DNA from: Thermobispora bispora DSM 43833
GTDB lineage: Bacteria > Actinomycetota > Actinomycetes > Streptosporangiales > Streptosporangiaceae
NCBI RefSeq assembly: GCF_000092645.1
Contig: NC_014165.1
Coordinates: 3,286,001 to 3,350,000, forward strand
Length of the DNA stretch: 64,000 bases
Direction of reading: 5' to 3'
Part shown: positions 1 to 64,000 of the stretch, piece by piece
How positions within the stretch are numbered: the first letter of the stretch is position 1
Layout: each line of letters starts with the position of its first letter
The notes under the pieces: model-generated
Database searches by the model: none
What the model saw: the letters and a program-made list of their open reading frames with translations, nothing else
What the model was told of the DNA's origin: nothing
Position numbers and translations under genes: made by a program

Positions 1-1077
1 CGCAGTGGACTGCTCGCGGGTGAGCTCGTAGCCGAGGGCGCGGCCCTTCAGCTCGACCGAGGCCCGGCCGGCCATGTCCGAGACGAGCATCCGCATGTCG
101 TTGCCGACCAGGGCGGGGTCGATGTGCTGGTAGAGCATCGGGTCCACCTTGATCGCCGACGCGTGCAGGCCGGCCTTGTGCGCGAAGGCGGACACCCCGA
201 CGTACGGCTGGTGGGAGTTGGGGGTGACGTTGGTGATCTCACTGATCGCGTGGGCGATGTGGGTGAGCTCGCGGAGCGACTCCGGCGGCACGAGGTCGTA
301 GCCGCGCTTGAGCTGCAGGTTGGCCACGACCGTGAAGAGGTTGGCGTTGCCGGAGCGCTCGCCGTACCCGTTGGCGCAGCCCTGCACGTGGGTGGCCCCG
401 GCCTTGACCGCGGCGAGGGTGTTCGCCACCGCGCACCCGCTGTCGTCGTGGCAGTGGATGCCGATCCGGGCGCCGGTGGCGGTGACGGCCTCGTGCACCA
501 CATCGGCGAGCTCGTCGGGGAGCATGCCGCCGTTGGTGTCGCAGAGGGCGACCACGTCGGCGCCCGCCTCGGCCGCGGTGCGGATCACCTCCAGGGCGTA
601 CGCGGGATTGGACCGGTAGCCGTCGAAGAAGTGCTCGGCGTCGAGGAAGACCCGCCGGCCCTCGGCGCGCAGGTGGGAGACGGTGTCCCGGATCATCTCG
701 AGGTTCTCCTCGAGCGTGGTGCGGAGGGCGAGCTCCACGTGCCGGTCGTGGCTCTTCGCGACCAGCGTCACCACCGGCGCCTCGGACTCGCGCAGCGCGG
801 CCACCAGCGGGTCGTCCGCGGCCTTCATCCCCGGCCGGCGGGTCGAGCCGAACGCGGCGAGCTGCGCGTGCTTCAGGTCGAGCTCGGTGCGGGCACGCCG
901 GAAGAACTCGGTGTCCTTGGGGTTGGCGCCCGGCCAGCCGCCCTCGATGAAGCCGACGCCGAGCCGGTCCAGGTAGCGGGCGATGGCGAGCTTGTCGGCG
1001 ACGGTCAGATTGAGCCCTTCTTGCTGAGCGCCGTCGCGCAGCGTCGTGTCATACACGTGGAACCTGTCGTCAGCCAT
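1..1077 (-). CDS. cimA: Citramalate synthase, 3' end outside the window
   Basis: HMGL-like (DRE-TIM) synthase that condenses acetyl-CoA with pyruvate to citramalate, the entry to threonine-independent isoleucine synthesis. 359 residues are visible and the frame stays open to base 1, so the C-terminal part is missing. The N-terminus reads [20 protein letters not shown], with the metal-binding DTTLRDG motif at about residues 10-16, and GIHCHDD supplies the HxH metal ligands. The ATG at 1077 follows AAGGAGAT by about 10 nt. The branched-chain amino acid neighbours and the attenuator leader upstream favour citramalate synthase over isopropylmalate or homocitrate synthase, though the latter cannot be excluded from motifs alone. 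Confidence 0.85.
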
Positions 1078-1121
1078 CTTCCCGATCTCCTTAAGGTCTC
1101 GACACGCCGCCGCGCTCTGCC

Positions 1122-1191
1122 CAAACAAAAAGACCCCTCACGGACGTGAGAGGTCTGCGCGCCGGCGTTGTCCCTTCTTCAGCCGGCGCGC
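1122..1191 (-). promoter_or_regulatory. Transcription attenuator of cimA
   Basis: On the minus strand, 45 nt upstream of cimA, there is an intrinsic terminator. A 12-bp stem (AGACCTCTCACG against CGTGAGGGGTCT, 1131-1156, one G-U pair) with a 2-nt loop is followed by TTTTTGTTTGG. Directly before it is a second hairpin with arms GCGCGCCGGC and GCCGGCGCGC (1157-1166 and 1182-1191), whose first arm overlaps the end of the leader peptide. A leader with regulatory codons, a GC hairpin, and then a terminator inside the 5' UTR is the classic attenuator layout. The exact antiterminator is not obvious: GGTCTGC in the leader can pair with GCAGACC, which would take part of the terminator arm. Confidence 0.75.
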
Positions 1192-1220
1192 CTGCCAATA
1201 ATCAGCAGACCGCAGGACAT
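1179..1220 (-). CDS. cimA leader peptide (13 aa, Leu-Leu-Ile-Ile)
   Basis: Short reading frame translating to MSCGLLIIGRRAG and ending at TGA (1179-1181). Four consecutive regulatory codons, CTG CTG ATT ATT, sit just before a GC-rich hairpin and the intrinsic terminator of the cimA 5' UTR. Leu and Ile are the expected signals for a citramalate/isopropylmalate-type enzyme. The upstream Shine-Dalgarno sequence is weak, and a leaderless start is possible. It is too short for standard gene callers. Confidence 0.7.
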   Translation of the reverse strand: MSCGLLIIGRRAG

Positions 1221-1332
1221 CGGTTTCTCAGTCTGCCACACGGGCTCCGCGCTTGGCACGTCGATCTGCGCGGCCGTACGGACGTGTCCCAGGTCAGCGG
1301 CCCGCTCACCCGCCGCGGCTAGGGTGAATGGC

Positions 1333-1983
1333 ATGAAATCAGCCGCGTTCCTGTCCCCGGCCCTGGCCGAGTACCTGGTCGCGCACGCGACCCCGCCCGA
1401 CGACCTGCTGCGCTCGCTCGCCGAGGAGACCCGGCGGCTGACCGGCGAGCAGGCGAGCCTGCAGATCTCCCCCGAGCAGGGGACGCTGCTCACCATGCTC
1501 GCCGGGCTCAGCGGGGCCAGGCTGGCCGTCGAGGTGGGCACCTTCACCGGGTACTCGTCGATCTGCATCGCCAGAGGGCTGCGCCTCATCGCCTGCGACG
1601 TGAGCGAGGAGTGGACCTCGGTCGCCCGCAGGTACTGGGAGCGGGCGGGCCTCACCGGCACGATCGAGCTCCGCCTGGGCCCGGCCGCCGAGACGCTGCG
1701 CGCCATGCCCGACGAGGAGGTCATCGACTTCGCCTTCATCGACGCGGACAAGGGCGGCTATCCGGTCTACTACGAGGAGCTGCTGCGGCGGCTGCGGCCC
1801 GGCGGCCTGATCGTGGCGGACAACACGCTGCAGGGCGGCCGGATCACCGATCCGGCCGCCGGGGGCACGGTCCCCGCCATGCGGGAGTTCAACGACCTCG
1901 TCATCCGGGATCCCCGCGTGACCAGCGTCCTGCTCCCCTTCGGCGACGGCCTCACCCTCATCCGGAAGAACGGCGGGTCGTAG
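1333..1983 (+). CDS. SAM-dependent O-methyltransferase (family 3)
   Basis: 216-aa class I methyltransferase of the caffeoyl-CoA / catechol O-methyltransferase-like family; the acceptor is unknown. The SAM-binding motif is VEVGTFTGYSS at about residues 66-76. The metal/acceptor segment IDADKGGYPVYYEEL and the strand LRPGGLIVADNTL follow, in the order usual for the family. The ATG at 1333 was chosen because homologues begin close to the helix SPALAEYLVAH; a GTG three codons earlier (1324) is possible. The loop after the SAM motif (ARGLRLIACD) seems a few residues shorter than is common. It is convergent with ilvE, with a 12-nt gap. Confidence 0.85.
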   Translation: MKSAAFLSPALAEYLVAHATPPDDLLRSLAEETRRLTGEQASLQISPEQGTLLTMLAGLSGARLAVEVGTFTGYSSICIARGLRLIACDVSEEWTSVARRYWERAGLTGTIELRLGPAAETLRAMPDEEVIDFAFIDADKGGYPVYYEELLRRLRPGGLIVADNTLQGGRITDPAAGGTVPAMREFNDLVIRDPRVTSVLLPFGDGLTLIRKNGGS

Positions 1984-1995
1984 CGGCTCCCCGGT

Positions 1996-3087
1996 TCAGC
2001 AGATCTTGTGGATCCAGTTGTGGGTGTCGGGGCGGGTGCCGAACTGGATGCCCACGAGCTCCTCGCGGATCCGCATGGTGACCGGGCCGGGGGTGCCGTC
2101 GCCGATGGTCCACTCGCGGTCGACGCCCTTCACCTTGCCGACGGGGGTGACCACGGCCGCGGTGCCGCAGGCGAAGACCTCGGTGAGCTCACCGGACTCG
2201 GCGGCGGACTGCCACTCGTCGATCGAGATCTTGGACTCCTCGGCCCGGTAGCCGAGCTCCCCGGCGAGGGCGAGGATCGAGTCCCGGGTGATGCCCGGCA
2301 GGAGCGTCCCGGTGAGCGGGGGCGTGATGAGGCGGTCGCCGAACACGAAGAAGAGGTTCATGCCGCCCATCTCCTCGACCCACCGGTGCTCGAAGGCGTC
2401 GAGCCAGACCACCTGGTCGCAGCCGTTCTCCACCGCCTGCTGCTGGGCGATGAACGCGGCCGCGTAGTTGCCGCCGCACTTGGCGAAGCCGGTGCCACCG
2501 GGCGCGGCCCGGGTGTACTCGGTGGAGAGCCAGACCGAGACCGGCTTGACGCCGCCGGAGAAGTACGAGGCCGCCGGCGAGGCGATCACCATGTACTTGT
2601 AGCTGCGCGACGGGTGGTTCACCCCGAGGGCGACCTCCGTGGCGATCATGAAGGGCCGCAGGTAGAGGCTGTGCCCCTCGGTGGAGGGCACCCAGTCGCG
2701 GTCGGTCTGGACGAGGAGTTCGAGCGACCTGACGAAGACGTCCTCCGGCAGCTCGGGCATGGCCATGCGACGCGCCGATCGGTTGAAGCGCGCGGCGTTG
2801 GCGTAGGGCCGGAAGGTGACGATCGACCCGTTGACCTGCCGGTACGCCTTCAGCCCTTCGAACAGCTCCTGCGCGTAGTGGAAGACAGCGGTCGCCGGAT
2901 CGAGGGTGAGCGGACCGTACGGCTGGAGCCGCGCGTCGTGCCAGCCGCGCCCCTCGGTCCACTCGATGCAGATCATGTGGTCGGTGAAGACCTGCCCGAA
3001 GCCGGGGCTCGCCAGTACCCGCTCACGCTCGGCCGCGGACCGGGGGTTCGGGTTGAGCTGCACATCGAAGCTGAGGTGAGTGGTCAT
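1996..3087 (-). CDS. ilvE: Branched-chain-amino-acid aminotransferase
   Basis: Fold-type IV PLP enzyme of 363 aa that performs the last transamination in valine, leucine and isoleucine synthesis with glutamate. The PLP lysine lies in [12 protein letters not shown] and the substrate loop near [15 protein letters not shown]. The [13 protein letters not shown] stretch is the phosphate-binding region. Length and sequence style match actinobacterial IlvE. It lies downstream of leuB on the same strand but a terminator separates the two. A small palindrome (CTCGAC-ACC-GTCGAG, about 3104-3118) sits just before the start. Confidence 0.95.
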
Positions 3088-3153
3088 GGCGAGGATCCCT
3101 CTCTCGACGGTGTCGAGTTGTTTGTCACGACGAAACTAGGGCATCGGGCGGAG

Positions 3154-3194
3154 AAGAATAAAGCGCACGGCGGCCTCACCGGGCCGCCGTGCGC
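3154..3194 (-). terminator. Intrinsic terminator after leuB
   Basis: Inverted repeat GCGCACGGCGGCC / GGCCGCCGTGCGC (3163-3175 and 3182-3194) with a 6-nt loop. On the minus strand it is followed by TTTATTCTT. It lies between leuB and ilvE and suggests that ilvE has its own promoter in the short space that remains. Confidence 0.8.
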
Positions 3195-3224
3195 TCTGCC
3201 CAACGGGTCGGCGAGCGGCCCGGG

Positions 3225-4271
3225 TCAGCCGGCTACTCGGGCGGCGATGTCGTCGCCGATCTGGCTGGTGCTCCGGGCGGCCCACGCCCCCTGTCGTTCG
3301 ACGAGATCGTCGGCGACGGCCTGCTCGATCGCGGCCGCCGCCTCGCTGAGGCCGAGGTGGTCGAGGAGCATCGCGACGGACAGGATGGTCGCGGTGGGGT
3401 CGGCCTTGCCCTGGCCCGCGATGTCCGGCGCGCTGCCGTGCACCGGCTCGAACATCGACGGAGCGGTGCGGGAGGGGTTGATGTTGCCGCTCGCGGCGAG
3501 GCCGATGCCCCCGGCGATCGCGGCGCCGATGTCGGTGAGGATGTCACCGAAGAGGTTGTCGGTGACGATCACGTCGAACCGCTCCGGCTGGGTGACGAAG
3601 AACATCGAGGCCGCGTCGACGTGGCAGTAGTCGGTCTCGACCTCGGGGTACTCCGGCTTGAGCCGCTCGACCGTGCGGGCCCACAGGTCGCCCGCGTAGG
3701 TGAGCACGTTGGTCTTGTGGACGAGGGTGAGTTTCTTGCGCGGCCGCTGCCTGGCCTTCTCGAACGCGTACCGCACGACGCGTTCGACCCCGTAGGCGGT
3801 GTTCAGCGACTCCTGGGTGGCGATCTCGTGCGGCGTGCCCTTGCGCATGACGCCGCCGGCCCCCGCGTACGGCCCCTCCGTGCCCTCGCGGACGACGATC
3901 ATGTCGATGTCCTCGGGGCGGGCCTGGCCGAGCGGGGTCGCCACGCCCGGGAACAGCTTGACCGGGCGCAGGTTCACGTAGTGATCGAGCTCGAAGCGGA
4001 GCTTGAGCAGCAGGTCGCGCTCGAGGATCCCCGGGGGGACGCTGGGGTCGCCCACGGCGCCGAGCAGGATCGCGTCGTAGCCGCGCAGCTCGTCGAGCAC
4101 CTCATCCGGGAGGACTTCCCCGGTGGCGTGGTAGCGCTTCGCACCCAGATCGTATTCGGTCGTCTCGACCTTGACCCCGGTCGCGTGGAGCACCTTGAGG
4201 CCCTCAGCGACGACCTCGGTGCCGATCCCGTCGCCGGGGATCACGGCCAGACGGATGTTGCTCGACTCCAT
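3225..4271 (-). CDS. leuB: 3-isopropylmalate dehydrogenase
   Basis: 348-aa NAD-dependent beta-decarboxylating dehydrogenase of leucine synthesis, converting 3-isopropylmalate to 2-ketoisocaproate with loss of CO2. It opens with the family signature [16 protein letters not shown]. The NAD-loop segment is [15 protein letters not shown] and the metal-binding region is [28 protein letters not shown] supplies the substrate arginine. Length is normal for actinobacterial LeuB. Tartrate or isocitrate dehydrogenase paralogues are less likely given ilvE, serA and ilvBNC nearby. Confidence 0.93.
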
Positions 4272-4384
4272 GCCGGTACCTTACCTGTCCGTCTCGGCTA
4301 ACGAACGCGAACGTCTCACCAGCCGGGCGACCCGCATCGATCGGCCGGCACAGCGATGATAAGGGTCACCCCACGGGCATGGAG

Positions 4385-4495
4385 TCAGCGCTGCGGCGGT
4401 CCGCCGTTGTCGCGGCGGTCGAGCGCCATCTGCAGGGCGGCCGCGGCCTCGTTCTCCTCGTCCTCGGGACGGTTCCAGGGATACGTGTCGGACAT
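4385..4495 (-). CDS. Possible small acidic protein (36 aa)
   Basis: A small frame reads MSDTYPWNRPEDEENEAAAA and continues to a Gly-Pro-Gln-Arg end, with stop at 4385-4387. It lies about 110 nt upstream of leuB on the same strand. The even, hydrophilic composition and the Pro-Trp-Asn start look protein-like, and the long plus-strand frame across it looks like a shadow. The ribosome-binding site is unconvincing (GCGAGAG upstream). I do not recognise a family and cannot assign a role. Confidence 0.4.
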   Translation of the reverse strand: MSDTYPWNRPEDEENEAAAALQMALDRRDNGGPPQR

Positions 4496-5059
4496 GGCGG
4501 TCTCTCGCTTCGTGGTGCGGATGGGCTGAGCACGAACAGGGCTCGAGGCTCTGACGTGGATGTTTCGGAGGTTCCGGCGGTCGCTGGGACGCGGATCGCG
4601 CGTCTGGAGGGCCGCTCAGCCGATCTCCGGCCCGGCGCCCGTTTCACCGCGGCCGGAATCACAACGTGGCGCGGCAGGCGATATGGGTGGACACCCGAAA
4701 CGCCATCGCAGAACAGCGTACCTCAGACTCTGCTAGGACGACCTACTATCTCATTCATTGAGACAGCCGTCCGTGAGACGTGCCATCGCGGCGGCGCCGT
4801 ACCGGCCTGGCGGGCCGGTGCCCTCGCGCCCGCCGTACGGCCCGGCGCGGCGGTGAGGCTCCGGAGCGGGCGCGCGGGCGTCGGCGCGGAGAGCCGGAAC
4901 CGGTACGCGAGATACGCCGCGGGATCCGGAACCCGGAACCGGCGCGGAAAAGCAGAGAGGGCCCTCCTGCCGAGGTCCGCGACCACGGACCCCGGCCCGG
5001 AAAGCCCTCGATCGTCCGCCGGGCGCCGCTCAGCGGCGCCCGCTCGGCGTTCCATCGGA
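4496..5059. other. Gene-poor spacer between leuB and serA
   Basis: No credible coding frame is seen here on either strand; the long frames look like GC-driven artefacts. It contains one lower-GC patch, about 4715-4770, that carries a TCTCA-N5-TGAGA palindrome. Further on it is arginine/proline-codon-like GC sequence that runs into a tandem repeat array. Confidence 0.6.
4749..4763. promoter_or_regulatory. Candidate operator, TCTCA-N5-TGAGA
   Basis: Inverted repeat TCTCA-TTCAT-TGAGA in a locally AT-richer patch. The same arms and spacing, again followed by CA, occur upstream of the ilvB promoter (15218-15232). Two copies next to leucine and valine/isoleucine genes suggest a shared regulator. 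This type of site recalls the IclR-family leucine regulators (LtbR/NdgR type) of actinobacteria, but I could not check it against a known motif. Confidence 0.45.
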
Positions 5060-5283
5060 TCAGACCGGCCGGAGTGCTGGCCGGCCAGACCGGCCGAAGC
5101 GCCCACCGGTCAGGCCGGCTGGAGTGCCATCCGGTGAGGCCGGCCGAAGCGCCACCCCATCAGACCGGCCGGAGTACCACCAGGTCAGACCGGCCGGAGT
5201 GCCATCCGGCCAGGCCGGCTGGAGTGGCATCCGGTCGGACCGCCGAAGCACGACCCGGCGAGGCCGGCCGGGGTGCTACTCGG
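5060..5283. repeat. Tandem array of nine 25-bp units
   Basis: Nine degenerate copies of a 25-bp unit (eight of 25 bp, one of 24 bp), typified by TCAGACCGGCCGGAGTGCC plus ATCCGG. The units begin at 5060, 5085, 5110, 5135, 5160, 5185, 5210, 5235 and 5259. A period not divisible by three argues against coding. The last unit runs over the stop codon of serA, so the array forms the immediate 3' flank of the serA transcript. GGCCGG cores could form many alternative stems. Confidence 0.85.
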
Positions 5284-6865
5284 TGAGGTCGACCGAACGG
5301 CCGCTCTCGGCGCCGATCTCGCCCACGATCTCCTCGACCAGCTCGGACGGGATCGCCGAGTCGACGGTGAGCGCGATGAGCGCCTTGCCGCCCTTGACGT
5401 TCCGGGAGACCTGCATGGACGCGATGTTGATGCCGTGCTCGCCGAGGATGCGGCCGACCACGCCGACGATGCCCGGCCGGTCGATGTAGGTGAAGAACGC
5501 GAGGTGGTCGGTCGGCTCGATCTCCATGGCGAAGCCGTTCACCTCGACGATCTTCATGATCTGGCGCGGGCCGGAGAGGGTACCGGAGACCGAGACGGTC
5601 CGGCCGTCGGCGAGGATGCCGCGGATGGTGATGAGGTTCCGCCAGTCCGGGCTCTCCGCGCTGGTGACCAGCTCGACGCTCATCCCGCGGTCCTTGGCGA
5701 GCAGCGGGGCGTTGACGTAGGTCACCGCGTCCTCGACCACGTCGGTGAACACGCCCTTGAGCGCGGCGAGCTCGATGACCCGGACGTCCTTCTCGGCGAT
5801 CTCGCCGCGGACCTCCACGTCGAGCCGGGAGGCCACCTCGCCGGCGAGCGCGGTGAAGATCCGGCCGAGCTTCTCGGTGAGCGGCAGGCCGGGCTTGATC
5901 TCCTCGGCGATGACCCCGCCCTGCACGTTCACCGCGTCGGGGACGAACTCGCCCGCGAGCGCGAGCTTGACGCTGCGCGCGACCTGGGTGCCCGCCTTCT
6001 CCTGGGCCTCGTGGGTGGAGGCGCCGAGGTGCGGGGTGACCACGACGTTGTCGAACTCGAACAGCGGGCTTTCGGTGCACGGCTCCTTGGCGAACACGTC
6101 GAGCGCGGCGCCGGCGACCCGGCCCTCCTTGAGCGCGGCGTAGAGGGCGTTCTCGTCGATGATCCCGCCCCGGGCGACGTTGATCAGGCGGACGGTCGGC
6201 TTGACCAGCTGCAGCTCCCGGTCGCCGATGAGCCCGATGGTCTCCTTGGTCTTCGGCAGGTGGACCGTGATGAAGTCGGACCGGCGCAGCAGCTCGTCGA
6301 GCTGGACCAGGCGCACGCCCATCTGCGCCGCCCGGGCCGGCTGCACGTACGGGTCGTAGGCGAGGAGCTCGACCCCGAACGGCTGGAGACGCTGCGCGAC
6401 GAGCTGACCGATCTTGCCGAGGCCGAGGATGCCGACCACCTTCTGATCCAGCTCGACACCGGTGTACTTGGAGCGCTTCCACTCCCCGCCCTTGAGCGCG
6501 GCGTGGGCCTGCGGGATGTTCCGCGCGCTGGCGAGGATCATCGCGACCGTGTGCTCGGCCGCGCTGGTGATGTTGGAGGTCGGCGCGTTCACCACCATGA
6601 CGCCGGCCTTGGTGGCGGCCTCGACGTCCACGTTGTCGAGGCCGACGCCGGCGCGCGCGATCACCCGGAGCTTGGGCGCGGCTGCGATCACCTCCGCGTC
6701 CACCTGGGTGGCGCTGCGGATGATCAATGCCTCCGCCTCGCCGATCGCGGACAGCAGCGCGGTCCGGTTCGAGCCGTCGGTGTGCCGAACCTCGAAGTCA
6801 GCGCCGAGAACGGCGAGACCTGCTTCGGATATCTCTTCTGCGACGAGTACGACCGGCTTGTTCAC
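5276..6865 (-). CDS. serA: D-3-phosphoglycerate dehydrogenase (long ACT type)
   Basis: First enzyme of phosphorylated serine synthesis; oxidises 3-phosphoglycerate with NAD. From a GTG at 6865 with AAGGAC 7 nt upstream the product is 529 aa, the size of the mycobacterial long form. Visible parts are the Rossmann motif GILGLGKIGQLVA, NVARGGIIDE, the catalytic-His region PHLGASTHEAQEKAG, an intervening domain, and a C-terminal ACT domain containing DRPGIVGVVGRILGEHGINI, which typically binds serine for feedback control. The frame could extend upstream to 6949, but that extension lacks family similarity. A 25-bp repeat array overlaps its stop codon. Confidence 0.95.
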   Translation of the reverse strand: MNKPVVLVAEEISEAGLAVLGADFEVRHTDGSNRTALLSAIGEAEALIIRSATQVDAEVIAAAPKLRVIARAGVGLDNVDVEAATKAGVMVVNAPTSNITSAAEHTVAMILASARNIPQAHAALKGGEWKRSKYTGVELDQKVVGILGLGKIGQLVAQRLQPFGVELLAYDPYVQPARAAQMGVRLVQLDELLRRSDFITVHLPKTKETIGLIGDRELQLVKPTVRLINVARGGIIDENALYAALKEGRVAGAALDVFAKEPCTESPLFEFDNVVVTPHLGASTHEAQEKAGTQVARSVKLALAGEFVPDAVNVQGGVIAEEIKPGLPLTEKLGRIFTALAGEVASRLDVEVRGEIAEKDVRVIELAALKGVFTDVVEDAVTYVNAPLLAKDRGMSVELVTSAESPDWRNLITIRGILADGRTVSVSGTLSGPRQIMKIVEVNGFAMEIEPTDHLAFFTYIDRPGIVGVVGRILGEHGINIASMQVSRNVKGGKALIALTVDSAIPSELVEEIVGEIGAESGRSVDLTE

Positions 6866-7141
6866 TGGCGAGTCCTTCGGGATGCGACGGCACGAACAGG
6901 CGTTGAGTTTATCGAGGGCTGAAGACCGCGCCTTGGCGCGATCCGGCATGTGAGACGGGGGCCCGCGGCCGCACCCCGGGCATGGGCGTCCTCCCCAGGC
7001 CAGCGGGGTGCGAGGGAAGCGAGAACGCGTTCTTATCCCTTACCCGGCTCCCCTACCGCCCGACTCCACGATATATCCACGATTGGAGCGATCCAGCGCG
7101 AGGCTGTGATGGCAGTTGGTGTTGATCGCACCTAATCTTGA

Positions 7142-7185
7142 TGATTAGCCTGATTAGCCGTGATTCAGCCCCTATTGTTCAGGCT
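7142..7185 (+). promoter_or_regulatory. Probable promoter with TGATTAGCC repeats
   Basis: Two perfect copies of TGATTAGCC (7142-7159) are followed by a third imperfect one (GTGATTCAGCC). TATTGT then lies 7 nt before the ATG at 7186. With CTGATT 17 bp upstream this resembles a -35/-10 pair that would give a leaderless or nearly leaderless transcript. No Shine-Dalgarno sequence is visible before the ATG, which fits. Confidence 0.4.
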
Positions 7186-8124
7186 ATGAGCATCGGGAAC
7201 CCCTCGCTGAGCAACATTCTCGCCCGGCGCGGCAGCCCTCAGGAGTTGCTCGCGGCCCTCGCCGAGTGGGGGATCCTGGTGGCCGTCCGCCCTGACCGCT
7301 CCGTGGTGCTGGGCACGAACCAGAACCGAGAACGTGTTCTGCTCGGGTACACCGGTCCGGCGGCCTACGCCCTGCATCGGGGCGGTCACACGCTCTCGCC
7401 CTGCGACGCCGACACCATCCTGGACATCCAGCGGGTCACCGGTGTCCGGGAGCTCGTGATCGACGCGGCCGGTCCGGCCGCGGCCGCAGTGCCCATCGAC
7501 CACCTGCGGCGCTTCCTCGAAGAGCGCCGCGGCGGCGCGCACGCCCTGTTCGGCACGCGATCGTCCCCCGCTCCCTCCGCGTACGCCACGGGCGCCATGG
7601 CCACCGTGACCCGGACGGACACGGCACCGCCGCCACAGGCGAGCGTGCCGGCCCCGATCCCGCCGCTCTCCCCCGCCCCGGCCCGGCCGGCGCCCTCCCC
7701 GGCCCCGGCGACCTCGGTCCCCGCGTCCACGCCCCCCGTTCCCTGGGTCCCCGCCCCACGGCCCCACCTCTCCGGGGCGATGCAGGTCGTCGACCCCGGC
7801 TACCGCAGGACGAACCACCCGATCCTCCCCGCGCTCCGGGTGGCCCTCGCCGAGCTGCTCCGCGACTACCCGTCCGTCCACCACGTGTGGATCTCGGAGG
7901 CGCGGACGGTCTCCGGCTCGTGGGGGATCATGCTGGGGGTCAAGGTGCACGGGTACCCGGCGGACGACGTCGTCAAGGACCTGCACCGGCGGGTCCGCGC
8001 CCGGCTCCCGCAGCTCGCGGCGAGCGGGGCCCCGGTGCTCATGGCGCGGGTCGCCGACGCGAACACCGAGCGGCGGATGATCGAGATCGGCGCGCACGTG
8101 GTCTTCGCCGACACCACGGGCTGA
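7186..8124 (+). CDS. SseB-like protein with proline-rich linker
   Basis: 312-aa protein of unknown function from the ATG at 7186. Residues 1 to about 125 look like an SseB N-terminal-type domain (LLAALAEWGILVAVRPD, then a HALFGTRSSP end). A Pro/Ala-rich linker of about 70 residues follows. The C-terminal domain (about 205-312) has two beta-alpha units around HHVWISEARTVSGSWGIMLG and could be an SseB C-terminal-type domain. No signal peptide or membrane segment is seen, so it is likely cytosolic. It has its own promoter and is followed by a GC hairpin. Confidence 0.6.
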   Translation: MSIGNPSLSNILARRGSPQELLAALAEWGILVAVRPDRSVVLGTNQNRERVLLGYTGPAAYALHRGGHTLSPCDADTILDIQRVTGVRELVIDAAGPAAAAVPIDHLRRFLEERRGGAHALFGTRSSPAPSAYATGAMATVTRTDTAPPPQASVPAPIPPLSPAPARPAPSPAPATSVPASTPPVPWVPAPRPHLSGAMQVVDPGYRRTNHPILPALRVALAELLRDYPSVHHVWISEARTVSGSWGIMLGVKVHGYPADDVVKDLHRRVRARLPQLAASGAPVLMARVADANTERRMIEIGAHVVFADTTG

Positions 8125-8127
8125 CCG

Positions 8128-8154
8128 GGCGGACCCCGCTCCGGCCGGTCCGCC
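8128..8154 (+). terminator. GC hairpin without U-tract
   Basis: Stem GGCGGACC / GGTCCGCC with an 11-nt loop, starting 3 nt after the stop codon of the SseB-like gene. There is no T-run, as is common for actinobacterial terminators. The rest of the space to 8415 holds no recognisable gene. Confidence 0.45.
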
Positions 8155-8415
8155 GATCGCGTCCGCCGGCGTGCCGCTCATCGAGGCGCCGGTGCCCGCG
8201 TGCGCTCTCGGAACGGATGAGGCCGCCCCCGCCCGGATGGCGCGGCGGCCGCACGCCCGGCGGCACCGAGCGAGGGCGACGCATGCCCGGCGAACCAGGC
8301 GGACCGGCGCGTCCCGCTCCGGCCGACGCCGGCGCGCACACCCGAGTGACGGCGATCCCGGCGCGCGTTGCACCGGACAAACTAGGACTTTCGGACGGGC
8401 GCTCGCTCGGCTTCA

Positions 8416-9795
8416 ATGGTCGCCATGATCTCCCCGGCGGCCCCTGACTCCCCCACCACGGTTCCCTTCCGCGTGCGCCTCGGGTACGCGGTGGGCTCGT
8501 TCTGCACGGCCAACTTCCTGACCATCCCGGGCCTGCTGCTCCTCTACTACATGACCGAGCTCCTCGCGGTACCCGCGTGGCTCGCCGGAATCGTCCTCTT
8601 CCTCCCTAAGGCGTGGGATCTGCTGCTCAACCCGCTGGTCGGCCAGTGGTCGGACCGCACCCGCTCGCGCTGGGGCCCGCGCCGGCCCTGGCTGCTCGCC
8701 GGCGCGGCCGTGCTCCCCGTGTCGTTCGCCGCGATGTTCGCCGGCCCGCCGCTCACCGGGACCGCGGCCGCCGCGTACGTGGGCGCGATGTTCCTCGTGG
8801 CGGCGACCGGTTACGCGCTCTACGAGGTGCCGTACAAGGCGATGCCGGCGGAGATGACCACCGGCTACCACGAGCGCACCCGGCTCCTCGAGTGGCGGAT
8901 GATCTTCGTCGGCGTGTCCGTGGCGCTGAGCGGGATCGTCGCCCCGATGATCGCCGGGAATTCGCTCTCCGGCTACCGCCTCATGGGGATCGTCTTCGGC
9001 GCGATCCTGCTCGCCGCGATGCTCGGCTCGTTCTTCGGCACGGCCCGCGCGCCGTACGTCGGCCCGGAGACCACGGGGACGCTGCGGGCGCAGCTCGCCG
9101 CGCTCCGGTCGAGCCGGCCGTTCCTGCTGCTGCTCGGCTTCAGCTCGGCGCAGAACCTCGCGGTGGGGATCATGCTCGCCGGTGCCCCGTACTTCGCCGC
9201 GTACACGCTCGGCGACCCGGGCGGCACCAGCGCGGTGTTCGCCGCGCTCGTCGGGCCCATGCTCGTCACGAACCAGCTCTGGACCCGGGTGGCGCGCCGG
9301 CTCGACAAGCGCGGCGCCATGATCCTCGCCGGGGCGTTCCTCACCGTGGGCGGCCTGATGGTGATCGCCACGCCGGTGCTCGGCGCCGCGTACGCGTACC
9401 TGGCGGTGTTCCTCATCGGGCTCGGGTACGCCGGGGTCCAGCTCCTGCAGTACTCCATGCTCGCCGACGTGATCGCCCACGACTCCGCGGTCAGCGGGGA
9501 GCGCCGCGGCGGGGTCTTCACCGGCCTGTGGAACGCGATCGAGAACGCGATCTCCGCGCTCGGGGCGACCGTCTACGGCCTGGTGCTCGGCATCGGCGGC
9601 TTCATCTCCTCCGATCCGGCGACCCCCGTGGCGCAGCCGCACGGCGCCCTCGTCGCCGTGCTCGTCGGGGTGAGCGTGGTACCCGCCGTGATCGCGTTCA
9701 CCGGCGTGCTGCTGACGCTCAAGTACGACCTGACCGCCGATCGGTTCACCGGGCTGCAGCCCGGCCGTCCGGCGGAGCGGCCCGCCGCACGGTGA
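8416..9795 (+). CDS. GPH-family sugar/cation symporter (MFS)
   Basis: 459-aa inner-membrane transporter with about 12 hydrophobic segments. The loop after helix 2, DRTRSRWGPRRPWLL, is the hallmark of the glycoside-pentoside-hexuronide:cation symporter family (MelB-like). The substrate cannot be read from sequence; a glycoside or sugar is likely from family knowledge and would fit a cellulose-degrading host. There are two in-frame ATGs, 8416 and 8425, neither with a clear ribosome-binding site. It appears monocistronic. Confidence 0.85.
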   Translation: MVAMISPAAPDSPTTVPFRVRLGYAVGSFCTANFLTIPGLLLLYYMTELLAVPAWLAGIVLFLPKAWDLLLNPLVGQWSDRTRSRWGPRRPWLLAGAAVLPVSFAAMFAGPPLTGTAAAAYVGAMFLVAATGYALYEVPYKAMPAEMTTGYHERTRLLEWRMIFVGVSVALSGIVAPMIAGNSLSGYRLMGIVFGAILLAAMLGSFFGTARAPYVGPETTGTLRAQLAALRSSRPFLLLLGFSSAQNLAVGIMLAGAPYFAAYTLGDPGGTSAVFAALVGPMLVTNQLWTRVARRLDKRGAMILAGAFLTVGGLMVIATPVLGAAYAYLAVFLIGLGYAGVQLLQYSMLADVIAHDSAVSGERRGGVFTGLWNAIENAISALGATVYGLVLGIGGFISSDPATPVAQPHGALVAVLVGVSVVPAVIAFTGVLLTLKYDLTADRFTGLQPGRPAERPAAR

Positions 9796-9838
9796 TATTG
9801 AACGTGACGAACGTGATCTAAGTGTTAATTGGAAGAAA

Positions 9839-9866
9839 TTAGACATGTGAGAAAAATGTGTACAAT
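9839..9866 (+). promoter_or_regulatory. Candidate promoter of the CAP-protein gene
   Basis: An AT-rich island unusual for this window contains TTAGAC (9839-9844) and TACAAT (9861-9866) separated by 16 bp, 45 nt before the GTG at 9911. GGAGGAAGG gives a strong ribosome-binding site just before the start. Confidence 0.55.
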
Positions 9867-9910
9867 AATGGCCCTTCCATCCAGGAGTCGCCCCCCACTG
9901 GAGGAAGGCT

Positions 9911-10660
9911 GTGAAGAGAGCGCTCGGACTCGCCGTGTCCCTCAGCGGAATCGCGATCCTCGCCCCGGCGGCACCGGCGCAGGCGGCGGTCCCCGACGAG
10001 TGCCGGGTGACCGCCGGCACCCCGCGCCTCGCCGCGGACGGGATGATCAAAGCGACCGGCACCCGGACGGGGTGCCAGGAGCCGGCGACGCTCCGGGTGC
10101 GCATCTGGAAGGTCCTCACCGGCCCGGACCGGGCGGTGAAGAGCGTCGTCTCCCCGCCCGGCGCCGGACGGCTCACCGCGTCGGTGCGCTGCGCCAACGG
10201 CGTCTTCTACACGACGGTCACCGACTCGCTCGGCCGCGTCGCCCGGTCGAAGGCGGTGCGGCTCTCCTGCACGACCGTGGGCACCGCCATCGAGAACGAG
10301 GTGGTGCGCCTCACCAACCTCGAGCGGGCCAAGGCGGGCTGCAAGCCGCTCGTCCACGACCGCCGGCTCCGGCAGGCCGCCTACGCCCACTCAGCCGACA
10401 TGTCGGCCAGGAACTACTTCAGCCACACGTCCCTGGACGGGCGCACCTTCGTGGACCGGATCGAGGCGACCGGCTACCGGTACACGGCACTGGCCGAGAA
10501 CATCGCCAAGGGACACCCCACGGCCCAGGCCGTGGTGCGCGGGTGGATGGACAGCCCAGGGCACCGCAGCAACATCCTGGACTGCCGCTTCACGCACATC
10601 GGCGTAGGATACGTCAAGGCCGGAGGCCCGTACTGGACCCAGACCTTCGGCCGGTCCTGA
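9911..10660 (+). CDS. Secreted CAP/SCP-domain protein
   Basis: 249-aa exported protein. It has a short basic start, a hydrophobic core and a cleavage-like APAQA-AVP at about residue 25. A cysteine-containing N-terminal domain follows. The C-terminal CAP domain (about 125-249) shows NLERAKAGCKPLVHD, AHSADMSARNYFSHTSLDGR, AENIAKG and GWMDSPGHRSNIL, the classical conserved blocks with their His/Glu residues. Bacterial CAP proteins (YkwD type) are extracellular with mostly unknown roles. The GTG start is preceded by GGAGGAAGG. Confidence 0.88.
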   Translation: MKRALGLAVSLSGIAILAPAAPAQAAVPDECRVTAGTPRLAADGMIKATGTRTGCQEPATLRVRIWKVLTGPDRAVKSVVSPPGAGRLTASVRCANGVFYTTVTDSLGRVARSKAVRLSCTTVGTAIENEVVRLTNLERAKAGCKPLVHDRRLRQAAYAHSADMSARNYFSHTSLDGRTFVDRIEATGYRYTALAENIAKGHPTAQAVVRGWMDSPGHRSNILDCRFTHIGVGYVKAGGPYWTQTFGRS

Positions 10661-10776
10661 CGGCCACGCCGCCGGGCGGACCACGACGGCGGTGATCACG
10701 CAGCCGTGCCCGGGAAGAACGACAGAATGACGCGATCTTCTGGACACTTCAGGTCACTCCGTCGGATACTCCAATC

Positions 10777-11313
10777 ATGAGCGTTCCCCCGGTTCGTGCC
10801 TCGGACGGGGATCGCGACCGCGCGCTCAACGAGCTCCGCGACCGTGCCGCCGAGGGCCACCTTTCGATGGACACCTTCATCGGACGGGTGGAGATGGCGC
10901 TGCGGGCGAAGAGCCGGGGTGAACTCGACGAGCTGGTGGCCGATCTTCCCCAGCGCGGACGCTGGCGTAGGAAGATCACGGAGGCGGTCGCCTCGATCTC
11001 CGACCTCACCCACCGGATCGAGGCCGCGTGGCGCCGCCCGCGGCTGCCCAGGCTGGCCCTGCCCGCCGACGGCCGTACCCGGTACATCGTCGGCCGCGCG
11101 CCCACCTGCGACCTGGTGCTCACCGACCTCACGGTCTCGCGCGTCCACGCCGAGCTGCGCCGGGTCGACGGCACCTGGGTCGTGGTCGATCTCGGGTCGA
11201 TGAACGGCACCAGGCTGAACGGGTGGCGGCTGCTCGGGCCGGCCACCGTGCGGCCGGGCGACGAGGTCGCGTTCGGCGACTGCGCCTTCCTGGTGACCAT
11301 GCCCGCCGCCTGA
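10777..11313 (+). CDS. DUF1707-FHA domain protein
   Basis: 178-aa cytosolic protein. The N-terminus (RASDGDRDRALNELRDRAAEGHLSMDTFIGRVEMAL) is a DUF1707-type segment. The C-terminus (about 95-178) is an FHA phosphothreonine-binding domain with YIVGRAPTCDLVL, TVSRVHAEL and LGSMNGTRLNG, carrying the key Arg, Ser and Asn residues. It probably reads Ser/Thr kinase phosphorylation. Three Ser/Thr kinases occur at 50.7-55.9 kb, but a link to them is only a guess. Confidence 0.85.
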   Translation: MSVPPVRASDGDRDRALNELRDRAAEGHLSMDTFIGRVEMALRAKSRGELDELVADLPQRGRWRRKITEAVASISDLTHRIEAAWRRPRLPRLALPADGRTRYIVGRAPTCDLVLTDLTVSRVHAELRRVDGTWVVVDLGSMNGTRLNGWRLLGPATVRPGDEVAFGDCAFLVTMPAA

Positions 11314-11608
11314 CGCGGCCCGTCCGCGTCGCGCAGCGCCGTCTCCTCAGGCGGCGCGCCGTCTCGTCACACAGGGCCGTCGGTCACCGAGGGAACGGCG
11401 TCACGCAGGGCTCGTCCGCGCAGGCAGCGCCTCGCTTCGCACAGAGCCCGACACAAGCCTGCCGGTCGCACAGCGCCCATCCGCCGCACAAGGCCGTCGG
11501 TCCTACAACGCAGGGCCCGTCCGCGCGATGCGGGCCCGTCCACGCCTTCGGACCCGCCGCCGCGGACGGGCTCCCGCCTGCGTTCCGGGCGGCGCAGCGG
11601 ACGCCGAG
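11314..11608. repeat. Intergenic tract with degenerate GGGCCGTC/CGTC repeats
   Basis: Convergent space between the FHA gene and ilvC. It contains many irregular copies of CAGGGCCGTC-, CGCAGGGC- and CGTCCGCGC-like motifs about 20-45 bp apart, too diverged for a strict period. No coding frame is convincing on either strand. Confidence 0.5.
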
Positions 11609-11641
11609 AAAAGGGCGGCGCCGCCCACGGCGGCGCCGCCC
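11609..11641 (-). terminator. Intrinsic terminator of ilvBNC
   Basis: Stem GGGCGGCGCCGCC / GGCGGCGCCGCCC (11613-11625 and 11629-11641) with a 3-nt loop, followed on the minus strand by TTTTCTC. It lies 24 nt after the ilvC stop codon. Confidence 0.85.
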
Positions 11642-11664
11642 GGTTCACGGACCCTCGAAGAAGC

Positions 11665-13231
<1,567 letters not shown>

Positions 13232-13271
13232 TGCGCCCTCTCCTTCGCGTGGGCCGGGTCGCCGCTTCCTC

Positions 13272-15017
13272 TCATTCCTCGCTCTCCCACTTCGGCGCCA
13301 TGTCACGGGCGTACTTGATGTCGTCATTGCTGGTCCCGGCGGGCACCATCGGCCAGACCATGGCGTCCTCGTGGACGATGAAGTCGATCACGACCGGAAC
13401 GTCGTTGATCTCCATGGCCTTGTTGATCACGGCGTCGACGTCCTCGGGCCGCTCGCACCGGAGGCCGACACAGCCGTACGCCTCGGCCAGCTTCACGAAG
13501 TCGGGGATGCGCTTGACCCGCTGCAGGCTGGTGTTCGAGTAGCGCTCATCGTAGAAGAGCGTCTGCCACTGGCGGACCATGCCCAGGTTGCCGTTGTTGA
13601 TGAGCGCCACCTTGATCGGCACGCCCTCGATCGCGCAGGTGGCGAGCTCCTGGTTGGTCATCTGGAAGCAGCCGTCGCCGTCGATCGCCCACACCGTGGC
13701 GTCCGGCCTGCCGATCTTCGCGCCCATGGCCGCGGGGATCGCGAAGCCCATGGTGCCGGCGCCGCCGGAGTTGATGAACGACCCCGGGCGCTCGTGGCTG
13801 ATGAACTGCGCCGCCCACATCTGGTGCTGGCCGACGCCGGCGACGTAGATCGCCTCAGAGCCGACGATCGCGCTCAGCCGCTCCATGACGTACTGCGGCG
13901 CGAGCGAGCCGTCGTCGTACTGCTCGTACCCGAGCGGGTAGCGCTTCTTGTAGCCGTTGAGCAGCTTCAGCCACTCGGTGTAGTCGCCCCGGCGGCCCTG
14001 GCTCTGCTCCTGCCGCACCGCCGCGATCAGCTCCTTGAGCACCTCCCGGCAGTCGCCGACGATCGGGACGTCGGCGTAGCGGTTCTTGGAGATCTCCGCC
14101 GGGTCGATGTCCGCGTGGATCACCTTCGCGTGCGGGGCGAAGCTGGACAGCTCACCGGTCACCCGGTCGTCGAACCGCGTGCCGAGCGCGATCAGCAGGT
14201 CGGACCGCTGCAGCGCGCCCACGGCCGAGACGCTGCCGTGCATGCCCGGCATCCCCATGTGCAGCGGGTGGCTGTCCGGGAACGTGCCGCGGGCCATGAG
14301 CGTGGTGACGACCGGGATGCCGGTCATCTCCACGAGCTGGCGGAGCTCCGCGGAGGCGCGGGCCTTGTGCACCCCGCCGCCGACGTAGAAGACGGGCCGC
14401 TTCGCCTCCATCATCAGCCGGGCCGCCTCCCGGATCTGCTTGGAGTGCGGCCGGGTGACCGGCCGGTAGCCGGGGAGCTGCATCACCGGCGGCCAGGAGA
14501 AGGTGGTGGTGGCCTGGAGGGCGTCCTTGGCGATGTCCACCAGCACCGGGCCGGGGCGGCCGGTGGAGGCGATGTGGAACGCCTCCGCGATGGTCCGCGG
14601 GATGTCGTCGGCGTTGGTGACGAGGAAGTTGTGCTTGGTGATCGGCATGGTGATGCCGGAGATGTCGGCCTCCTGGAAGGCATCGGTGCCGATCAGCTTG
14701 CTGGACACCTGCCCGGTGATCGCCACGATGGGCACGGAGTCCATGTAGGCGTCGGCGATCGGGGTGACGAGGTTCGTCGCGCCCGGGCCGCTCGTCGCCA
14801 TGCAGACACCGACGCGGCCCGTCGCCTGCGCGTACCCCTCGGCCGCGTGACCGGCGCCCTGCTCGTGCCGGACGAGTACGTGCCGTACCTTGGTGGAGTC
14901 GTAAAGCGGGTCGTAAGCGGGAAGGATGGCACCGCCCGGGATCCCGAACACCGTGTCGACTCCGACGTGCTCGAGCGCCCGGACCAGGGCCTGAGCACCT
15001 GTCATCTGTTCGGTCAT
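13272..15017 (-). CDS. ilvB: Acetolactate synthase large subunit
   Basis: 581-aa ThDP enzyme joining two pyruvates, or pyruvate and 2-ketobutyrate. It has the N-terminal ThDP-activating Glu region [15 protein letters not shown], a central domain, and the C-terminal ThDP/Mg motif [16 protein letters not shown] ending in [21 protein letters not shown] is the usual start of the catalytic domain. It heads ilvBNC and is preceded by a 147-nt leader with an attenuator. Anabolic IlvB is favoured over catabolic acetolactate synthase because of ilvN and ilvC. Confidence 0.96.
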
Positions 15018-15057
15018 CGGCTCGTACCTCGTGGCTGAGCTGGGATTTCGCTGACAT

Positions 15058-15130
15058 AAAAAATGCCCCGACCGCTTTGCGGATCTGGGGCGCGCAGCGC
15101 AGGACCGAGCACTTCGTCAGGCTGCGCGCC
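15058..15130 (-). promoter_or_regulatory. Transcription attenuator of ilvBNC
   Basis: Two mutually exclusive structures are visible on the minus strand. The terminator is GCCCC...GGGGC (15065-15091, inner stem GATCCGC/GCGGTC) followed by a six-U tract (15058-15063). The antiterminator pairs GGCGCGCAG (15122-15130, end of the leader peptide) with CTGCGCGCC (15089-15097), whose 3' end overlaps the terminator arm. A ribosome finishing the leader would cover GGCGCGCAG and allow termination. A ribosome stalled on the Ile/Leu/Val codons would leave it free and allow read-through. Confidence 0.82.
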
Positions 15131-15164
15131 TGCGAAGTACTACGAGAATCCCACGCATCTGCAT
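15117..15164 (-). CDS. ilvL: ilvB leader peptide (15 aa, Ile-Leu-Val-Val-Leu)
   Basis: Reads MQMRGILVVLRRRAA, stop TGA at 15117-15119. The run ATT CTC GTA GTA CTT covers all three end products of the pathway. A second in-frame ATG at 15158 would shorten it by two residues. No Shine-Dalgarno sequence is visible, and the predicted -10 element ends 7 nt before the first ATG, so the leader mRNA may be leaderless. The symbol is used by analogy with enterobacterial ilv leaders. Confidence 0.75.
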   Translation of the reverse strand: MQMRGILVVLRRRAA

Positions 15165-15171
15165 GGGACCA

Positions 15172-15202
15172 ACGATAGACCGTCGAACGGCCGCCACGTC
15201 AA
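15172..15202 (-). promoter_or_regulatory. Promoter of the ilvBNC leader
   Basis: On the minus strand, TTGACG (15197-15202) and TATCGT (15172-15177) are 19 bp apart. The -10 element lies 7 nt from the leader ATG at 15164. The spacer is longer than the 17-bp optimum. Confidence 0.5.
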
Positions 15203-15217
15203 ATCTTCGAACACTCA

Positions 15218-15232
15218 TCTCACGATTTGAGA
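15218..15232. promoter_or_regulatory. Candidate operator, TCTCA-N5-TGAGA (copy 2)
   Basis: TCTCA-CGATT-TGAGA followed by CA lies 15 bp upstream of the -35 element of the ilvBNC promoter. It has the same arm sequence and spacing as the copy at 4749-4763. Position upstream of -35 would suit an activator or a repressor that blocks RNA polymerase. Confidence 0.5.
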
Positions 15233-15335
15233 CACCGAGGTGGACAACGGGCGGCACGGCGCTCTCCGCGCCGGTCGCGCGCCGGGGTCCGGCCGGCGTC
15301 GCGGCGGCGACCGATGGGCCGTACGGCACCGGCGG

Positions 15336-18023
15336 CTACGCGGTGCTCTGCAGGCCGATGCGCCGCAGGGAGTCGACGCGCCTGGCCGCCATCGGGCGGG
15401 AGACCAGGTAGCCCTGGCCGCGGGGGCAGCCCATCTCCCGCAGCAGCTCGAGCTGCTCCGGCCGCTCGATGCCCTCGGCGACCACGACCAGCCCGAGGTC
15501 GTGGCCGAGCCGCACGATCGTGCGGGTGAGCAGGGTAAGGGTCTCGTCGCGCCCCAGGCCGGAGACGAACGACGGGTCGATCTTGATCATGTCGACCGGG
15601 ATCTGCCGCAGGGAGGCGAGCGAGGCGTACCCGGTCCCGAAGTCGTCGATCGCGAGCCGTACCCCGAGGGAGCGCAGCTCCGCGAGCTTCTTCATCGTCT
15701 CGTCCGCCCCGGCGACGAGCATCTCCTCGACCACCTCGAGGGTGAGCGCGCCGGGCGGCAGGCCGCTCTCCTCCAGGGCGCCGGCCACCTTCTCGACGAA
15801 CCTGGGGTCGTTGATCTGCCGGGCGGACAGGTTCACCGACAGGCCGATGTCCCAGCCCGACTCGCGCCAGGCGACGACCTCCCGGCACGCCTCCCGGAGG
15901 ATCCACTCGCTGAGCGAGACGATCACCCCGGTCTCCTCGGCGATGCCGAGGAACTTCTCCGGGGGGACGAAGGTGCTCCCCCGCCACCACCGGACCAGCG
16001 CCTCGACCGCGGTGACGTTGCAGGTCTCGAGGTCGACCACGGGCTGGTACTCGATGGTGAACTGCTTCTCCGCGACGGCGCGCTGGAGGTCCGAGGCGAG
16101 CTCGAGGCGCTGCAGCACGCTGGCGTGCATGTGGGTCGCGAAGATCTCGACACGGCGCCCGCCGAGCTCCTTGGCCCGGGACATGGCGACGTCGGCGTTG
16201 CGCAGCAGGTCCCCGGTGGACTGGCCGTCCTCGTCGAACGCGACCCCGACGCTCGCGGTGAGGGCGACGTCCCGGTCGGCCACCCGGAACGGCTCGGCCG
16301 ACACCGCCCGGACGAGCCGCTCGGCGAGGTCGATGACCTGGGCGTCGCCGGGCTTGGTGCCCTCCACCAGGACGGCGAACTCGTCCCCGCCCCACCGGGC
16401 GAGCGTCGCCCCCGGCCCCACGGCCGAGCGGAGCCGCCGCGCCGCCTGGCCGAGCAGGTAGTCGCCGCTCGCGTGGCCGACGGAGTCGTTGACCGCGGTG
16501 AAACCGTCGAGGTCCACGAAGATCACCGCGGTACGGCCGGCCCGGTGGTCGAGCGCCTCCCGGACCCGCTCCTCGAAGTAGGAGCGGTTGGGCAGCCCGG
16601 TCACCCCGTCGTGGAAGGTCAGGTGGGTGACCTGGTTGCGCAGCGCCACCTGGTCGCTCAGGTCCCGGACGGTGATCAGGACGAGGTCGTCCCCGAGCAC
16701 GTGCCGCGTGGCCACGGACTCGGTCGGCCGCCAGGTGCCGTCGGCCGCGCGGAAGCGGCAGCCGATCCGGCGGCTGCCGTGCGGCTCCACCCCGTCCTCG
16801 TCGGCGGCCATCCGCTGCAGGAGCTGCTGGACCGCGGGGACGTCCTCCGGGTGGAGGTAGTCGGCGATCGACGCGTTGACCAGGTCGGCGGGCCGGTGCC
16901 CGTAGGTGGCGACCCCCGCCACCTCCTTGATCACACCGTCGAGGTCGCAGACGAACATCAGGTCGCCGGTGGACTCGGCGAACTGCCGGAGCTGCCGGTC
17001 GCCCAGGTCGATCAGGTCGCGCATGCCCGCCGTCTCCACGAGCAGCACGAACAGCCGGCCGAGCAGGACGAGGACGATGGAGCCCTCGATCACCGGGAGC
17101 ACCGGGTTGCCGCTCCCGCCGAGCGCGTACACCACGGTGGCGACCGTGGCCACCGCCGCCAGGAGGAGCGGCCCGGCCGCGCCGAGCGGGATCGGCGGCG
17201 GGCGCCTGCGCAGCGGCAGCGGGCCGGCCCATGGGGTGGCGGCGAGGACGACGAACATCGCGGGCGCGGCGAGCACCGCGGGCAGCGGCGGGACCTCACC
17301 GTCGAGCCGGGCCAGCGCGGTGGCGAACTCCCCCAGGGTGACCGCGGCGAGGACCCCCAGGCCCACCACGCCGACCAGCCGCCGCCGGGACGCGTGCAGC
17401 ACGGCGGGCGCCACCGAGCTCGCGGAGAGCAGGCAGACGATCGAGGGGGCGAGCGTGACGAAGAACGTGCCCGCCTCCTCCGCCCGGGTGTAGGCGTGGC
17501 CGAGCAGGACCACCCAGAGCAGGCTGAGGACCGAGCCGGCGGCGAGGTAGGCGTCGATCGCCTGCCCGACCGGCCCCCTGGTGTACGCCGCCGGCCGCAC
17601 CGAGACGCCGACGCCGATGGCGAGCAGCAACGACGCCACCGGCATGAGCAGGTCGGCGAAGGTGAGCACGAACGGCGTCCCCTCGGCCACCGGCCGGAGC
17701 AGGGTGCCGAGGATCCACATGACCGTACCGGAGGTGAGCCAGCGCCAGGCGCCGGGCGCCCGCCGGTCGGCGAACCGGGAGGAGGCGGCGAACAGGAGGG
17801 ACACCGCCGCGGCCAGCCCGGCGGCGACCCCGGCGCCGGTGGTCACCGCCGAGGAGGCCTCACCGCCGGCCAGAGCGGCGCTGAGCCAGAGGACGCCGAT
17901 CCCGGCCGCGGCGAGGAACGGGACGGCGCCGCGCCGCCGGCCTCCCCGCCCCGCGGACTCCGTGTCCGTCGTCTCTGACGGGCTGGCCGTGGCGTCGTCG
18001 CCATCGGTGGGGTGCGGTGTCAC
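15336..18023 (-). CDS. Membrane PAS-GGDEF-EAL protein
   Basis: 895-aa c-di-GMP turnover protein. Residues of about 35-325 form some eight to nine membrane segments. A PAS-like domain follows (RQFAESTGDLMFVCDLDG, about 345-455), then GGDEF ([13 protein letters not shown], intact) and EAL (VTAVEALVRW, intact, with SVNLSARQ, IDDFGTG, MIKIDPSF and VVAEGIE present). Both activities look chemically possible. No RxxD inhibitory site precedes the GGDEF motif. The start is a GTG at 18023 with GGGAGGGG upstream. It lies upstream of the ilvB leader on the same strand but is probably transcribed separately. Confidence is high for family and low for the sensed signal. Confidence 0.92.
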   Translation of the reverse strand: MTPHPTDGDDATASPSETTDTESAGRGGRRRGAVPFLAAAGIGVLWLSAALAGGEASSAVTTGAGVAAGLAAAVSLLFAASSRFADRRAPGAWRWLTSGTVMWILGTLLRPVAEGTPFVLTFADLLMPVASLLLAIGVGVSVRPAAYTRGPVGQAIDAYLAAGSVLSLLWVVLLGHAYTRAEEAGTFFVTLAPSIVCLLSASSVAPAVLHASRRRLVGVVGLGVLAAVTLGEFATALARLDGEVPPLPAVLAAPAMFVVLAATPWAGPLPLRRRPPPIPLGAAGPLLLAAVATVATVVYALGGSGNPVLPVIEGSIVLVLLGRLFVLLVETAGMRDLIDLGDRQLRQFAESTGDLMFVCDLDGVIKEVAGVATYGHRPADLVNASIADYLHPEDVPAVQQLLQRMAADEDGVEPHGSRRIGCRFRAADGTWRPTESVATRHVLGDDLVLITVRDLSDQVALRNQVTHLTFHDGVTGLPNRSYFEERVREALDHRAGRTAVIFVDLDGFTAVNDSVGHASGDYLLGQAARRLRSAVGPGATLARWGGDEFAVLVEGTKPGDAQVIDLAERLVRAVSAEPFRVADRDVALTASVGVAFDEDGQSTGDLLRNADVAMSRAKELGGRRVEIFATHMHASVLQRLELASDLQRAVAEKQFTIEYQPVVDLETCNVTAVEALVRWWRGSTFVPPEKFLGIAEETGVIVSLSEWILREACREVVAWRESGWDIGLSVNLSARQINDPRFVEKVAGALEESGLPPGALTLEVVEEMLVAGADETMKKLAELRSLGVRLAIDDFGTGYASLASLRQIPVDMIKIDPSFVSGLGRDETLTLLTRTIVRLGHDLGLVVVAEGIERPEQLELLREMGCPRGQGYLVSRPMAARRVDSLRRIGLQSTA

Positions 18024-18207
18024 TGCCCCTCCCGTATCTCGACTCGGCCCAACTCTCCCCGGTCGTCAGTGTGCGCACAGCAGCTGATCACGATGCGGAA
18101 CAACCGCCGAGTCGTCACCGATCTGATAACCGGCTGTGCACGATGAGTTCCACCGTACGCACCGCAGGTCACGGGGCAGCCACGTTCCGGAATCCTTCGC
18201 GGTGCGA

Positions 18208-19134
18208 TCAGTAATGCCCGGTGATCATGTTATCGAGCGGCCGACCGGAGAGAAATCGGACGACCTGATCGCGCACGAGGGCGCGCATCCGCCGCCGCGA
18301 CGCCGGAGTGCTGCCGGCGACGTGCGGGGTGATGAACACGCCGGGCGCGGTCCAGAGCGGGTGGCCGGGCGGGAGCGGCTCGATCGGCGCCACGTCGAGG
18401 GCGGCGAGCAGCCGGCCGCGGTTGAGCTCGGCGAGGAGCGCGTCGGCGTCGACGACCGAGCCCCGCGCGGCGTTGACCAGGAGGGCGCCGTCCTTCATCC
18501 GGGCGAGGAACTTCGCGTCGACCATGCCGGCCGTCTCGGCCGTGGCCGGGACGACCAGCACGACCACGTCGGCCCGCGGGAGCAGGTCGGGCAGCTCGTC
18601 CACGCCGTGCACGCCCTCGGCCTTCCGGGCGGTCCGCGCCACCCGGATGATCTCGACGTCGAACCCGGCGAGGCGGCGCTCCACCGCCTTGCCGATGGAC
18701 CCGTACCCGACGATCAGGACGGTGGAGTCGGCGAGCGCGCGGGTGTGGTGGTAGTCCCACTTCTGGCGCGCCTGCGCGGCGGCGAAGTGGGGGAACTCCC
18801 GCAGCACCGCGATGATCGCGCCGACCACCCACTCGGCCGTCCCCGCGTCGTGCACGCCGCGCGCGTTGCAGAGCGTCACGCCCTCGGGCACGTGTGGGAT
18901 GTAGGGGTCGACGCCGGCGGTCACGGTCTGGATCAGGCGCAGTCTCACCATCCGGCGGAGCAGTCCGGGGATGTCCGGCGGGGGGACGAGCGGGGGCACC
19001 CAGACCTCGACCTCCTCGGGCGCGCCGGGGAGCGGCCCGCGGCCGTCGTAGATCAGGCACTCGACCGGGGGGATCCCCTCCGGGAGATCGGAGAGCGTGT
19101 CGGCGATGTCCTGCGATGGAACCCAGATCTTCAC
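18208..19134 (-). CDS. D-isomer-specific 2-hydroxyacid dehydrogenase
   Basis: 308-aa NAD(P)-dependent oxidoreductase of the D-2-hydroxyacid dehydrogenase family. The Rossmann motif is TVLIVGYGSIGKAVERRL, the substrate Arg lies in VNAARGSVVDADAL, and the catalytic His in FITPHVAGST. It is shorter and more diverged than SerA, so phosphoglycerate is unlikely; glyoxylate/hydroxypyruvate or another 2-keto acid is possible. Three alternative starts exist (TTG 19143, GTG 19140, GTG 19134). The last gives the natural N-terminus MKIWVPSQD. Divergent from the lipoprotein gene at 19194. Confidence 0.85.
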   Translation of the reverse strand: MKIWVPSQDIADTLSDLPEGIPPVECLIYDGRGPLPGAPEEVEVWVPPLVPPPDIPGLLRRMVRLRLIQTVTAGVDPYIPHVPEGVTLCNARGVHDAGTAEWVVGAIIAVLREFPHFAAAQARQKWDYHHTRALADSTVLIVGYGSIGKAVERRLAGFDVEIIRVARTARKAEGVHGVDELPDLLPRADVVVLVVPATAETAGMVDAKFLARMKDGALLVNAARGSVVDADALLAELNRGRLLAALDVAPIEPLPPGHPLWTAPGVFITPHVAGSTPASRRRMRALVRDQVVRFLSGRPLDNMITGHY

Positions 19135-19193
19135 GCCCACCAACCTAGGCCCCGCCGGCGGGAAGCAGGATGGAGGGGAGCAAGGAGGGCGTC

Positions 19194-20390
19194 ATGACAG
19201 GTCACTGGGCCGAAGATCCATACCGGCCGGGCGGCGCGCCCGGTGCCGTACGGCGGGGACGCCACGGGCCGGTCCCCGGTCCGGGCGGGCGGCGGGCGCG
19301 CCCGTTCGCCGTGGTGGTCGCGCTGGTCGCCGTGCTCCTGCTGGGCGCCTGCACGGCCGCGCGGCAGGCCGAGGGGCCCGGCCCGGCGCCGCCGCGCTCC
19401 GCGTCCCCGGCCGCCGGTTCACCGGCCGGGCTGCCGGCCGCGCCCCGCGTGCTCGCCACCGGGCTCGCGGTGCCTTGGGGCATCGCGTTCCTGCCGGAGG
19501 GCGACGCGCTGGTGACCGAGCGGGACACGGCCCGCCTGCTGCGGATCACCCCGCAGGGGAAGGTCACCGAGGTCGGCGTGGTCGAGGGGGTGTCGCCGAG
19601 CGGTGAGGGCGGGCTGCTCGGGGTCGCGGTCTCCCCCACCTACCCCAGGGACCGCTTCATCTTCGTGTACGCCACCACGGACCGGGACAACCGGATCATC
19701 AGGTACCGCTACGACGGCCGGCTCGCCGACCCCGTCGCGATCGTGACGGGCATCCCCAAGGGCGGGATCCACAACGGCGGCCGGCTCGCCTTCGGCCCGG
19801 ACGGCTACCTGTACGCCTCGACCGGCGATGCGGGCGAGGCGTGGACCGCGGCGAACCGGGACTCCCTCGGCGGGAAGATCCTCCGCATGACCATGGACGG
19901 CCGGCCGGCGCCGGGCAACCCCTTCGGCACGCTGGTCTGGTCGTACGGCCACCGCAACGTGCAGGGGATGGCCTGGGACGACGAGGGCCGCATGTACGCG
20001 ACCGAGTTCGGCCAGAGCACCTTCGACGAGATCAACCTCATCGAGAAGGGCCGGAATCACGGCTGGCCGGAGGTCGAGGGGGTGGGTGACCGCGCCGGGT
20101 ACGCCGACCCGATCGTCACCTGGTCCACCGATGAGGCGTCCCCGTCCGGGCTGGCGTACGCGAACGGGTCGCTGTGGGCGGCGTCGCTCCGCGGCGAGCG
20201 GCTCTGGCAGGTCCCGCTCACCGACTCCGGCCGGGTGGGCCGGCCCGTGGCGCACTTCACCGGCGAGTACGGCCGGCTGCGCGCGGTGGCCGTGGCCCCG
20301 GACGGCACGCTGTGGGTGAGCACGAGCAACCGCGACGGCCGCGGTTCGGTCCGCTCCGGCGACGACCGGATCCTGGTGATCCAGCCGTGA
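19194..20390 (+). CDS. PQQ-type sugar dehydrogenase lipoprotein
   Basis: 398-aa predicted lipoprotein of the glucose/sorbosone dehydrogenase (GSDH) family, a six-bladed beta-propeller that oxidises aldoses, usually with PQQ. The N-terminus is Arg-rich and then hydrophobic, with lipobox LLLGAC near residue 51, so it is anchored outside the membrane. Propeller motifs include LAVPWGIAFLPEGDALVTER, the catalytic-His region GIHNGGRLAFGPDGYLY and SYGHRNVQGMAWD. The ATG at 19194 has AAGGAGG close upstream. It is convergent with the VanW gene, with an 11-nt gap. Confidence 0.87.
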   Translation: MTGHWAEDPYRPGGAPGAVRRGRHGPVPGPGGRRARPFAVVVALVAVLLLGACTAARQAEGPGPAPPRSASPAAGSPAGLPAAPRVLATGLAVPWGIAFLPEGDALVTERDTARLLRITPQGKVTEVGVVEGVSPSGEGGLLGVAVSPTYPRDRFIFVYATTDRDNRIIRYRYDGRLADPVAIVTGIPKGGIHNGGRLAFGPDGYLYASTGDAGEAWTAANRDSLGGKILRMTMDGRPAPGNPFGTLVWSYGHRNVQGMAWDDEGRMYATEFGQSTFDEINLIEKGRNHGWPEVEGVGDRAGYADPIVTWSTDEASPSGLAYANGSLWAASLRGERLWQVPLTDSGRVGRPVAHFTGEYGRLRAVAVAPDGTLWVSTSNRDGRGSVRSGDDRILVIQP

Positions 20391-20401
20391 CGCCGCGCTG
20401 A

Positions 20402-22360
20402 TCAGCGGCAGGTCACGCCGGCCTTGGGCGGGTACACGGCCCGGAACACCCGCCGTTCGGCCACGGTGCCGCCGTCGCGGAGGATCCGGGTGACCGTGAC
20501 GGTGACCCCGGGTCGGCCCGGCGTGGGGGTGCAACGGCGGCCGCTCCGCTCCACCGTGGGCGGGGCGCCGGTCACGCTGCGCACCGGTCCCTCGATCCGC
20601 ACGTCGTACCGTTTGGTGCTCCAGAGCGTGATCCGCAGCGAGCGGGGGCCGGCGTCGGCCCAGACGAGCACGCCGTACGGGGAGTCGTTCCGCCAGCGGA
20701 GGTCCGGGGCGGGGTAGGCGACGGCGGCCTCGAGCATGAGCGGCGAGCCGGGGGCCTCGGGGGTGGTGTACTCGGCGATCTGCAGCCCGGCGCGGAGCGC
20801 GGCGTTGAGCATCGCGGTGGCGAACCGGGAGACGCCCGGCACGTCGCTCCCCGTCCGCCCGCCGGCCACGGTCGTGCTGGCCGGGCCGGTGAAGCCGGGG
20901 TCTCCGTCGCGCCGGCCGAGCACCGTGTTGAGCGAGAACGTCTCCCCGGGCCGCACGAGCACGCCGCTGACGCGGCGCGCCGCGGCCCGGATGTTGGCGG
21001 CCTCGGCCGGGTCCGGGCCGTACGCCAGGGTGAACCGGCCGATCTCCTCCTTGACCCCGAGCCGGAGCACCTCCTGGTCGGTGACCCGGGGCGGCCCGGC
21101 GGCGATGAGCACCCGGACCGTGCGCTCCCCGCGGTCGAGGGCGCGCACCACGTCGGCGGCGAGCCGTCCGGTGTCGATCCGCTTCCCCGGCCGCCCGCGG
21201 ACGAGCACGGGCCTGCCGTCCCGCACGGTGAGGGAGGCGTCCCGGCCGGCCTCCGCGGACGGGATGAGGCGCCGCTCGAGGTCCGGGGCCGCGGCGGCGG
21301 CGTCGAAGACCGGGCGGAGCACGCCGCGGTCGGGCGTGAACCTGAGGTGCCGGGCGAGCTCGGCGGGCGGCAGGGTGACCGAGCCCCGCCCGTCGGTGAG
21401 CGTGAGCGGCGCGGCGACCGCCCGCTGCGCCCACGCCAGCGCGCGCCGCACCTCGGCCCGGCTCACCTGCGGCTCGGTCCGCCGGGGCCGGACGACCACC
21501 ACCCGGCCCCGCAGGTAGGCGGCGACGAGGTCGGCGGCGACCCGCTCCCGGTCGATCCGCTCGCTCTCCCGCGGGTAGATCGGCACGGGGGTCACGCCGC
21601 GGAACACCACGCCGCCCTCCTGGCCGGGGTCCTCCAGCACGGCGGCGACCTTCAGCTCCACGGTGAGCGCGAGCCGGGAGCGGTCGACGGAGATCGCCGG
21701 CTCGATGTCCCGGCCGCCGGTGAGCGCGGCCCACACCTCGGCCGGGCTCGGGAACCCGGTCGGCGCCCGGGCCACGGTGGCCTCGGCGTCGAGGTCGATC
21801 CCGGCCTCCTGCGGTTTGACCAGGAGCCGCCGACCGCCCTCCTCGACGATGATCGGCTCCCGGGCCTTGGCGTACAGCCGCTCCCGGATCCGGTCGGCCG
21901 CCGCGGCGGCGCTGAGCCCGCCGAGGTCCACGTCGAGCACCCGGAAGCCCGGTGGGATCCGCCCGGCCATGAGCACGGCCGGCACCAGGTAGGCGAGCGC
22001 GAACACCGTGGCGATCCCGATGAGCCAGGCGCGGAGCGGGCGCCGCCTCGGCCCGGGCGCCGGGCGCGGCGCCGGGGTGATCCGCGGCTCGGCGCTCTTC
22101 TTCTCCTCCCGGGCGACCGGCCACGGCTCGATGCCGTCGGCGGGCGGCGGCACGGCGGGCCGCTCCGCGTCCTCCCGGGCGGGCGTGGGCGCGGGAACCG
22201 GCGGCGCGGCGTCGATCGGCTGCCCGGCGTCGATCGGCGCGACGCCGCGCGGGAGTGAGGCGTCGCCCGGCCGCACCGGGTGCTTATCCGGTGGCTTGGG
22301 GTCGGGGAGCGCGGCGAATTGATCGGTGGACGGCTCGGTGGGCGGTCCGGTGTTGCGCAC
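20402..22360 (-). CDS. VanW-domain cell-wall protein with one membrane anchor
   Basis: 652-aa protein. Residues 1 to about 108 are a Pro-rich cytosolic tail. One hydrophobic segment (LIGIATVFALAYLVPAVLMA, about 112-131) anchors it. The outside part carries two peptidoglycan-binding-like repeats (PF12229 type, YoaR-like). The C-terminal VanW domain contains FSLNTVLGRRDGDPGFTG, GGVSQ-like GVSRFATAMLNAALRAGL, and the end segment YPAPDLRWRNDSPYGVLV. VanW proteins occur near vancomycin-resistance genes but their reaction is not established. No van genes are nearby. The start is a GTG with GGAGGAGACGGAGG upstream. Confidence 0.82.
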   Translation of the reverse strand: MRNTGPPTEPSTDQFAALPDPKPPDKHPVRPGDASLPRGVAPIDAGQPIDAAPPVPAPTPAREDAERPAVPPPADGIEPWPVAREEKKSAEPRITPAPRPAPGPRRRPLRAWLIGIATVFALAYLVPAVLMAGRIPPGFRVLDVDLGGLSAAAAADRIRERLYAKAREPIIVEEGGRRLLVKPQEAGIDLDAEATVARAPTGFPSPAEVWAALTGGRDIEPAISVDRSRLALTVELKVAAVLEDPGQEGGVVFRGVTPVPIYPRESERIDRERVAADLVAAYLRGRVVVVRPRRTEPQVSRAEVRRALAWAQRAVAAPLTLTDGRGSVTLPPAELARHLRFTPDRGVLRPVFDAAAAAPDLERRLIPSAEAGRDASLTVRDGRPVLVRGRPGKRIDTGRLAADVVRALDRGERTVRVLIAAGPPRVTDQEVLRLGVKEEIGRFTLAYGPDPAEAANIRAAARRVSGVLVRPGETFSLNTVLGRRDGDPGFTGPASTTVAGGRTGSDVPGVSRFATAMLNAALRAGLQIAEYTTPEAPGSPLMLEAAVAYPAPDLRWRNDSPYGVLVWADAGPRSLRITLWSTKRYDVRIEGPVRSVTGAPPTVERSGRRCTPTPGRPGVTVTVTRILRDGGTVAERRVFRAVYPPKAGVTCR

Positions 22361-22503
22361 GCCTCCGTCTCCTCCTGCTCACGGACGGCCACGGCCGGTC
22401 ATGCGCTTTGCGGCATTTGCCACGAAAGTACACCGGCGCACGATGTCACCGCAGCCGGCCCGTCACCATCCGGTCTCCGCGACCGCGCCGCGGCGGCGCG
22501 TGC

Positions 22504-24009
22504 CTAGCCTTGGACGCCGAGCCGCTCCAGGATGAGCTGCCGGGCCCGGGCGGCGTCCGCCTTGCCGCGGCTCGCCTTCATCACGCCGCCGACCAGCGCG
22601 CCCACCGCGGCGATCTTGCCGCCGCGCACCTTCTCCGCCACCTCGGCGTTCTCGGCGATCACCTTGTCGATGAGCGCGAGCAGCTCGCCCTCGTCGCTCA
22701 CCACCCGCAGGCCGCGCTTCTCCACCACCTCGTCGGGCTCACCCTCGCCGGCGAGCACGCCCTCGAGCACCTGGCGGGCGAGCTTGTCGTTGAGCGCCCC
22801 CGAGGCGACGAGCTCGGTCACCCGGGCGACCTGGGCGGGAGTGATCGGCAGATCGGCGAGCGCGACCCCCTGCTCGTTCGCCCGCCGGGCCAGCTCGCCC
22901 ATCCACCACTTGCGCGCGTCGGCCGGCGGGGCCCCGGCCGCCACCGTGGCCTCGACCAGGTCGATGGCGTCGGCGTTCCGCATCGCGGCCATGTCGAGGT
23001 CGGAGCAGCCCCACTCCTGCTGCAGCCGCTTGCGGCGCACCGACGGGAGCTCGGGCAGCTCCGCCTTGAGCCGGGCGACCCACTCCGGGTCGGGCGCGAT
23101 CGGCAGCAGGTCGGGCTCGGGGAAGTACCGGTAGTCCTCCGCCTGCTCCTTGGACCGGCCGGGCGTGGTCTGCCCGGTGTCCTCGTGGAAGTGGCGGGTC
23201 TCCTGGATCACCCGGCCGCCCGAGGCGAGGATCGCCGCCTGGCGCTCGATCTCACCCCGGACCGCCCGCTCCACGCTGCGGAGCGAGTTGAGGTTCTTCG
23301 TCTCGGTCCGGGTGCCCCACTCCGCCGCGCCGCGCGGCTTGAGGGAGACGTTCACGTCGCAGCGGAGCGAGCCCTGCTCCATGCGCACGTCGGAGACGCC
23401 GAGGGCCCGCATGAGCTCGCGCAGCTCGGCGACGTACGCCCGCGCCACCTCCGGGGCGAGCCGGTCCGCGTCCGGGATCGGCTTGGTGACGATCTCCACC
23501 AGCGGGATGCCCGCCCGGTTGTAGTCGACGACCGAGTAGTCCGCGCCGTGGATCCGGCCGGAGCCGCCGACGTGGGTGGACTTGCCGGTGTCCTCCTCGA
23601 GGTGGACCCGCTCGATCCCGATCCGGAAGGTCCGGCCCTCCACCTCGACGTCGAGGTACCCGTCGCTGCAGAGCGGCTCGTCGTACTGGCTGATCTGGTA
23701 GTTCTTCGGCATGTCCGGATAGAAGTAGTTCTTCCGGGCAAACCGACACCACGACGCGATCGAGCAGTTGAGCGCGAGACCGATCCGGATCGTCGACTCG
23801 ATCGCCTTCTGGTTCGCCACCGGCAGCGAGCCCGGCAGGCCCAGGCAGACCGGGCAGACCTGGGTGTTCGGCGGGGCGCCGAAGGTCGTCGGGCAGCCGC
23901 AGAACATCTTCGACGCGGTGCCCAGCTCGACGTGCACCTCCAGCCCGAGCACCGGCTCGAAGCGCTCCAGCGCCTCGTCGTACGGCATCAGCGTGATGGT
24001 GTCAGCCAT
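22504..24009 (-). CDS. gatB: Asp/Glu-tRNA amidotransferase subunit B
   Basis: 501-aa kinase/transamidase subunit of GatCAB, which turns Glu-tRNAGln or Asp-tRNAAsn into the amide. It has the family signature [22 protein letters not shown], with Zn-binding cysteines continued in CPVCLGLPG, then [18 protein letters not shown]. The C-terminal YqeY-like domain (about 400-501, with a [17 protein letters not shown] end) is present. The order on the minus strand is gatC-gatA-gatB, with 167 nt before gatB. Confidence 0.96.
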
Positions 24010-24176
24010 AGCGGAAACCTGGATTCTCCACGGTGTTCATCTATCGGTTCACCAGTGGCCGTCGCCCTCTGGCGATGTTCTGCGGCCGATCCGGAACGCC
24101 CGGCGGTCGCGCCCGGCCATCCTGACCGGCCGCCCTGCGATGCCTCCGGCGGTGCGCCGCCCGGCGGACCGCCGGC

Positions 24177-25676
24177 TCAGAGCGCGGGCGCCTTGGCGAG
24201 GAGCGGGCCGCCCCAGCGGCTCTCGAACGCCTTCTCCAGCGCGGCCGCGACCCGGTAGCACCGGTCGTCGGAGAGCACCGGCGCCATGATCTGCAGCCCG
24301 ACCGGGAGGTCGTCCTCGTCGGCGAGGCCGCACGGCACCGAGATCGCGGCGTTCCCCGCGAGGTTGCTCGGGATCGTGCACAGGTCGGCGAGGTACATCG
24401 CCATCGGGTCGTCCACCCGCTCGCCGATGGGGAAGGCCGTGGTCGGCGTCGTCGGCGAGACCAGCACGTCGGCCTGCTGGAAGGCAGCCTCGAAGTCCCG
24501 CATGATCAACGTCCGGACCTTCTGGGCCTGCCCGTAGTAGGCGTCGTAGTAGCCGGACGAGAGCGCGTAGGTGCCGAGCATGATGCGCCGCTTGACCTCC
24601 GGGCCGAAGCCCGCGGCCCGGGTGAGCGCCATGACCTCCTCGGCGCTGCGGCTCCCGTCGTCACCGACCCGCAGGCCGTACCGCATCGCGTCGAACCGGG
24701 CGAGGTTGGACGAGCACTCGGACGGCGCGATCAGGTAGTACGCGGGCAGGGCGTAGGTGAACGCCGGGCAGGAGACCTCCACGATCTTCGCGCCGAGCGA
24801 CTCGAGCAGCTCGACGGCCTCGGTGAACCGGGCGAGCACCCCCCGCTGGTAGCCCTCGCCGCCCTCGCCGCCGAGCTCCTTGACCACGCCGATCCGCACC
24901 CCGGACACGTCGGCCTGCCGGGCCGCCTCCACCACCGGCGGCACCGGGGCGTCGATCGAGGTGGAGTCGAGCGGGTCGTGGCCGGAGAACGCCTCGTGGA
25001 GCAGCGCGGCGTCGAGCACGGTGCGGGCGAACGGCCCCGGCGTGTCGAGCGAGGAGGCGAACGCGATCAGGCCGTACCGGGAGGACCCGCCGTAGGTCGG
25101 CTTCATCCCGACGATCCCGGTGACCGCGGCGGGCTGGCGGATCGAGCCGCCCGTGTCCGTCCCGGTGGCGAGCGGGACCTCGTACGCGGCGACCGCCGCC
25201 GACGACCCGCCGGACGAGCCGCCGGGGACCCGGGACGTGTCCCACGGGTTGCGGGTCGGGCCGTAGGCCGAGTTCTCGGTGGACGAGCCCATCGCGAACT
25301 CGTCGAGGTTGGTCTTGCCGATGATGACGAGCCCGGCCTCGCGGAGCCGGCGGGTCACGGTCGCGTCGTACGGCGGGCGCCAGCCCTCGAGGATCTTCGA
25401 CCCCGCCGTGGTGGGCATGTCGACCGTGGTGAAGACGTCCTTGTGCGCGATCGGCACGCCGGCGAGCGGCCCGAGCCGCTCACCTCGGGCGATGCGCTCG
25501 TCCACGGCGCGGGCCTGCGCGAGCGCGGCCTCCGCGTCGACGTGGAGGAACGCGTGGATCTCGCCGTCGACCTCGGCGATGCGGTCGAGGTGGGCCTGGA
25601 CGACCTCAACGGCGGAGACCTCGCGGGATGCGATAAGGCCGCCGAGTTCGGCGGCCGTCTTCTTGATCAGGCTCAT
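24177..25676 (-). CDS. gatA: Asp/Glu-tRNA amidotransferase subunit A
   Basis: 499-aa amidase-signature subunit that releases ammonia from glutamine for GatB. The Lys-cisSer-Ser triad is visible: Lys in VPIAHKDVF, then [11 protein letters not shown] and [13 protein letters not shown]. Length is normal. The start codon overlaps the gatC stop as ATGA, implying translational coupling. Confidence 0.97.
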
Positions 25677-25972
25677 GCCTCCTCCCCGAGGATCCGCGGG
25701 ACTCGGAATCGGTTGTCCTCCACGGCGGGCGCCCCGGACAGCGCCTGCTCCGGTGTGAGGCCGGGCCGTACCTCATCGGGCCGGAACACGTTGGTCAGCG
25801 GAAGCGCGTGCGAGGAGGGCGGTATGTCGTCGGCCGCGACCTCGGAGACCCGGGCGACCGCGGCGACGATCTGATCGAGCTGCGCGGCGAAGTGGTCGAG
25901 CTCCTCGTCGGTGAGCGCCAGCCGGGAGAGCCGGGCGAGGTGAGCGACCTGATCGCGGGTTATGGCGGACAT
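25673..25972 (-). CDS. gatC: Asp/Glu-tRNA amidotransferase subunit C
   Basis: 99-aa small subunit that stabilises GatA-GatB. It starts [20 protein letters not shown] and ends with [14 protein letters not shown], both typical of GatC. A longer minus-strand frame through this stretch is only the read-through upstream; the ATG at 25972 marks the gene. It overlaps gatA by 4 nt. A parS-like site lies 14 bp upstream of the start. Confidence 0.95.
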
Positions 25973-25986
25973 GAGTCGTCGAACCC

Positions 25987-26000
25987 GTTTCATGTGAAAC
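25987..26000. promoter_or_regulatory. parS-like site
   Basis: GTTTCATGTGAAAC differs from the conserved ParB-binding parS core GTTTCACGTGAAAC at a single central base. It sits in the short space between gatC and the GGDEF-EAL gene, where such sites are often found in actinobacterial chromosomes. Binding is inferred only from the consensus as I remember it. Confidence 0.55.
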
Positions 26001-26064
26001 GACGATGCGGACTCTCTCATCCTAGGCCCGTGCCCGAGCGCGGCCGACGGAACGGCGCGGCGGG

Positions 26065-29893
<3,829 letters not shown>

Positions 29894-29907
29894 TCTCGCG
29901 CTCAAGC

Positions 29908-29949
29908 CCGGCGCGTGCCGTACGCCGCCTCGCCGTACGGCACGCGCCG
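29908..29949. repeat. 42-bp hairpin repeat, copy 1
   Basis: This 42-bp segment, including the celA terminator hairpin, is repeated exactly at 31219-31260. See the second copy and the gene-poor tract between them. Confidence 0.9.
29911..29947 (+). terminator. Terminator of celA
   Basis: Strong inverted repeat GCGCGTGCCGTACG / CGTACGGCACGCGC (29911-29924 and 29934-29947) with a 9-nt loop, 17 nt after the stop, followed by a pyrimidine tract CGCTTCCTTTCTCC. Confidence 0.8.
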
Positions 29950-31218
29950 CTTCCTTTCTCCAGGGAGCACGTTCCCTCCTCCGGAGATCAGGAGTGGGGC
30001 CACCCTTTCGCGCTGATCAGCGGCGATGCAGGCGGGTGTGGTTCCCCGTGAGCCTGGCGGCGGCCGACCTGGGACACCAAGCTCGGCCGCCGATGGAGGT
30101 GGGTGACATCTCCATGACCTGGTGACGTCGTCGATCTGGAAGAGCGTCGATCCGGGAGACGGCGGAACTCACCGAGGGCTCGGAAAGCTCCCTCTGGGCA
30201 CCGAATCCGAGGAGCCGGGCGGAGAAGTCAGGTCAGGCCGGGGCGTCGCGTATGAGTTGGCTCGAACATCCGTCGGCGTCGCGGCCTGTCCTCACCACGC
30301 CAGGTGGCGACTCCTGGTCGGGTACGTGCCACCACCGGCCGATATGCCGATTTGACAGGATGCCGCCACCTGCAATCCCGAACGTCCGCCACCCATCGGC
30401 ACACGTAGGCGTCTGAACATGGGGCAGAAGGCGATCGCGCGTGGCCTCCCTCAAGGCGGACCCAGCCTGCGCCGCCTGTACAGGTTCAGCTCGTTCCGAT
30501 TCGGCCGACCGGACCCGCCATCCATTCGCCATGCCCACCTAACGGCGGCTGAAGGAGCGTCATGCCGGACACTGGTAGCTGTGGCGACGACGAGCTGCGA
30601 GTGACCACGCTTATGCGCGTTGCCGTACTCCCGACCAGTGAAAGGCGGCCCAGATCAGACAGATCGTGGTCATCCATCAACCATAACGAGGAATCGGTTT
30701 ATACAGCTCATCAGGGGAACAGCGGGATATTATCCAACGTGCACGCACATGGGAGATATATGCCATGACGGCCTCCCCGGCCGCCGGCCCGGATAACAAC
30801 AGAAACGGAAGAGGCCAATAGACGGAGCCGGTCCATCAAAATCGGGGCTCCCGGCAAAGGGATGGCAGCGATCAACGAGGCCCACCCATACACAGACAAT
30901 ACATGCGCTGATTTAGCGCGCGAAGCCGGTAACCTACCCCTTTTCGCATCCTCTAGATCCGCCGGCAACCGCTCTTCGTATTCACGCGGCCACGGCGTGA
31001 TCGTCCAGAAAAATGCGTTGCAGATGCGATCCGGATTGAATCTCCACACTCCAAACCTCTGAGGCTCCGACTCGCGCTCCCGTGTTGGCTTCTCAGGCGA
31101 CCCCTATCTCGATGGACCCCAGGGGTCAGGCCATGCCCACCCACCCGGACCTGCCGCGGGTCTGCGAGGTTCGGCCCTCTCCCCCATCACTCGCTCGGCG
31201 AACCGATCCCGGCACGAG
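29950..31218. other. Gene-poor tract between the hairpin repeats
   Basis: About 1.27 kb without any frame I can support. Part of it (about 30640-31080) is visibly less GC-rich than the surroundings and loses the strong third-position GC bias of true genes here. The longest minus-strand frame (30711-31049) gives a protein without recognisable motifs. It may be decayed coding sequence or imported DNA. No inverted terminal repeats or transposase remnants were identified. Confidence 0.5.
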
Positions 31219-31260
31219 CCGGCGCGTGCCGTACGCCGCCTCGCCGTACGGCACGCGCCG
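31219..31260. repeat. 42-bp hairpin repeat, copy 2 (likely pobA terminator)
   Basis: An exact copy of 29908-29949. In this place it lies about 67 nt downstream of the pobA stop on the minus strand, where it could terminate the pca-pobA transcript. There is no T-run on that strand. Confidence 0.8.
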
Positions 31261-31326
31261 TTCCGTGTCCAACGCTCAGCGGGGCCTCACCGTGGCTCTG
31301 CCAGAGGAGCGGGCCCCTTCCCCGGT

Positions 31327-32502
31327 TCAGTAGAGGGGCAGGCCGGTGTAGTTCTCGGCGAGCTCGGCCGCGGCGGCCCGTGAGGTGACGATCCGCTCGA
31401 GCTGGGCGAGCTGCAGCCGGGTCTGGAACGGGGTCTGCTCCGGGCCGAGGTGGAGGGTGGTGGTCATGAAGTACGAGAAGTGCTCGGCCCGCCAGACCCG
31501 CCGCAGCCGGGTGTCCGAGTAGGCGTCGAGCAGCTCACTCGACCCGGTGGTGTGCAGGTAGATGAAGGCGCGGGCGAGCACCGCCACGTCGCCGAGGGCG
31601 AGATTCAAGCCCTTCGCCCCGGTCGGGGGGACGATGTGCGCGGCGTCGCCGGCGAGGAAGACGCGCCGGTGGCGCATCGGCTCGGTGACGAAGCTGCGCA
31701 TCGGCAGCACCGCCTTCGAGGTGATCGGCCCTCGCTCGAGCTTCCAGTCGCCGTCGATGGCGAAGCGCGCGTCCAGCTCGTCCCAGATGCGGTCGTCCGG
31801 CCACTCGTCCACGCCGGAGCCGTTCGGCACCTGCAGGTAGAGCCGGCTCACCGTGCGGCCGCGCATGCTGTGCAGGGCGAAGCCCCGCTCGGAGTGCGCG
31901 TAGATCAGCTCGTCGCAGGAGGGCGGCACGTCGGCGAGGATGCCGAGCCACGAGTACGGGTAGACGTGCTCGTACGTGGTGATCGCCCCGCGGATCGCCT
32001 CCCGGGTGATGCCGTGGAAGCCGTCGCAGCCGACCACGTACTCGCAGGTCAGCGTCTTCTCCCGCCCCTCGTGGACGAAGTGGATCACCGGCCGGTCGGC
32101 GTCGATCCCGGTGATCGCGGTCGCGGTCGCCTCGAACAGCAGCGGGGTGCCGTCCTCGAGGTGGAGCCGGATCAGGTCCTTCACCACCTCGGTCTGGGCG
32201 TAGACCATCACCCGGCGGCCGCCGGTGAGGGACGGGAAGTCGATCCGGTGGGAGCGGCGGGCGAACCGCAGCTCGATGCCGTCGTGGACCAGGCCCTCCC
32301 GGTCCATGCGCTCCCCCGCGCCGCATTCGCGCAGGATGTCGGCGGCGCCCTGCTCCAGGATGCCGGCGCGCTGCCGCTGCTCGACGTACGCGCGGTCGCG
32401 GCTCTCCAGGACCACGCAGTCGATCCCGGAGCGCCGCAGTAATCGGGCCAGCAGCAGACCGGCCGGCCCACCGCCCACGATCCCGACAGTGGTGCGCATC
32501 AT
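31327..32502 (-). CDS. pobA: 4-hydroxybenzoate 3-monooxygenase
   Basis: 391-aa FAD monooxygenase that turns 4-hydroxybenzoate into protocatechuate, the substrate of PcaHG. The dinucleotide motif is GIVGGGPAGLLLARLL, the DG motif is VVGCDGFHGITR, and the GD motif is FLAGDAAHIVPPTGAKGLNLA. Length fits PobA (about 394). Two adjacent ATGs (32502 and 32499) follow GGAAGGGAAGGG, and the upstream pcaL stop codon overlaps them. It is the last gene of the pca operon, so funnelling of 4-hydroxybenzoate is co-transcribed with ring cleavage. Confidence 0.93.
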   Translation of the reverse strand: MMRTTVGIVGGGPAGLLLARLLRRSGIDCVVLESRDRAYVEQRQRAGILEQGAADILRECGAGERMDREGLVHDGIELRFARRSHRIDFPSLTGGRRVMVYAQTEVVKDLIRLHLEDGTPLLFEATATAITGIDADRPVIHFVHEGREKTLTCEYVVGCDGFHGITREAIRGAITTYEHVYPYSWLGILADVPPSCDELIYAHSERGFALHSMRGRTVSRLYLQVPNGSGVDEWPDDRIWDELDARFAIDGDWKLERGPITSKAVLPMRSFVTEPMRHRRVFLAGDAAHIVPPTGAKGLNLALGDVAVLARAFIYLHTTGSSELLDAYSDTRLRRVWRAEHFSYFMTTTLHLGPEQTPFQTRLQLAQLERIVTSRAAAAELAENYTGLPLY

Positions 32503-33680
32503 CCCTTCCCTTCCTCTCGCAGGACTCGGTCGGCGACGGCGAACGCGGTGTTGGCCGCCGGGACCCCGCAGTACACGGCCGTCTGCAGCAGGACCTCCCG
32601 GATCTCCTCGGGGGTGAGCCCGTTGCGCAGGGCGGCCCGGACGTGCATGGCGAGCTCCTCGTAGTGGCCGCGGGCCACCAGCGCGGTGAGCGTGATGCAG
32701 CTGCGGACCCGGCGGCTCAGCCCGGGGCGGGTCCAGATCTCGCCCCAGGCGTACCGGGTGATGAGGTCCTGGAACGGGGCGGTGAAGGCCGTGGCGCCGG
32801 AGATCGCCCGGTCCACGTGCTCGTCGCCGAGCACCTCCCGCCGCACCGCCATCCCCGCGGCGTACCGCGCGGCGTCGCCGTACGGGCGCTCCCCCGCGAG
32901 GTGGCCGAGCATGGCGGCGAGCACCGGGGCGGGGCGCTCGACGTTGGCGAGGTGCGCGGCGCCCGGGATCTCGGTGAGCGCGGCCCCGGGGATGCCGTCG
33001 GCGAGCTCGCGGGCGTGCGCGGGCGGGGTGGCCGGGTCGTCCCGCCCGGCGATCACCAGGGTGGGCGCGGTGATCCGCCCCAGGTCGCCCCGGAGGTCGT
33101 AGCCGGCGAGCGCGTCGCAGCAGGCCGCGTAGCCCGCCGGGTCGGCGGCGCGCAGGTCGGCGAGGAGCGCCTGGGCCGCCGCGGACCCGGTGAATCCGGG
33201 GGTGAACCACCGCGCGGCCGCGGCCTCGGCCAGCACGCCCGTGCCCTTCTCCCGGACCAGCGCCGCCCGTTCGTGCCAGCCGGCCGGCTCGCCGAACCGC
33301 GCCGAGGAGCAGACGAGGATGAGCGAGCCGACCCGCTCGGGATGGTGGACGGCGAGCCAGGCGCCGACCGCGCCGCCGATCGAGATGCCCGCGTACGCGA
33401 ACCGGCCGATCCCGAGCCGGTCGGCCAGGTCGAGCACGAGCCGGGCCAGGTCGGCGATGGTGGCCGTCCCGGGCTCCGTGCCCGGCAGCAGCCCGGCCGG
33501 GGACCGGCCGTGGCCGGGCAGGTCCCAGCGGATCACCCGGTGGTCGCGGGCGAGCGCGGGCACCTGGGGGTCCCACACCGCGAGCGAGGTGCCGAGCGAG
33601 GGCCCGAGGATCAGCGGCGGCGCGTCCTCCGGACCGTCGATCACGTGCCCCGGGATCCGTGTTCCGTCAGTCGTCGTCAT
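32499..33680 (-). CDS. pcaL: PcaL: enol-lactone hydrolase / carboxymuconolactone decarboxylase fusion
   Basis: 393-aa bifunctional enzyme of the protocatechuate branch. Residues 1 to about 255 form an alpha/beta hydrolase (PcaD activity) with nucleophile Ser in AGISIGGAVG, Asp in VIAGRDDPATP and His in GAAHLANVERP. Residues of about 265-393 are the gamma-carboxymuconolactone decarboxylase domain (PcaC activity) with the family pattern CITLTALVARGHYEELAMHVRAAL (two pieces joined here) and VYCGVPAAN. Such PcaD-PcaC fusions are known from Streptomyces and Rhodococcus as pcaL. It overlaps pcaB by 14 nt and pobA by 4 nt. Confidence 0.93.
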   Translation of the reverse strand: MTTTDGTRIPGHVIDGPEDAPPLILGPSLGTSLAVWDPQVPALARDHRVIRWDLPGHGRSPAGLLPGTEPGTATIADLARLVLDLADRLGIGRFAYAGISIGGAVGAWLAVHHPERVGSLILVCSSARFGEPAGWHERAALVREKGTGVLAEAAAARWFTPGFTGSAAAQALLADLRAADPAGYAACCDALAGYDLRGDLGRITAPTLVIAGRDDPATPPAHARELADGIPGAALTEIPGAAHLANVERPAPVLAAMLGHLAGERPYGDAARYAAGMAVRREVLGDEHVDRAISGATAFTAPFQDLITRYAWGEIWTRPGLSRRVRSCITLTALVARGHYEELAMHVRAALRNGLTPEEIREVLLQTAVYCGVPAANTAFAVADRVLREEGKG

Positions 33681-35061
33681 GGTTCCGCCTCGCCCGTAGC
33701 GCGCGGTCCACCAGCGGGCCGGCCGAGCCCAGGTACCGCGCTGGATCGGTCAGGTCGTGCAGCGGCTCGTCGGGGAGCGCGGCGGCCGCGGGACCGGCCC
33801 GCAGCGCGCTGCGCAGGTCGGCCCCGTCGCGCACGGCGCGCACCGCGTCCCGCACCACCGCCCGCGCCCGCTCCCGGCCGAGGAGCGGGGTGAGGGCGGC
33901 GGCGATCCGCTCGCTCACGATGAGGCCTCGGGTGAGGCCGAGGTTCTCCCGCATCCGCTCCGGGTGCACCCGCAGCCCTTCGGCGAGCCCGGCCGCCGCC
34001 TCGGCCGCCCCGCCGACCAGGCGCAGCGCCTCGCGCAGCGGCTGCCACTCGGCGTGCCAGGCCCCCGGCGGGCGCTCGTCCTCGGCGGCGAGCGAGCCGT
34101 ACAGCGTCGCGGCCAGGGCGGGGACCTGCCGGGCCGCGGCGGCGATCAGCACCGAGGCGACGGGGTTCGCCTTCTGCGGCATGGCCGAGGAGCCGCCGCC
34201 CGCGCCCTCGGAGACCTCGCCGATCTCGGTCCGGGAGAGCACGAGCACGTCGGCGGCGAGCTTGCCCAGGGCGCCGGCGGTGAAGGCGAGCGCCCCGGCG
34301 AGGTCGGCGATCGGGGTGCGCAGGGTGTGCCACGGCAGCACCGGCTCGGCGAGCCCGGTCTCCGCCGCGTAGGCGGCGAGCAGCCGGGGGCCGAGGTCCG
34401 CGGCCGCATCGGGCCCGGCGTACGCGTGGAAGGCGGCGAGCGTGCCGCCCGCGCCGCCGAGCTGGACGGGCAGGGCGGCGCGGACCGCGGACAGGCGCGC
34501 GGCCGCGGCGCGGACCAGGGTGAGCCAGCCGGCCGCCTTCAGCCCGAACGTGGTGGGCACCGCGTGCTGGGTGAGGGTACGGCCGGGCATGGGGGTGTCC
34601 CGGTGCGCGGCGGCGAGGCCGGCGAGCGCCCGCTCGGCCCGGCCGAGGTCGGCGAGGACGGGCTCGAGCGCCCGCGCGGTGACGAGCATGAGCGCGGTGT
34701 CCCAGATGTCCTGGCTGGTGGCGCCGCGGTGCACGTACTCGGCGGCGGCCGGGTCCCGCTCGGCCACGGCCGCGGTGAGCACGGCGACCAGGGGGATGAC
34801 CGGGTTGCCGTCGGCCCGGGCGCGGAGCGCGAGCTCCCGTGGGTCGGCCCCGGCGAGGCCGGCCGCGGCCTCGGTCACCGCCCGGGCCGCGGCGGGCGGG
34901 GCGAGGCCGGCCGTGGCCAGGGCGCGGGTGAGCGCGGCCTCGGCGTCGAGCATCGCGCGGAGGAACGCGGCGTCTCCGGTGGCGGCGGCCGCCGCGGACC
35001 CGGCCCAGACCGGGGCGAGCAGGCCGACGTCGGCCGCCGCGTCACGCTCATTCGAAGGCAA
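33667..35061 (-). CDS. pcaB: 3-carboxy-cis,cis-muconate cycloisomerase
   Basis: 464-aa member of the fumarase/aspartase superfamily that lactonises carboxymuconate. The family signature region is GSSAMPQKANPVASVLIAAA. The catalytic loop regions are HRGATSQDIWDTA and LTQHAVPTTFGLKAAGWL. The start is uncertain: the TTG at 35061, with GAGGAG upstream, gives MPSNERDAAADVGLLAP, close to typical starts. A GTG at 35091 would add ten residues and overlap pcaG by 44 nt. It lies within pcaIJHGBL. Confidence 0.9.
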   Translation of the reverse strand: MPSNERDAAADVGLLAPVWAGSAAAAATGDAAFLRAMLDAEAALTRALATAGLAPPAAARAVTEAAAGLAGADPRELALRARADGNPVIPLVAVLTAAVAERDPAAAEYVHRGATSQDIWDTALMLVTARALEPVLADLGRAERALAGLAAAHRDTPMPGRTLTQHAVPTTFGLKAAGWLTLVRAAAARLSAVRAALPVQLGGAGGTLAAFHAYAGPDAAADLGPRLLAAYAAETGLAEPVLPWHTLRTPIADLAGALAFTAGALGKLAADVLVLSRTEIGEVSEGAGGGSSAMPQKANPVASVLIAAAARQVPALAATLYGSLAAEDERPPGAWHAEWQPLREALRLVGGAAEAAAGLAEGLRVHPERMRENLGLTRGLIVSERIAAALTPLLGRERARAVVRDAVRAVRDGADLRSALRAGPAAAALPDEPLHDLTDPARYLGSAGPLVDRALRARRNHDDD

Positions 35062-35620
35062 GGAACACCGTCTCCTCGTGGGTTCCGTCACCCTGCAGGC
35101 GGATGTCGAACCGGAACACGCGCTCCCCCTCCGGTACGGCGAGCAGGGTGGCCCGGCGCTCCGGCGGGAGGGAGGACAGCAGCGGGTCCGCCTCGGGGTC
35201 GGTCCGGTCCGGCAGGTAGACCCGGGTGTAGAGCTGCCGGAGCAGGCCGCGCGCGAAGATGCAGACGCTGATGTACGGCACGCCGCCCGGCGGGAGGGTG
35301 CGGAGCAGGTAGTGGCCGTCCTCGTCGACCGGCACGCGGCCGAACCCGGTGAACTTCAGGTGGTTCCGGCCGATCACCTGGCCGGTTACCGGGTCGCGGC
35401 GCAGCGAGCCCGGCGCCCCGGCGCGGGATCCGTCCGGCGCGGGCTGCCAGAACTCCAGCAGCGCGTCCTTGACCGGGTCCCCGGCGCCGTCGTAGACGCA
35501 CCCGTGCACGGTGATCGCGTCCGGGTGCCAGGGCGGGGCGATGTCGCCGCCCCCGGTGAACGGCAGGGCCAGCCCGAAGTAGGGGCCGATCGTCTGGGAC
35601 GGGGTGGGTGGCAGGGTCAT
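35048..35620 (-). CDS. pcaG: Protocatechuate 3,4-dioxygenase alpha subunit
   Basis: 190-aa intradiol dioxygenase subunit. It begins MTLPPTPSQTIGPYFGLAL, the family N-terminus. The fold motif ALLEFWQPAPDG is present, but the tyrosine/histidine iron ligands are carried by the beta subunit, as expected for PcaG. The start overlaps the pcaH stop codon as ATGA, fitting tight co-production of the heteromeric enzyme. Confidence 0.94.
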   Translation of the reverse strand: MTLPPTPSQTIGPYFGLALPFTGGGDIAPPWHPDAITVHGCVYDGAGDPVKDALLEFWQPAPDGSRAGAPGSLRRDPVTGQVIGRNHLKFTGFGRVPVDEDGHYLLRTLPPGGVPYISVCIFARGLLRQLYTRVYLPDRTDPEADPLLSSLPPERRATLLAVPEGERVFRFDIRLQGDGTHEETVFLAFE

Positions 35621-36393
35621 CGCCCCTCCTCCATGTAGGTCGCGTCCGGGCCGTCGAGCACGATGTCCCAGCGGAAGCCGAGGGCCCACTCGGGCCGGGA
35701 CAGGTCGTGGTCGTACGTGGCGATGAGCCGGCGGCGGGCGTCCTCGTCGGGGATGGACTGGTAGATCGGGTCGAACGGCAGCAGCGGGTCGCCGGGGAAG
35801 TACATCTGGGTGACGAGCCGCTGGGTGAACGCCGTGCCGAAGATCGAGAAGTGGATGTGCGCCGGCCGCCAGGCGTTGGTGTTGTTCCGCCAGGGGTAGG
35901 GGCCGGGCTTGATCGTGATGAAGGTGTACCGGCCGTCGTCGTCGGTGAGGCAGCGGCCGTACCCGGTGAAGTTGGGGTCGAGCGGGGCGGGGTGCTGCTC
36001 CCACTGGTGGGCGTAGCGGCCGGCCGCGTTGGCCTGCCAGATCTCGACGAGCTGGCCGCGCACCGGCCGGCCGTTCCGGTCCACGATCCGCCCGGTGACG
36101 ATGATCCGCTCGCCGATCGGCTCGCCCGGGTGCTGCCGGGTGAGGTCGGAGTCGAGCTCGGTCACGTCGGTCTCCCCGAAGACCGGCCCGGTGAGCTCGA
36201 CGGCCTCGGGGTCGCGCGGCACGACGAGCCGCTGCTTGGGGTGGCGCAGCACGCTGCCCCGGTACGGCGGGAAGTCGAGGAGCGGGTGGTCGCGGCGGGG
36301 CGCACCCTCCGCAACCGACTTGGCGTAGGCGCGGTGGATCTCGGCGATCTCCTCGTTGATCGCCTCCTGGGTGGGCAACTCCACTGCCGGCAT
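35617..36393 (-). CDS. pcaH: Protocatechuate 3,4-dioxygenase beta subunit
   Basis: 258-aa iron-bearing subunit of the Fe(III) intradiol dioxygenase that opens protocatechuate between the hydroxyls to 3-carboxymuconate. It has LVEIWQANAAGRYAHQWEQH and GRYTFITIKPGPYPW, followed by RPAHIHFSIFG, which holds the two His ligands; the Tyr ligands lie in the preceding segments. The ATG at 36393 was chosen because the frame to 36645 adds an Arg/Pro-rich tail without family similarity. There is a 155-nt gap to pcaJ. Confidence 0.95.
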   Translation of the reverse strand: MPAVELPTQEAINEEIAEIHRAYAKSVAEGAPRRDHPLLDFPPYRGSVLRHPKQRLVVPRDPEAVELTGPVFGETDVTELDSDLTRQHPGEPIGERIIVTGRIVDRNGRPVRGQLVEIWQANAAGRYAHQWEQHPAPLDPNFTGYGRCLTDDDGRYTFITIKPGPYPWRNNTNAWRPAHIHFSIFGTAFTQRLVTQMYFPGDPLLPFDPIYQSIPDEDARRRLIATYDHDLSRPEWALGFRWDIVLDGPDATYMEEGR

Positions 36394-36548
36394 GGGGTGG
36401 CCTGCCTTTCTCGATCGGGGGGATTGAGCGGGGGTTCGAGCGGGGCGTGCCTCGGGGAGGGCCGCACGGGGACCCGCCGGTGGCGCGCCGCCCGGGCGCC
36501 CGTTCCGGGCGGTGCGCGGCCCGGGCCTCGCCGGAGCCCGGCCCGGCG

Positions 36549-37304
36549 TCATGCGGAGGCGGCCGTGAGCGCGCGGAGCGCGGCGAGCTCCTCGGCGGTC
36601 GGCGGCTCGGTGGTGCGGACCTGGTCGGCGATCTTCAGCGGCCATCCGGTGGCGGCCCGGACCTGCTCGATGTCCACCCCGGGGTGGACGTCGGTGAGCA
36701 CGAGCTCGGCGGTGTCCGGGTCGGGGCGGAGGATGCCGAGGTCGGTGATGACGGCGACCGGCCCCTTGCCGCGCAGGCCCAGCCGCTCCCGGTCGCCGCG
36801 GCCGGTGCCGTGCCCGACCGAGGTGATGAAGTCGAGCCGCTCCACGAACCCGCGCGGGGAGTGGCGGAGCACGATCAGCACCTCACGGCAGTTCGCCGCG
36901 ATCTCCGGGGCGCCGCCGGCTCCGGGGAGGCGGATCGGCGGGCGGCCGGGTCCCCGGTCGATGAGGGTGGTGTTGATGTTGCCGAACCGGTCGATCTGCG
37001 CGGCGCCGAGGAAGCCGACGTCGATCCGGCCGGCTTGGAGCCAGTAGTTGAACATCTCGGGCACGGAGACCACGGCGTCGGCGGTGTCGGCGAGCTCGCC
37101 GTCGCCGATGGACAGCGGCAGCCGCGTGGGTTTCGCGCCGAGCGCTCCCGACTCGTAGATGAGGACCAGGTCGGGGCGGACGGTCCGGCGGGCGAGGTTC
37201 GCGGCCGTGCTGGGGAGGCCGATGCCCACGAAGCAGGTGCGCGCACCGGCGAGCGCCCGGGCCGCGTTGATGCTCATCAGCTCGTCGCGCGTCCAGTCGC
37301 TCAT
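36549..37304 (-). CDS. pcaJ: 3-oxoadipate CoA-transferase subunit B
   Basis: 251-aa beta subunit of a glutaconate-type CoA-transferase that activates 3-oxoadipate with succinyl-CoA. The predicted catalytic Glu lies in LIYESGALGAKP, at the place of the usual ENG motif. GFLGAAQIDRFGNINTT is typical of the family. It overlaps pcaI by ATGA. Related CoA-transferases act on other acids (for example IpdAB in steroid catabolism); the pca neighbours decide the assignment. Confidence 0.88.
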   Translation of the reverse strand: MSDWTRDELMSINAARALAGARTCFVGIGLPSTAANLARRTVRPDLVLIYESGALGAKPTRLPLSIGDGELADTADAVVSVPEMFNYWLQAGRIDVGFLGAAQIDRFGNINTTLIDRGPGRPPIRLPGAGGAPEIAANCREVLIVLRHSPRGFVERLDFITSVGHGTGRGDRERLGLRGKGPVAVITDLGILRPDPDTAELVLTDVHPGVDIEQVRAATGWPLKIADQVRTTEPPTAEELAALRALTAASA

Positions 37305-38116
37305 CGGGCCACCGCCTGCAGGACGTTCTCGCGCAGCCAGGTCTGGAACCGCTCGCGGTCGCGGGAGATCTCGTCCCACGCTCGGTAGAAGGCGTTGTCG
37401 CGGACCGAGTAGCCCGCCGCGTACGACGGGTGGGCGCCGCCGGGGACCTCGGCGACCGCGGTGACCACCCAGCTCGGCAGGATCACGCCCCCGGGCCGGG
37501 GTTCGAGCTCGTCGACGATCTCCTCCACGGTGACGAGGACCCGCCGGGCGGCGAGGGCGGCCTCCTTCTGCACCCCGGTGAGCCCCCAGAACTGGACGTT
37601 GCCCTCCCGGTCGGCCTGCTGGGCGTGGATCACCGTGACGTCGGGGTTGATCGCGGCCACGGCCGCGAGCTCCTCCCCGGTGAACGGGCAGGTGATCGTG
37701 GCCACGGTGTCGGTGCGGGTGGCCAGGTCACTGCCGCGGTAGCCGCGGAGCACGGCGAACGGCAGCCCGGAGGCGCCGGCCACGTAGCGGTTCGCCATCC
37801 CGGCGTGGCTGTGCTCGTCGAGCTCGAGCGGGCGCGGCCAGCCGTTCTCCACGGCGTCCCGGAAGCGGTGGAGCGAGCCGACGCCCGGGTTGCCACCCCA
37901 GGAGAAGACGAGTTTGCGCACCAGGCCGGCGCCGATGAGCTGGTCGTAGATGAGGTCGGGGGTCATCCGGATCAGGGTGAGGTCGGTGATCCCCTGCCGG
38001 ATGACCTCGTGTGCGGCGGCGAACGGGATCAGGTGGGTGAACCCCTCCATGGCGACCGAGTCGCCGTCGTGGATCAGTTCCGCCACCGCCTCGGACAGCG
38101 TACGGATGACTGCCAT
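37301..38116 (-). CDS. pcaI: 3-oxoadipate CoA-transferase subunit A
   Basis: 271-aa alpha subunit of the same enzyme, with VAMEGFTHLIPFAAAHEVIR at the N-terminus, the glycine-rich SWGGNPGVGSLHRFRDAVE region and HAQQADREGNVQFWG. The size and the 271 + 251 subunit pair resemble CatIJ/PcaIJ proteins. It is the first gene of the operon. Its promoter is shared with the divergent double-IclR gene and contains a perfect palindrome. Confidence 0.88.
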   Translation of the reverse strand: MAVIRTLSEAVAELIHDGDSVAMEGFTHLIPFAAAHEVIRQGITDLTLIRMTPDLIYDQLIGAGLVRKLVFSWGGNPGVGSLHRFRDAVENGWPRPLELDEHSHAGMANRYVAGASGLPFAVLRGYRGSDLATRTDTVATITCPFTGEELAAVAAINPDVTVIHAQQADREGNVQFWGLTGVQKEAALAARRVLVTVEEIVDELEPRPGGVILPSWVVTAVAEVPGGAHPSYAAGYSVRDNAFYRAWDEISRDRERFQTWLRENVLQAVAR

Positions 38117-38177
38117 GCCTTTCGTCCTCACCGGCGAGCGGCGGGCCGGACCGGCCACACCGTGCCTTGTTCGGCTG

Positions 38178-38193
38178 GCGAACTTTAGTTCGC
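38178..38193. promoter_or_regulatory. Palindromic operator GCGAAC-TTTA-GTTCGC
   Basis: Perfect inverted repeat with 6-bp arms and a 4-bp spacer, 62 bp before pcaI and about 140 bp before the IclR start. TATCGT follows directly on the plus strand. It is the most likely binding site for the adjacent double-IclR protein and would control both directions. Confidence 0.65.
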
Positions 38194-38334
38194 TATCGTG
38201 ACTCGAGTGTGGCCAACCGGTGGACGGGTGTCAATGGCGGAGCCGGGGCGGGCGGTACGGTTTCCGCGGAAACCCGAGGTACGGCTGAGCCGATTGCGGC
38301 GCGGGAGACGCGAGCCAGCGAAACGGAGATCGCG

Positions 38335-40140
38335 ATGGACGGGACGGGTGGCACCCCGAGCGCGGCCTTGGCCGAGGACCCGCCGGAGGAGGCGGTCGGC
38401 CCGCTCATCCGCGGGCTGGCCGTGATCCGGCACCTCACCCTCACCGGTGGCCGCCGGGTGGTGAGCGAGCTGGTCCGGGAGACCGGGCTCGCCCGCTCCA
38501 CGGTCGACCGGATCCTCGGCACGCTCGCCCGGCTCGGCTACGCGCGGCTCGGCGAGCGGGAGGTGGCGCTCGCGCCCCCGCTGATGGAGCTGGGGAACGC
38601 CTACCTCGCGGCGTCCCGGATCCCCGCCCTGCTCGGCCCGATCGCCGACCGGCTCGCCGAGGAGCTCGACGAATCGGTCTCGATCGCCGTGCCGGACCGG
38701 GACGGCGTGCGGTTCGTGCACCAGATGCCGCGCCGGCGCACGATGTCGGTCACGTTCCACGTGGGCGACCTGCTGCCCGCGGAGAGCGCCGCGCCGGGGG
38801 CGCTGTTCGCCGCCCACTGGTCCCCGGCCGACTGGGAGCGCTGGCGCGCCCGGGTGGCCGAGGACCCGGGGTACGCCTCCTTCCCGGTGCTGCCCGACGG
38901 CACGGCGCGGGGCGCCGGCACCTTCGCCGCCCGGGCCGAGCGGGCACGGGCGGACGGCTGGTCGGTGGACGATCAGCAGATCGAGCCCGGGCTGATCGCG
39001 GTCGCGGTCCCGGTGCGCGATCCGGACGGGCGACCGCTCTGCGCCCTGAGCGTGGTGAGCCACACCAGCCGGCACACCGCCGGGTCGCTGCGCGACGCCG
39101 TGCTCGGCCGGATGCGGGAGACGGCCGCCGCCATGGAGCGCGCGCTCGCCTCACCCTCCGGCGCGCCCGGTGGCGCCACCCCGGCGGGGGTGGACGAGGC
39201 GGGCGGCCCGGCCGCCGGCGCGCCATCGGCGACGCCGTCCGGTGCGTCAGCGGAGACGCCGGCCGACGCGCCAGCGGACCCGGCGACCGGAGCGTCTGCG
39301 GAGACGGCGGCCGGCGCGGCGGGGCAGCGGGAGCCCGGTGCCGAGGATCGGGCCACCGGCCCCGAGTACATCGAGTCCTTCGCCCGCGGGCTGCGGGTGC
39401 TCACCGCCTTCGGCGCGCGGACCGAGGCGGTCTCGCTCACCGAGCTCGCCGAGCTCACCGGGCTGCCCCGGGCCACGGTGCGCCGCGCGCTGATCACCCT
39501 GACCCACCTCGGATACGTGGCCGCGGAGGGGAGGCTCTTCCGGCTCACCCCGCGGGTGCTCGACCTCGGCTTCCCCTGCCTCGCCCGGCTCACCCTGTCG
39601 CGGATCGCCCTCCCCCACCTGGCCTGGCTCAGCGCGCAGGTGAACGACTCGGCGTCGATGGCCGTGCTCGCCGGAGACGAGATCCAGTACGTGGCGCGCG
39701 TGCCCACGGTGCGGATCATGAGCGTCGACATCACCGTGGGCACCCGGTTCCCGGCGTACGCGACGTCGATGGGGCGGGTCCTCCTCGCCGGGCTGCCGCG
39801 GGAGGAGCGCGACGCGATCCTCGCCCGCACCGACCTGCGGCCGTTCACCCGCCGGACGATCACCGGCCGGGCGCGGCTCGCCGCCGTGCTCGACCGGACG
39901 GCGCGGGACGGCTACGCACTGGTCGACCAGGAGCTGGAGGACGGGCTGCGCTCGATCGCGGTTCCGGTGCGCGACCGGGCCGGGAGGGTGGTCGCCGCCG
40001 TCAACGTCTCCAGCCATGCCGCGCGCCGGACCGCCGAGCAGGCCCGGGAGGCGGTGCTCCCCCTGCTCAGGCGGGCGGCGGCCCGGATCGAGCACGACTA
40101 CCACATCGCCACCCGGTTCGCCCGCATCCCGGTGGCGTGA
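38335..40140 (+). CDS. Tandem-fused double IclR-type regulator of the pca operon
   Basis: 601-aa protein made of two complete IclR units. Unit 1: winged HTH at about 20-80 (VVSELVRETGLARSTVDRIL), effector domain at about 85-255. An Ala/Pro/Gly/Glu-rich linker spans about 265-345. Unit 2: HTH at about 350-410 (LTELAELTGLPRATVRRAL), effector domain at about 415-595. IclR proteins usually carry one unit and bind DNA as dimers, so this chain resembles a covalent dimer. The ATG at 38335 has GGAG upstream; the frame stays open back to 38167 across the operator, so a longer form is less likely. Divergent from pcaI, it is probably the PcaR/PobR-like control protein, responding to an aromatic or beta-ketoadipate. 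Confidence 0.85.
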   Translation: MDGTGGTPSAALAEDPPEEAVGPLIRGLAVIRHLTLTGGRRVVSELVRETGLARSTVDRILGTLARLGYARLGEREVALAPPLMELGNAYLAASRIPALLGPIADRLAEELDESVSIAVPDRDGVRFVHQMPRRRTMSVTFHVGDLLPAESAAPGALFAAHWSPADWERWRARVAEDPGYASFPVLPDGTARGAGTFAARAERARADGWSVDDQQIEPGLIAVAVPVRDPDGRPLCALSVVSHTSRHTAGSLRDAVLGRMRETAAAMERALASPSGAPGGATPAGVDEAGGPAAGAPSATPSGASAETPADAPADPATGASAETAAGAAGQREPGAEDRATGPEYIESFARGLRVLTAFGARTEAVSLTELAELTGLPRATVRRALITLTHLGYVAAEGRLFRLTPRVLDLGFPCLARLTLSRIALPHLAWLSAQVNDSASMAVLAGDEIQYVARVPTVRIMSVDITVGTRFPAYATSMGRVLLAGLPREERDAILARTDLRPFTRRTITGRARLAAVLDRTARDGYALVDQELEDGLRSIAVPVRDRAGRVVAAVNVSSHAARRTAEQAREAVLPLLRRAAARIEHDYHIATRFARIPVA

Positions 40141-40218
40141 CGCCGGCTCTCTGAACCATTGGCCCGACGCACGAGGTCCGCCCGTATCCCGGTGGCGTGA
40201 CGCCGGCCCGGTGAACCG
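40119..40218. repeat. 60-bp-period duplication of the IclR gene end
   Basis: The last codons, stop codon and following bases of the IclR gene (CCCGGTGGCGTGACGCCGGC and flanks, 40119-40158) recur 60 bp later (40179-40218) with few changes. The second copy is outside the gene. It looks like a recent local tandem duplication. Confidence 0.75.
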
Positions 40219-40246
40219 TCGATCCTCGCGGCCCGGCTCGCCTCCG

Positions 40247-40298
40247 GCCCGCCCCGGCATCACGGCACGATCGCCCGCCCCGGCATCACGGCACGATC
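40247..40298. repeat. Two perfect 26-bp tandem repeats
   Basis: The unit GCCCGCCCCGGCATCACGGC plus ACGATC occurs twice without a gap (40247-40272 and 40273-40298), in the convergent space between the IclR gene and ligA. Confidence 0.85.
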
Positions 40299-40326
40299 GC
40301 CGGGTCATTCCCGTCGCGGCGGAAGG

Positions 40327-42594
<2,268 letters not shown>

Positions 42595-43602
42595 TCACTC
42601 CTCCCCGGGATCCTCCCGCAGCACGCGCGCCGCCTTCCGGCACGTGGCGAGGGCGTCCTTGGCGTACGCCGGCGAGGCCCCGGCGAGACCGCACACCGGG
42701 GTGAGCACCACCTGCGTGGCCAGCCGCGCCGGCGGGAAGCCGAGCCTACGCCAGAGCTCGATCGCGGGCCTGGCCACCACGCCGATGTCCGGGAGCCTGG
42801 AGTCCGTCCCCGGCACGACCCCGAGGAAGAACGCCACCCCCTTCTCGATCGCCTCGCCGATGGGGTCCTCGTCCTGGCGGCGCAGCAGCGACGCGTCGCA
42901 GGAGATCCCCCGCGCCCCGGCGGTGCGGATCACCTCGAACGGCACCCCGGCGGCGCAGCAGTGGACGACCGGGAACGCCTCCCCGCACGCGGAGATCACC
43001 GTCTCCAGCCGCTCACGCACGATCATCGGCTCGACCGCGGGGATCCTGCCGAAGCCCGAGGCCGTGGGGACGCTCCCGGCGAGCACGCGCGGCAGCTCCG
43101 GCTCGTCGAGCTGGACGACGAGCCGCGCCCCGGGCACCCGGCGCGCCACGTCGGCGAGGTGCTGGGCGACCCCTTCGGCCAGGGACTCGGCGATGTCCCG
43201 TACGGCTCCCGGGTCGACGAGCGCCTTGTGGCCGTACCGGAGCTCGATGGACGCGGCGAGCGTCCACGGGCCGCACACCTGAACCTTGAGCGGCCCCTGG
43301 TACTCACGGGCGATCTCCTCCAGGCCGTCGAGGTCCCGGCGCAGGTGGTCGGCGGCCCGCTTGGCGTCCCGCCCGGGACGGTCCGTGAACCGCCAGCCGG
43401 AGGGGTGGACCTCGGCGTGCAGGTCCACGAGGAGCGAGGCGCTCCGGCCGATCATGTCGGCGCCGACGCCGCGCCCGGGGAGCTCGGGCAGGTACGGCAG
43501 GGACGTCTCACCGAAGGCCATGCGGATGGCCTCCATGTGGTCCTCGCCCGGGTGGGAGCCGACCCCCGTGGCGGCCGCCTCGTCCCACGGATACTCGTTC
43601 AC
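42595..43602 (-). CDS. MetE C-terminal-like (cobalamin-independent methionine synthase family) protein
   Basis: 335-aa TIM-barrel protein of the UROD/MetE-like superfamily, with the N-terminal pattern TGVGSHPGEDHMEAIRM, CGPWTLAASIEL, the Zn-type VVHCCAAGVPF and the final TPVCGLAG. Actinobacteria often carry this short single-barrel relative of MetE; whether it makes methionine is not known. It lies just downstream of nothing obvious in methionine synthesis. The start is a GTG at 43602, only 19 nt from the GTG of the divergent MBL gene, and no Shine-Dalgarno sequence is evident. Confidence 0.78.
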   Translation of the reverse strand: MNEYPWDEAAATGVGSHPGEDHMEAIRMAFGETSLPYLPELPGRGVGADMIGRSASLLVDLHAEVHPSGWRFTDRPGRDAKRAADHLRRDLDGLEEIAREYQGPLKVQVCGPWTLAASIELRYGHKALVDPGAVRDIAESLAEGVAQHLADVARRVPGARLVVQLDEPELPRVLAGSVPTASGFGRIPAVEPMIVRERLETVISACGEAFPVVHCCAAGVPFEVIRTAGARGISCDASLLRRQDEDPIGEAIEKGVAFFLGVVPGTDSRLPDIGVVARPAIELWRRLGFPPARLATQVVLTPVCGLAGASPAYAKDALATCRKAARVLREDPGEE

Positions 43603-43621
43603 GGGGACTAGCTTAGGGAGC

Positions 43622-44254
43622 GTGAGAATCACCAAGCTCGGACACGCGTGCTGGCGGCTGGCCAAGGACGGCTCGGTCCTCGTGATCGACCCCGGCTCGT
43701 TCAGCGGAGGCGAGCCGCTCGACGGCGCGCAGGCCGTGCTCATCACCCACGAGCACCCGGACCACGTGGACGTGGGGCTGCTCGCGAGCGCCCCGCCCGA
43801 TCTGGAGATCTACACCTGCCAGGCGGTGGCCGACCGGCTCTCCGATGTTCCGGCCCGGGTGCACGCGGTGCGCGAGGGGGACGCGTTCACCGCCGCCGGG
43901 TTCTCGGTCAGGGTGTTCGGCGAGTGGCACGCGCCGAACCACCCGGACCTGCCCGTGGTGCAGAACGTGGGCTTCTTCATCGACGAGGAGGTCTTCTACC
44001 CGGGCGACGCGCTCACCGTGCCGGGCGTCGAGGTCCCCACGCTGCTCGTGCCGACCAACGCGCCCTGGCTGAAGACCTCCGAGATGGTGGAGTACCTGCG
44101 CGCGGTCCGCCCCGCCCGGGCCTACTCCACCCACGACGGGCTGGTGAACGAGATCGGGCTGCGGCTCATCGACGGCTGGCTGGAGATGGAGGCCGGCAAG
44201 CAGCGGGCGGACTTCCGCCGCATCCCGGTCGGGGAGTCGGTCGAGCTGCCCTGA
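43622..44254 (+). CDS. Metallo-beta-lactamase-fold hydrolase
   Basis: 210-aa cytosolic hydrolase of the UlaG-like/UPF0173-type MBL group. It begins VRITKLGHACW, then LVIDPGSF and the metal motif THEHPDHVDVGLL (HxHxDH). Further His/Asp ligands are in YPGDALTVPG and STHDG. The substrate is unknown. Start GTG 43622; AGGGAG is too close to act as a normal ribosome-binding site, so a leaderless transcript is possible. It is convergent with mnmA. Confidence 0.83.
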   Translation: MRITKLGHACWRLAKDGSVLVIDPGSFSGGEPLDGAQAVLITHEHPDHVDVGLLASAPPDLEIYTCQAVADRLSDVPARVHAVREGDAFTAAGFSVRVFGEWHAPNHPDLPVVQNVGFFIDEEVFYPGDALTVPGVEVPTLLVPTNAPWLKTSEMVEYLRAVRPARAYSTHDGLVNEIGLRLIDGWLEMEAGKQRADFRRIPVGESVELP

Positions 44255-44303
44255 GCCCGCCGGTCGCGGCGAGCGGGCCGGGCCCCTCGCCGGCCCCGCC
44301 GGG

Positions 44304-45392
44304 TCAGCCCGCGGCCGAGGCGATCGTGGCCGAGCCGATCACCATGTCGTCCTGGTAGAGCACGGCGGCCTGCCCCGGGGCGACGCCGTACGCGGGGGTG
44401 TCCAGGTCGATGTGGAGCCGGCCCTCCTCGACCCAGGCGCGGCAGCCGTACACCTCGCCGTGCGCCCGGAGCTGCACGCTGCAGGTGATCGGCTCGTACG
44501 GCTCGGCCACGGGCCCGTTCCACACCGGCCGCTCCCCGATGATCCGGGTCACCTGGAGCCGGCTGCGCGGCCCGACCTTCACCGTGTTGGAGACCGGCTC
44601 GATCGACAGCACGTACCGGGGCCGGCCGTCCGGTGCCGGGCGCTCGAGGCCCAGTCCCTTCCGCTGCCCGATCGTGAACCCGTACGCGCCCCGGTGGGTG
44701 CCGAGCACCTCTCCGGTGAGCGCGTCCACGATGGGGCCCTCCGCGGTCCCGAGCCGCTCGGCGAGGAACGCCCGGGTGTCGCCGTCGGCGATGAAGCAGA
44801 TGTCGTGGCTGTCCGGCTTGTCGGCCACGGCGAGCCCGCGCCGGGCGGCCTCGGCCCGCACCTCGGCCTTGGTCGAGCCGCCGAGCGGGAAGATCGCGTG
44901 CTTGAGCTGCTCCCGGGTGAGCACCCCCAGCACGTAGGACTGGTCCTTGCTCGCGTCCACGCTCCGCCGCAGCACGCCGTCGATGAGCCGGGCGTGATGC
45001 CCGGTGGCGACGGCGTCGAACCCGAGCGCGAGGGCCCGGTCGAGCACCGCCGAGAACTTGATCTTCTCGTTGCAGCGCAGGCACGGGTTCGGGGTGCGGC
45101 CCGCGGCGTACTCGCTGACGAAGTCCTCCACCACGTCCCGGTGGAACCGCTCGGCCATGTCCCACACGTAGAACGGGATGCCGATCACGTCGGCCGCGCG
45201 GCGCGCGTCGCGGGCGTCCTCCAGGGTGCAGCAGCCCCTGGCGCCGACCCGGTGGGAGCGTGGATTGGGCGACAGGGCCAGGTGGACCCCGACGACCTCG
45301 TGGCCCTCCTCGGCGATCCGGGCCGCGGCCACGGCCGAGTCCACGCCACCCGACATGGCGGCGAGCACGCGGAGCTTCCGTCTGGCACCCAT
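44304..45392 (-). CDS. mnmA: tRNA-specific 2-thiouridylase
   Basis: 362-aa enzyme that thiolates U34 of tRNALys, tRNAGlu and tRNAGln. The PP-loop is SGGVDS (residues 14-19), the first catalytic Cys lies in [12 protein letters not shown] and the second in HDICFIADG. The C-terminal beta-barrel domain is present. The cysteine desulfurase encoded at 46609-47763 on the same strand is a plausible sulfur source, but the gene between them is on the other strand, so they are not one operon. Confidence 0.96.
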
Positions 45393-45490
45393 GACGGTTC
45401 CGAGACTACCCCGGGCCCCGGCCTCCCCAGGCCGCGCGCGGTGGGGGCCGTGTTGGCACCCGGCCGGGCGACCTGGGAGGATGCGAATCC

Positions 45491-46531
45491 GTGCGACTGT
45501 TCGGACGAAAGAACGAACCCGACGACCCGGCGGAGGCCATAGCCCGGTTCTGGAGCTGGTGGGAGGAGAACCGGCCGGCGCTCGACCGGCACGCCGCCTC
45601 CGGGGACACCGAGGCGCTCGCCGAGCTGCTCGGCCCGGCCGTGGCCGCGCTCCACCCCTCGCTGATCTGGGAGGTGACCCCGGGCAAGGGCGCCCTGCAC
45701 GCCCTGGTGGTGAGCGCGGCGGCCGATCCGGAGCTGCGGCCGCTCGCCCACCGGTGGGCGAAGGCCGCGCCGCCCGCGGACGCGTTCTGGGAGTTCTACC
45801 CCTCCCGGCAGGCGAGCTCGCAGCCGGAGGAGGTCTCCTTCGAGGTGAACGGGCTGACGCTCGACCTCGGCCGCCTGGTGATGGCGCTGCACGTGCCGCC
45901 CGGCTCTCCCCGGGTGAACATCACCGCCTACCATCCGATCTTCCCGGACCTCGACGATGACACCCGGATGGAGGCGACCCTGCTCGCGCTGGACCGGCTG
46001 CTCGGCGAGGACGAGGTGGCCCGCTGGGTGGGCGACATCGTCCCGGCCGCGTCCGAGCCGATCGACGCCTTCGCCGCGATCCACCTGCCCGCCGTGGTCG
46101 CCGACGTCGCCGAGGGATTCACCGAGGAGCAGTGGGTGGCGCTCGAAGGGCGCACGAACACCGGCCGGCGGCTGACCGCGGCCGCGCGCTTCCCGCTCCG
46201 CCCGGTGGACTTCCCCCTCTACGACCAGCACATCGCGATCACGCTGCCGTACCGGGACACCGACGATGAGGGCCAGCCGGTGGGCGGTTCCGCCGAGGCG
46301 CTGCGCGAGTTCGAGGAGCGGCTGGTCAAGCGGCTCACCGAGCTCGGCGACGCCGTGCTCGTCGCGCACGTAAGCGCGGAGGGCTGCCGGGTCCTGCACG
46401 TCTACGCCGACCCGGAGGGCGGGGCCGCGGAGGAGCTCAGGCGGCTCGCCGCCGGGTGGCCGGAGGGCCAGGCCGGCGTCGACGTGACCGCCGACCCCGC
46501 GTGGAGCGCGGTCGCCCCGTTCCTGTCCTGA
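45491..46531 (+). CDS. DUF695-like protein of unknown function
   Basis: 346-aa acidic, Trp-rich-at-the-start cytosolic protein ([20 protein letters not shown]). No signal peptide or membrane segment. The C-terminal region (about 255-335, with [16 protein letters not shown]) resembles DUF695. The rest has no motif I know. It starts with GTG at 45491 after GGGAGGA. It is divergent from mnmA and convergent with the desulfurase gene. Function not assigned. Confidence 0.7.
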
Positions 46532-46608
46532 CCGGGATGCGTTCCTGCCCCTGACCGGGCCGCGCGGGCCGGCCGGTCCGGGGTGCCCGCCGGTCCGGGC
46601 GCCGGGGA

Positions 46609-47763
46609 TCAGGTGAGCCCGGCGCGCCGCGCCCGCTCGACCACCTGGCCGATGACCTCGGCCACGTGGTCGATGTCCGCCTTCGTGGAGGTGTGGCCCA
46701 GGGAGAAGCGCAGCGACCCCCGCGCCTGCGCCGCGTCGCGTCCCATCGCCAGCAGCACGTGGGACGGCTGGGCCACGCCGGCCGAGCAGGCCGACCCGGT
46801 GGAGCACTCCACCCCCTTGGCGTCGAGGAGCATCAGCAGGGCGTCGCCCTCGCAGCCGGGGAACGAGAAGTGCGCGTTCCCCGGCAGCCGGTCGACGGGG
46901 TCGCCGTTGAGGATCACGTCCGGTACGGCCTGGCGTACCCGCTCGATCAGGTCGTCCCGGAGCGCGGCGAGCCGCTCCGCGGTCGCCGCCTGGTTCTCCA
47001 CCGCCACCCGGATCGCCGCGGCGAAGCCCGCGATGGCGGGCGCGTCGAGCGTCCCGGACCGGATCTCCCGCTCCTGGCCGCCGCCGTGCAGCACGGGCAC
47101 GGGCTCGATACCGCGGGCGAGGAGCAGCGCCCCGGAGCCGATCGGGCCGCCGCACTTGTGACCGGAGACGGTCATCGCGTCGACGCCGGAGCCGGCGAAC
47201 GAGACCGGGAGCTGGCCGACGGCCTGGACCGCGTCGGTGTGGAAGGGGATCCCGTACTCGTGCGCGATCGCGGCGAGGGCGGGGATCGGCTGCACGGTCC
47301 CCACCTCGTTGTTCGCCCACATCACGCTCACCAGCGCGACGTCATCGGGGTCGCGCTCGATGGCGGCGCGGAGCGTCTCCGGGTCGAGCCGCCCGTGCTC
47401 GTCCACCTCGAGGAGCTCGACCGCGGCCCCCTGGGTGTCGGCGAGCCAGCGGGCCGGATCGAGGACCGCGTGGTGCTCGACCGCGCTGATCAGGATGCGC
47501 GGCCGCTTGCGCGCCCAGAACAGCCCTTTGATCGCGAGGTTGTTCGCCTCGGTCCCGCTCGCGGTGAACACCACCTCGCTCGGGCGGGCCTCCAGGGCGT
47601 TCGCGATGGTCTCGCGGGACTCCTCCACCACGCGGCGTGCCCTGCGGCCGGATGAATGGAGGGATGAGGGGTTGCCGACCTGCCCGAGCTCCGCGGTCAT
47701 CGCGGCTATCGCCTCTGGAAGCATCGGCGTGGTTGAGGCATGGTCAAGATAGGCGATACCCAC
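46609..47763 (-). CDS. Cysteine desulfurase
   Basis: 384-aa PLP enzyme of the NifS/IscS group that frees sulfur from cysteine for Fe-S clusters or tRNA thiolation. It opens with [11 protein letters not shown]. The PLP Lys is in [12 protein letters not shown], the PLP His in [10 protein letters not shown], and the persulfide Cys in [11 protein letters not shown]. It was placed at the GTG at 47763, with GGGAGGGGC upstream; the frame to 47922 adds an unrelated Arg/Gly-rich stretch. It lies upstream of mnmA, a likely partner. Confidence 0.93.
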
Positions 47764-48264
47764 AGCCCCTCCCCCTAATGGAGCACTCGCTCCCAGGGTA
47801 ACCGCGGCCCCGGGCTCCGGATCTCCCGGCTCGCGCCCGGACCACCGGTCGGCCCGGTCGCGACCGCCCATCCGGCCCCGGCGCCGGGGATCCGCGGCCT
47901 CTCCCGCCGGAGCGACGATCACACGCCCGCGGGGTACGGAAGCCCTGATCTTGAGGCATCACCCCCCGCGGTCCGCCGGGCCGGGCTCCATATCGGCCGC
48001 CCCGGAGACTCTGCCCGTTCGCCGTGCGCGCCAGGCCGCTCCAGAGGACGAACGCCGCCTCGGCGAGAGAGACCGCGTCAGGCGAAGAGCAGGCTGGCGA
48101 TCGCGCCGGGCGTTGGAACGCGAGGCCGGGCGCAGAGAAGCGAGGACGACGGCTGCCTGAGAGAAGCCGGGGCCGCGCCCGGACGAAGCAAAACGGGAGC
48201 CGGGTGAAGAGAGCGGGGACCGCGCCGGGCGAAGAGAAACAGCCGGGCGAAGAGAAACAAAGGG
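47764..48264. repeat. Gene-free spacer with 18-bp tandem repeat
   Basis: Space between the desulfurase and etfA without a credible gene. Its right half is built from degenerate copies of GCCGGGCGAAGAGAA-like purine-rich units. The last two (48224-48241 and 48242-48259) are a perfect 18-bp tandem repeat, next to the etfA terminator. Confidence 0.65.
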
Positions 48265-48294
48265 AAAAGCGGCGCCGCGTGCGCGGCGCCGCTT
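48265..48294 (-). terminator. Terminator of etfBA
   Basis: Stem AAGCGGCGCCGCG / CGCGGCGCCGCTT (48267-48279 and 48282-48294) with a 2-nt loop. On the minus strand it runs into TTTTCCCTTTG. It lies 49 nt after the etfA stop. Confidence 0.88.
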
Positions 48295-48343
48295 CCACGC
48301 CAGACCACCGCACTCGTTCCGCCTCGCGGCGGAAGGCGGGAGG

Positions 48344-49297
48344 TCACTTGCGCTTCTCGATCTCCTCGATCAGCTGCGGCACGACCTTGTGCAGGTCACC
48401 CACCACACCGAAGTCCGCGATCTCGAAGATCGGCGCCTCCGGGTCCTTGTTGATCACCACGATCGTCTTCGAGGTCTGCATACCGGCCCGGTGCTGGATC
48501 GCGCCCGAGATGCCCGCCGCGATGTACAGCTGCGGCGAGACCGTCTTACCGGTCTGCCCGACCTGGAACTGGTGCGGGTACCACCCGGCGTCGGTCGCGG
48601 CCCGGGAGGCGCCCACCGCGCCACCGAGGGAGTCGGCCAGCTTCTCGATGATCCCGAACCCCTCGGCCGAGCCCACACCGCGGCCACCGGCGACCACGAT
48701 CGCCGCCTCGGTCAGCTCCGGGCGGGCGCCCTTCTCCTGCGCCACCCGCTCGACGATCCGCGCGGCCTTGTCCGCGTCCGACAGGGCCACCTCGACCCGC
48801 TCCTCGGCGGCCGCGCCCTGGGCGGCGACCGGGGCGGTCGCGTTCGGCCGCACCGCGATGATCGGCGTGCCCTTGGTCACCCGGCTGCGGACGTTGATCG
48901 CCCCACCGAAGATCGACTGCTCGGCGACGAACCCCTCACCCAGGCCGACGGCGTCGGTGATCACGCCGGAGTCGGTGCGCACCGCCAGCCGGCCGGCGAT
49001 CTCCTTGCCCTCCGGCGTGGCCGCGATCAGCACACCGGCGGGGGACTTCTCCCCGATCAGCTTGGCCAGCAGGGCCACCTTCGGGGCGACGACGTACCCG
49101 GTGATCTCCTCACCGTCGGCGACGTAGACCTTCTCCGCGCCGTACTCGGCCAGCTTGGCCTTCGCCGCCTCCGAGTACCCGGGGCCGGCCCACACCGCCG
49201 ACGGGGCGCCCAGCTGCCGGGCGAGCGTCAGCAGCTCCAGGGTGACCTTCTTGACCTCGCCCTCGACGTGCTCGACAAGAACCAGAACCTCAGCCAT
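48344..49297 (-). CDS. etfA: Electron transfer flavoprotein alpha subunit
   Basis: 317-aa FAD-binding subunit of ETF, which takes electrons from acyl-CoA dehydrogenases. The C-terminal FAD domain is clear: VGASRAATDAGWYPHQFQVG, QTGKTVSPQLYIAAGISGA and NKDPEAPIFEIADFGVVGDL. The ATG at 49297 with GAGGAGC upstream is used, although TTG-GTC precede it in frame. It lies 16 nt downstream of etfB. Confidence 0.95.
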   Translation of the reverse strand: MAEVLVLVEHVEGEVKKVTLELLTLARQLGAPSAVWAGPGYSEAAKAKLAEYGAEKVYVADGEEITGYVVAPKVALLAKLIGEKSPAGVLIAATPEGKEIAGRLAVRTDSGVITDAVGLGEGFVAEQSIFGGAINVRSRVTKGTPIIAVRPNATAPVAAQGAAAEERVEVALSDADKAARIVERVAQEKGARPELTEAAIVVAGGRGVGSAEGFGIIEKLADSLGGAVGASRAATDAGWYPHQFQVGQTGKTVSPQLYIAAGISGAIQHRAGMQTSKTIVVINKDPEAPIFEIADFGVVGDLHKVVPQLIEEIEKRK

Positions 49298-49313
49298 GAC
49301 CAAGCTCCTCAGC

Positions 49314-50093
49314 TCAGATGAACTTCTTCGACGCGAGGAACTCGGCGATCTTCACGCCGCCGTCGCCCTCGTCCTTGACGACCGTGCCGGCCGCGCGAGG
49401 CGGCGCGGCGGCGAACTCCACGACCTCGCTCCAGGCGTTGGCCAGGCCCACCTGGTCGGCGGCGATCTCCGCGTCGGCGATGCCGAGCGTCTCCACCGGC
49501 TTCTTCTTGGCCGCCATGATCCCCTTGAACGACGGGTAGCGCGGCTCGTTGATCTTCTCCACCACCGACACCACCGCCGGCAGCGACGCCTCGACCTTGT
49601 CGAAGCCGTAGTCCGTGAGCCGCTGGATGGTGATCGCCGACCCGTTCACCTCGACCTTGTTGGCCAGGGTGAGCTGCGGTACCCCCAGCCGCTCGGCCAG
49701 CATGGCCGCCAGCACGCCGGTGCGGGCGTCGGTGGACTCCGAGCCGAGGATGACCAGGTCGAAGCCGATCTTCTTCAGCACCTGCGCCAGCGCATAAGAG
49801 GTGGACAGCGCATCCGACCCGTGCAGGGCGTCATCGCACAGGTGAACCGCCTTGTCCGCCCCCATGGCGAGCGCCTTGCGGATGGTGTCGGTCGCCTTGG
49901 CCGGGCCCATGGTCAGGACGGTCACCTCGCCCCCGTGGGCCTCCTTCAGCCGCAGCGCCTCCTCGACCGCGTACTCGTCCAGCTCGTTGAGGACGCCGTC
50001 GGCGGCCTCACGATCGAGGGTCTTGTCATCGGACTTCAGCTTGCGCTCGGTCGCCGTGTCGGGGACCTGCTTCACGCAGACGACGATGTTCAT
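49314..50093 (-). CDS. etfB: Electron transfer flavoprotein beta subunit
   Basis: 259-aa AMP-binding subunit of ETF. It begins MNIVVCVKQVPDT and carries LGSESTDARTGVLAAMLAE and the conserved DYGFDKVEASLPAVVSVVE, which includes the recognition loop area. It pairs with etfA in one operon. Confidence 0.95.
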   Translation of the reverse strand: MNIVVCVKQVPDTATERKLKSDDKTLDREAADGVLNELDEYAVEEALRLKEAHGGEVTVLTMGPAKATDTIRKALAMGADKAVHLCDDALHGSDALSTSYALAQVLKKIGFDLVILGSESTDARTGVLAAMLAERLGVPQLTLANKVEVNGSAITIQRLTDYGFDKVEASLPAVVSVVEKINEPRYPSFKGIMAAKKKPVETLGIADAEIAADQVGLANAWSEVVEFAAAPPRAAGTVVKDEGDGGVKIAEFLASKKFI

Positions 50094-50674
50094 GGCCGGT
50101 GGCCGACCTCCCCTTTTCCCTTCGGCTGACGCCGCGATCATCGGTACGTGCGGTGGGGCACGCATCCCTTAGAGTGCCAAAGCATGTCTGAGCGGCTTGA
50201 CGAGGGGTGGCCTCAAGCGCGCTCATGCACTCCCACGCTAGGTTACTCACGAGTAGCCTAACGGCAAGCCCTGTGATCTGCACTCCGGCCCCGATTGATC
50301 ACGCCGCACAAGTCGATCATCCGCCATCACACCACACCGACGGATGGTCTGGAACCGGGCACAGACCGGATCGGCCGACGATGGGCTGCGGCACCCCACG
50401 GCGTCCCGGCGCCCGTACGGCACCCCGCGCCTCGGCCACCGGACGGGCGCACCGGGACGCGGCCCAAGGCCCCACGGCGATCGCCGGCACGGGACACGGC
50501 CCAAGGCCCCACGGCGATCGCCGGCACGGGACGCGGCCCGGGACCCGCGGCGATCGCCGGCACGGCGCTCCACCATCCGGCGTCGCCCCGCGCCACGCGC
50601 CACGGCCGTCCGAGGCCACCGGATCCCGCCGCGCCGTACGGCCCGGCGGGACGATCGCGGCGAGCCGGGCGGCG
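50094..50674. repeat. Gene-free spacer with 37-bp tandem repeat
   Basis: About 580 bp between etfB and the first kinase gene. It holds three tandem units of 37, 37 and 36 bp starting at 50454, 50491 and 50528. Each ends in the palindrome-rich ACGGCGATCGCCGGCAC, with the core GGCGATCGCC. No coding frame is convincing; the long frames here are GC-driven shadows. Confidence 0.75.
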
Positions 50675-51925
50675 TCACCCGGCGGCGACCAGGCCGATCA
50701 GGACGGCGAGCACCGCGCCGACGGCGAGCAGCAGGGTCGTGGTGCTGAACAGGCTGCTCAGCAGGGCCCACACCGCCACGGCGCCCGTTCCCCCCACCGC
50801 GTCCGTGAGCACCCGGTCCCGGGCCCGCTCGAACATGCCGAGCCCGGCGTCGGCGAGCACCACGAGCCCGTAGAGCACGAGCAGGAGCAGGGAGAGCTCG
50901 GGGAGGTGGGTGCGCGCGGCCGAGGCGAACAGGCCGACCACCAGGGCGGAGCCGATGATCCACCGGCGGTGCACCTTGCGCCGGTGCCGCCGGCGCGCCT
51001 CCTCGGCCGCCGAGGGCGGCCGGCCACCGGGACGCCACTCCCGGGTGGGCTCATCGGCGGGGTTCCGGGCGGGGAGCGTCCTGGTCCGCGGCACCGCCCG
51101 CCGCGGCGGCGCCGACTGCGCCGCGGCGGCGTTCCCCCGCACCTCCGCCTCGATCCGCGCCACCACCTCGGCCGCCGTCGGCCGGGCCGCCGGGTCGGCG
51201 GCCATGCAGTCGACGAGGATCGCGGCGAGCCAGGGCGGCACCCCGGACAGGTCGGGGTCGTGGTGGACCACCCGGTAGGCGACCGCGGTCGGCGGCCCGG
51301 TCCCGTACGGCTGCCGCCCGGTCGCGGCGAAGGCCAGGGTCGCCCCGAGCGCGAACACGTCGGCCTCCGGCCCGGCCGCCTCCCCGTCGATCACCTCGGG
51401 GGCGAGGTAGCCGGGCGTGCCCACGACCAGCCCCGACGCGGTGACCGAGGCCGACTCCAGGGCGTAGGCGATCCCGAAGTCGATCACATAGGGCTCGCCG
51501 TCGGCGAGGATCACGTTCGCCGGCTTGAGGTCCCGGTGCACCACTCCGGCGGCGTGGATGGACGCCAGCGCCCGGGCGAGGCCGCGGGCCAGCCGGACGA
51601 GCCCGTCCCCCTGGATCGGTCCATCCTCCGCGATCACCGTGCTGAGCGGGCGGCCCTGGATGTACCGGGTGACGAGGTACGGCCGGGGTCCCGTGAGCGA
51701 GGCGTCGAGGATCTCCGCCACGTGCGGGCCGCGCACCCGGCGCATGGTCTCCACCTCGCGCGCCAGGCGGGCGAGGGCGAGGGAGTCGGCGGCGACGTGC
51801 GGATGGAGGACCTTGATGGCGACCGTGTGCCCCTCGGGGTCGAGGCCCAGGTACACCTCGCCGAACCCACCCGAACCGAGAGTCGAAAGGAGGCGGTACC
51901 TGTCCAACTGCTCCGGCGCGCCCAT
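50675..51925 (-). CDS. Membrane Ser/Thr protein kinase (first of three)
   Basis: 416-aa PknB-type kinase. The N-terminal kinase domain spans about residues 8-265, with GSGGFGEVYLG, the VAIK lysine, HRDLKPANV and VIDFGIA all intact. A short linker (to about 315) leads to about three to four C-terminal membrane segments. The usual arrangement of one membrane helix plus an outside sensor is not present. It shares VETMRRVR and GTPGYLAPEVI with the two kinases upstream. 43 nt follow the neighbouring kinase stop, so they may form one operon. Confidence 0.9.
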   Translation of the reverse strand: MGAPEQLDRYRLLSTLGSGGFGEVYLGLDPEGHTVAIKVLHPHVAADSLALARLAREVETMRRVRGPHVAEILDASLTGPRPYLVTRYIQGRPLSTVIAEDGPIQGDGLVRLARGLARALASIHAAGVVHRDLKPANVILADGEPYVIDFGIAYALESASVTASGLVVGTPGYLAPEVIDGEAAGPEADVFALGATLAFAATGRQPYGTGPPTAVAYRVVHHDPDLSGVPPWLAAILVDCMAADPAARPTAAEVVARIEAEVRGNAAAAQSAPPRRAVPRTRTLPARNPADEPTREWRPGGRPPSAAEEARRRHRRKVHRRWIIGSALVVGLFASAARTHLPELSLLLLVLYGLVVLADAGLGMFERARDRVLTDAVGGTGAVAVWALLSSLFSTTTLLLAVGAVLAVLIGLVAAG

Positions 51926-51968
51926 CCCGCTCCTCCTCGGTCCCGCGGCCGGCGGCCCGTCCCGCCGG

Positions 51969-53822
51969 TCAGTTCCAGAAAGTGAGGGAGCTCAATCCGA
52001 TCCTGTCCATGATGTCGCCGATCACACCACTGATCAGGTTGACGACCGTGTCCTCGCCCTTCCTTTTAAGGACGCTGACCACCTGGGTGATCGCGACCGT
52101 CGGCGGGCGCCAGGGCGCCCAGTGGGCGTCCGCCGAGAGCGCGATCATCGACGTGAACAGGGCGAGGACCGCGGCCACGATCAGGAGCACCCTCGCCGCG
52201 CCCGGTGTCCTGATCACCGCGCTCAGCGTCCGGGAGACCGCGGCGCGCGGCGCGGCCCCACCGGGGAGGATGAACAGCCCGGCGACGAACGCCCCGGCCG
52301 CGTAGGCGGCCGCCGGGTCGGTGCCGAGCCGGCCGATGTAGGTGAGCACGCCCCAGACGCACATGGCGAACATCGCGGCGAGCGGCACGTGGACGAGCGT
52401 GGCCAGCCCGCTCTTCACCACCGCCCACGGAGTGCGGAAGATCACGAAGAACGGATCGGTGATGCTGCTCCCCCGGACCGCGCGGCGCCGGGAGACCTCG
52501 CCGAATAGGTGGTACCCGACCCGCAGGCAGAACGTGGCCACGATCGCGAACAGGCTCACGGTGACCGGCACCATGCAGGCCAGGGCCACGAGGATCACCA
52601 GGAGCAGGGCGGCGAGCATCGGATGCCGCTCCCGGATCGCGGCCCGCTCGCCCGGCCACGTCCGGGGCGGGGCGGCCGGCGGGGCCGGTGGCGCCGCGGG
52701 CGGCGGGAAGACGCGCGGTGGCGGGACCGCTCCCGGGTGCCCGGCGACCCACCGGTCTTGGAACGGCGGGCCGGCCACCCGCTGGTCCTGGAACGGCGGA
52801 CGCGGGGGCGCCGCGGGCGGGGCCGCGTGCCCGGCCGGCGGCGGGGCGTAGGCGGCCGGGGCCGCGGCGGCCCGCTCGGCCGTCACGTAGTTCACCGGGG
52901 TGAGCAGGTCGGAGAAGTCGTCCGGGGCGCGCGTGCCGCCGAGCACCTTGGTCTCGCCCAGCGTCGACGCGTCGAGGAGCTTGGTCGAGCCGTCGCGCGC
53001 CTGTTCCTGCAGCTCGGCCACGGTGGGGTCGAGCTTCCGGGCGAGCCGGAGCAGCTCGGCCGCGGTCGGGCGGTCCGCGGCCTCCTTGGCGAGGGCGAGC
53101 CGCAGCCAGCCGCGCAGCCAGGCGGGGGCGAGGTCGAGCTGGGGCTTGCCCTCGAGGATGTTGTAACAGACCGCCTCGAACGCCCCCGATCCGAAGGGCG
53201 GCTGGCCGGTGGCGGCGAAGAACACGGTCCCGCCGAGCGCGTGGATGTCGGCCGCCTGCGTGATCTCCGCCCCGCGGATGATCTCGGGCGCCAGGTACCC
53301 GGGGGTGCCGACGAACATCCCGGTCTGGGTGAGCCGGGTGGCGTTCACCAGGTGGGCGATGCCGAAGTCGATGACCACGGGATCGCCGTCGACGAGGATC
53401 ACGTTCGCCGGCTTGAGGTCGCGGTGGATGACGTCGGCCGCGTGGATCGCCACCAGGGCCTCGCAGAGCCCGCAGGCCAGTCTGATGATCGCGTCGTCCG
53501 GGAGCGGGCCGTCCTCGAGCACGGTGTCCTCGAGCGTGCGCCCCGGCGCGTACTTCGTCACCACGTACGGCGTGGGCCCGGTGAGGTCCGCGTCGACGAA
53601 GGCGGCGACCCGGTCGCTGCGCACCCGGCGCATGGTGTCCACCTCGCGGATGAGGCGGTCCCGCGCCTTGAGGTCGGACGCCACGTGGGGGTGGAGCACC
53701 TTCACGGCGACCTCGGCCCCCGACGGATCGAGGGCGAGGTGGACCACCCCCATGCCGCCCTCTCCCAGCCTGCGGATCAGGCGGTACGGGCCGATCCGCT
53801 CCGGAGCCTCAGTAGCCGACAT
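51969..53822 (-). CDS. Membrane Ser/Thr protein kinase (second of three)
   Basis: 617-aa kinase. Kinase domain at about 10-265 with GEGGMGVVHLA, the VAVK lysine, HRDLKPANV and VIDFGIAHL. A Pro/Ala-rich segment (about 310-405, with the near-repeats PFQDQRVAGP / PFQDRWVAGH) leads to about four membrane segments (405-580) and a short cytosolic or outside end. GMFVGTPGYLAPEII is nearly identical in kinase 3. It overlaps kinase 3 by 14 nt, with GGGGGA upstream of the ATG. Confidence 0.9.
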   Translation of the reverse strand: MSATEAPERIGPYRLIRRLGEGGMGVVHLALDPSGAEVAVKVLHPHVASDLKARDRLIREVDTMRRVRSDRVAAFVDADLTGPTPYVVTKYAPGRTLEDTVLEDGPLPDDAIIRLACGLCEALVAIHAADVIHRDLKPANVILVDGDPVVIDFGIAHLVNATRLTQTGMFVGTPGYLAPEIIRGAEITQAADIHALGGTVFFAATGQPPFGSGAFEAVCYNILEGKPQLDLAPAWLRGWLRLALAKEAADRPTAAELLRLARKLDPTVAELQEQARDGSTKLLDASTLGETKVLGGTRAPDDFSDLLTPVNYVTAERAAAAPAAYAPPPAGHAAPPAAPPRPPFQDQRVAGPPFQDRWVAGHPGAVPPPRVFPPPAAPPAPPAAPPRTWPGERAAIRERHPMLAALLLVILVALACMVPVTVSLFAIVATFCLRVGYHLFGEVSRRRAVRGSSITDPFFVIFRTPWAVVKSGLATLVHVPLAAMFAMCVWGVLTYIGRLGTDPAAAYAAGAFVAGLFILPGGAAPRAAVSRTLSAVIRTPGAARVLLIVAAVLALFTSMIALSADAHWAPWRPPTVAITQVVSVLKRKGEDTVVNLISGVIGDIMDRIGLSSLTFWN

Positions 53823-55938
53823 GCCGTCCCCCGGTTTCCGCTTGGTCGCGCAGCTCCTTCAGACGATCTATCACTGACTGAACGTTGAAGGGAGGCGCGA
53901 AGTGCCCTGACGTCTCCTTACCCGTGAACGTGCCGAGCGTGAGCGCGGCGAACAGCGCCGTGACCGCGCCGATGCCCAGGACCACGGCCTTGGCCGTTCC
54001 CCCGTCGGGCACCAGGGCGGCGAGCGTCCGCTCGAGCTGGCCGGTCGGCGCGCGCACCCCGGGCCCGGCGCAGACCGTCCAGAGCGCCACGGCGAACCCC
54101 CAGCTCACCGCGGCGGAGGGGTGCATCGCGGTGACCAGGCTGTTGAGCAGCAGGGTCACCGCCGTCCCGAGCAGCGCCCCGTACGGGATGAGGGCGATCG
54201 TCACCAGGGCCGACCTGATGAGCGCGGCCGGGTCGGCGAGCACGCGCAGCACGCCGGCGGAGCCGGCCGGGTGCCCGGCCGCGAGCCGCCGGTGCGCGAT
54301 GTCGGCGGCGCGCAGCAGCACGACCGCCGGGAGCGTGATCAGCAGGGCCGGCTTGGGCATGAGGACGGCGAGCAGCCCCAGCGCGGCGAAGGTCAGCGCG
54401 GCCCCCGCCCGGTACACCCGGCCCCCGGCGGGCGCGGGCCGCGGGGTGGGGAACGGCGGCGGCGGTGCCGTGTCCGGGAGCTCGGAGGGGCGCAGCCGGA
54501 GCGTGGGGTCGACCTCCGGGCCGTGCGGCTCGCGTGGCGGCAGCCCGCCGGCCGGCCGCCCGCGGTCGGCGTACGGGTACGCGCCGGCCTGGCGGAGCTC
54601 CGCCGAGGTGACCCGCCGGGTCGGGATGTCCCCCTCGGCCAGCCCGGGGCCGGGGTGCGAGGGCGGCGTGTGGGGCGGGTGCGCGGGCGGCTGCGGGGTG
54701 ACCGGGCGGGAGTGCGCCGCCGGGGCCGTCCGTGCGCCCGGCGCGGTGCGCTGCCCCTCGGCGGGGGGCGCGCTCGCGCGGCGCAGGTCGTCGCCGGTCA
54801 CCCGCACGGTCGGGAACGGGTCCCCGGGCCCGGTCGTGGCGTCGCCGGTCCCCGGCGCGGCGGGCCGGTCCGCGGACATGCCGGTCTGCGGCATCGCGAC
54901 CATCCCGGTCTGCGGCATCGCGACCATGCCGGTGTGGGGCATCGCGGCCGTCCCGGCCTGCGGCGGGGCCGCCATGCCGGTCTGCGCCGCCGCGGCCCCG
55001 GCCGGGGGCGCGGCCGTCCCGGGCGCGGACGGCGAGGTGACGGCGGGGCGCGTCCGGGCGCCGGTGTCCGGTGCGGCGGGGCCACCGCCCGCCTCGCCGA
55101 GGTTCGGCACCGTGGTGATCATGTCGGGCCTGCGGGGCGCGCCGGACGGTGACCGTAACCGGGCCACCCACTGGGCGAGCTCGGCCGCGGTGGGGCGCTT
55201 CTTCGGGTCGCGGTTGAACGCGGCGCGCAGCACGGGCTGGAGGATCGGGGGCGCGGCGTCGATGTTCGCCCGCCCCGAGGTGATGTTGTAGAAGATCATC
55301 TCCAGCGTGCCGGTGCCGAACGGCGGCTCCCCGGTGGCCGCGAAGAGGATCGTTCCGGCCCAGGCGTGGATGTCCACCTCGGGGCCGGCCTCGCCGCCCT
55401 GGATGATCTCCGGGGCGAGGTAGCCCGGGGTGCCGATGAACATGCCGGTCTGGGTGAGCCGGGTGGCGTCGACCGCCTGGGCGATGCCGAAGTCGATCAG
55501 CACGGGGCGGCCGTCGACCATGAGCACGTTGCCGGGCTTGAGGTCGCGGTGCACGACCCCGGCCGCGTGCACGGCGGCGAGCGCCTCCGCCACCCCATGG
55601 GCCACCCGGAGCAGGGCGTCCAGCGGCAGCGGCCCCTCTTCCTTTACGATCTTGTCGAGCGAGGGACCGGGAACATAGCGGGTGACGATATAGGGGCGGT
55701 GGCCGGTGACGTCGGCGTCGAGGACCTCGGCGATGTACTCGCTGCGCACCCGGCGCATGGTCTCGACCTCGCGGGACAGCCGCCGGCGGGCGACGTCGTC
55801 CCCCGCCACCTCCGAGCGCAGCACTTTGAGGGCCACCTGCCTGCCGTACGGGTCGAGAGCGAGGTGGACCACTCCCATACCGCCCTCACCGAGCCGCCGC
55901 AGCAACCGGTATGGGCCCAGACGCTCGTCTTCTTTCAT
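53809..55938 (-). CDS. Membrane Ser/Thr protein kinase (third of three)
   Basis: 709-aa kinase, the first gene of the kinase cluster. Kinase domain at about 8-265 with GEGGMGVVHLA, VALK, HRDLKPGNV and LIDFGIAQ. A long low-complexity Pro/Ala/Thr-rich stretch (about 280-500) contains three tandem 24-bp units encoding MPQTGMVA-like repeats (54877-54948). About four to five membrane segments follow (505-690). The three kinases are paralogous in the catalytic part but differ in the tails, which suggests duplication and later change of the sensing parts. Confidence 0.9.
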   Translation of the reverse strand: MKEDERLGPYRLLRRLGEGGMGVVHLALDPYGRQVALKVLRSEVAGDDVARRRLSREVETMRRVRSEYIAEVLDADVTGHRPYIVTRYVPGPSLDKIVKEEGPLPLDALLRVAHGVAEALAAVHAAGVVHRDLKPGNVLMVDGRPVLIDFGIAQAVDATRLTQTGMFIGTPGYLAPEIIQGGEAGPEVDIHAWAGTILFAATGEPPFGTGTLEMIFYNITSGRANIDAAPPILQPVLRAAFNRDPKKRPTAAELAQWVARLRSPSGAPRRPDMITTVPNLGEAGGGPAAPDTGARTRPAVTSPSAPGTAAPPAGAAAAQTGMAAPPQAGTAAMPHTGMVAMPQTGMVAMPQTGMSADRPAAPGTGDATTGPGDPFPTVRVTGDDLRRASAPPAEGQRTAPGARTAPAAHSRPVTPQPPAHPPHTPPSHPGPGLAEGDIPTRRVTSAELRQAGAYPYADRGRPAGGLPPREPHGPEVDPTLRLRPSELPDTAPPPPFPTPRPAPAGGRVYRAGAALTFAALGLLAVLMPKPALLITLPAVVLLRAADIAHRRLAAGHPAGSAGVLRVLADPAALIRSALVTIALIPYGALLGTAVTLLLNSLVTAMHPSAAVSWGFAVALWTVCAGPGVRAPTGQLERTLAALVPDGGTAKAVVLGIGAVTALFAALTLGTFTGKETSGHFAPPFNVQSVIDRLKELRDQAETGGRHVGY

Positions 55939-56034
55939 TGCCTAAGCACCATACCGACACAATGAACGCCCATGCTTGCACCATCTCGCCACAAGTCCGC
56001 TCATGGCAATGACCGGCAGTCCGGACATGGGCCA

Positions 56035-56550
56035 TCAAAGAGCCAGGGATAGGACCTCTGCTCCGGTCGCCTCGACGAGCGCCGCACCGGAAAGCGCCAG
56101 CTTGGAGCGGCGCAGCCCGCTGCCGATCACCACGAACGGCCGGCGCGTAACGTTTTCATCAACGAGCACCGGCCAGTCCTCCGGCAGCCCGATGGGCGTG
56201 ATGCCGCCGTACTCCATGCCGGTGAGCGACACGGCCTCGTCGTGCGGCGCGAACGACGCCTTCCTCGCCTCGAGGTGGCGGCGGACCACCCCGTTGATGT
56301 CCGCCCGGTGGCTCGCGAGCACCATCACCGCGGCGTACCGGGTCTGGCCGCCGCGCTTCGCGGCGACGATCACGCAGTTCGCGGAGTCCTCCGGCGCGAC
56401 GCCGTAGTGCGCGCAGAAGGCGGCCGTGTCGGCGAGCTCGGGGTCGATCGCGGCCACCTTGGCGTCGATCCCCTTGGCGGCCACGGCCTTGGCCGTCGGC
56501 TCGGCGAGCAGGTCGGGCCGGTCCGCGGCCGGCACCCATTCGAGAGCCAC
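56035..56550 (-). CDS. YbaK/ProX-type aminoacyl-tRNA deacylase
   Basis: 171-aa single-domain protein of the YbaK/prolyl-tRNA-editing family, which removes misattached amino acids (for example Cys or Ala) from tRNA. The GGITPIGLPEDWPVLVDENV block is the family hallmark, and the Lys in VIVAAKRGG is at the expected catalytic place. The GTG start is preceded by GAAGGGAGGG. Which tRNA it edits is not readable from the sequence. Confidence 0.85.
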   Translation of the reverse strand: MALEWVPAADRPDLLAEPTAKAVAAKGIDAKVAAIDPELADTAAFCAHYGVAPEDSANCVIVAAKRGGQTRYAAVMVLASHRADINGVVRRHLEARKASFAPHDEAVSLTGMEYGGITPIGLPEDWPVLVDENVTRRPFVVIGSGLRRSKLALSGAALVEATGAEVLSLAL

Positions 56551-56647
56551 TGCGCCCTCCCTTCACTCGGGCGGGCCGGCGTGCGCGCCCTGAGGCGCGG
56601 CACCGGTCCCGCGGGCCTGTCACGCTGACCACGGTATCCGCCCGGGA

Positions 56648-57490
56648 TCACCCGTAGATCCCGCTGCCGCAGGCCACCCCGCCGCCGATCATCGAGAAGA
56701 TCCCGAGGAGCGCCATGATCTCGTGATAGTCATCGGTGGTGAACTCGGTGTGGCGGGGCCCGGCCCGGCGGACCCCGGGCACGATCGCGCACGCGGCCGC
56801 GATCGCGGTCGAGTTCCACTCCACCCCCAGGGTGTACGGCGGGGGCACCACGTACGGGCGGAGCTCACCGAGCCTGCCGAGCGCCCGGGCGGCGGCCTCG
56901 CGGATCCTCCGGTGGGCGGCCTCGGGCGGGAGCAGCTCGGCGGAGAACCGGTCGATGCCCTTCTTGACCGCGACGGTCTCCACGTCCCCGAGCACCTCCC
57001 GGGCCTCCTCGCAGGCCGCCTCGTCCCCGGTCACGAGCGCCACGGGCACGCCGAGCGAGCCGGCGAAGCCGGCGACCAGCCGCGTCTCGCCGCAGATCTC
57101 GCCGTTGAGGTAGAGGTTGTGGATCTCCTTGCCCATCCACGTGTGGTTGAGCACCCCGTGGGCGACCCCGGCGCGCGCGTGGTACCCGATGAAGAACGCT
57201 GCCGCGAAGTCCGCGGTCAGGCCGTGCCCCATCCGGTACGGCTTGCCCGGCCCTCTGATCAGCGTGGCCCGGGGGTCGAGCAGGTCGATCCGGAGGTTCT
57301 TGGTCGAGCCGTGCGCGTCGTTGACCACCACGGCCCCGGCGCCGGCCGCGAAGGCGCCGTCGATCGCCGCGTTCGCGTCCCCCGTCATCAGCTCGCAGCC
57401 GCGCTCGTACCCCCGTCCGCCCTGCACCATCTCCTCGGGGTCGGTGAGGCCGGTCACCCCCTCCATGTCCACCGACAGGTAGATCTTCAT
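56648..57490 (-). CDS. M55-family D-aminopeptidase (DppA-like)
   Basis: 280-aa zinc peptidase of family M55. It has SVDMEGVTGL (Asp and Glu ligands), NDAHGST, GYHARAG and VLNHTW, and EICGETRLVAGFAGSLGVPVALVTGD. Known members release N-terminal D-amino acids and act on D-Ala peptides. No signal peptide is seen. The start codon overlaps the stop of the PP-loop gene (ATGA), so the two proteins are probably made together. Confidence 0.9.
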   Translation of the reverse strand: MKIYLSVDMEGVTGLTDPEEMVQGGRGYERGCELMTGDANAAIDGAFAAGAGAVVVNDAHGSTKNLRIDLLDPRATLIRGPGKPYRMGHGLTADFAAAFFIGYHARAGVAHGVLNHTWMGKEIHNLYLNGEICGETRLVAGFAGSLGVPVALVTGDEAACEEAREVLGDVETVAVKKGIDRFSAELLPPEAAHRRIREAAARALGRLGELRPYVVPPPYTLGVEWNSTAIAAACAIVPGVRRAGPRHTEFTTDDYHEIMALLGIFSMIGGGVACGSGIYG

Positions 57491-58713
57491 CGCTCCCCCC
57501 ACGTCTCCACCTGGCGGGCCTGGTCCTCGGTCATCAGGCCGACCTTCTGCACCAGGCGTGTCTCGACCTGTTCCCGCCAGGGCGGGGGGATCTCCTCGAG
57601 CGCGGGGGGATAGTAGTGGTCGAGCCAGCTCGTGGACTCGATCGTCGGCGCGAGGTACTGCGCGGCCTTGGCGAACGGGGTGTGCTCGATGCCGGGCACC
57701 CGGGCGCAGCCGTAGGCGACCATCTCCTGCCCGCCGTACGGCGGAGGCTGCTGCCACTTGCGCGCGGGGACGCTGTCGGCGGTGAGGGTGGTGCGGAGCG
57801 GGCGGCGCTCGATCGCCGCCTGGATCAGCTCCTTGTACAGGCACTTGCCGCACCGGCCGCACGGCCCGTCCCCGGAGCCGCGCAGGCACCAGCGGACCAG
57901 GTCGCGCAGGTCGGACTCGAGCGCGAGCCGCATGGTGACGGCCTCGCTCACCCCGCCGACCGGGAGCACCATGGGCAGCCCGGCCGCGGCGAAGAGCCGG
58001 CCCCACTTGCCGTGCGCCGCCCACATCGGGTTGTCCGGGGTGTACCGGTGCACGTAGCGGCCGCCGCCGAGCCAGCGGGAGCCGAGCTCGTACCCGAGCG
58101 CGACGCCGCCGAGGTCGAGCTCGTCGGCGAGGAGCAGCGCGCCCACGGTCACCGCGTGGTGCTCCGGGTATCCGGGGCGCGGGAAGCTGAGCACGAACTC
58201 CAGGTCGGACTGGACGACGGTCACGTCCCGGCCGGTACGGCGGGCGAGCTTGGCGAGCACGTCGGAGCGGTAGTGCGTCCACCGGTTCGGCACCCTGGGG
58301 TGGCTCACCCGCTGGAAGTGCACGAACGGGACGTCCGGGAAGATCGACGCCACGGCCATCGAGTCGGCGCCGCCGCTGTAGGAGAGGGCGAGGCGGCTCC
58401 CGGACCGGGGGTCCTCGCCGACCGGCCCGGCGTCCACGCCCCACCCGGTGCGGAGCGCCTCGGCGACCGCGGGGGAGATCGGCCGGTCGAAGGTCACCCG
58501 CCGCCGGGTCCACGGCGCCGCCACGGTCCACGCCGCCACGGCGAGGAGGTCGGGGTGGACGCTCGGCACCGGGTACGGCAGGCGGACGTGGCAGGAGTTG
58601 GTGCGCAGCTCGAGGCGCTGGCCGTCGGTGCAGGTCCCGGTGGTCTCATCCTCGGGGTCGAGCAGGAAGGCCAGCCGCCAGACGCCGTCGTCGTGGGTCC
58701 ACGTCACCCGCAC
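57487..58713 (-). CDS. PP-loop ATPase-like protein of unknown function
   Basis: 408-aa protein. Residues 1-105 are a domain I do not recognise. The adenine-nucleotide alpha-hydrolase motif SGGADS lies at 113-118. A cysteine cluster CGRCGKC (Cys 285, 288, 291, with Cys 276 before) could bind zinc, as in QueC-like proteins. PP-loop enzymes adenylate an acid or a carbonyl before attack by a nucleophile. The substrate is unknown. It is coupled to the M55 D-aminopeptidase by a 4-nt overlap and follows the coiled-coil gene by 6 nt. A GTG at 58707 is an alternative start. Confidence 0.7.
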   Translation of the reverse strand: MRVTWTHDDGVWRLAFLLDPEDETTGTCTDGQRLELRTNSCHVRLPYPVPSVHPDLLAVAAWTVAAPWTRRRVTFDRPISPAVAEALRTGWGVDAGPVGEDPRSGSRLALSYSGGADSMAVASIFPDVPFVHFQRVSHPRVPNRWTHYRSDVLAKLARRTGRDVTVVQSDLEFVLSFPRPGYPEHHAVTVGALLLADELDLGGVALGYELGSRWLGGGRYVHRYTPDNPMWAAHGKWGRLFAAAGLPMVLPVGGVSEAVTMRLALESDLRDLVRWCLRGSGDGPCGRCGKCLYKELIQAAIERRPLRTTLTADSVPARKWQQPPPYGGQEMVAYGCARVPGIEHTPFAKAAQYLAPTIESTSWLDHYYPPALEEIPPPWREQVETRLVQKVGLMTEDQARQVETWGER

Positions 58714-58719
58714 GGATCG

Positions 58720-59082
58720 CTACCCCGCCTGCCGCGCCTCGGTGGCCAGGCGCGCCCGCAGCTCGTCGATGGCCTGCCAGACGCGCACCTCGTTCTGGAG
58801 CACCTTGTCGAGCGCCGCGGCGGTCTCGGTCGCGAGGCGGTGCGCCTCGGCCACCCGGGGATCGGAGGCCGGCGCGGCCTGGGCCGGCCGCCCTTCGGCC
58901 GCCTTACGGAGCCGGTCGACCTCCTCGCGCAGCCCGACGAGCTCGCGGCGGAGCATGTTGATCTCCCAGAGCGTGTCCTTGATGTCCCGCCGGTGGGAGG
59001 TCGCGGTGACGTACCGGGCGTCTAATCGGGCCAGCAGCCATCTCCGCACGGGCGCGAGCGCGCGCACGACGATCCGTCTCAT
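58720..59082 (-). CDS. Small basic coiled-coil protein
   Basis: 120-aa protein. The N-terminus is Arg-rich (MRRIVVRALAPVRRWLLARL), followed by a predicted coiled coil (INMLRRELVGLREEVDRLRK), an Ala/Pro linker and a second helix. No catalytic motif. The ATG at 59082 was preferred; a TTG at 59103 is possible. Only 6 nt from the PP-loop gene, so it probably belongs to that transcription unit. Function not assigned. Confidence 0.6.
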   Translation of the reverse strand: MRRIVVRALAPVRRWLLARLDARYVTATSHRRDIKDTLWEINMLRRELVGLREEVDRLRKAAEGRPAQAAPASDPRVAEAHRLATETAAALDKVLQNEVRVWQAIDELRARLATEARQAG

Positions 59083-59129
59083 GTACCGCCACAATAGCCG
59101 CAATGTTCACGGCTCGGCGGCCTTGAAGA

Positions 59130-59903
59130 TCACCGTCCGGTGAACGTGGGCCGGCGCTTCTCCGCGAACGCGGTCAGGCCCTCCCGCGCGTCCTGCGTGG
59201 CGAACAGCCCGGAGAACTGCAGCCGCTCGATCTCCAGGCCGGTGTCGAGATCGGTCTCCAGGCCGCGGTCGATCGCCTGCTTGGCCGCCCGGAGCGCCAC
59301 GGCGGGCCCGTTGACGAAGCGGGCGGCGAGCTCGCGCGCCGCCGGGTACACCTCGGCGTCCGGCACCACCGTGTCGACGAGGCCGATGGCGAGCGCCTCG
59401 GCCGCGCCCACGTGCCGGCCGGTGAAGATCAGGTCCTTGGCCTTGGCGGGCCCGATGAGCCGGGACAGGCGCTGCGTCCCCCCGGCCCCGGGGATGATCC
59501 CGAGGGTGATCTCCGGCTGGCCGAGGGTGGCGCCCTCCCCGGCCACCCGGAAGTCGGCGCAGAGCGCGAGCTCGCACCCGCCGCCCAGCGCGTACCCGTT
59601 GATCGCGGCGATGACCGGCTTGCCGATCCGCGCGACCGCGGTGAAGCAGTCCTGGAGGACCCGGGAATGGGCCGCCATGTCCGCGTACGACATGGCGGCC
59701 ATCTCCTTGATGTCGGCGCCCGCGGCGAACACGTGCTCCCCGCCGTAGAGGATGACGGCGTGGACCTGCGGGTCCGCGTCGGCGATCCTGGCCGCCTCGG
59801 CCAGCTCGAGCTGCATCTGCCGGTTCAACGCGTTGAGCTTGGGCCGGTTCAGCCGGATGGTCGCGATGTGCTCGGCGACCTCGACCCCGACGAAGTCCCC
59901 CAT
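59130..59903 (-). CDS. Enoyl-CoA hydratase/isomerase family protein
   Basis: 257-aa crotonase-fold enzyme of beta-oxidation type. It has the oxyanion-hole segments FAAGADIKEM and GYALGGGCELALCAD, and PEITLGIIPGAGGTQRL with the first catalytic Glu. At the place of the second catalytic Glu of hydratases (EMVLTG in rat) it has DLIFTG, an Asp, so activity could differ. It sits between the unknown cluster and the glucan cluster and seems to have its own transcript. Confidence 0.88.
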   Translation of the reverse strand: MGDFVGVEVAEHIATIRLNRPKLNALNRQMQLELAEAARIADADPQVHAVILYGGEHVFAAGADIKEMAAMSYADMAAHSRVLQDCFTAVARIGKPVIAAINGYALGGGCELALCADFRVAGEGATLGQPEITLGIIPGAGGTQRLSRLIGPAKAKDLIFTGRHVGAAEALAIGLVDTVVPDAEVYPAARELAARFVNGPAVALRAAKQAIDRGLETDLDTGLEIERLQFSGLFATQDAREGLTAFAEKRRPTFTGR

Positions 59904-59954
59904 GCGCCGTCATCCTCCTTCGCTCGCTTCAGGGCACCACGATAGAGGCGCGCC

Positions 59955-61049
59955 TCAGCGAGCCAGCGGAAGCGTGCGCCGCGACGGGCGGATCGGGGCG
60001 CGGGCCGCCACCTTCTGGTAGATCCGTTCGTACCCCTCGACCATCACGGAGACGTCGAAGTTCGCCTCCACATGGGCCCGGATCGCCCGCGGGTCGAGCT
60101 CGTCGACGGCCTCGATCTTGGCGGGGATCTCGGCGAGGTCCTCGCAGACGTACCCGGTGACCCCGTTCGCCACCACCTCGGGCACCGACCCGCGGTTCAG
60201 CGCGACGACCGGGGTGCCGCAGGCCATCGACTCGATCATGACCATGCCGAACGGCTCCTCCCACTGGAGCGGGAAGACCAGGCACCGGGCCTTGGCGTAC
60301 AGCTCCCGCTTGAGCGTCGCGTCGGCCTCGCCCACGTACTCGGCGTCCGGCCCGAGCAAGGGGCGGACGTACTCGTTGAAGTACGCGTGCTCGATCTCCT
60401 CGGTGAGCTTTCCGGCGAGCACGATGCGCCGGCCGGCCGCCCGCGCCGCCTCGATCGCGAGGTGGGCGCCCTTGGTCATGTTGAACCGGCCGATCCAGAG
60501 CACCCAGTCCTCTTTGCGCTCGGTGTACGGGAAGGTGGAGACGTCCACCGCGTTGTGGACGCGCCCGACCCAGTTGAGATCGGGGGCGTTGGCCCGCTGC
60601 GCCCAGGAGATCGCGACCAGCGAGATGGCCTTGCCCATCGCCCGGTAGACGTCACCGAGCTCGCCGGTGACGTCCCCGTGACAGGTGACCACCGTGGGCG
60701 CGGACCGGCCGCCGGCGCTCAGCGGGCCGGCCAGCGAGTGGTCGTGGATGACGTCGGGGTCCAGTTCCTCGAGCAGGCGGTTGACCCGGGCGGCGTGGAG
60801 CACCTCGGGCAACGGCTCACCGATGCGGGACGACGGTGGCGTCTCGTAGGTCCGGTGGTCCACCCCGTCGCCCGCACCGATCAGCGTCACCTCGTGCCCA
60901 CGCCGCCGCAACCCCTGGGTCAGGTCGGCCACCATGGACTCGATGCCGCCGTACGCCTTGGGCGGGATGTCGTACCACGGCGGCGCGACCATCGCGATGT
61001 GCAATCTCTCGTGAGCGCTACGCTTTCTCCCTCCGCTGCTCGTCGTCAT
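59955..61049 (-). CDS. GT4 glycosyltransferase
   Basis: 364-aa GT-B fold retaining glycosyltransferase. The N-terminal part has PPWYDIPPKAYGGIESMV and the C-terminal GT4 motif has PLQWEEPFGMVMIESMACGTPVVA, with the EX7E-like glutamates. The donor is probably a nucleotide sugar. It overlaps the debranching-like gene by 32 nt and may take part in the same glucan pathway. A glycogen-synthase-like (GlgM/GlgA) role is possible but not proven. Confidence 0.85.
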   Translation of the reverse strand: MTTSSGGRKRSAHERLHIAMVAPPWYDIPPKAYGGIESMVADLTQGLRRRGHEVTLIGAGDGVDHRTYETPPSSRIGEPLPEVLHAARVNRLLEELDPDVIHDHSLAGPLSAGGRSAPTVVTCHGDVTGELGDVYRAMGKAISLVAISWAQRANAPDLNWVGRVHNAVDVSTFPYTERKEDWVLWIGRFNMTKGAHLAIEAARAAGRRIVLAGKLTEEIEHAYFNEYVRPLLGPDAEYVGEADATLKRELYAKARCLVFPLQWEEPFGMVMIESMACGTPVVALNRGSVPEVVANGVTGYVCEDLAEIPAKIEAVDELDPRAIRAHVEANFDVSVMVEGYERIYQKVAARAPIRPSRRTLPLAR

Positions 61050-63231
61050 TCAGCTCCTCCACATTCCGGTCGTCCGCGTGGCCGCCGGTGCCGTCGACGA
61101 GGACGCTGAGGGGCGGGCGGGGCTCGTAGTGGACGGTGATCCGGGAGGGCAGCCCGATCACCTCGGTAGTGCCGTCCTCGCTCACCACCACGTCGACCCG
61201 TTCGCCGGCGAGCGGCAGCCCGGTCACCCACAGCTCACCGAACTCCTTCGGCAGCGCCGGGGCGATCCACGCCTGGCCGTACGGGATCCAGGGGTCCAGC
61301 CGCAGCAGCGACCGCAGCATGTGGATCGGGCTCGCCGCCGCCCACGCCTGGGGGGAGCAGGACGTGGGGTACGGCACCGGCACCGGGAATTCCTTCCTGT
61401 CGAACCCGCAGAACAGCTCGGGAAGCCTGCCCCCGAACTCCTCGGCCGCGTCCAGGAGCCCCAGCGTGACGCGCTGGGCCTCCTCTACGAAGCCGTACCG
61501 GACCAGTCCGGAGACGATCAAGGCATTGTCATGTGGCCACACCGACCCGTTGTGGTAGCTCATCGGGTTGTAGGCGCCCATGTTCGAGGCGAGCGTCCGG
61601 ATGCCGAAACCCGTGAACATCTCGTCCGACATGAGGTGGTGGACCACCGACGGCGCCTTGTCCTCGTCCACGATCCCGGTCCACAGGCAGTGGCCCATGT
61701 TCGACGCGAGGCTGTCGATCGGCCGGCCAGCGCCGTCGATCCCGACCGCGTAGTAGCCCCGGTCGGGCAGCCAGAAGAGCTCGTTGAAGAGGCGGCGGAT
61801 CCGGTTGGCCCGCTGGGCGCACCGCCGGGCGGTCTCCTCGTCGCCGGCCTCCACCGCGAAGTGGTATCGGGCGGTGTACGCCGCGTAGACGTACCCCTGC
61901 ACCTCGGCGAGCGCGATCGGAGCCTTGGCCAGTCTCCCGTCCGCGTAGTTAATGCCATCGAACGAGTCTTTCCAGCCCTGGTTCTGCAGCCCCTGGTCCG
62001 TCTTCCTGCGGTACCAGAGCAGCCCCTCGATGGGCCCCTGTTTTTCACCGTACTCTTCGATCCACCGGAGCGCGGCGTCGGCCGCCGGCAGCAGCTCGTC
62101 GACCGCCTCATCGTGCAGGCCCCAGCGGCGTAGCTCGCCGAGGAGCATCACGAACAGCGGGGTGGCGTCGACCGAGCCGTAGTAGCAGGAGCCGCCGTGG
62201 ACGGAGACCTGGGTCTGCACCCCGGACCGCAGCTCGTGCGGGATCTTCCCCGGCTCCTCCTCGGTGATCGGGTCTTCCTTCTTGCCCTGCAGCTCGGCGA
62301 GGCGGCGGAGCGTGCCGAGCGCGAGCGACTGGTCGAGCGGGAGCGCCATCCACGAGGTGAGCAGGGAGTCGCGGCCGAACAGGGTCATGAACCACGGCGC
62401 CCCGGCCGCGATCGTCGGCGGCTGGTCCGGCTTGTCCTGATCGAACAGCCGGAGCGAGCCCAGGTCCTCGCGGGACCGCTCGAGCGCCCGGGCGAGCGCG
62501 CGGTGGGTGGTGCGGACCCGGGGGATGTCCCGGTCCCAGGCGGCGAACCGCACGGCCGGCTCCGCGCTCTGCACCGGGAAGTGCGCGGAGAACCGGGCCT
62601 GGACCTCCTCCCCGTCGATGATCGGGTTGGCCTGGATCTTCGTGGACCACTCGCCCCGGGCCGGGACCACGACGCGGAAGGAGAGCCGGCCGGGGGCGAC
62701 GAGCGCGTCCTCGGTCCGGAGCACCACGCCCCGGGACCTGCTGGGGGAGAAGATCCGCAGGGTGCTCCCCTCGGTGACCGTGTCGACGTCGTGGACGTGC
62801 TGGACGCGGCCCACCTTCACCTCGAACAGGTCGGCGATGTCCGAGGCGAGGTGGATGTTCACCAGGCAGCCCACGGTCTCGTCCGACTCGTTGCGGAGCC
62901 GGATGTCCTCGCGGAGGCCGCCGCCCACGTACCGGTCGCGGACCACGAGCAGCGTGCTCTCCGCCCGCCCGGGACGCGGCTGGGTCCGCCCGATGAACCG
63001 GGCGTGGTACGGCTGGTCGGAGAGGACCTGCAGCGGCTCGACGGGGACGTCGTCGATGCGCAGCTCCCAGCGGGAGAGCAGCCGGGTGTCGGCGTGGTAG
63101 ACGCCCTGCGCCCCGCCGGAGACGATGTCGCCGGTCCTGGTCGACACACAGAACGAGGTCCCCTCGACCAGCGTCACCGTCGTGTCGCCGAGCGCCGCGG
63201 GTTGTCCCTCGAACGTCCACGCGTTCGTCAT
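61018..63231 (-). CDS. Amylo-alpha-1,6-glucosidase-like (glycogen debranching) protein
   Basis: 737-aa enzyme. The N-terminal part (about 15-230) is the glycogen-debranching N-terminal domain (GVYHADTRLLSRWEL). The C-terminal (alpha/alpha)6 part (about 250-700) resembles the GH15/GH63-like domain of amylo-1,6-glucosidases, with WFMTLFGRDSLLTSWMAL, AEVQGYVYAAY and NPMSYHNGSVWPHDNAL. It probably removes alpha-1,6 stubs. The region has no signal peptide, so intracellular. 61 nt follow the glgP stop. Confidence 0.85.
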   Translation of the reverse strand: MTNAWTFEGQPAALGDTTVTLVEGTSFCVSTRTGDIVSGGAQGVYHADTRLLSRWELRIDDVPVEPLQVLSDQPYHARFIGRTQPRPGRAESTLLVVRDRYVGGGLREDIRLRNESDETVGCLVNIHLASDIADLFEVKVGRVQHVHDVDTVTEGSTLRIFSPSRSRGVVLRTEDALVAPGRLSFRVVVPARGEWSTKIQANPIIDGEEVQARFSAHFPVQSAEPAVRFAAWDRDIPRVRTTHRALARALERSREDLGSLRLFDQDKPDQPPTIAAGAPWFMTLFGRDSLLTSWMALPLDQSLALGTLRRLAELQGKKEDPITEEEPGKIPHELRSGVQTQVSVHGGSCYYGSVDATPLFVMLLGELRRWGLHDEAVDELLPAADAALRWIEEYGEKQGPIEGLLWYRRKTDQGLQNQGWKDSFDGINYADGRLAKAPIALAEVQGYVYAAYTARYHFAVEAGDEETARRCAQRANRIRRLFNELFWLPDRGYYAVGIDGAGRPIDSLASNMGHCLWTGIVDEDKAPSVVHHLMSDEMFTGFGIRTLASNMGAYNPMSYHNGSVWPHDNALIVSGLVRYGFVEEAQRVTLGLLDAAEEFGGRLPELFCGFDRKEFPVPVPYPTSCSPQAWAAASPIHMLRSLLRLDPWIPYGQAWIAPALPKEFGELWVTGLPLAGERVDVVVSEDGTTEVIGLPSRITVHYEPRPPLSVLVDGTGGHADDRNVEELNDDEQRREKA

Positions 63232-63292
63232 GATTCACTCCTGATATGGCAAGTGACGCCGGCTCACGGCCGGCATGGATCGTCGAAATGGA

Positions 63293-64000
63293 TCAGCGGA
63301 GGGTTCCGTTCGTCATGCCCGCCGGCTCCTCCGGCACGGCGATCAAGCCGAGTTCGGCGGGCGCCGCCAGCAATGGGTGCGACGGCACGACACGGACGGT
63401 GTAACCGAATGCGCCGGTCCGATCGAGGGGGATCACCCCGGCGTACCGGGCGCGGCCGTCGTCGTGGATCGTCTCCATCGTCAGCGTGACGTGATCCGGG
63501 CGGATCAGCTCGTCGTGCGCGCCGACCCGGCCGTAGACCGCCTGGACCTCGACGTCCTCGGGGCTCAGCTCCCCGAGCGCGACCGTGGCCGTGATCTTCA
63601 GGCGGGTGCCGAGCTCCGGGGTGTCGCCGGCCCCGGAGCCTTCGACGTGCTCGACCCGCACCCCCGGCCAGGCCCGCGACACGCGCACCTTCCAGGCCGC
63701 GAACCGCTTGGCGTTCCGGTGGTCATCCGCGGCGAACTCCCGGGCCGCCTTCGCCGCCGGGGTGTAGAGGTCGAGCACGTACTCCTTGAGCATGCGCCCG
63801 GCCAGGACCTTCGGCCCGAGCGAGCGCAGCGTGTGCCGGACCATCTCCAGCCAGCGGCGCGGCAGCCCGTCGGCGGTGCGGTCGTAGAACCGGGGCGTGA
63901 CCTCGCGCTCGAGGAGGTCGTAGAGGGCCGCCGCCTCGAGCTCGTCACGCCGGTCGGGATCCGCCACGCCCTCGGCGCTTGGGATGGCCCAGCCGTTGGC
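63293..64000 (-). CDS. glgP: Alpha-glucan phosphorylase, C-terminal part (5' end outside)
   Basis: The frame stays open to base 64000, giving 235 residues of the C-terminus. The visible start NGWAIPSAEGVADPDRRDELEA followed by ALYDLLEREVTPRFYDR is the typical C-terminal block of actinobacterial glycogen/alpha-glucan phosphorylases, followed by their characteristic extra C-terminal domain. The PLP lysine would lie further upstream, outside the window. It is the first visible gene of the glucan cluster, whose further members follow on the same strand. Confidence 0.85.
   Translation of the reverse strand, partial: ANGWAIPSAEGVADPDRRDELEAAALYDLLEREVTPRFYDRTADGLPRRWLEMVRHTLRSLGPKVLAGRMLKEYVLDLYTPAAKAAREFAADDHRNAKRFAAWKVRVSRAWPGVRVEHVEGSGAGDTPELGTRLKITATVALGELSPEDVEVQAVYGRVGAHDELIRPDHVTLTMETIHDDGRARYAGVIPLDRTGAFGYTVRVVPSHPLLAAPAELGLIAVPEEPAGMTNGTLR

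Follow-up and report, generated by a model that had tools for sequence, protein, structure and literature searches.

A QatC-like PP-loop protein and its candidate coiled-coil partner at a conserved chromosomal locus of Streptosporangiaceae

QueC-like enzymes have recently been shown or proposed to modify proteins, and the protein-modifying examples compared here are anti-phage systems (PMC13279940, PMC13329287). QatC, from the qatABCD phage defence system (PDB 9y01 and 9y02; PMC13279940), acts with a dedicated partner protein, its own reaction having been left unresolved. The partner protein on which Cap9 from type IV CBASS (PDB 9nto) acts is a CD-NTase with an MGGS N-terminus; QatB and the CD-NTase have a conserved MG[TG]S N-terminus. 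Here we compare with these systems a locus in the window, which is the whole 64,000-nucleotide stretch of Thermobispora bispora DSM 43833 DNA that was analysed. Its features are as follows.

58720..59082, minus strand: small coiled-coil protein (CC), 120 aa from ATG, with a basic N-terminal part and first coil, a linker and a conserved second helix
58747..58851, minus strand: CC C-terminal segment, about residues 78-112 (..HRLATETAxALDxVLQNEVxxWQAID..)
57487..58713, minus strand: PP-loop protein of family DUF6395 (PP), 408 aa, GTG start
58360..58377, minus strand: phosphate-binding motif SGGADS (PP residues 113-118)
57841..57888, minus strand: zinc-type motif of PP, C276-x8-C285-x2-C288-x2-C291, a pattern named in PMC13329287
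56648..57490, minus strand: M55 D-aminopeptidase family protein (M55), 280 aa, ATG start
56035..56550, minus strand: protein with a YbaK-type aminoacyl-tRNA editing domain, a neighbour kept in synteny in 47/55 loci
59130..59903, minus strand: upstream gene for enoyl-CoA hydratase, a neighbour kept in synteny in 45/55 loci

The sequence-only reading had described three adjoining genes, the second encoding a PP-loop protein with a CxxCxxC cluster, and these were recovered at the same positions, with a 6-nt gap between CC and PP and a 4-nt overlap between PP and M55. The cluster (C285, C288, C291) is extended by a fourth invariant cysteine, C276, to C(x)8CxxCxxC, with a spacing of x7 instead of x8 in some relatives. 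The three genes may share one transcript. An alternative in-frame TTG for CC lies at 59103, and the labels 'coiled coil' and 'basic' for this protein were assigned by eye.

Comparison of 55 related loci revealed the gene order CC (54/55), PP, M55 (47/55) and a roLAAO-like L-amino-acid oxidase (49/55), where some missing genes may reflect contig ends, one locus (L011) stopping after M55. In most relatives the oxidase gene sits between M55 and the YbaK gene. The profile matches of PP (DUF6395, 8.7e-71) and M55 (PF04951, 2.9e-97), together with the near-constant presence of CC, indicate a gene set beyond chance. dN/dS was below 1 for PP, M55 and the oxidase of relatives in every pair tested, and for the CC halves save two undefined values and a single 1.04, obtained where divergence was very low. 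Literature searches found no described PP-loop/M55 operon, and no M55/oxidase/coiled-coil or M55/Streptosporangiaceae link. The conserved gene set is described here from one family of soil bacteria, the Streptosporangiaceae.

PP matches the full profile of Pfam DUF6395 (PF19932) with 237.9 bits against a curated cut-off of 25; no mention of this family was found in the literature searched. The protein consists of an N-terminal domain (residues 1-103), a QueC-type PP-loop core and a helical C-terminal extension. The best structural match of its AF2 model (mean pLDDT 84.7) was QatC (Z 11.6, residues 1-346, rmsd 4.9, 281 aligned), with QueC at Z 10.1 (178 aligned) and Cap9 at Z 9.8 (164 aligned). 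QatC was also the sole Foldseek match below 0.001, with a TM of 0.36 and 10-14% identity, a level at which remote similarity is common. A sequence search against solved structures returned nothing at E up to 1, and a profile search returned a sulfur transferase as best match, at 0.1. The hhalign comparison with a two-sequence QueC alignment gave a weak match to the zinc segment only (probability 22), and residues 1-105, folded alone without an alignment, reached a pLDDT of 48. In the phage records searched, at the limits used, neither PP nor a PP-loop cousin from Priestia found a match.

PP shares with QatC a length of about 400 aa, the N-terminal extension, the QueC-type core, SGGxDS, four cysteines and the helical C-terminal extension, and differs in its zinc pattern, which is C(x)19CGxCxxRR in QatC. 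CC is a candidate for the place of the QatC partner protein. The setting, however, is not one of defence: the window neighbours of PP are enoyl-CoA hydratase, CC, M55 and YbaK genes, and neither QatA nor QatD was seen among those scanned. With QueC, PP has in common the PP-loop fold, SGGxDS and C(x)8CxxCxxC. Unlike QueC, it has no match to PF06508 at E up to 0.1, and YxQxHxxE, VPxRN and YPDC (motifs from PMC13329287) are absent at their places in the alignment, as judged by eye; the threonine-lysine that follows the QueC core aligns with an invariant serine-glutamate. Cap9 shares the QueC-like core, but is about 185 aa long and keeps the motifs for 7-carboxy-7-deazaguanine (CDG). PP is probably an ATP-dependent enzyme that forms an amide. 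The sequence-only reading had left it unassigned, and it was not found to belong to any known tRNA or nucleotide pathway.

QueC, QueD and QueE were not found in this genome, where searches for PTPS or QueE gave no match while the positive control genome G331 did; G280, G331 and G438 all carry DUF6395 and match both. Because the host lacks detectable QueC, QueD and QueE, 7-deazaguanine is unlikely to be the substrate of PP, judging from gene content.

In a survey of the order that covered 297 genomes sampled from a larger group, CC was present in 124 and a full-length DUF6395 match in 110, every one of which (110/110) carries CC, with its C-terminus kept according to the profile coordinates. 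The two remaining DUF6395 matches (112 in total) are PP remnants, in G321 and G350. Fourteen genomes carry CC without an intact PP gene, and in 12 of them, each of which was read, CC ends after coil 1. In G378, 27 PP codons are left and the C-terminal motif WQAVD of CC has become RRAAG. In G350 the C-terminus of CC is intact even with PP down to about 58 codons and a few first ones; this state may be recent, yet it breaks the rule that the CC C-terminus is lost with PP. Loci minus M55 or minus the oxidase, by comparison, retain it. A FastTree phylogeny of M55 and YbaK (51 taxa having both; support values not printed) placed the PP losses at no fewer than four positions nested among PP-bearing loci, with G350, outside the tree, as a fifth case. 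The truncated CC is under purifying selection (dN/dS 0.02-0.23, three pairs), and in 8/12 loci after PP loss its gene shares one base with that of M55. On the tree the 12 truncations amount to two events, one in g162 and g170 as a single clade and one in G274, so the independent support for a CC-PP link is small. Since the two genes adjoin, one deletion could also take the 3' half of CC together with PP without any functional link; G378 alone looks like decay without physical removal. From these patterns we take CC, rather than M55, to be the closest partner of PP, which would work with the CC C-terminal segment, possibly through physical contact.

Terminal conjugation of CC is not indicated. 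No Gly2 motif was seen at its candidate starts (54 loci, by eye), which rejects the N-terminus and sets this coiled coil apart from QatB and the CD-NTase, and the variable C-terminal tail leaves the C-terminus unsupported. Second DUF6395 copies without an adjoining CC occur in NEAU-GS5 (L023) and G366. The L023 copy departs at 11 of 175 conserved columns, five of which fall within loop 207-235 (P 0.0015, with the loop picked after looking); a role of this loop as CC contact was considered and dropped, as L031 and L056 have CC yet depart there at three positions each. In the operon copy of NEAU-GS5 (L007), SSGADS replaces SGGADS (G114S), and the second copy may thus serve CC in trans.

M55 matches PF04951 (325.7 bits, profile positions 1-262 of 264) and is the sole M55 match in this genome. 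Its residues 1-258 match DppA, the Bacillus subtilis D-aminopeptidase of the same family (PDB 1hi9), at E 5.9e-47; against the DppA equivalog NF058634, however, it scores 206 bits, below the cut-off of 430, and the gene neighbours differ. Hydrolysis of D-aminoacyl peptides would be the activity expected of this family. The pairing of PP and M55 seen in the first reading held up across the relatives, with the pair conserved in 47/55 loci and the exact 4-nt overlap in 31/47, but it is not obligatory. Seven genomes (G496-G502) have the PP locus minus M55: four of these (G497, G499, G501, G502) carry only M55 proteins of 41-46% identity located elsewhere, G498 has its orthologue displaced from the PP locus, and no M55 was found in G496 and G500 (genome completeness not given). 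The fourth gene of relatives matches an L-amino acid oxidase, PDB 2jae, at 1.8e-121; we take that enzyme to be from Rhodococcus opacus. No orthologue was found in this genome, so the oxidase is invisible from this DNA alone. In relatives it has an N-terminal twin-arginine-like stretch (by eye) and is probably exported, and its family is common: 139/297 genomes have a match at E up to 1e-120, including some that lack PP. Both M55 and the oxidase are separable from CC-PP.

These comparisons are consistent with a QatC-like PP paired with CC that forms an amide at the expense of ATP, with M55 and the oxidase as separable modules, a reading to which, taken as a whole, we assign a probability of roughly 0.4. 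On this reading, PP would be an ATP pyrophosphatase of the QueC superfamily, built in three parts as is QatC, that engages the C-terminal helix of CC. Like its relatives, it would most likely activate a carboxylate with ATP and then form an amide. This amide would arise on CC itself or else on a substrate held by CC at the envelope, and in this host PP would use something other than CDG from the known route. The co-oriented modules M55 and, in relatives, the oxidase would most simply serve to clear away or recycle the amino-acid or D-peptide material involved, and a role for both in one process may be supposed.

It is quite conceivable, instead, that the neighbourhood reflects descent, with M55 first at the site, in the order enoyl-CoA hydratase - M55 - kinase, followed by later insertion of CC, PP and the oxidase, so that PP and M55 share no pathway. 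Three genomes of genus g190 show just this order at the same site, where neither CC nor PP nor the oxidase could be recognised, and M55 is far more widespread than DUF6395 (238/297 against 112/297 genomes); six sampled genomes have PP but not the M55 orthologue, and g162, g170 and others have M55 but no PP. The exact PP-M55 overlap and the one-base CC-M55 overlap that follows PP loss, given above, argue against this account.

DUF6395 and its long PP-loop cousins might also modify glycans, amidating surface-glycan carboxyls or adding amines or amino acids to them, with CC as a mere membrane scaffold and M55 and the oxidase as unrelated neighbours; we consider this possible, if somewhat doubtful. 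In Priestia, DUF6395 is encoded on a plasmid, within a glycan cluster containing UDP-glucose dehydrogenase, GalU, pyruvyltransferase and glycosyltransferase genes, and the same plasmid encodes two more SGGVDS proteins of 401-402 aa with C(x)8CxxCxxC. One of these cousins matches 15 records, and carbohydrate genes surround it in 4/4 non-Priestia records viewed, from three haloarchaea and Pseudobutyrivibrio. The second DUF6395 copy of G366, which is divergent (26% identity), adjoins glycosyltransferase-like and polysaccharide-deacetylase-like ORFs (by eye). At the CC-PP-M55 locus, in contrast, the only sugar-nucleotide or polysaccharide genes recognised were a glycosyltransferase (34/55) and a glycogen-debranching gene (22/55) further upstream, and the locus stays beside the enoyl-CoA hydratase and YbaK genes.

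The sequence-only reading had suggested a pathway for a D-amino-acid compound or cell-wall fragment that joins a PP ligase and M55, which now appears improbable; nothing specific was found in favour of a D-amino-acid compound. The family identity and DppA-like sequence of M55 agree with it, as does a fourth gene that likewise handles amino acids, but this oxidase resembles L- rather than D-amino-acid oxidases, two PP-bearing genomes are without M55, and a scan of eight window genes showed neither an adenylation domain nor a racemase or D-Ala ligase. Deazaguanylation or an anti-phage system as in type IV CBASS or qatABCD is very unlikely: the resemblance of the PP fold to QatC and Cap9, the small partner gene upstream and the PADLOC matches of the relatives' oxidase (C3a186, 4.6e-33) and the window kinase (PD-T4-6, 5e-62), both broad enzyme types, are set against the missing QueC, QueD and QueE, the lack of a PADLOC match for CC, PP, M55 and YbaK, the absence of a glycine N-terminus on CC and of QatA and QatD among the neighbours scanned, and chromosomal neighbours that are constant in most loci rather than those of a variable island.

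If PP indeed pairs with CC, the two would represent a QueC-type case outside defence at a stable chromosomal site, with natural deletion variants available for substrate and partner tests. CC would be a short partner, the C-terminal segment of which is usually lost when PP is lost. More speculatively, and rather unlikely in this full form, Streptosporangiaceae may harbour a third, non-immune and stably inherited QueC-type system acting on proteins, in which the group that a QatC-shaped enzyme places on, or via, the C-terminal helix of CC is not 7-deazaguanine, with M55 and the exported oxidase as an editing or recycling arm. A pairing of PP with CC would also suggest a possible use for DUF6395.

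The gene set at 56648–59082 on the minus strand had been described in the sequence-only reading as three closely packed genes, and those genes and their coordinates were borne out, including a 6 nt gap and a 4 nt overlap:

CC, minus strand, 120 aa: small protein judged by eye to be a coiled coil, first of the three genes, 6 nt from PP
PP, minus strand, 408 aa: PP-loop protein matching DUF6395 (8.7e-71), overlapping M55 by 4 nt
M55, minus strand, 280 aa: D-aminopeptidase-family protein (PF04951, 2.9e-97)

A Pfam search with CC returned nothing above any cut-off, and DUF6395 was mentioned nowhere in the literature searched. The Thermobispora bispora genome is a single contig of 4,189,976 bases. 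Three ORFs resembling Ser/Thr protein kinases stand in tandem at 50675–55938 of the window, two of which (51969–53822 and 53809–55938) have matches in 52 of 55 related loci.

Gene order was compared across 55 loci, 54 from a genome scan and one a plasmid-collection record (Nonomuraea gerenzanensis). The genera named in the 54 scanned records are Streptosporangiaceae, and the loci nearest to the window by PP belong to genera of this family. CC adjoins PP in 54/55 loci, a flavin amine oxidase is the fourth gene in 49/55, and YbaK, an aminoacyl-tRNA-editing-domain gene, is next in order in 47/55. Of the 297 genomes sampled from the order, 112 gave DUF6395 matches, as did 10 of 296 in the class sample and one of 198 in the phylum sample, the window genome itself. 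dN/dS was below 1 for PP, M55 and the oxidase in every pair tested. CC values were also below 1, apart from two that were undefined and one of 1.04 for the N-half in the very weakly diverged pair L031 and L056.

An AF2 model of PP was built from a 51-sequence input (mean pLDDT 84.7). Foldseek gave a single match below 0.001, QatC of the qatABCD phage-defence system (3.0e-6, TM 0.36). QatC was also the top match in VIA-align (Z 11.6, 281 residues, model 1–346), followed by QueC (Z 10.1 and 9.8) and Cap9 of type IV CBASS (Z 9.8), with the remaining PP-loop enzymes at Z 8.4 or below. The SGGADS motif and C276-x8-C285-x2-C288-x2-C291 of PP match the SGGxDS/zinc pattern of QueC described in PMC13329287, but by eye the YxQxHxxE, VPxRN and YPDC motifs of QueC are not at the corresponding places, and hhalign puts the invariant S256-E257 of PP near the QueC threonine-lysine. 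According to PMC13279940, QatC has likewise lost the residues that recognize 7-carboxy-7-deazaguanine (CDG) and binds QatB in a 1:1 complex, and its reaction is still unresolved. PP is a QueC-superfamily enzyme of QatC-like build and, judged by the defining features of each, a member of neither QatC nor QueC. By analogy with the superfamily, its reaction would most likely be ATP-dependent amide formation.

Searches of the window genome for PTPS (QueD) and QueE gave no match, and a QueC search none beyond a 61-position stretch at 9.6e-4; the same searches were positive in G331. QueE and PTPS searches of 20 genomes found both in G280, G331, G438 and G440, PTPS alone in six and neither in 10. Some DUF6395 hosts may therefore make CDG, but the window genome and nine more of those searched apparently do not, and a deazaguanine substrate for PP is unlikely here. 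In G331, a Streptosporangiaceae genome, queD, queE and queC lie side by side next to a tRNA-guanine-transglycosylase-like ORF, named by eye (L112:4856–7826), a group that is possibly a DNA 7-deazaguanine system.

PP and M55 had been proposed as a pair handling a D-amino-acid compound or cell-wall fragment. The pair is real, with M55 at 47/55 PP loci and an overlap of exactly 4 nt in 31, but separable, as M55 occurs without PP and PP without M55. A whole-genome M55 search covered seven genomes with an M55-less PP locus, of which four hold only 41–46%-identity M55 proteins and two none; in the seventh, G498, a 77%-identity M55 adjoins a 65%-identity oxidase away from the PP locus. CC-PP in G316 lies about 14 kb from M55 on the same contig; the coordinates and E-value of this M55 match are identical to those in G498, so G316 is probably the same genome as G498. 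M55 matches are widespread in the order (238/297 genomes). In three members of genus g190 the M55 gene is flanked by genes for enoyl-CoA hydratase and a kinase, with CC, PP and the oxidase not recognisable; M55 therefore probably occupied the site first. The fourth protein of the relatives matches the L-amino acid oxidase PDB 2jae at 1.8e-121; its family is common (139/297 genomes at E ≤1e-120), but searches of the window genome yielded no orthologue. Sphaerisporangium album carries a 2103-aa ORF downstream of CC-PP, at the expected M55/oxidase place (L030:10236–16547), and its M55 and oxidase were found elsewhere in the genome.

On a plasmid of Priestia megaterium, a DUF6395 gene (24.5% identity) sits inside a polysaccharide cluster, together with two long SGGVDS proteins that have the zinc pattern of PP and match the DUF6395 and QueC models weakly (0.009–0.045). 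One of these has matches in 19 plasmid records, 15 of them non-Priestia, and carbohydrate genes surround the match in all four viewed of the 15. A divergent second DUF6395 copy in G366 is close to glycosyltransferase-like ORFs. Because of these carbohydrate contexts, glycan modification stays the main rival explanation for the role of PP. Proteins of 400 aa annotated as hypothetical occur in carbohydrate clusters of Priestia, haloarchaeal and Pseudobutyrivibrio plasmids (L086, L131, L132, L133, L134), two of them at L086:7482–8687 and 8887–10095; SGGVDS and C(x)8CxxCxxC were read in two Priestia members. Spore coat protein genes lie near Priestia glycan clusters (L130:6509–7289 and L135:21837–22615), hinting that the clusters make a spore-surface glycan, and the L130 plasmid has an annotated DUF6395 gene.

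Co-occurrence and gene loss point to CC as the partner of PP. Match sets for the 297 genomes of the order contained both DUF6395 and CC in 111, CC alone in 13, and DUF6395 alone in G321. The G321 match (L209) is a remnant of 65 codons, with M55 intact, 22 codons of oxidase and no CC found; that in G350 (L212) is a remnant of about 58 codons. With these two set aside, a full-length DUF6395 profile match was present in 110 genomes, and CC in 110/110. CC was read in all 14 genomes that have it without an intact PP. Twelve of them, namely seven from genus g162, four from genus g170 and G274, have a CC that stops directly after the first coil, the stop overlapping the M55 start by one base in eight. 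In G378, 27 PP codons are left and the CC motif WQAVD is changed to RRAAG. G350 goes against a strict rule, as its PP remnant lies between intact CC and M55 genes (L212:197–1579; oxidase not found within the 7 kb read); this PP deletion may be recent.

A tree built from M55+YbaK places PP losses at ≥4 positions among PP-bearing loci. Loci from g162 and g170 group in a single clade, so the 12 CC truncations represent about two events, and since CC and PP adjoin, one deletion could remove the C-terminal part of CC together with PP. Where M55 or the oxidase has been lost, CC retains its C-terminus, and selection on shortened CC is still purifying (three pairs, dN/dS 0.23, 0.02 and 0.03). Second PP copies without adjoining CC occur in G366 and in Streptosporangiaceae bacterium NEAU-GS5, whose operon copy (L007) has SSGADS replacing SGGADS, and whose solo copy (L023) keeps SGGADS and has no CC or M55 neighbours. 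The best-supported reading is that CC is the partner of PP; most simply, its C-terminal segment would serve PP, and its first coil would have a different task.
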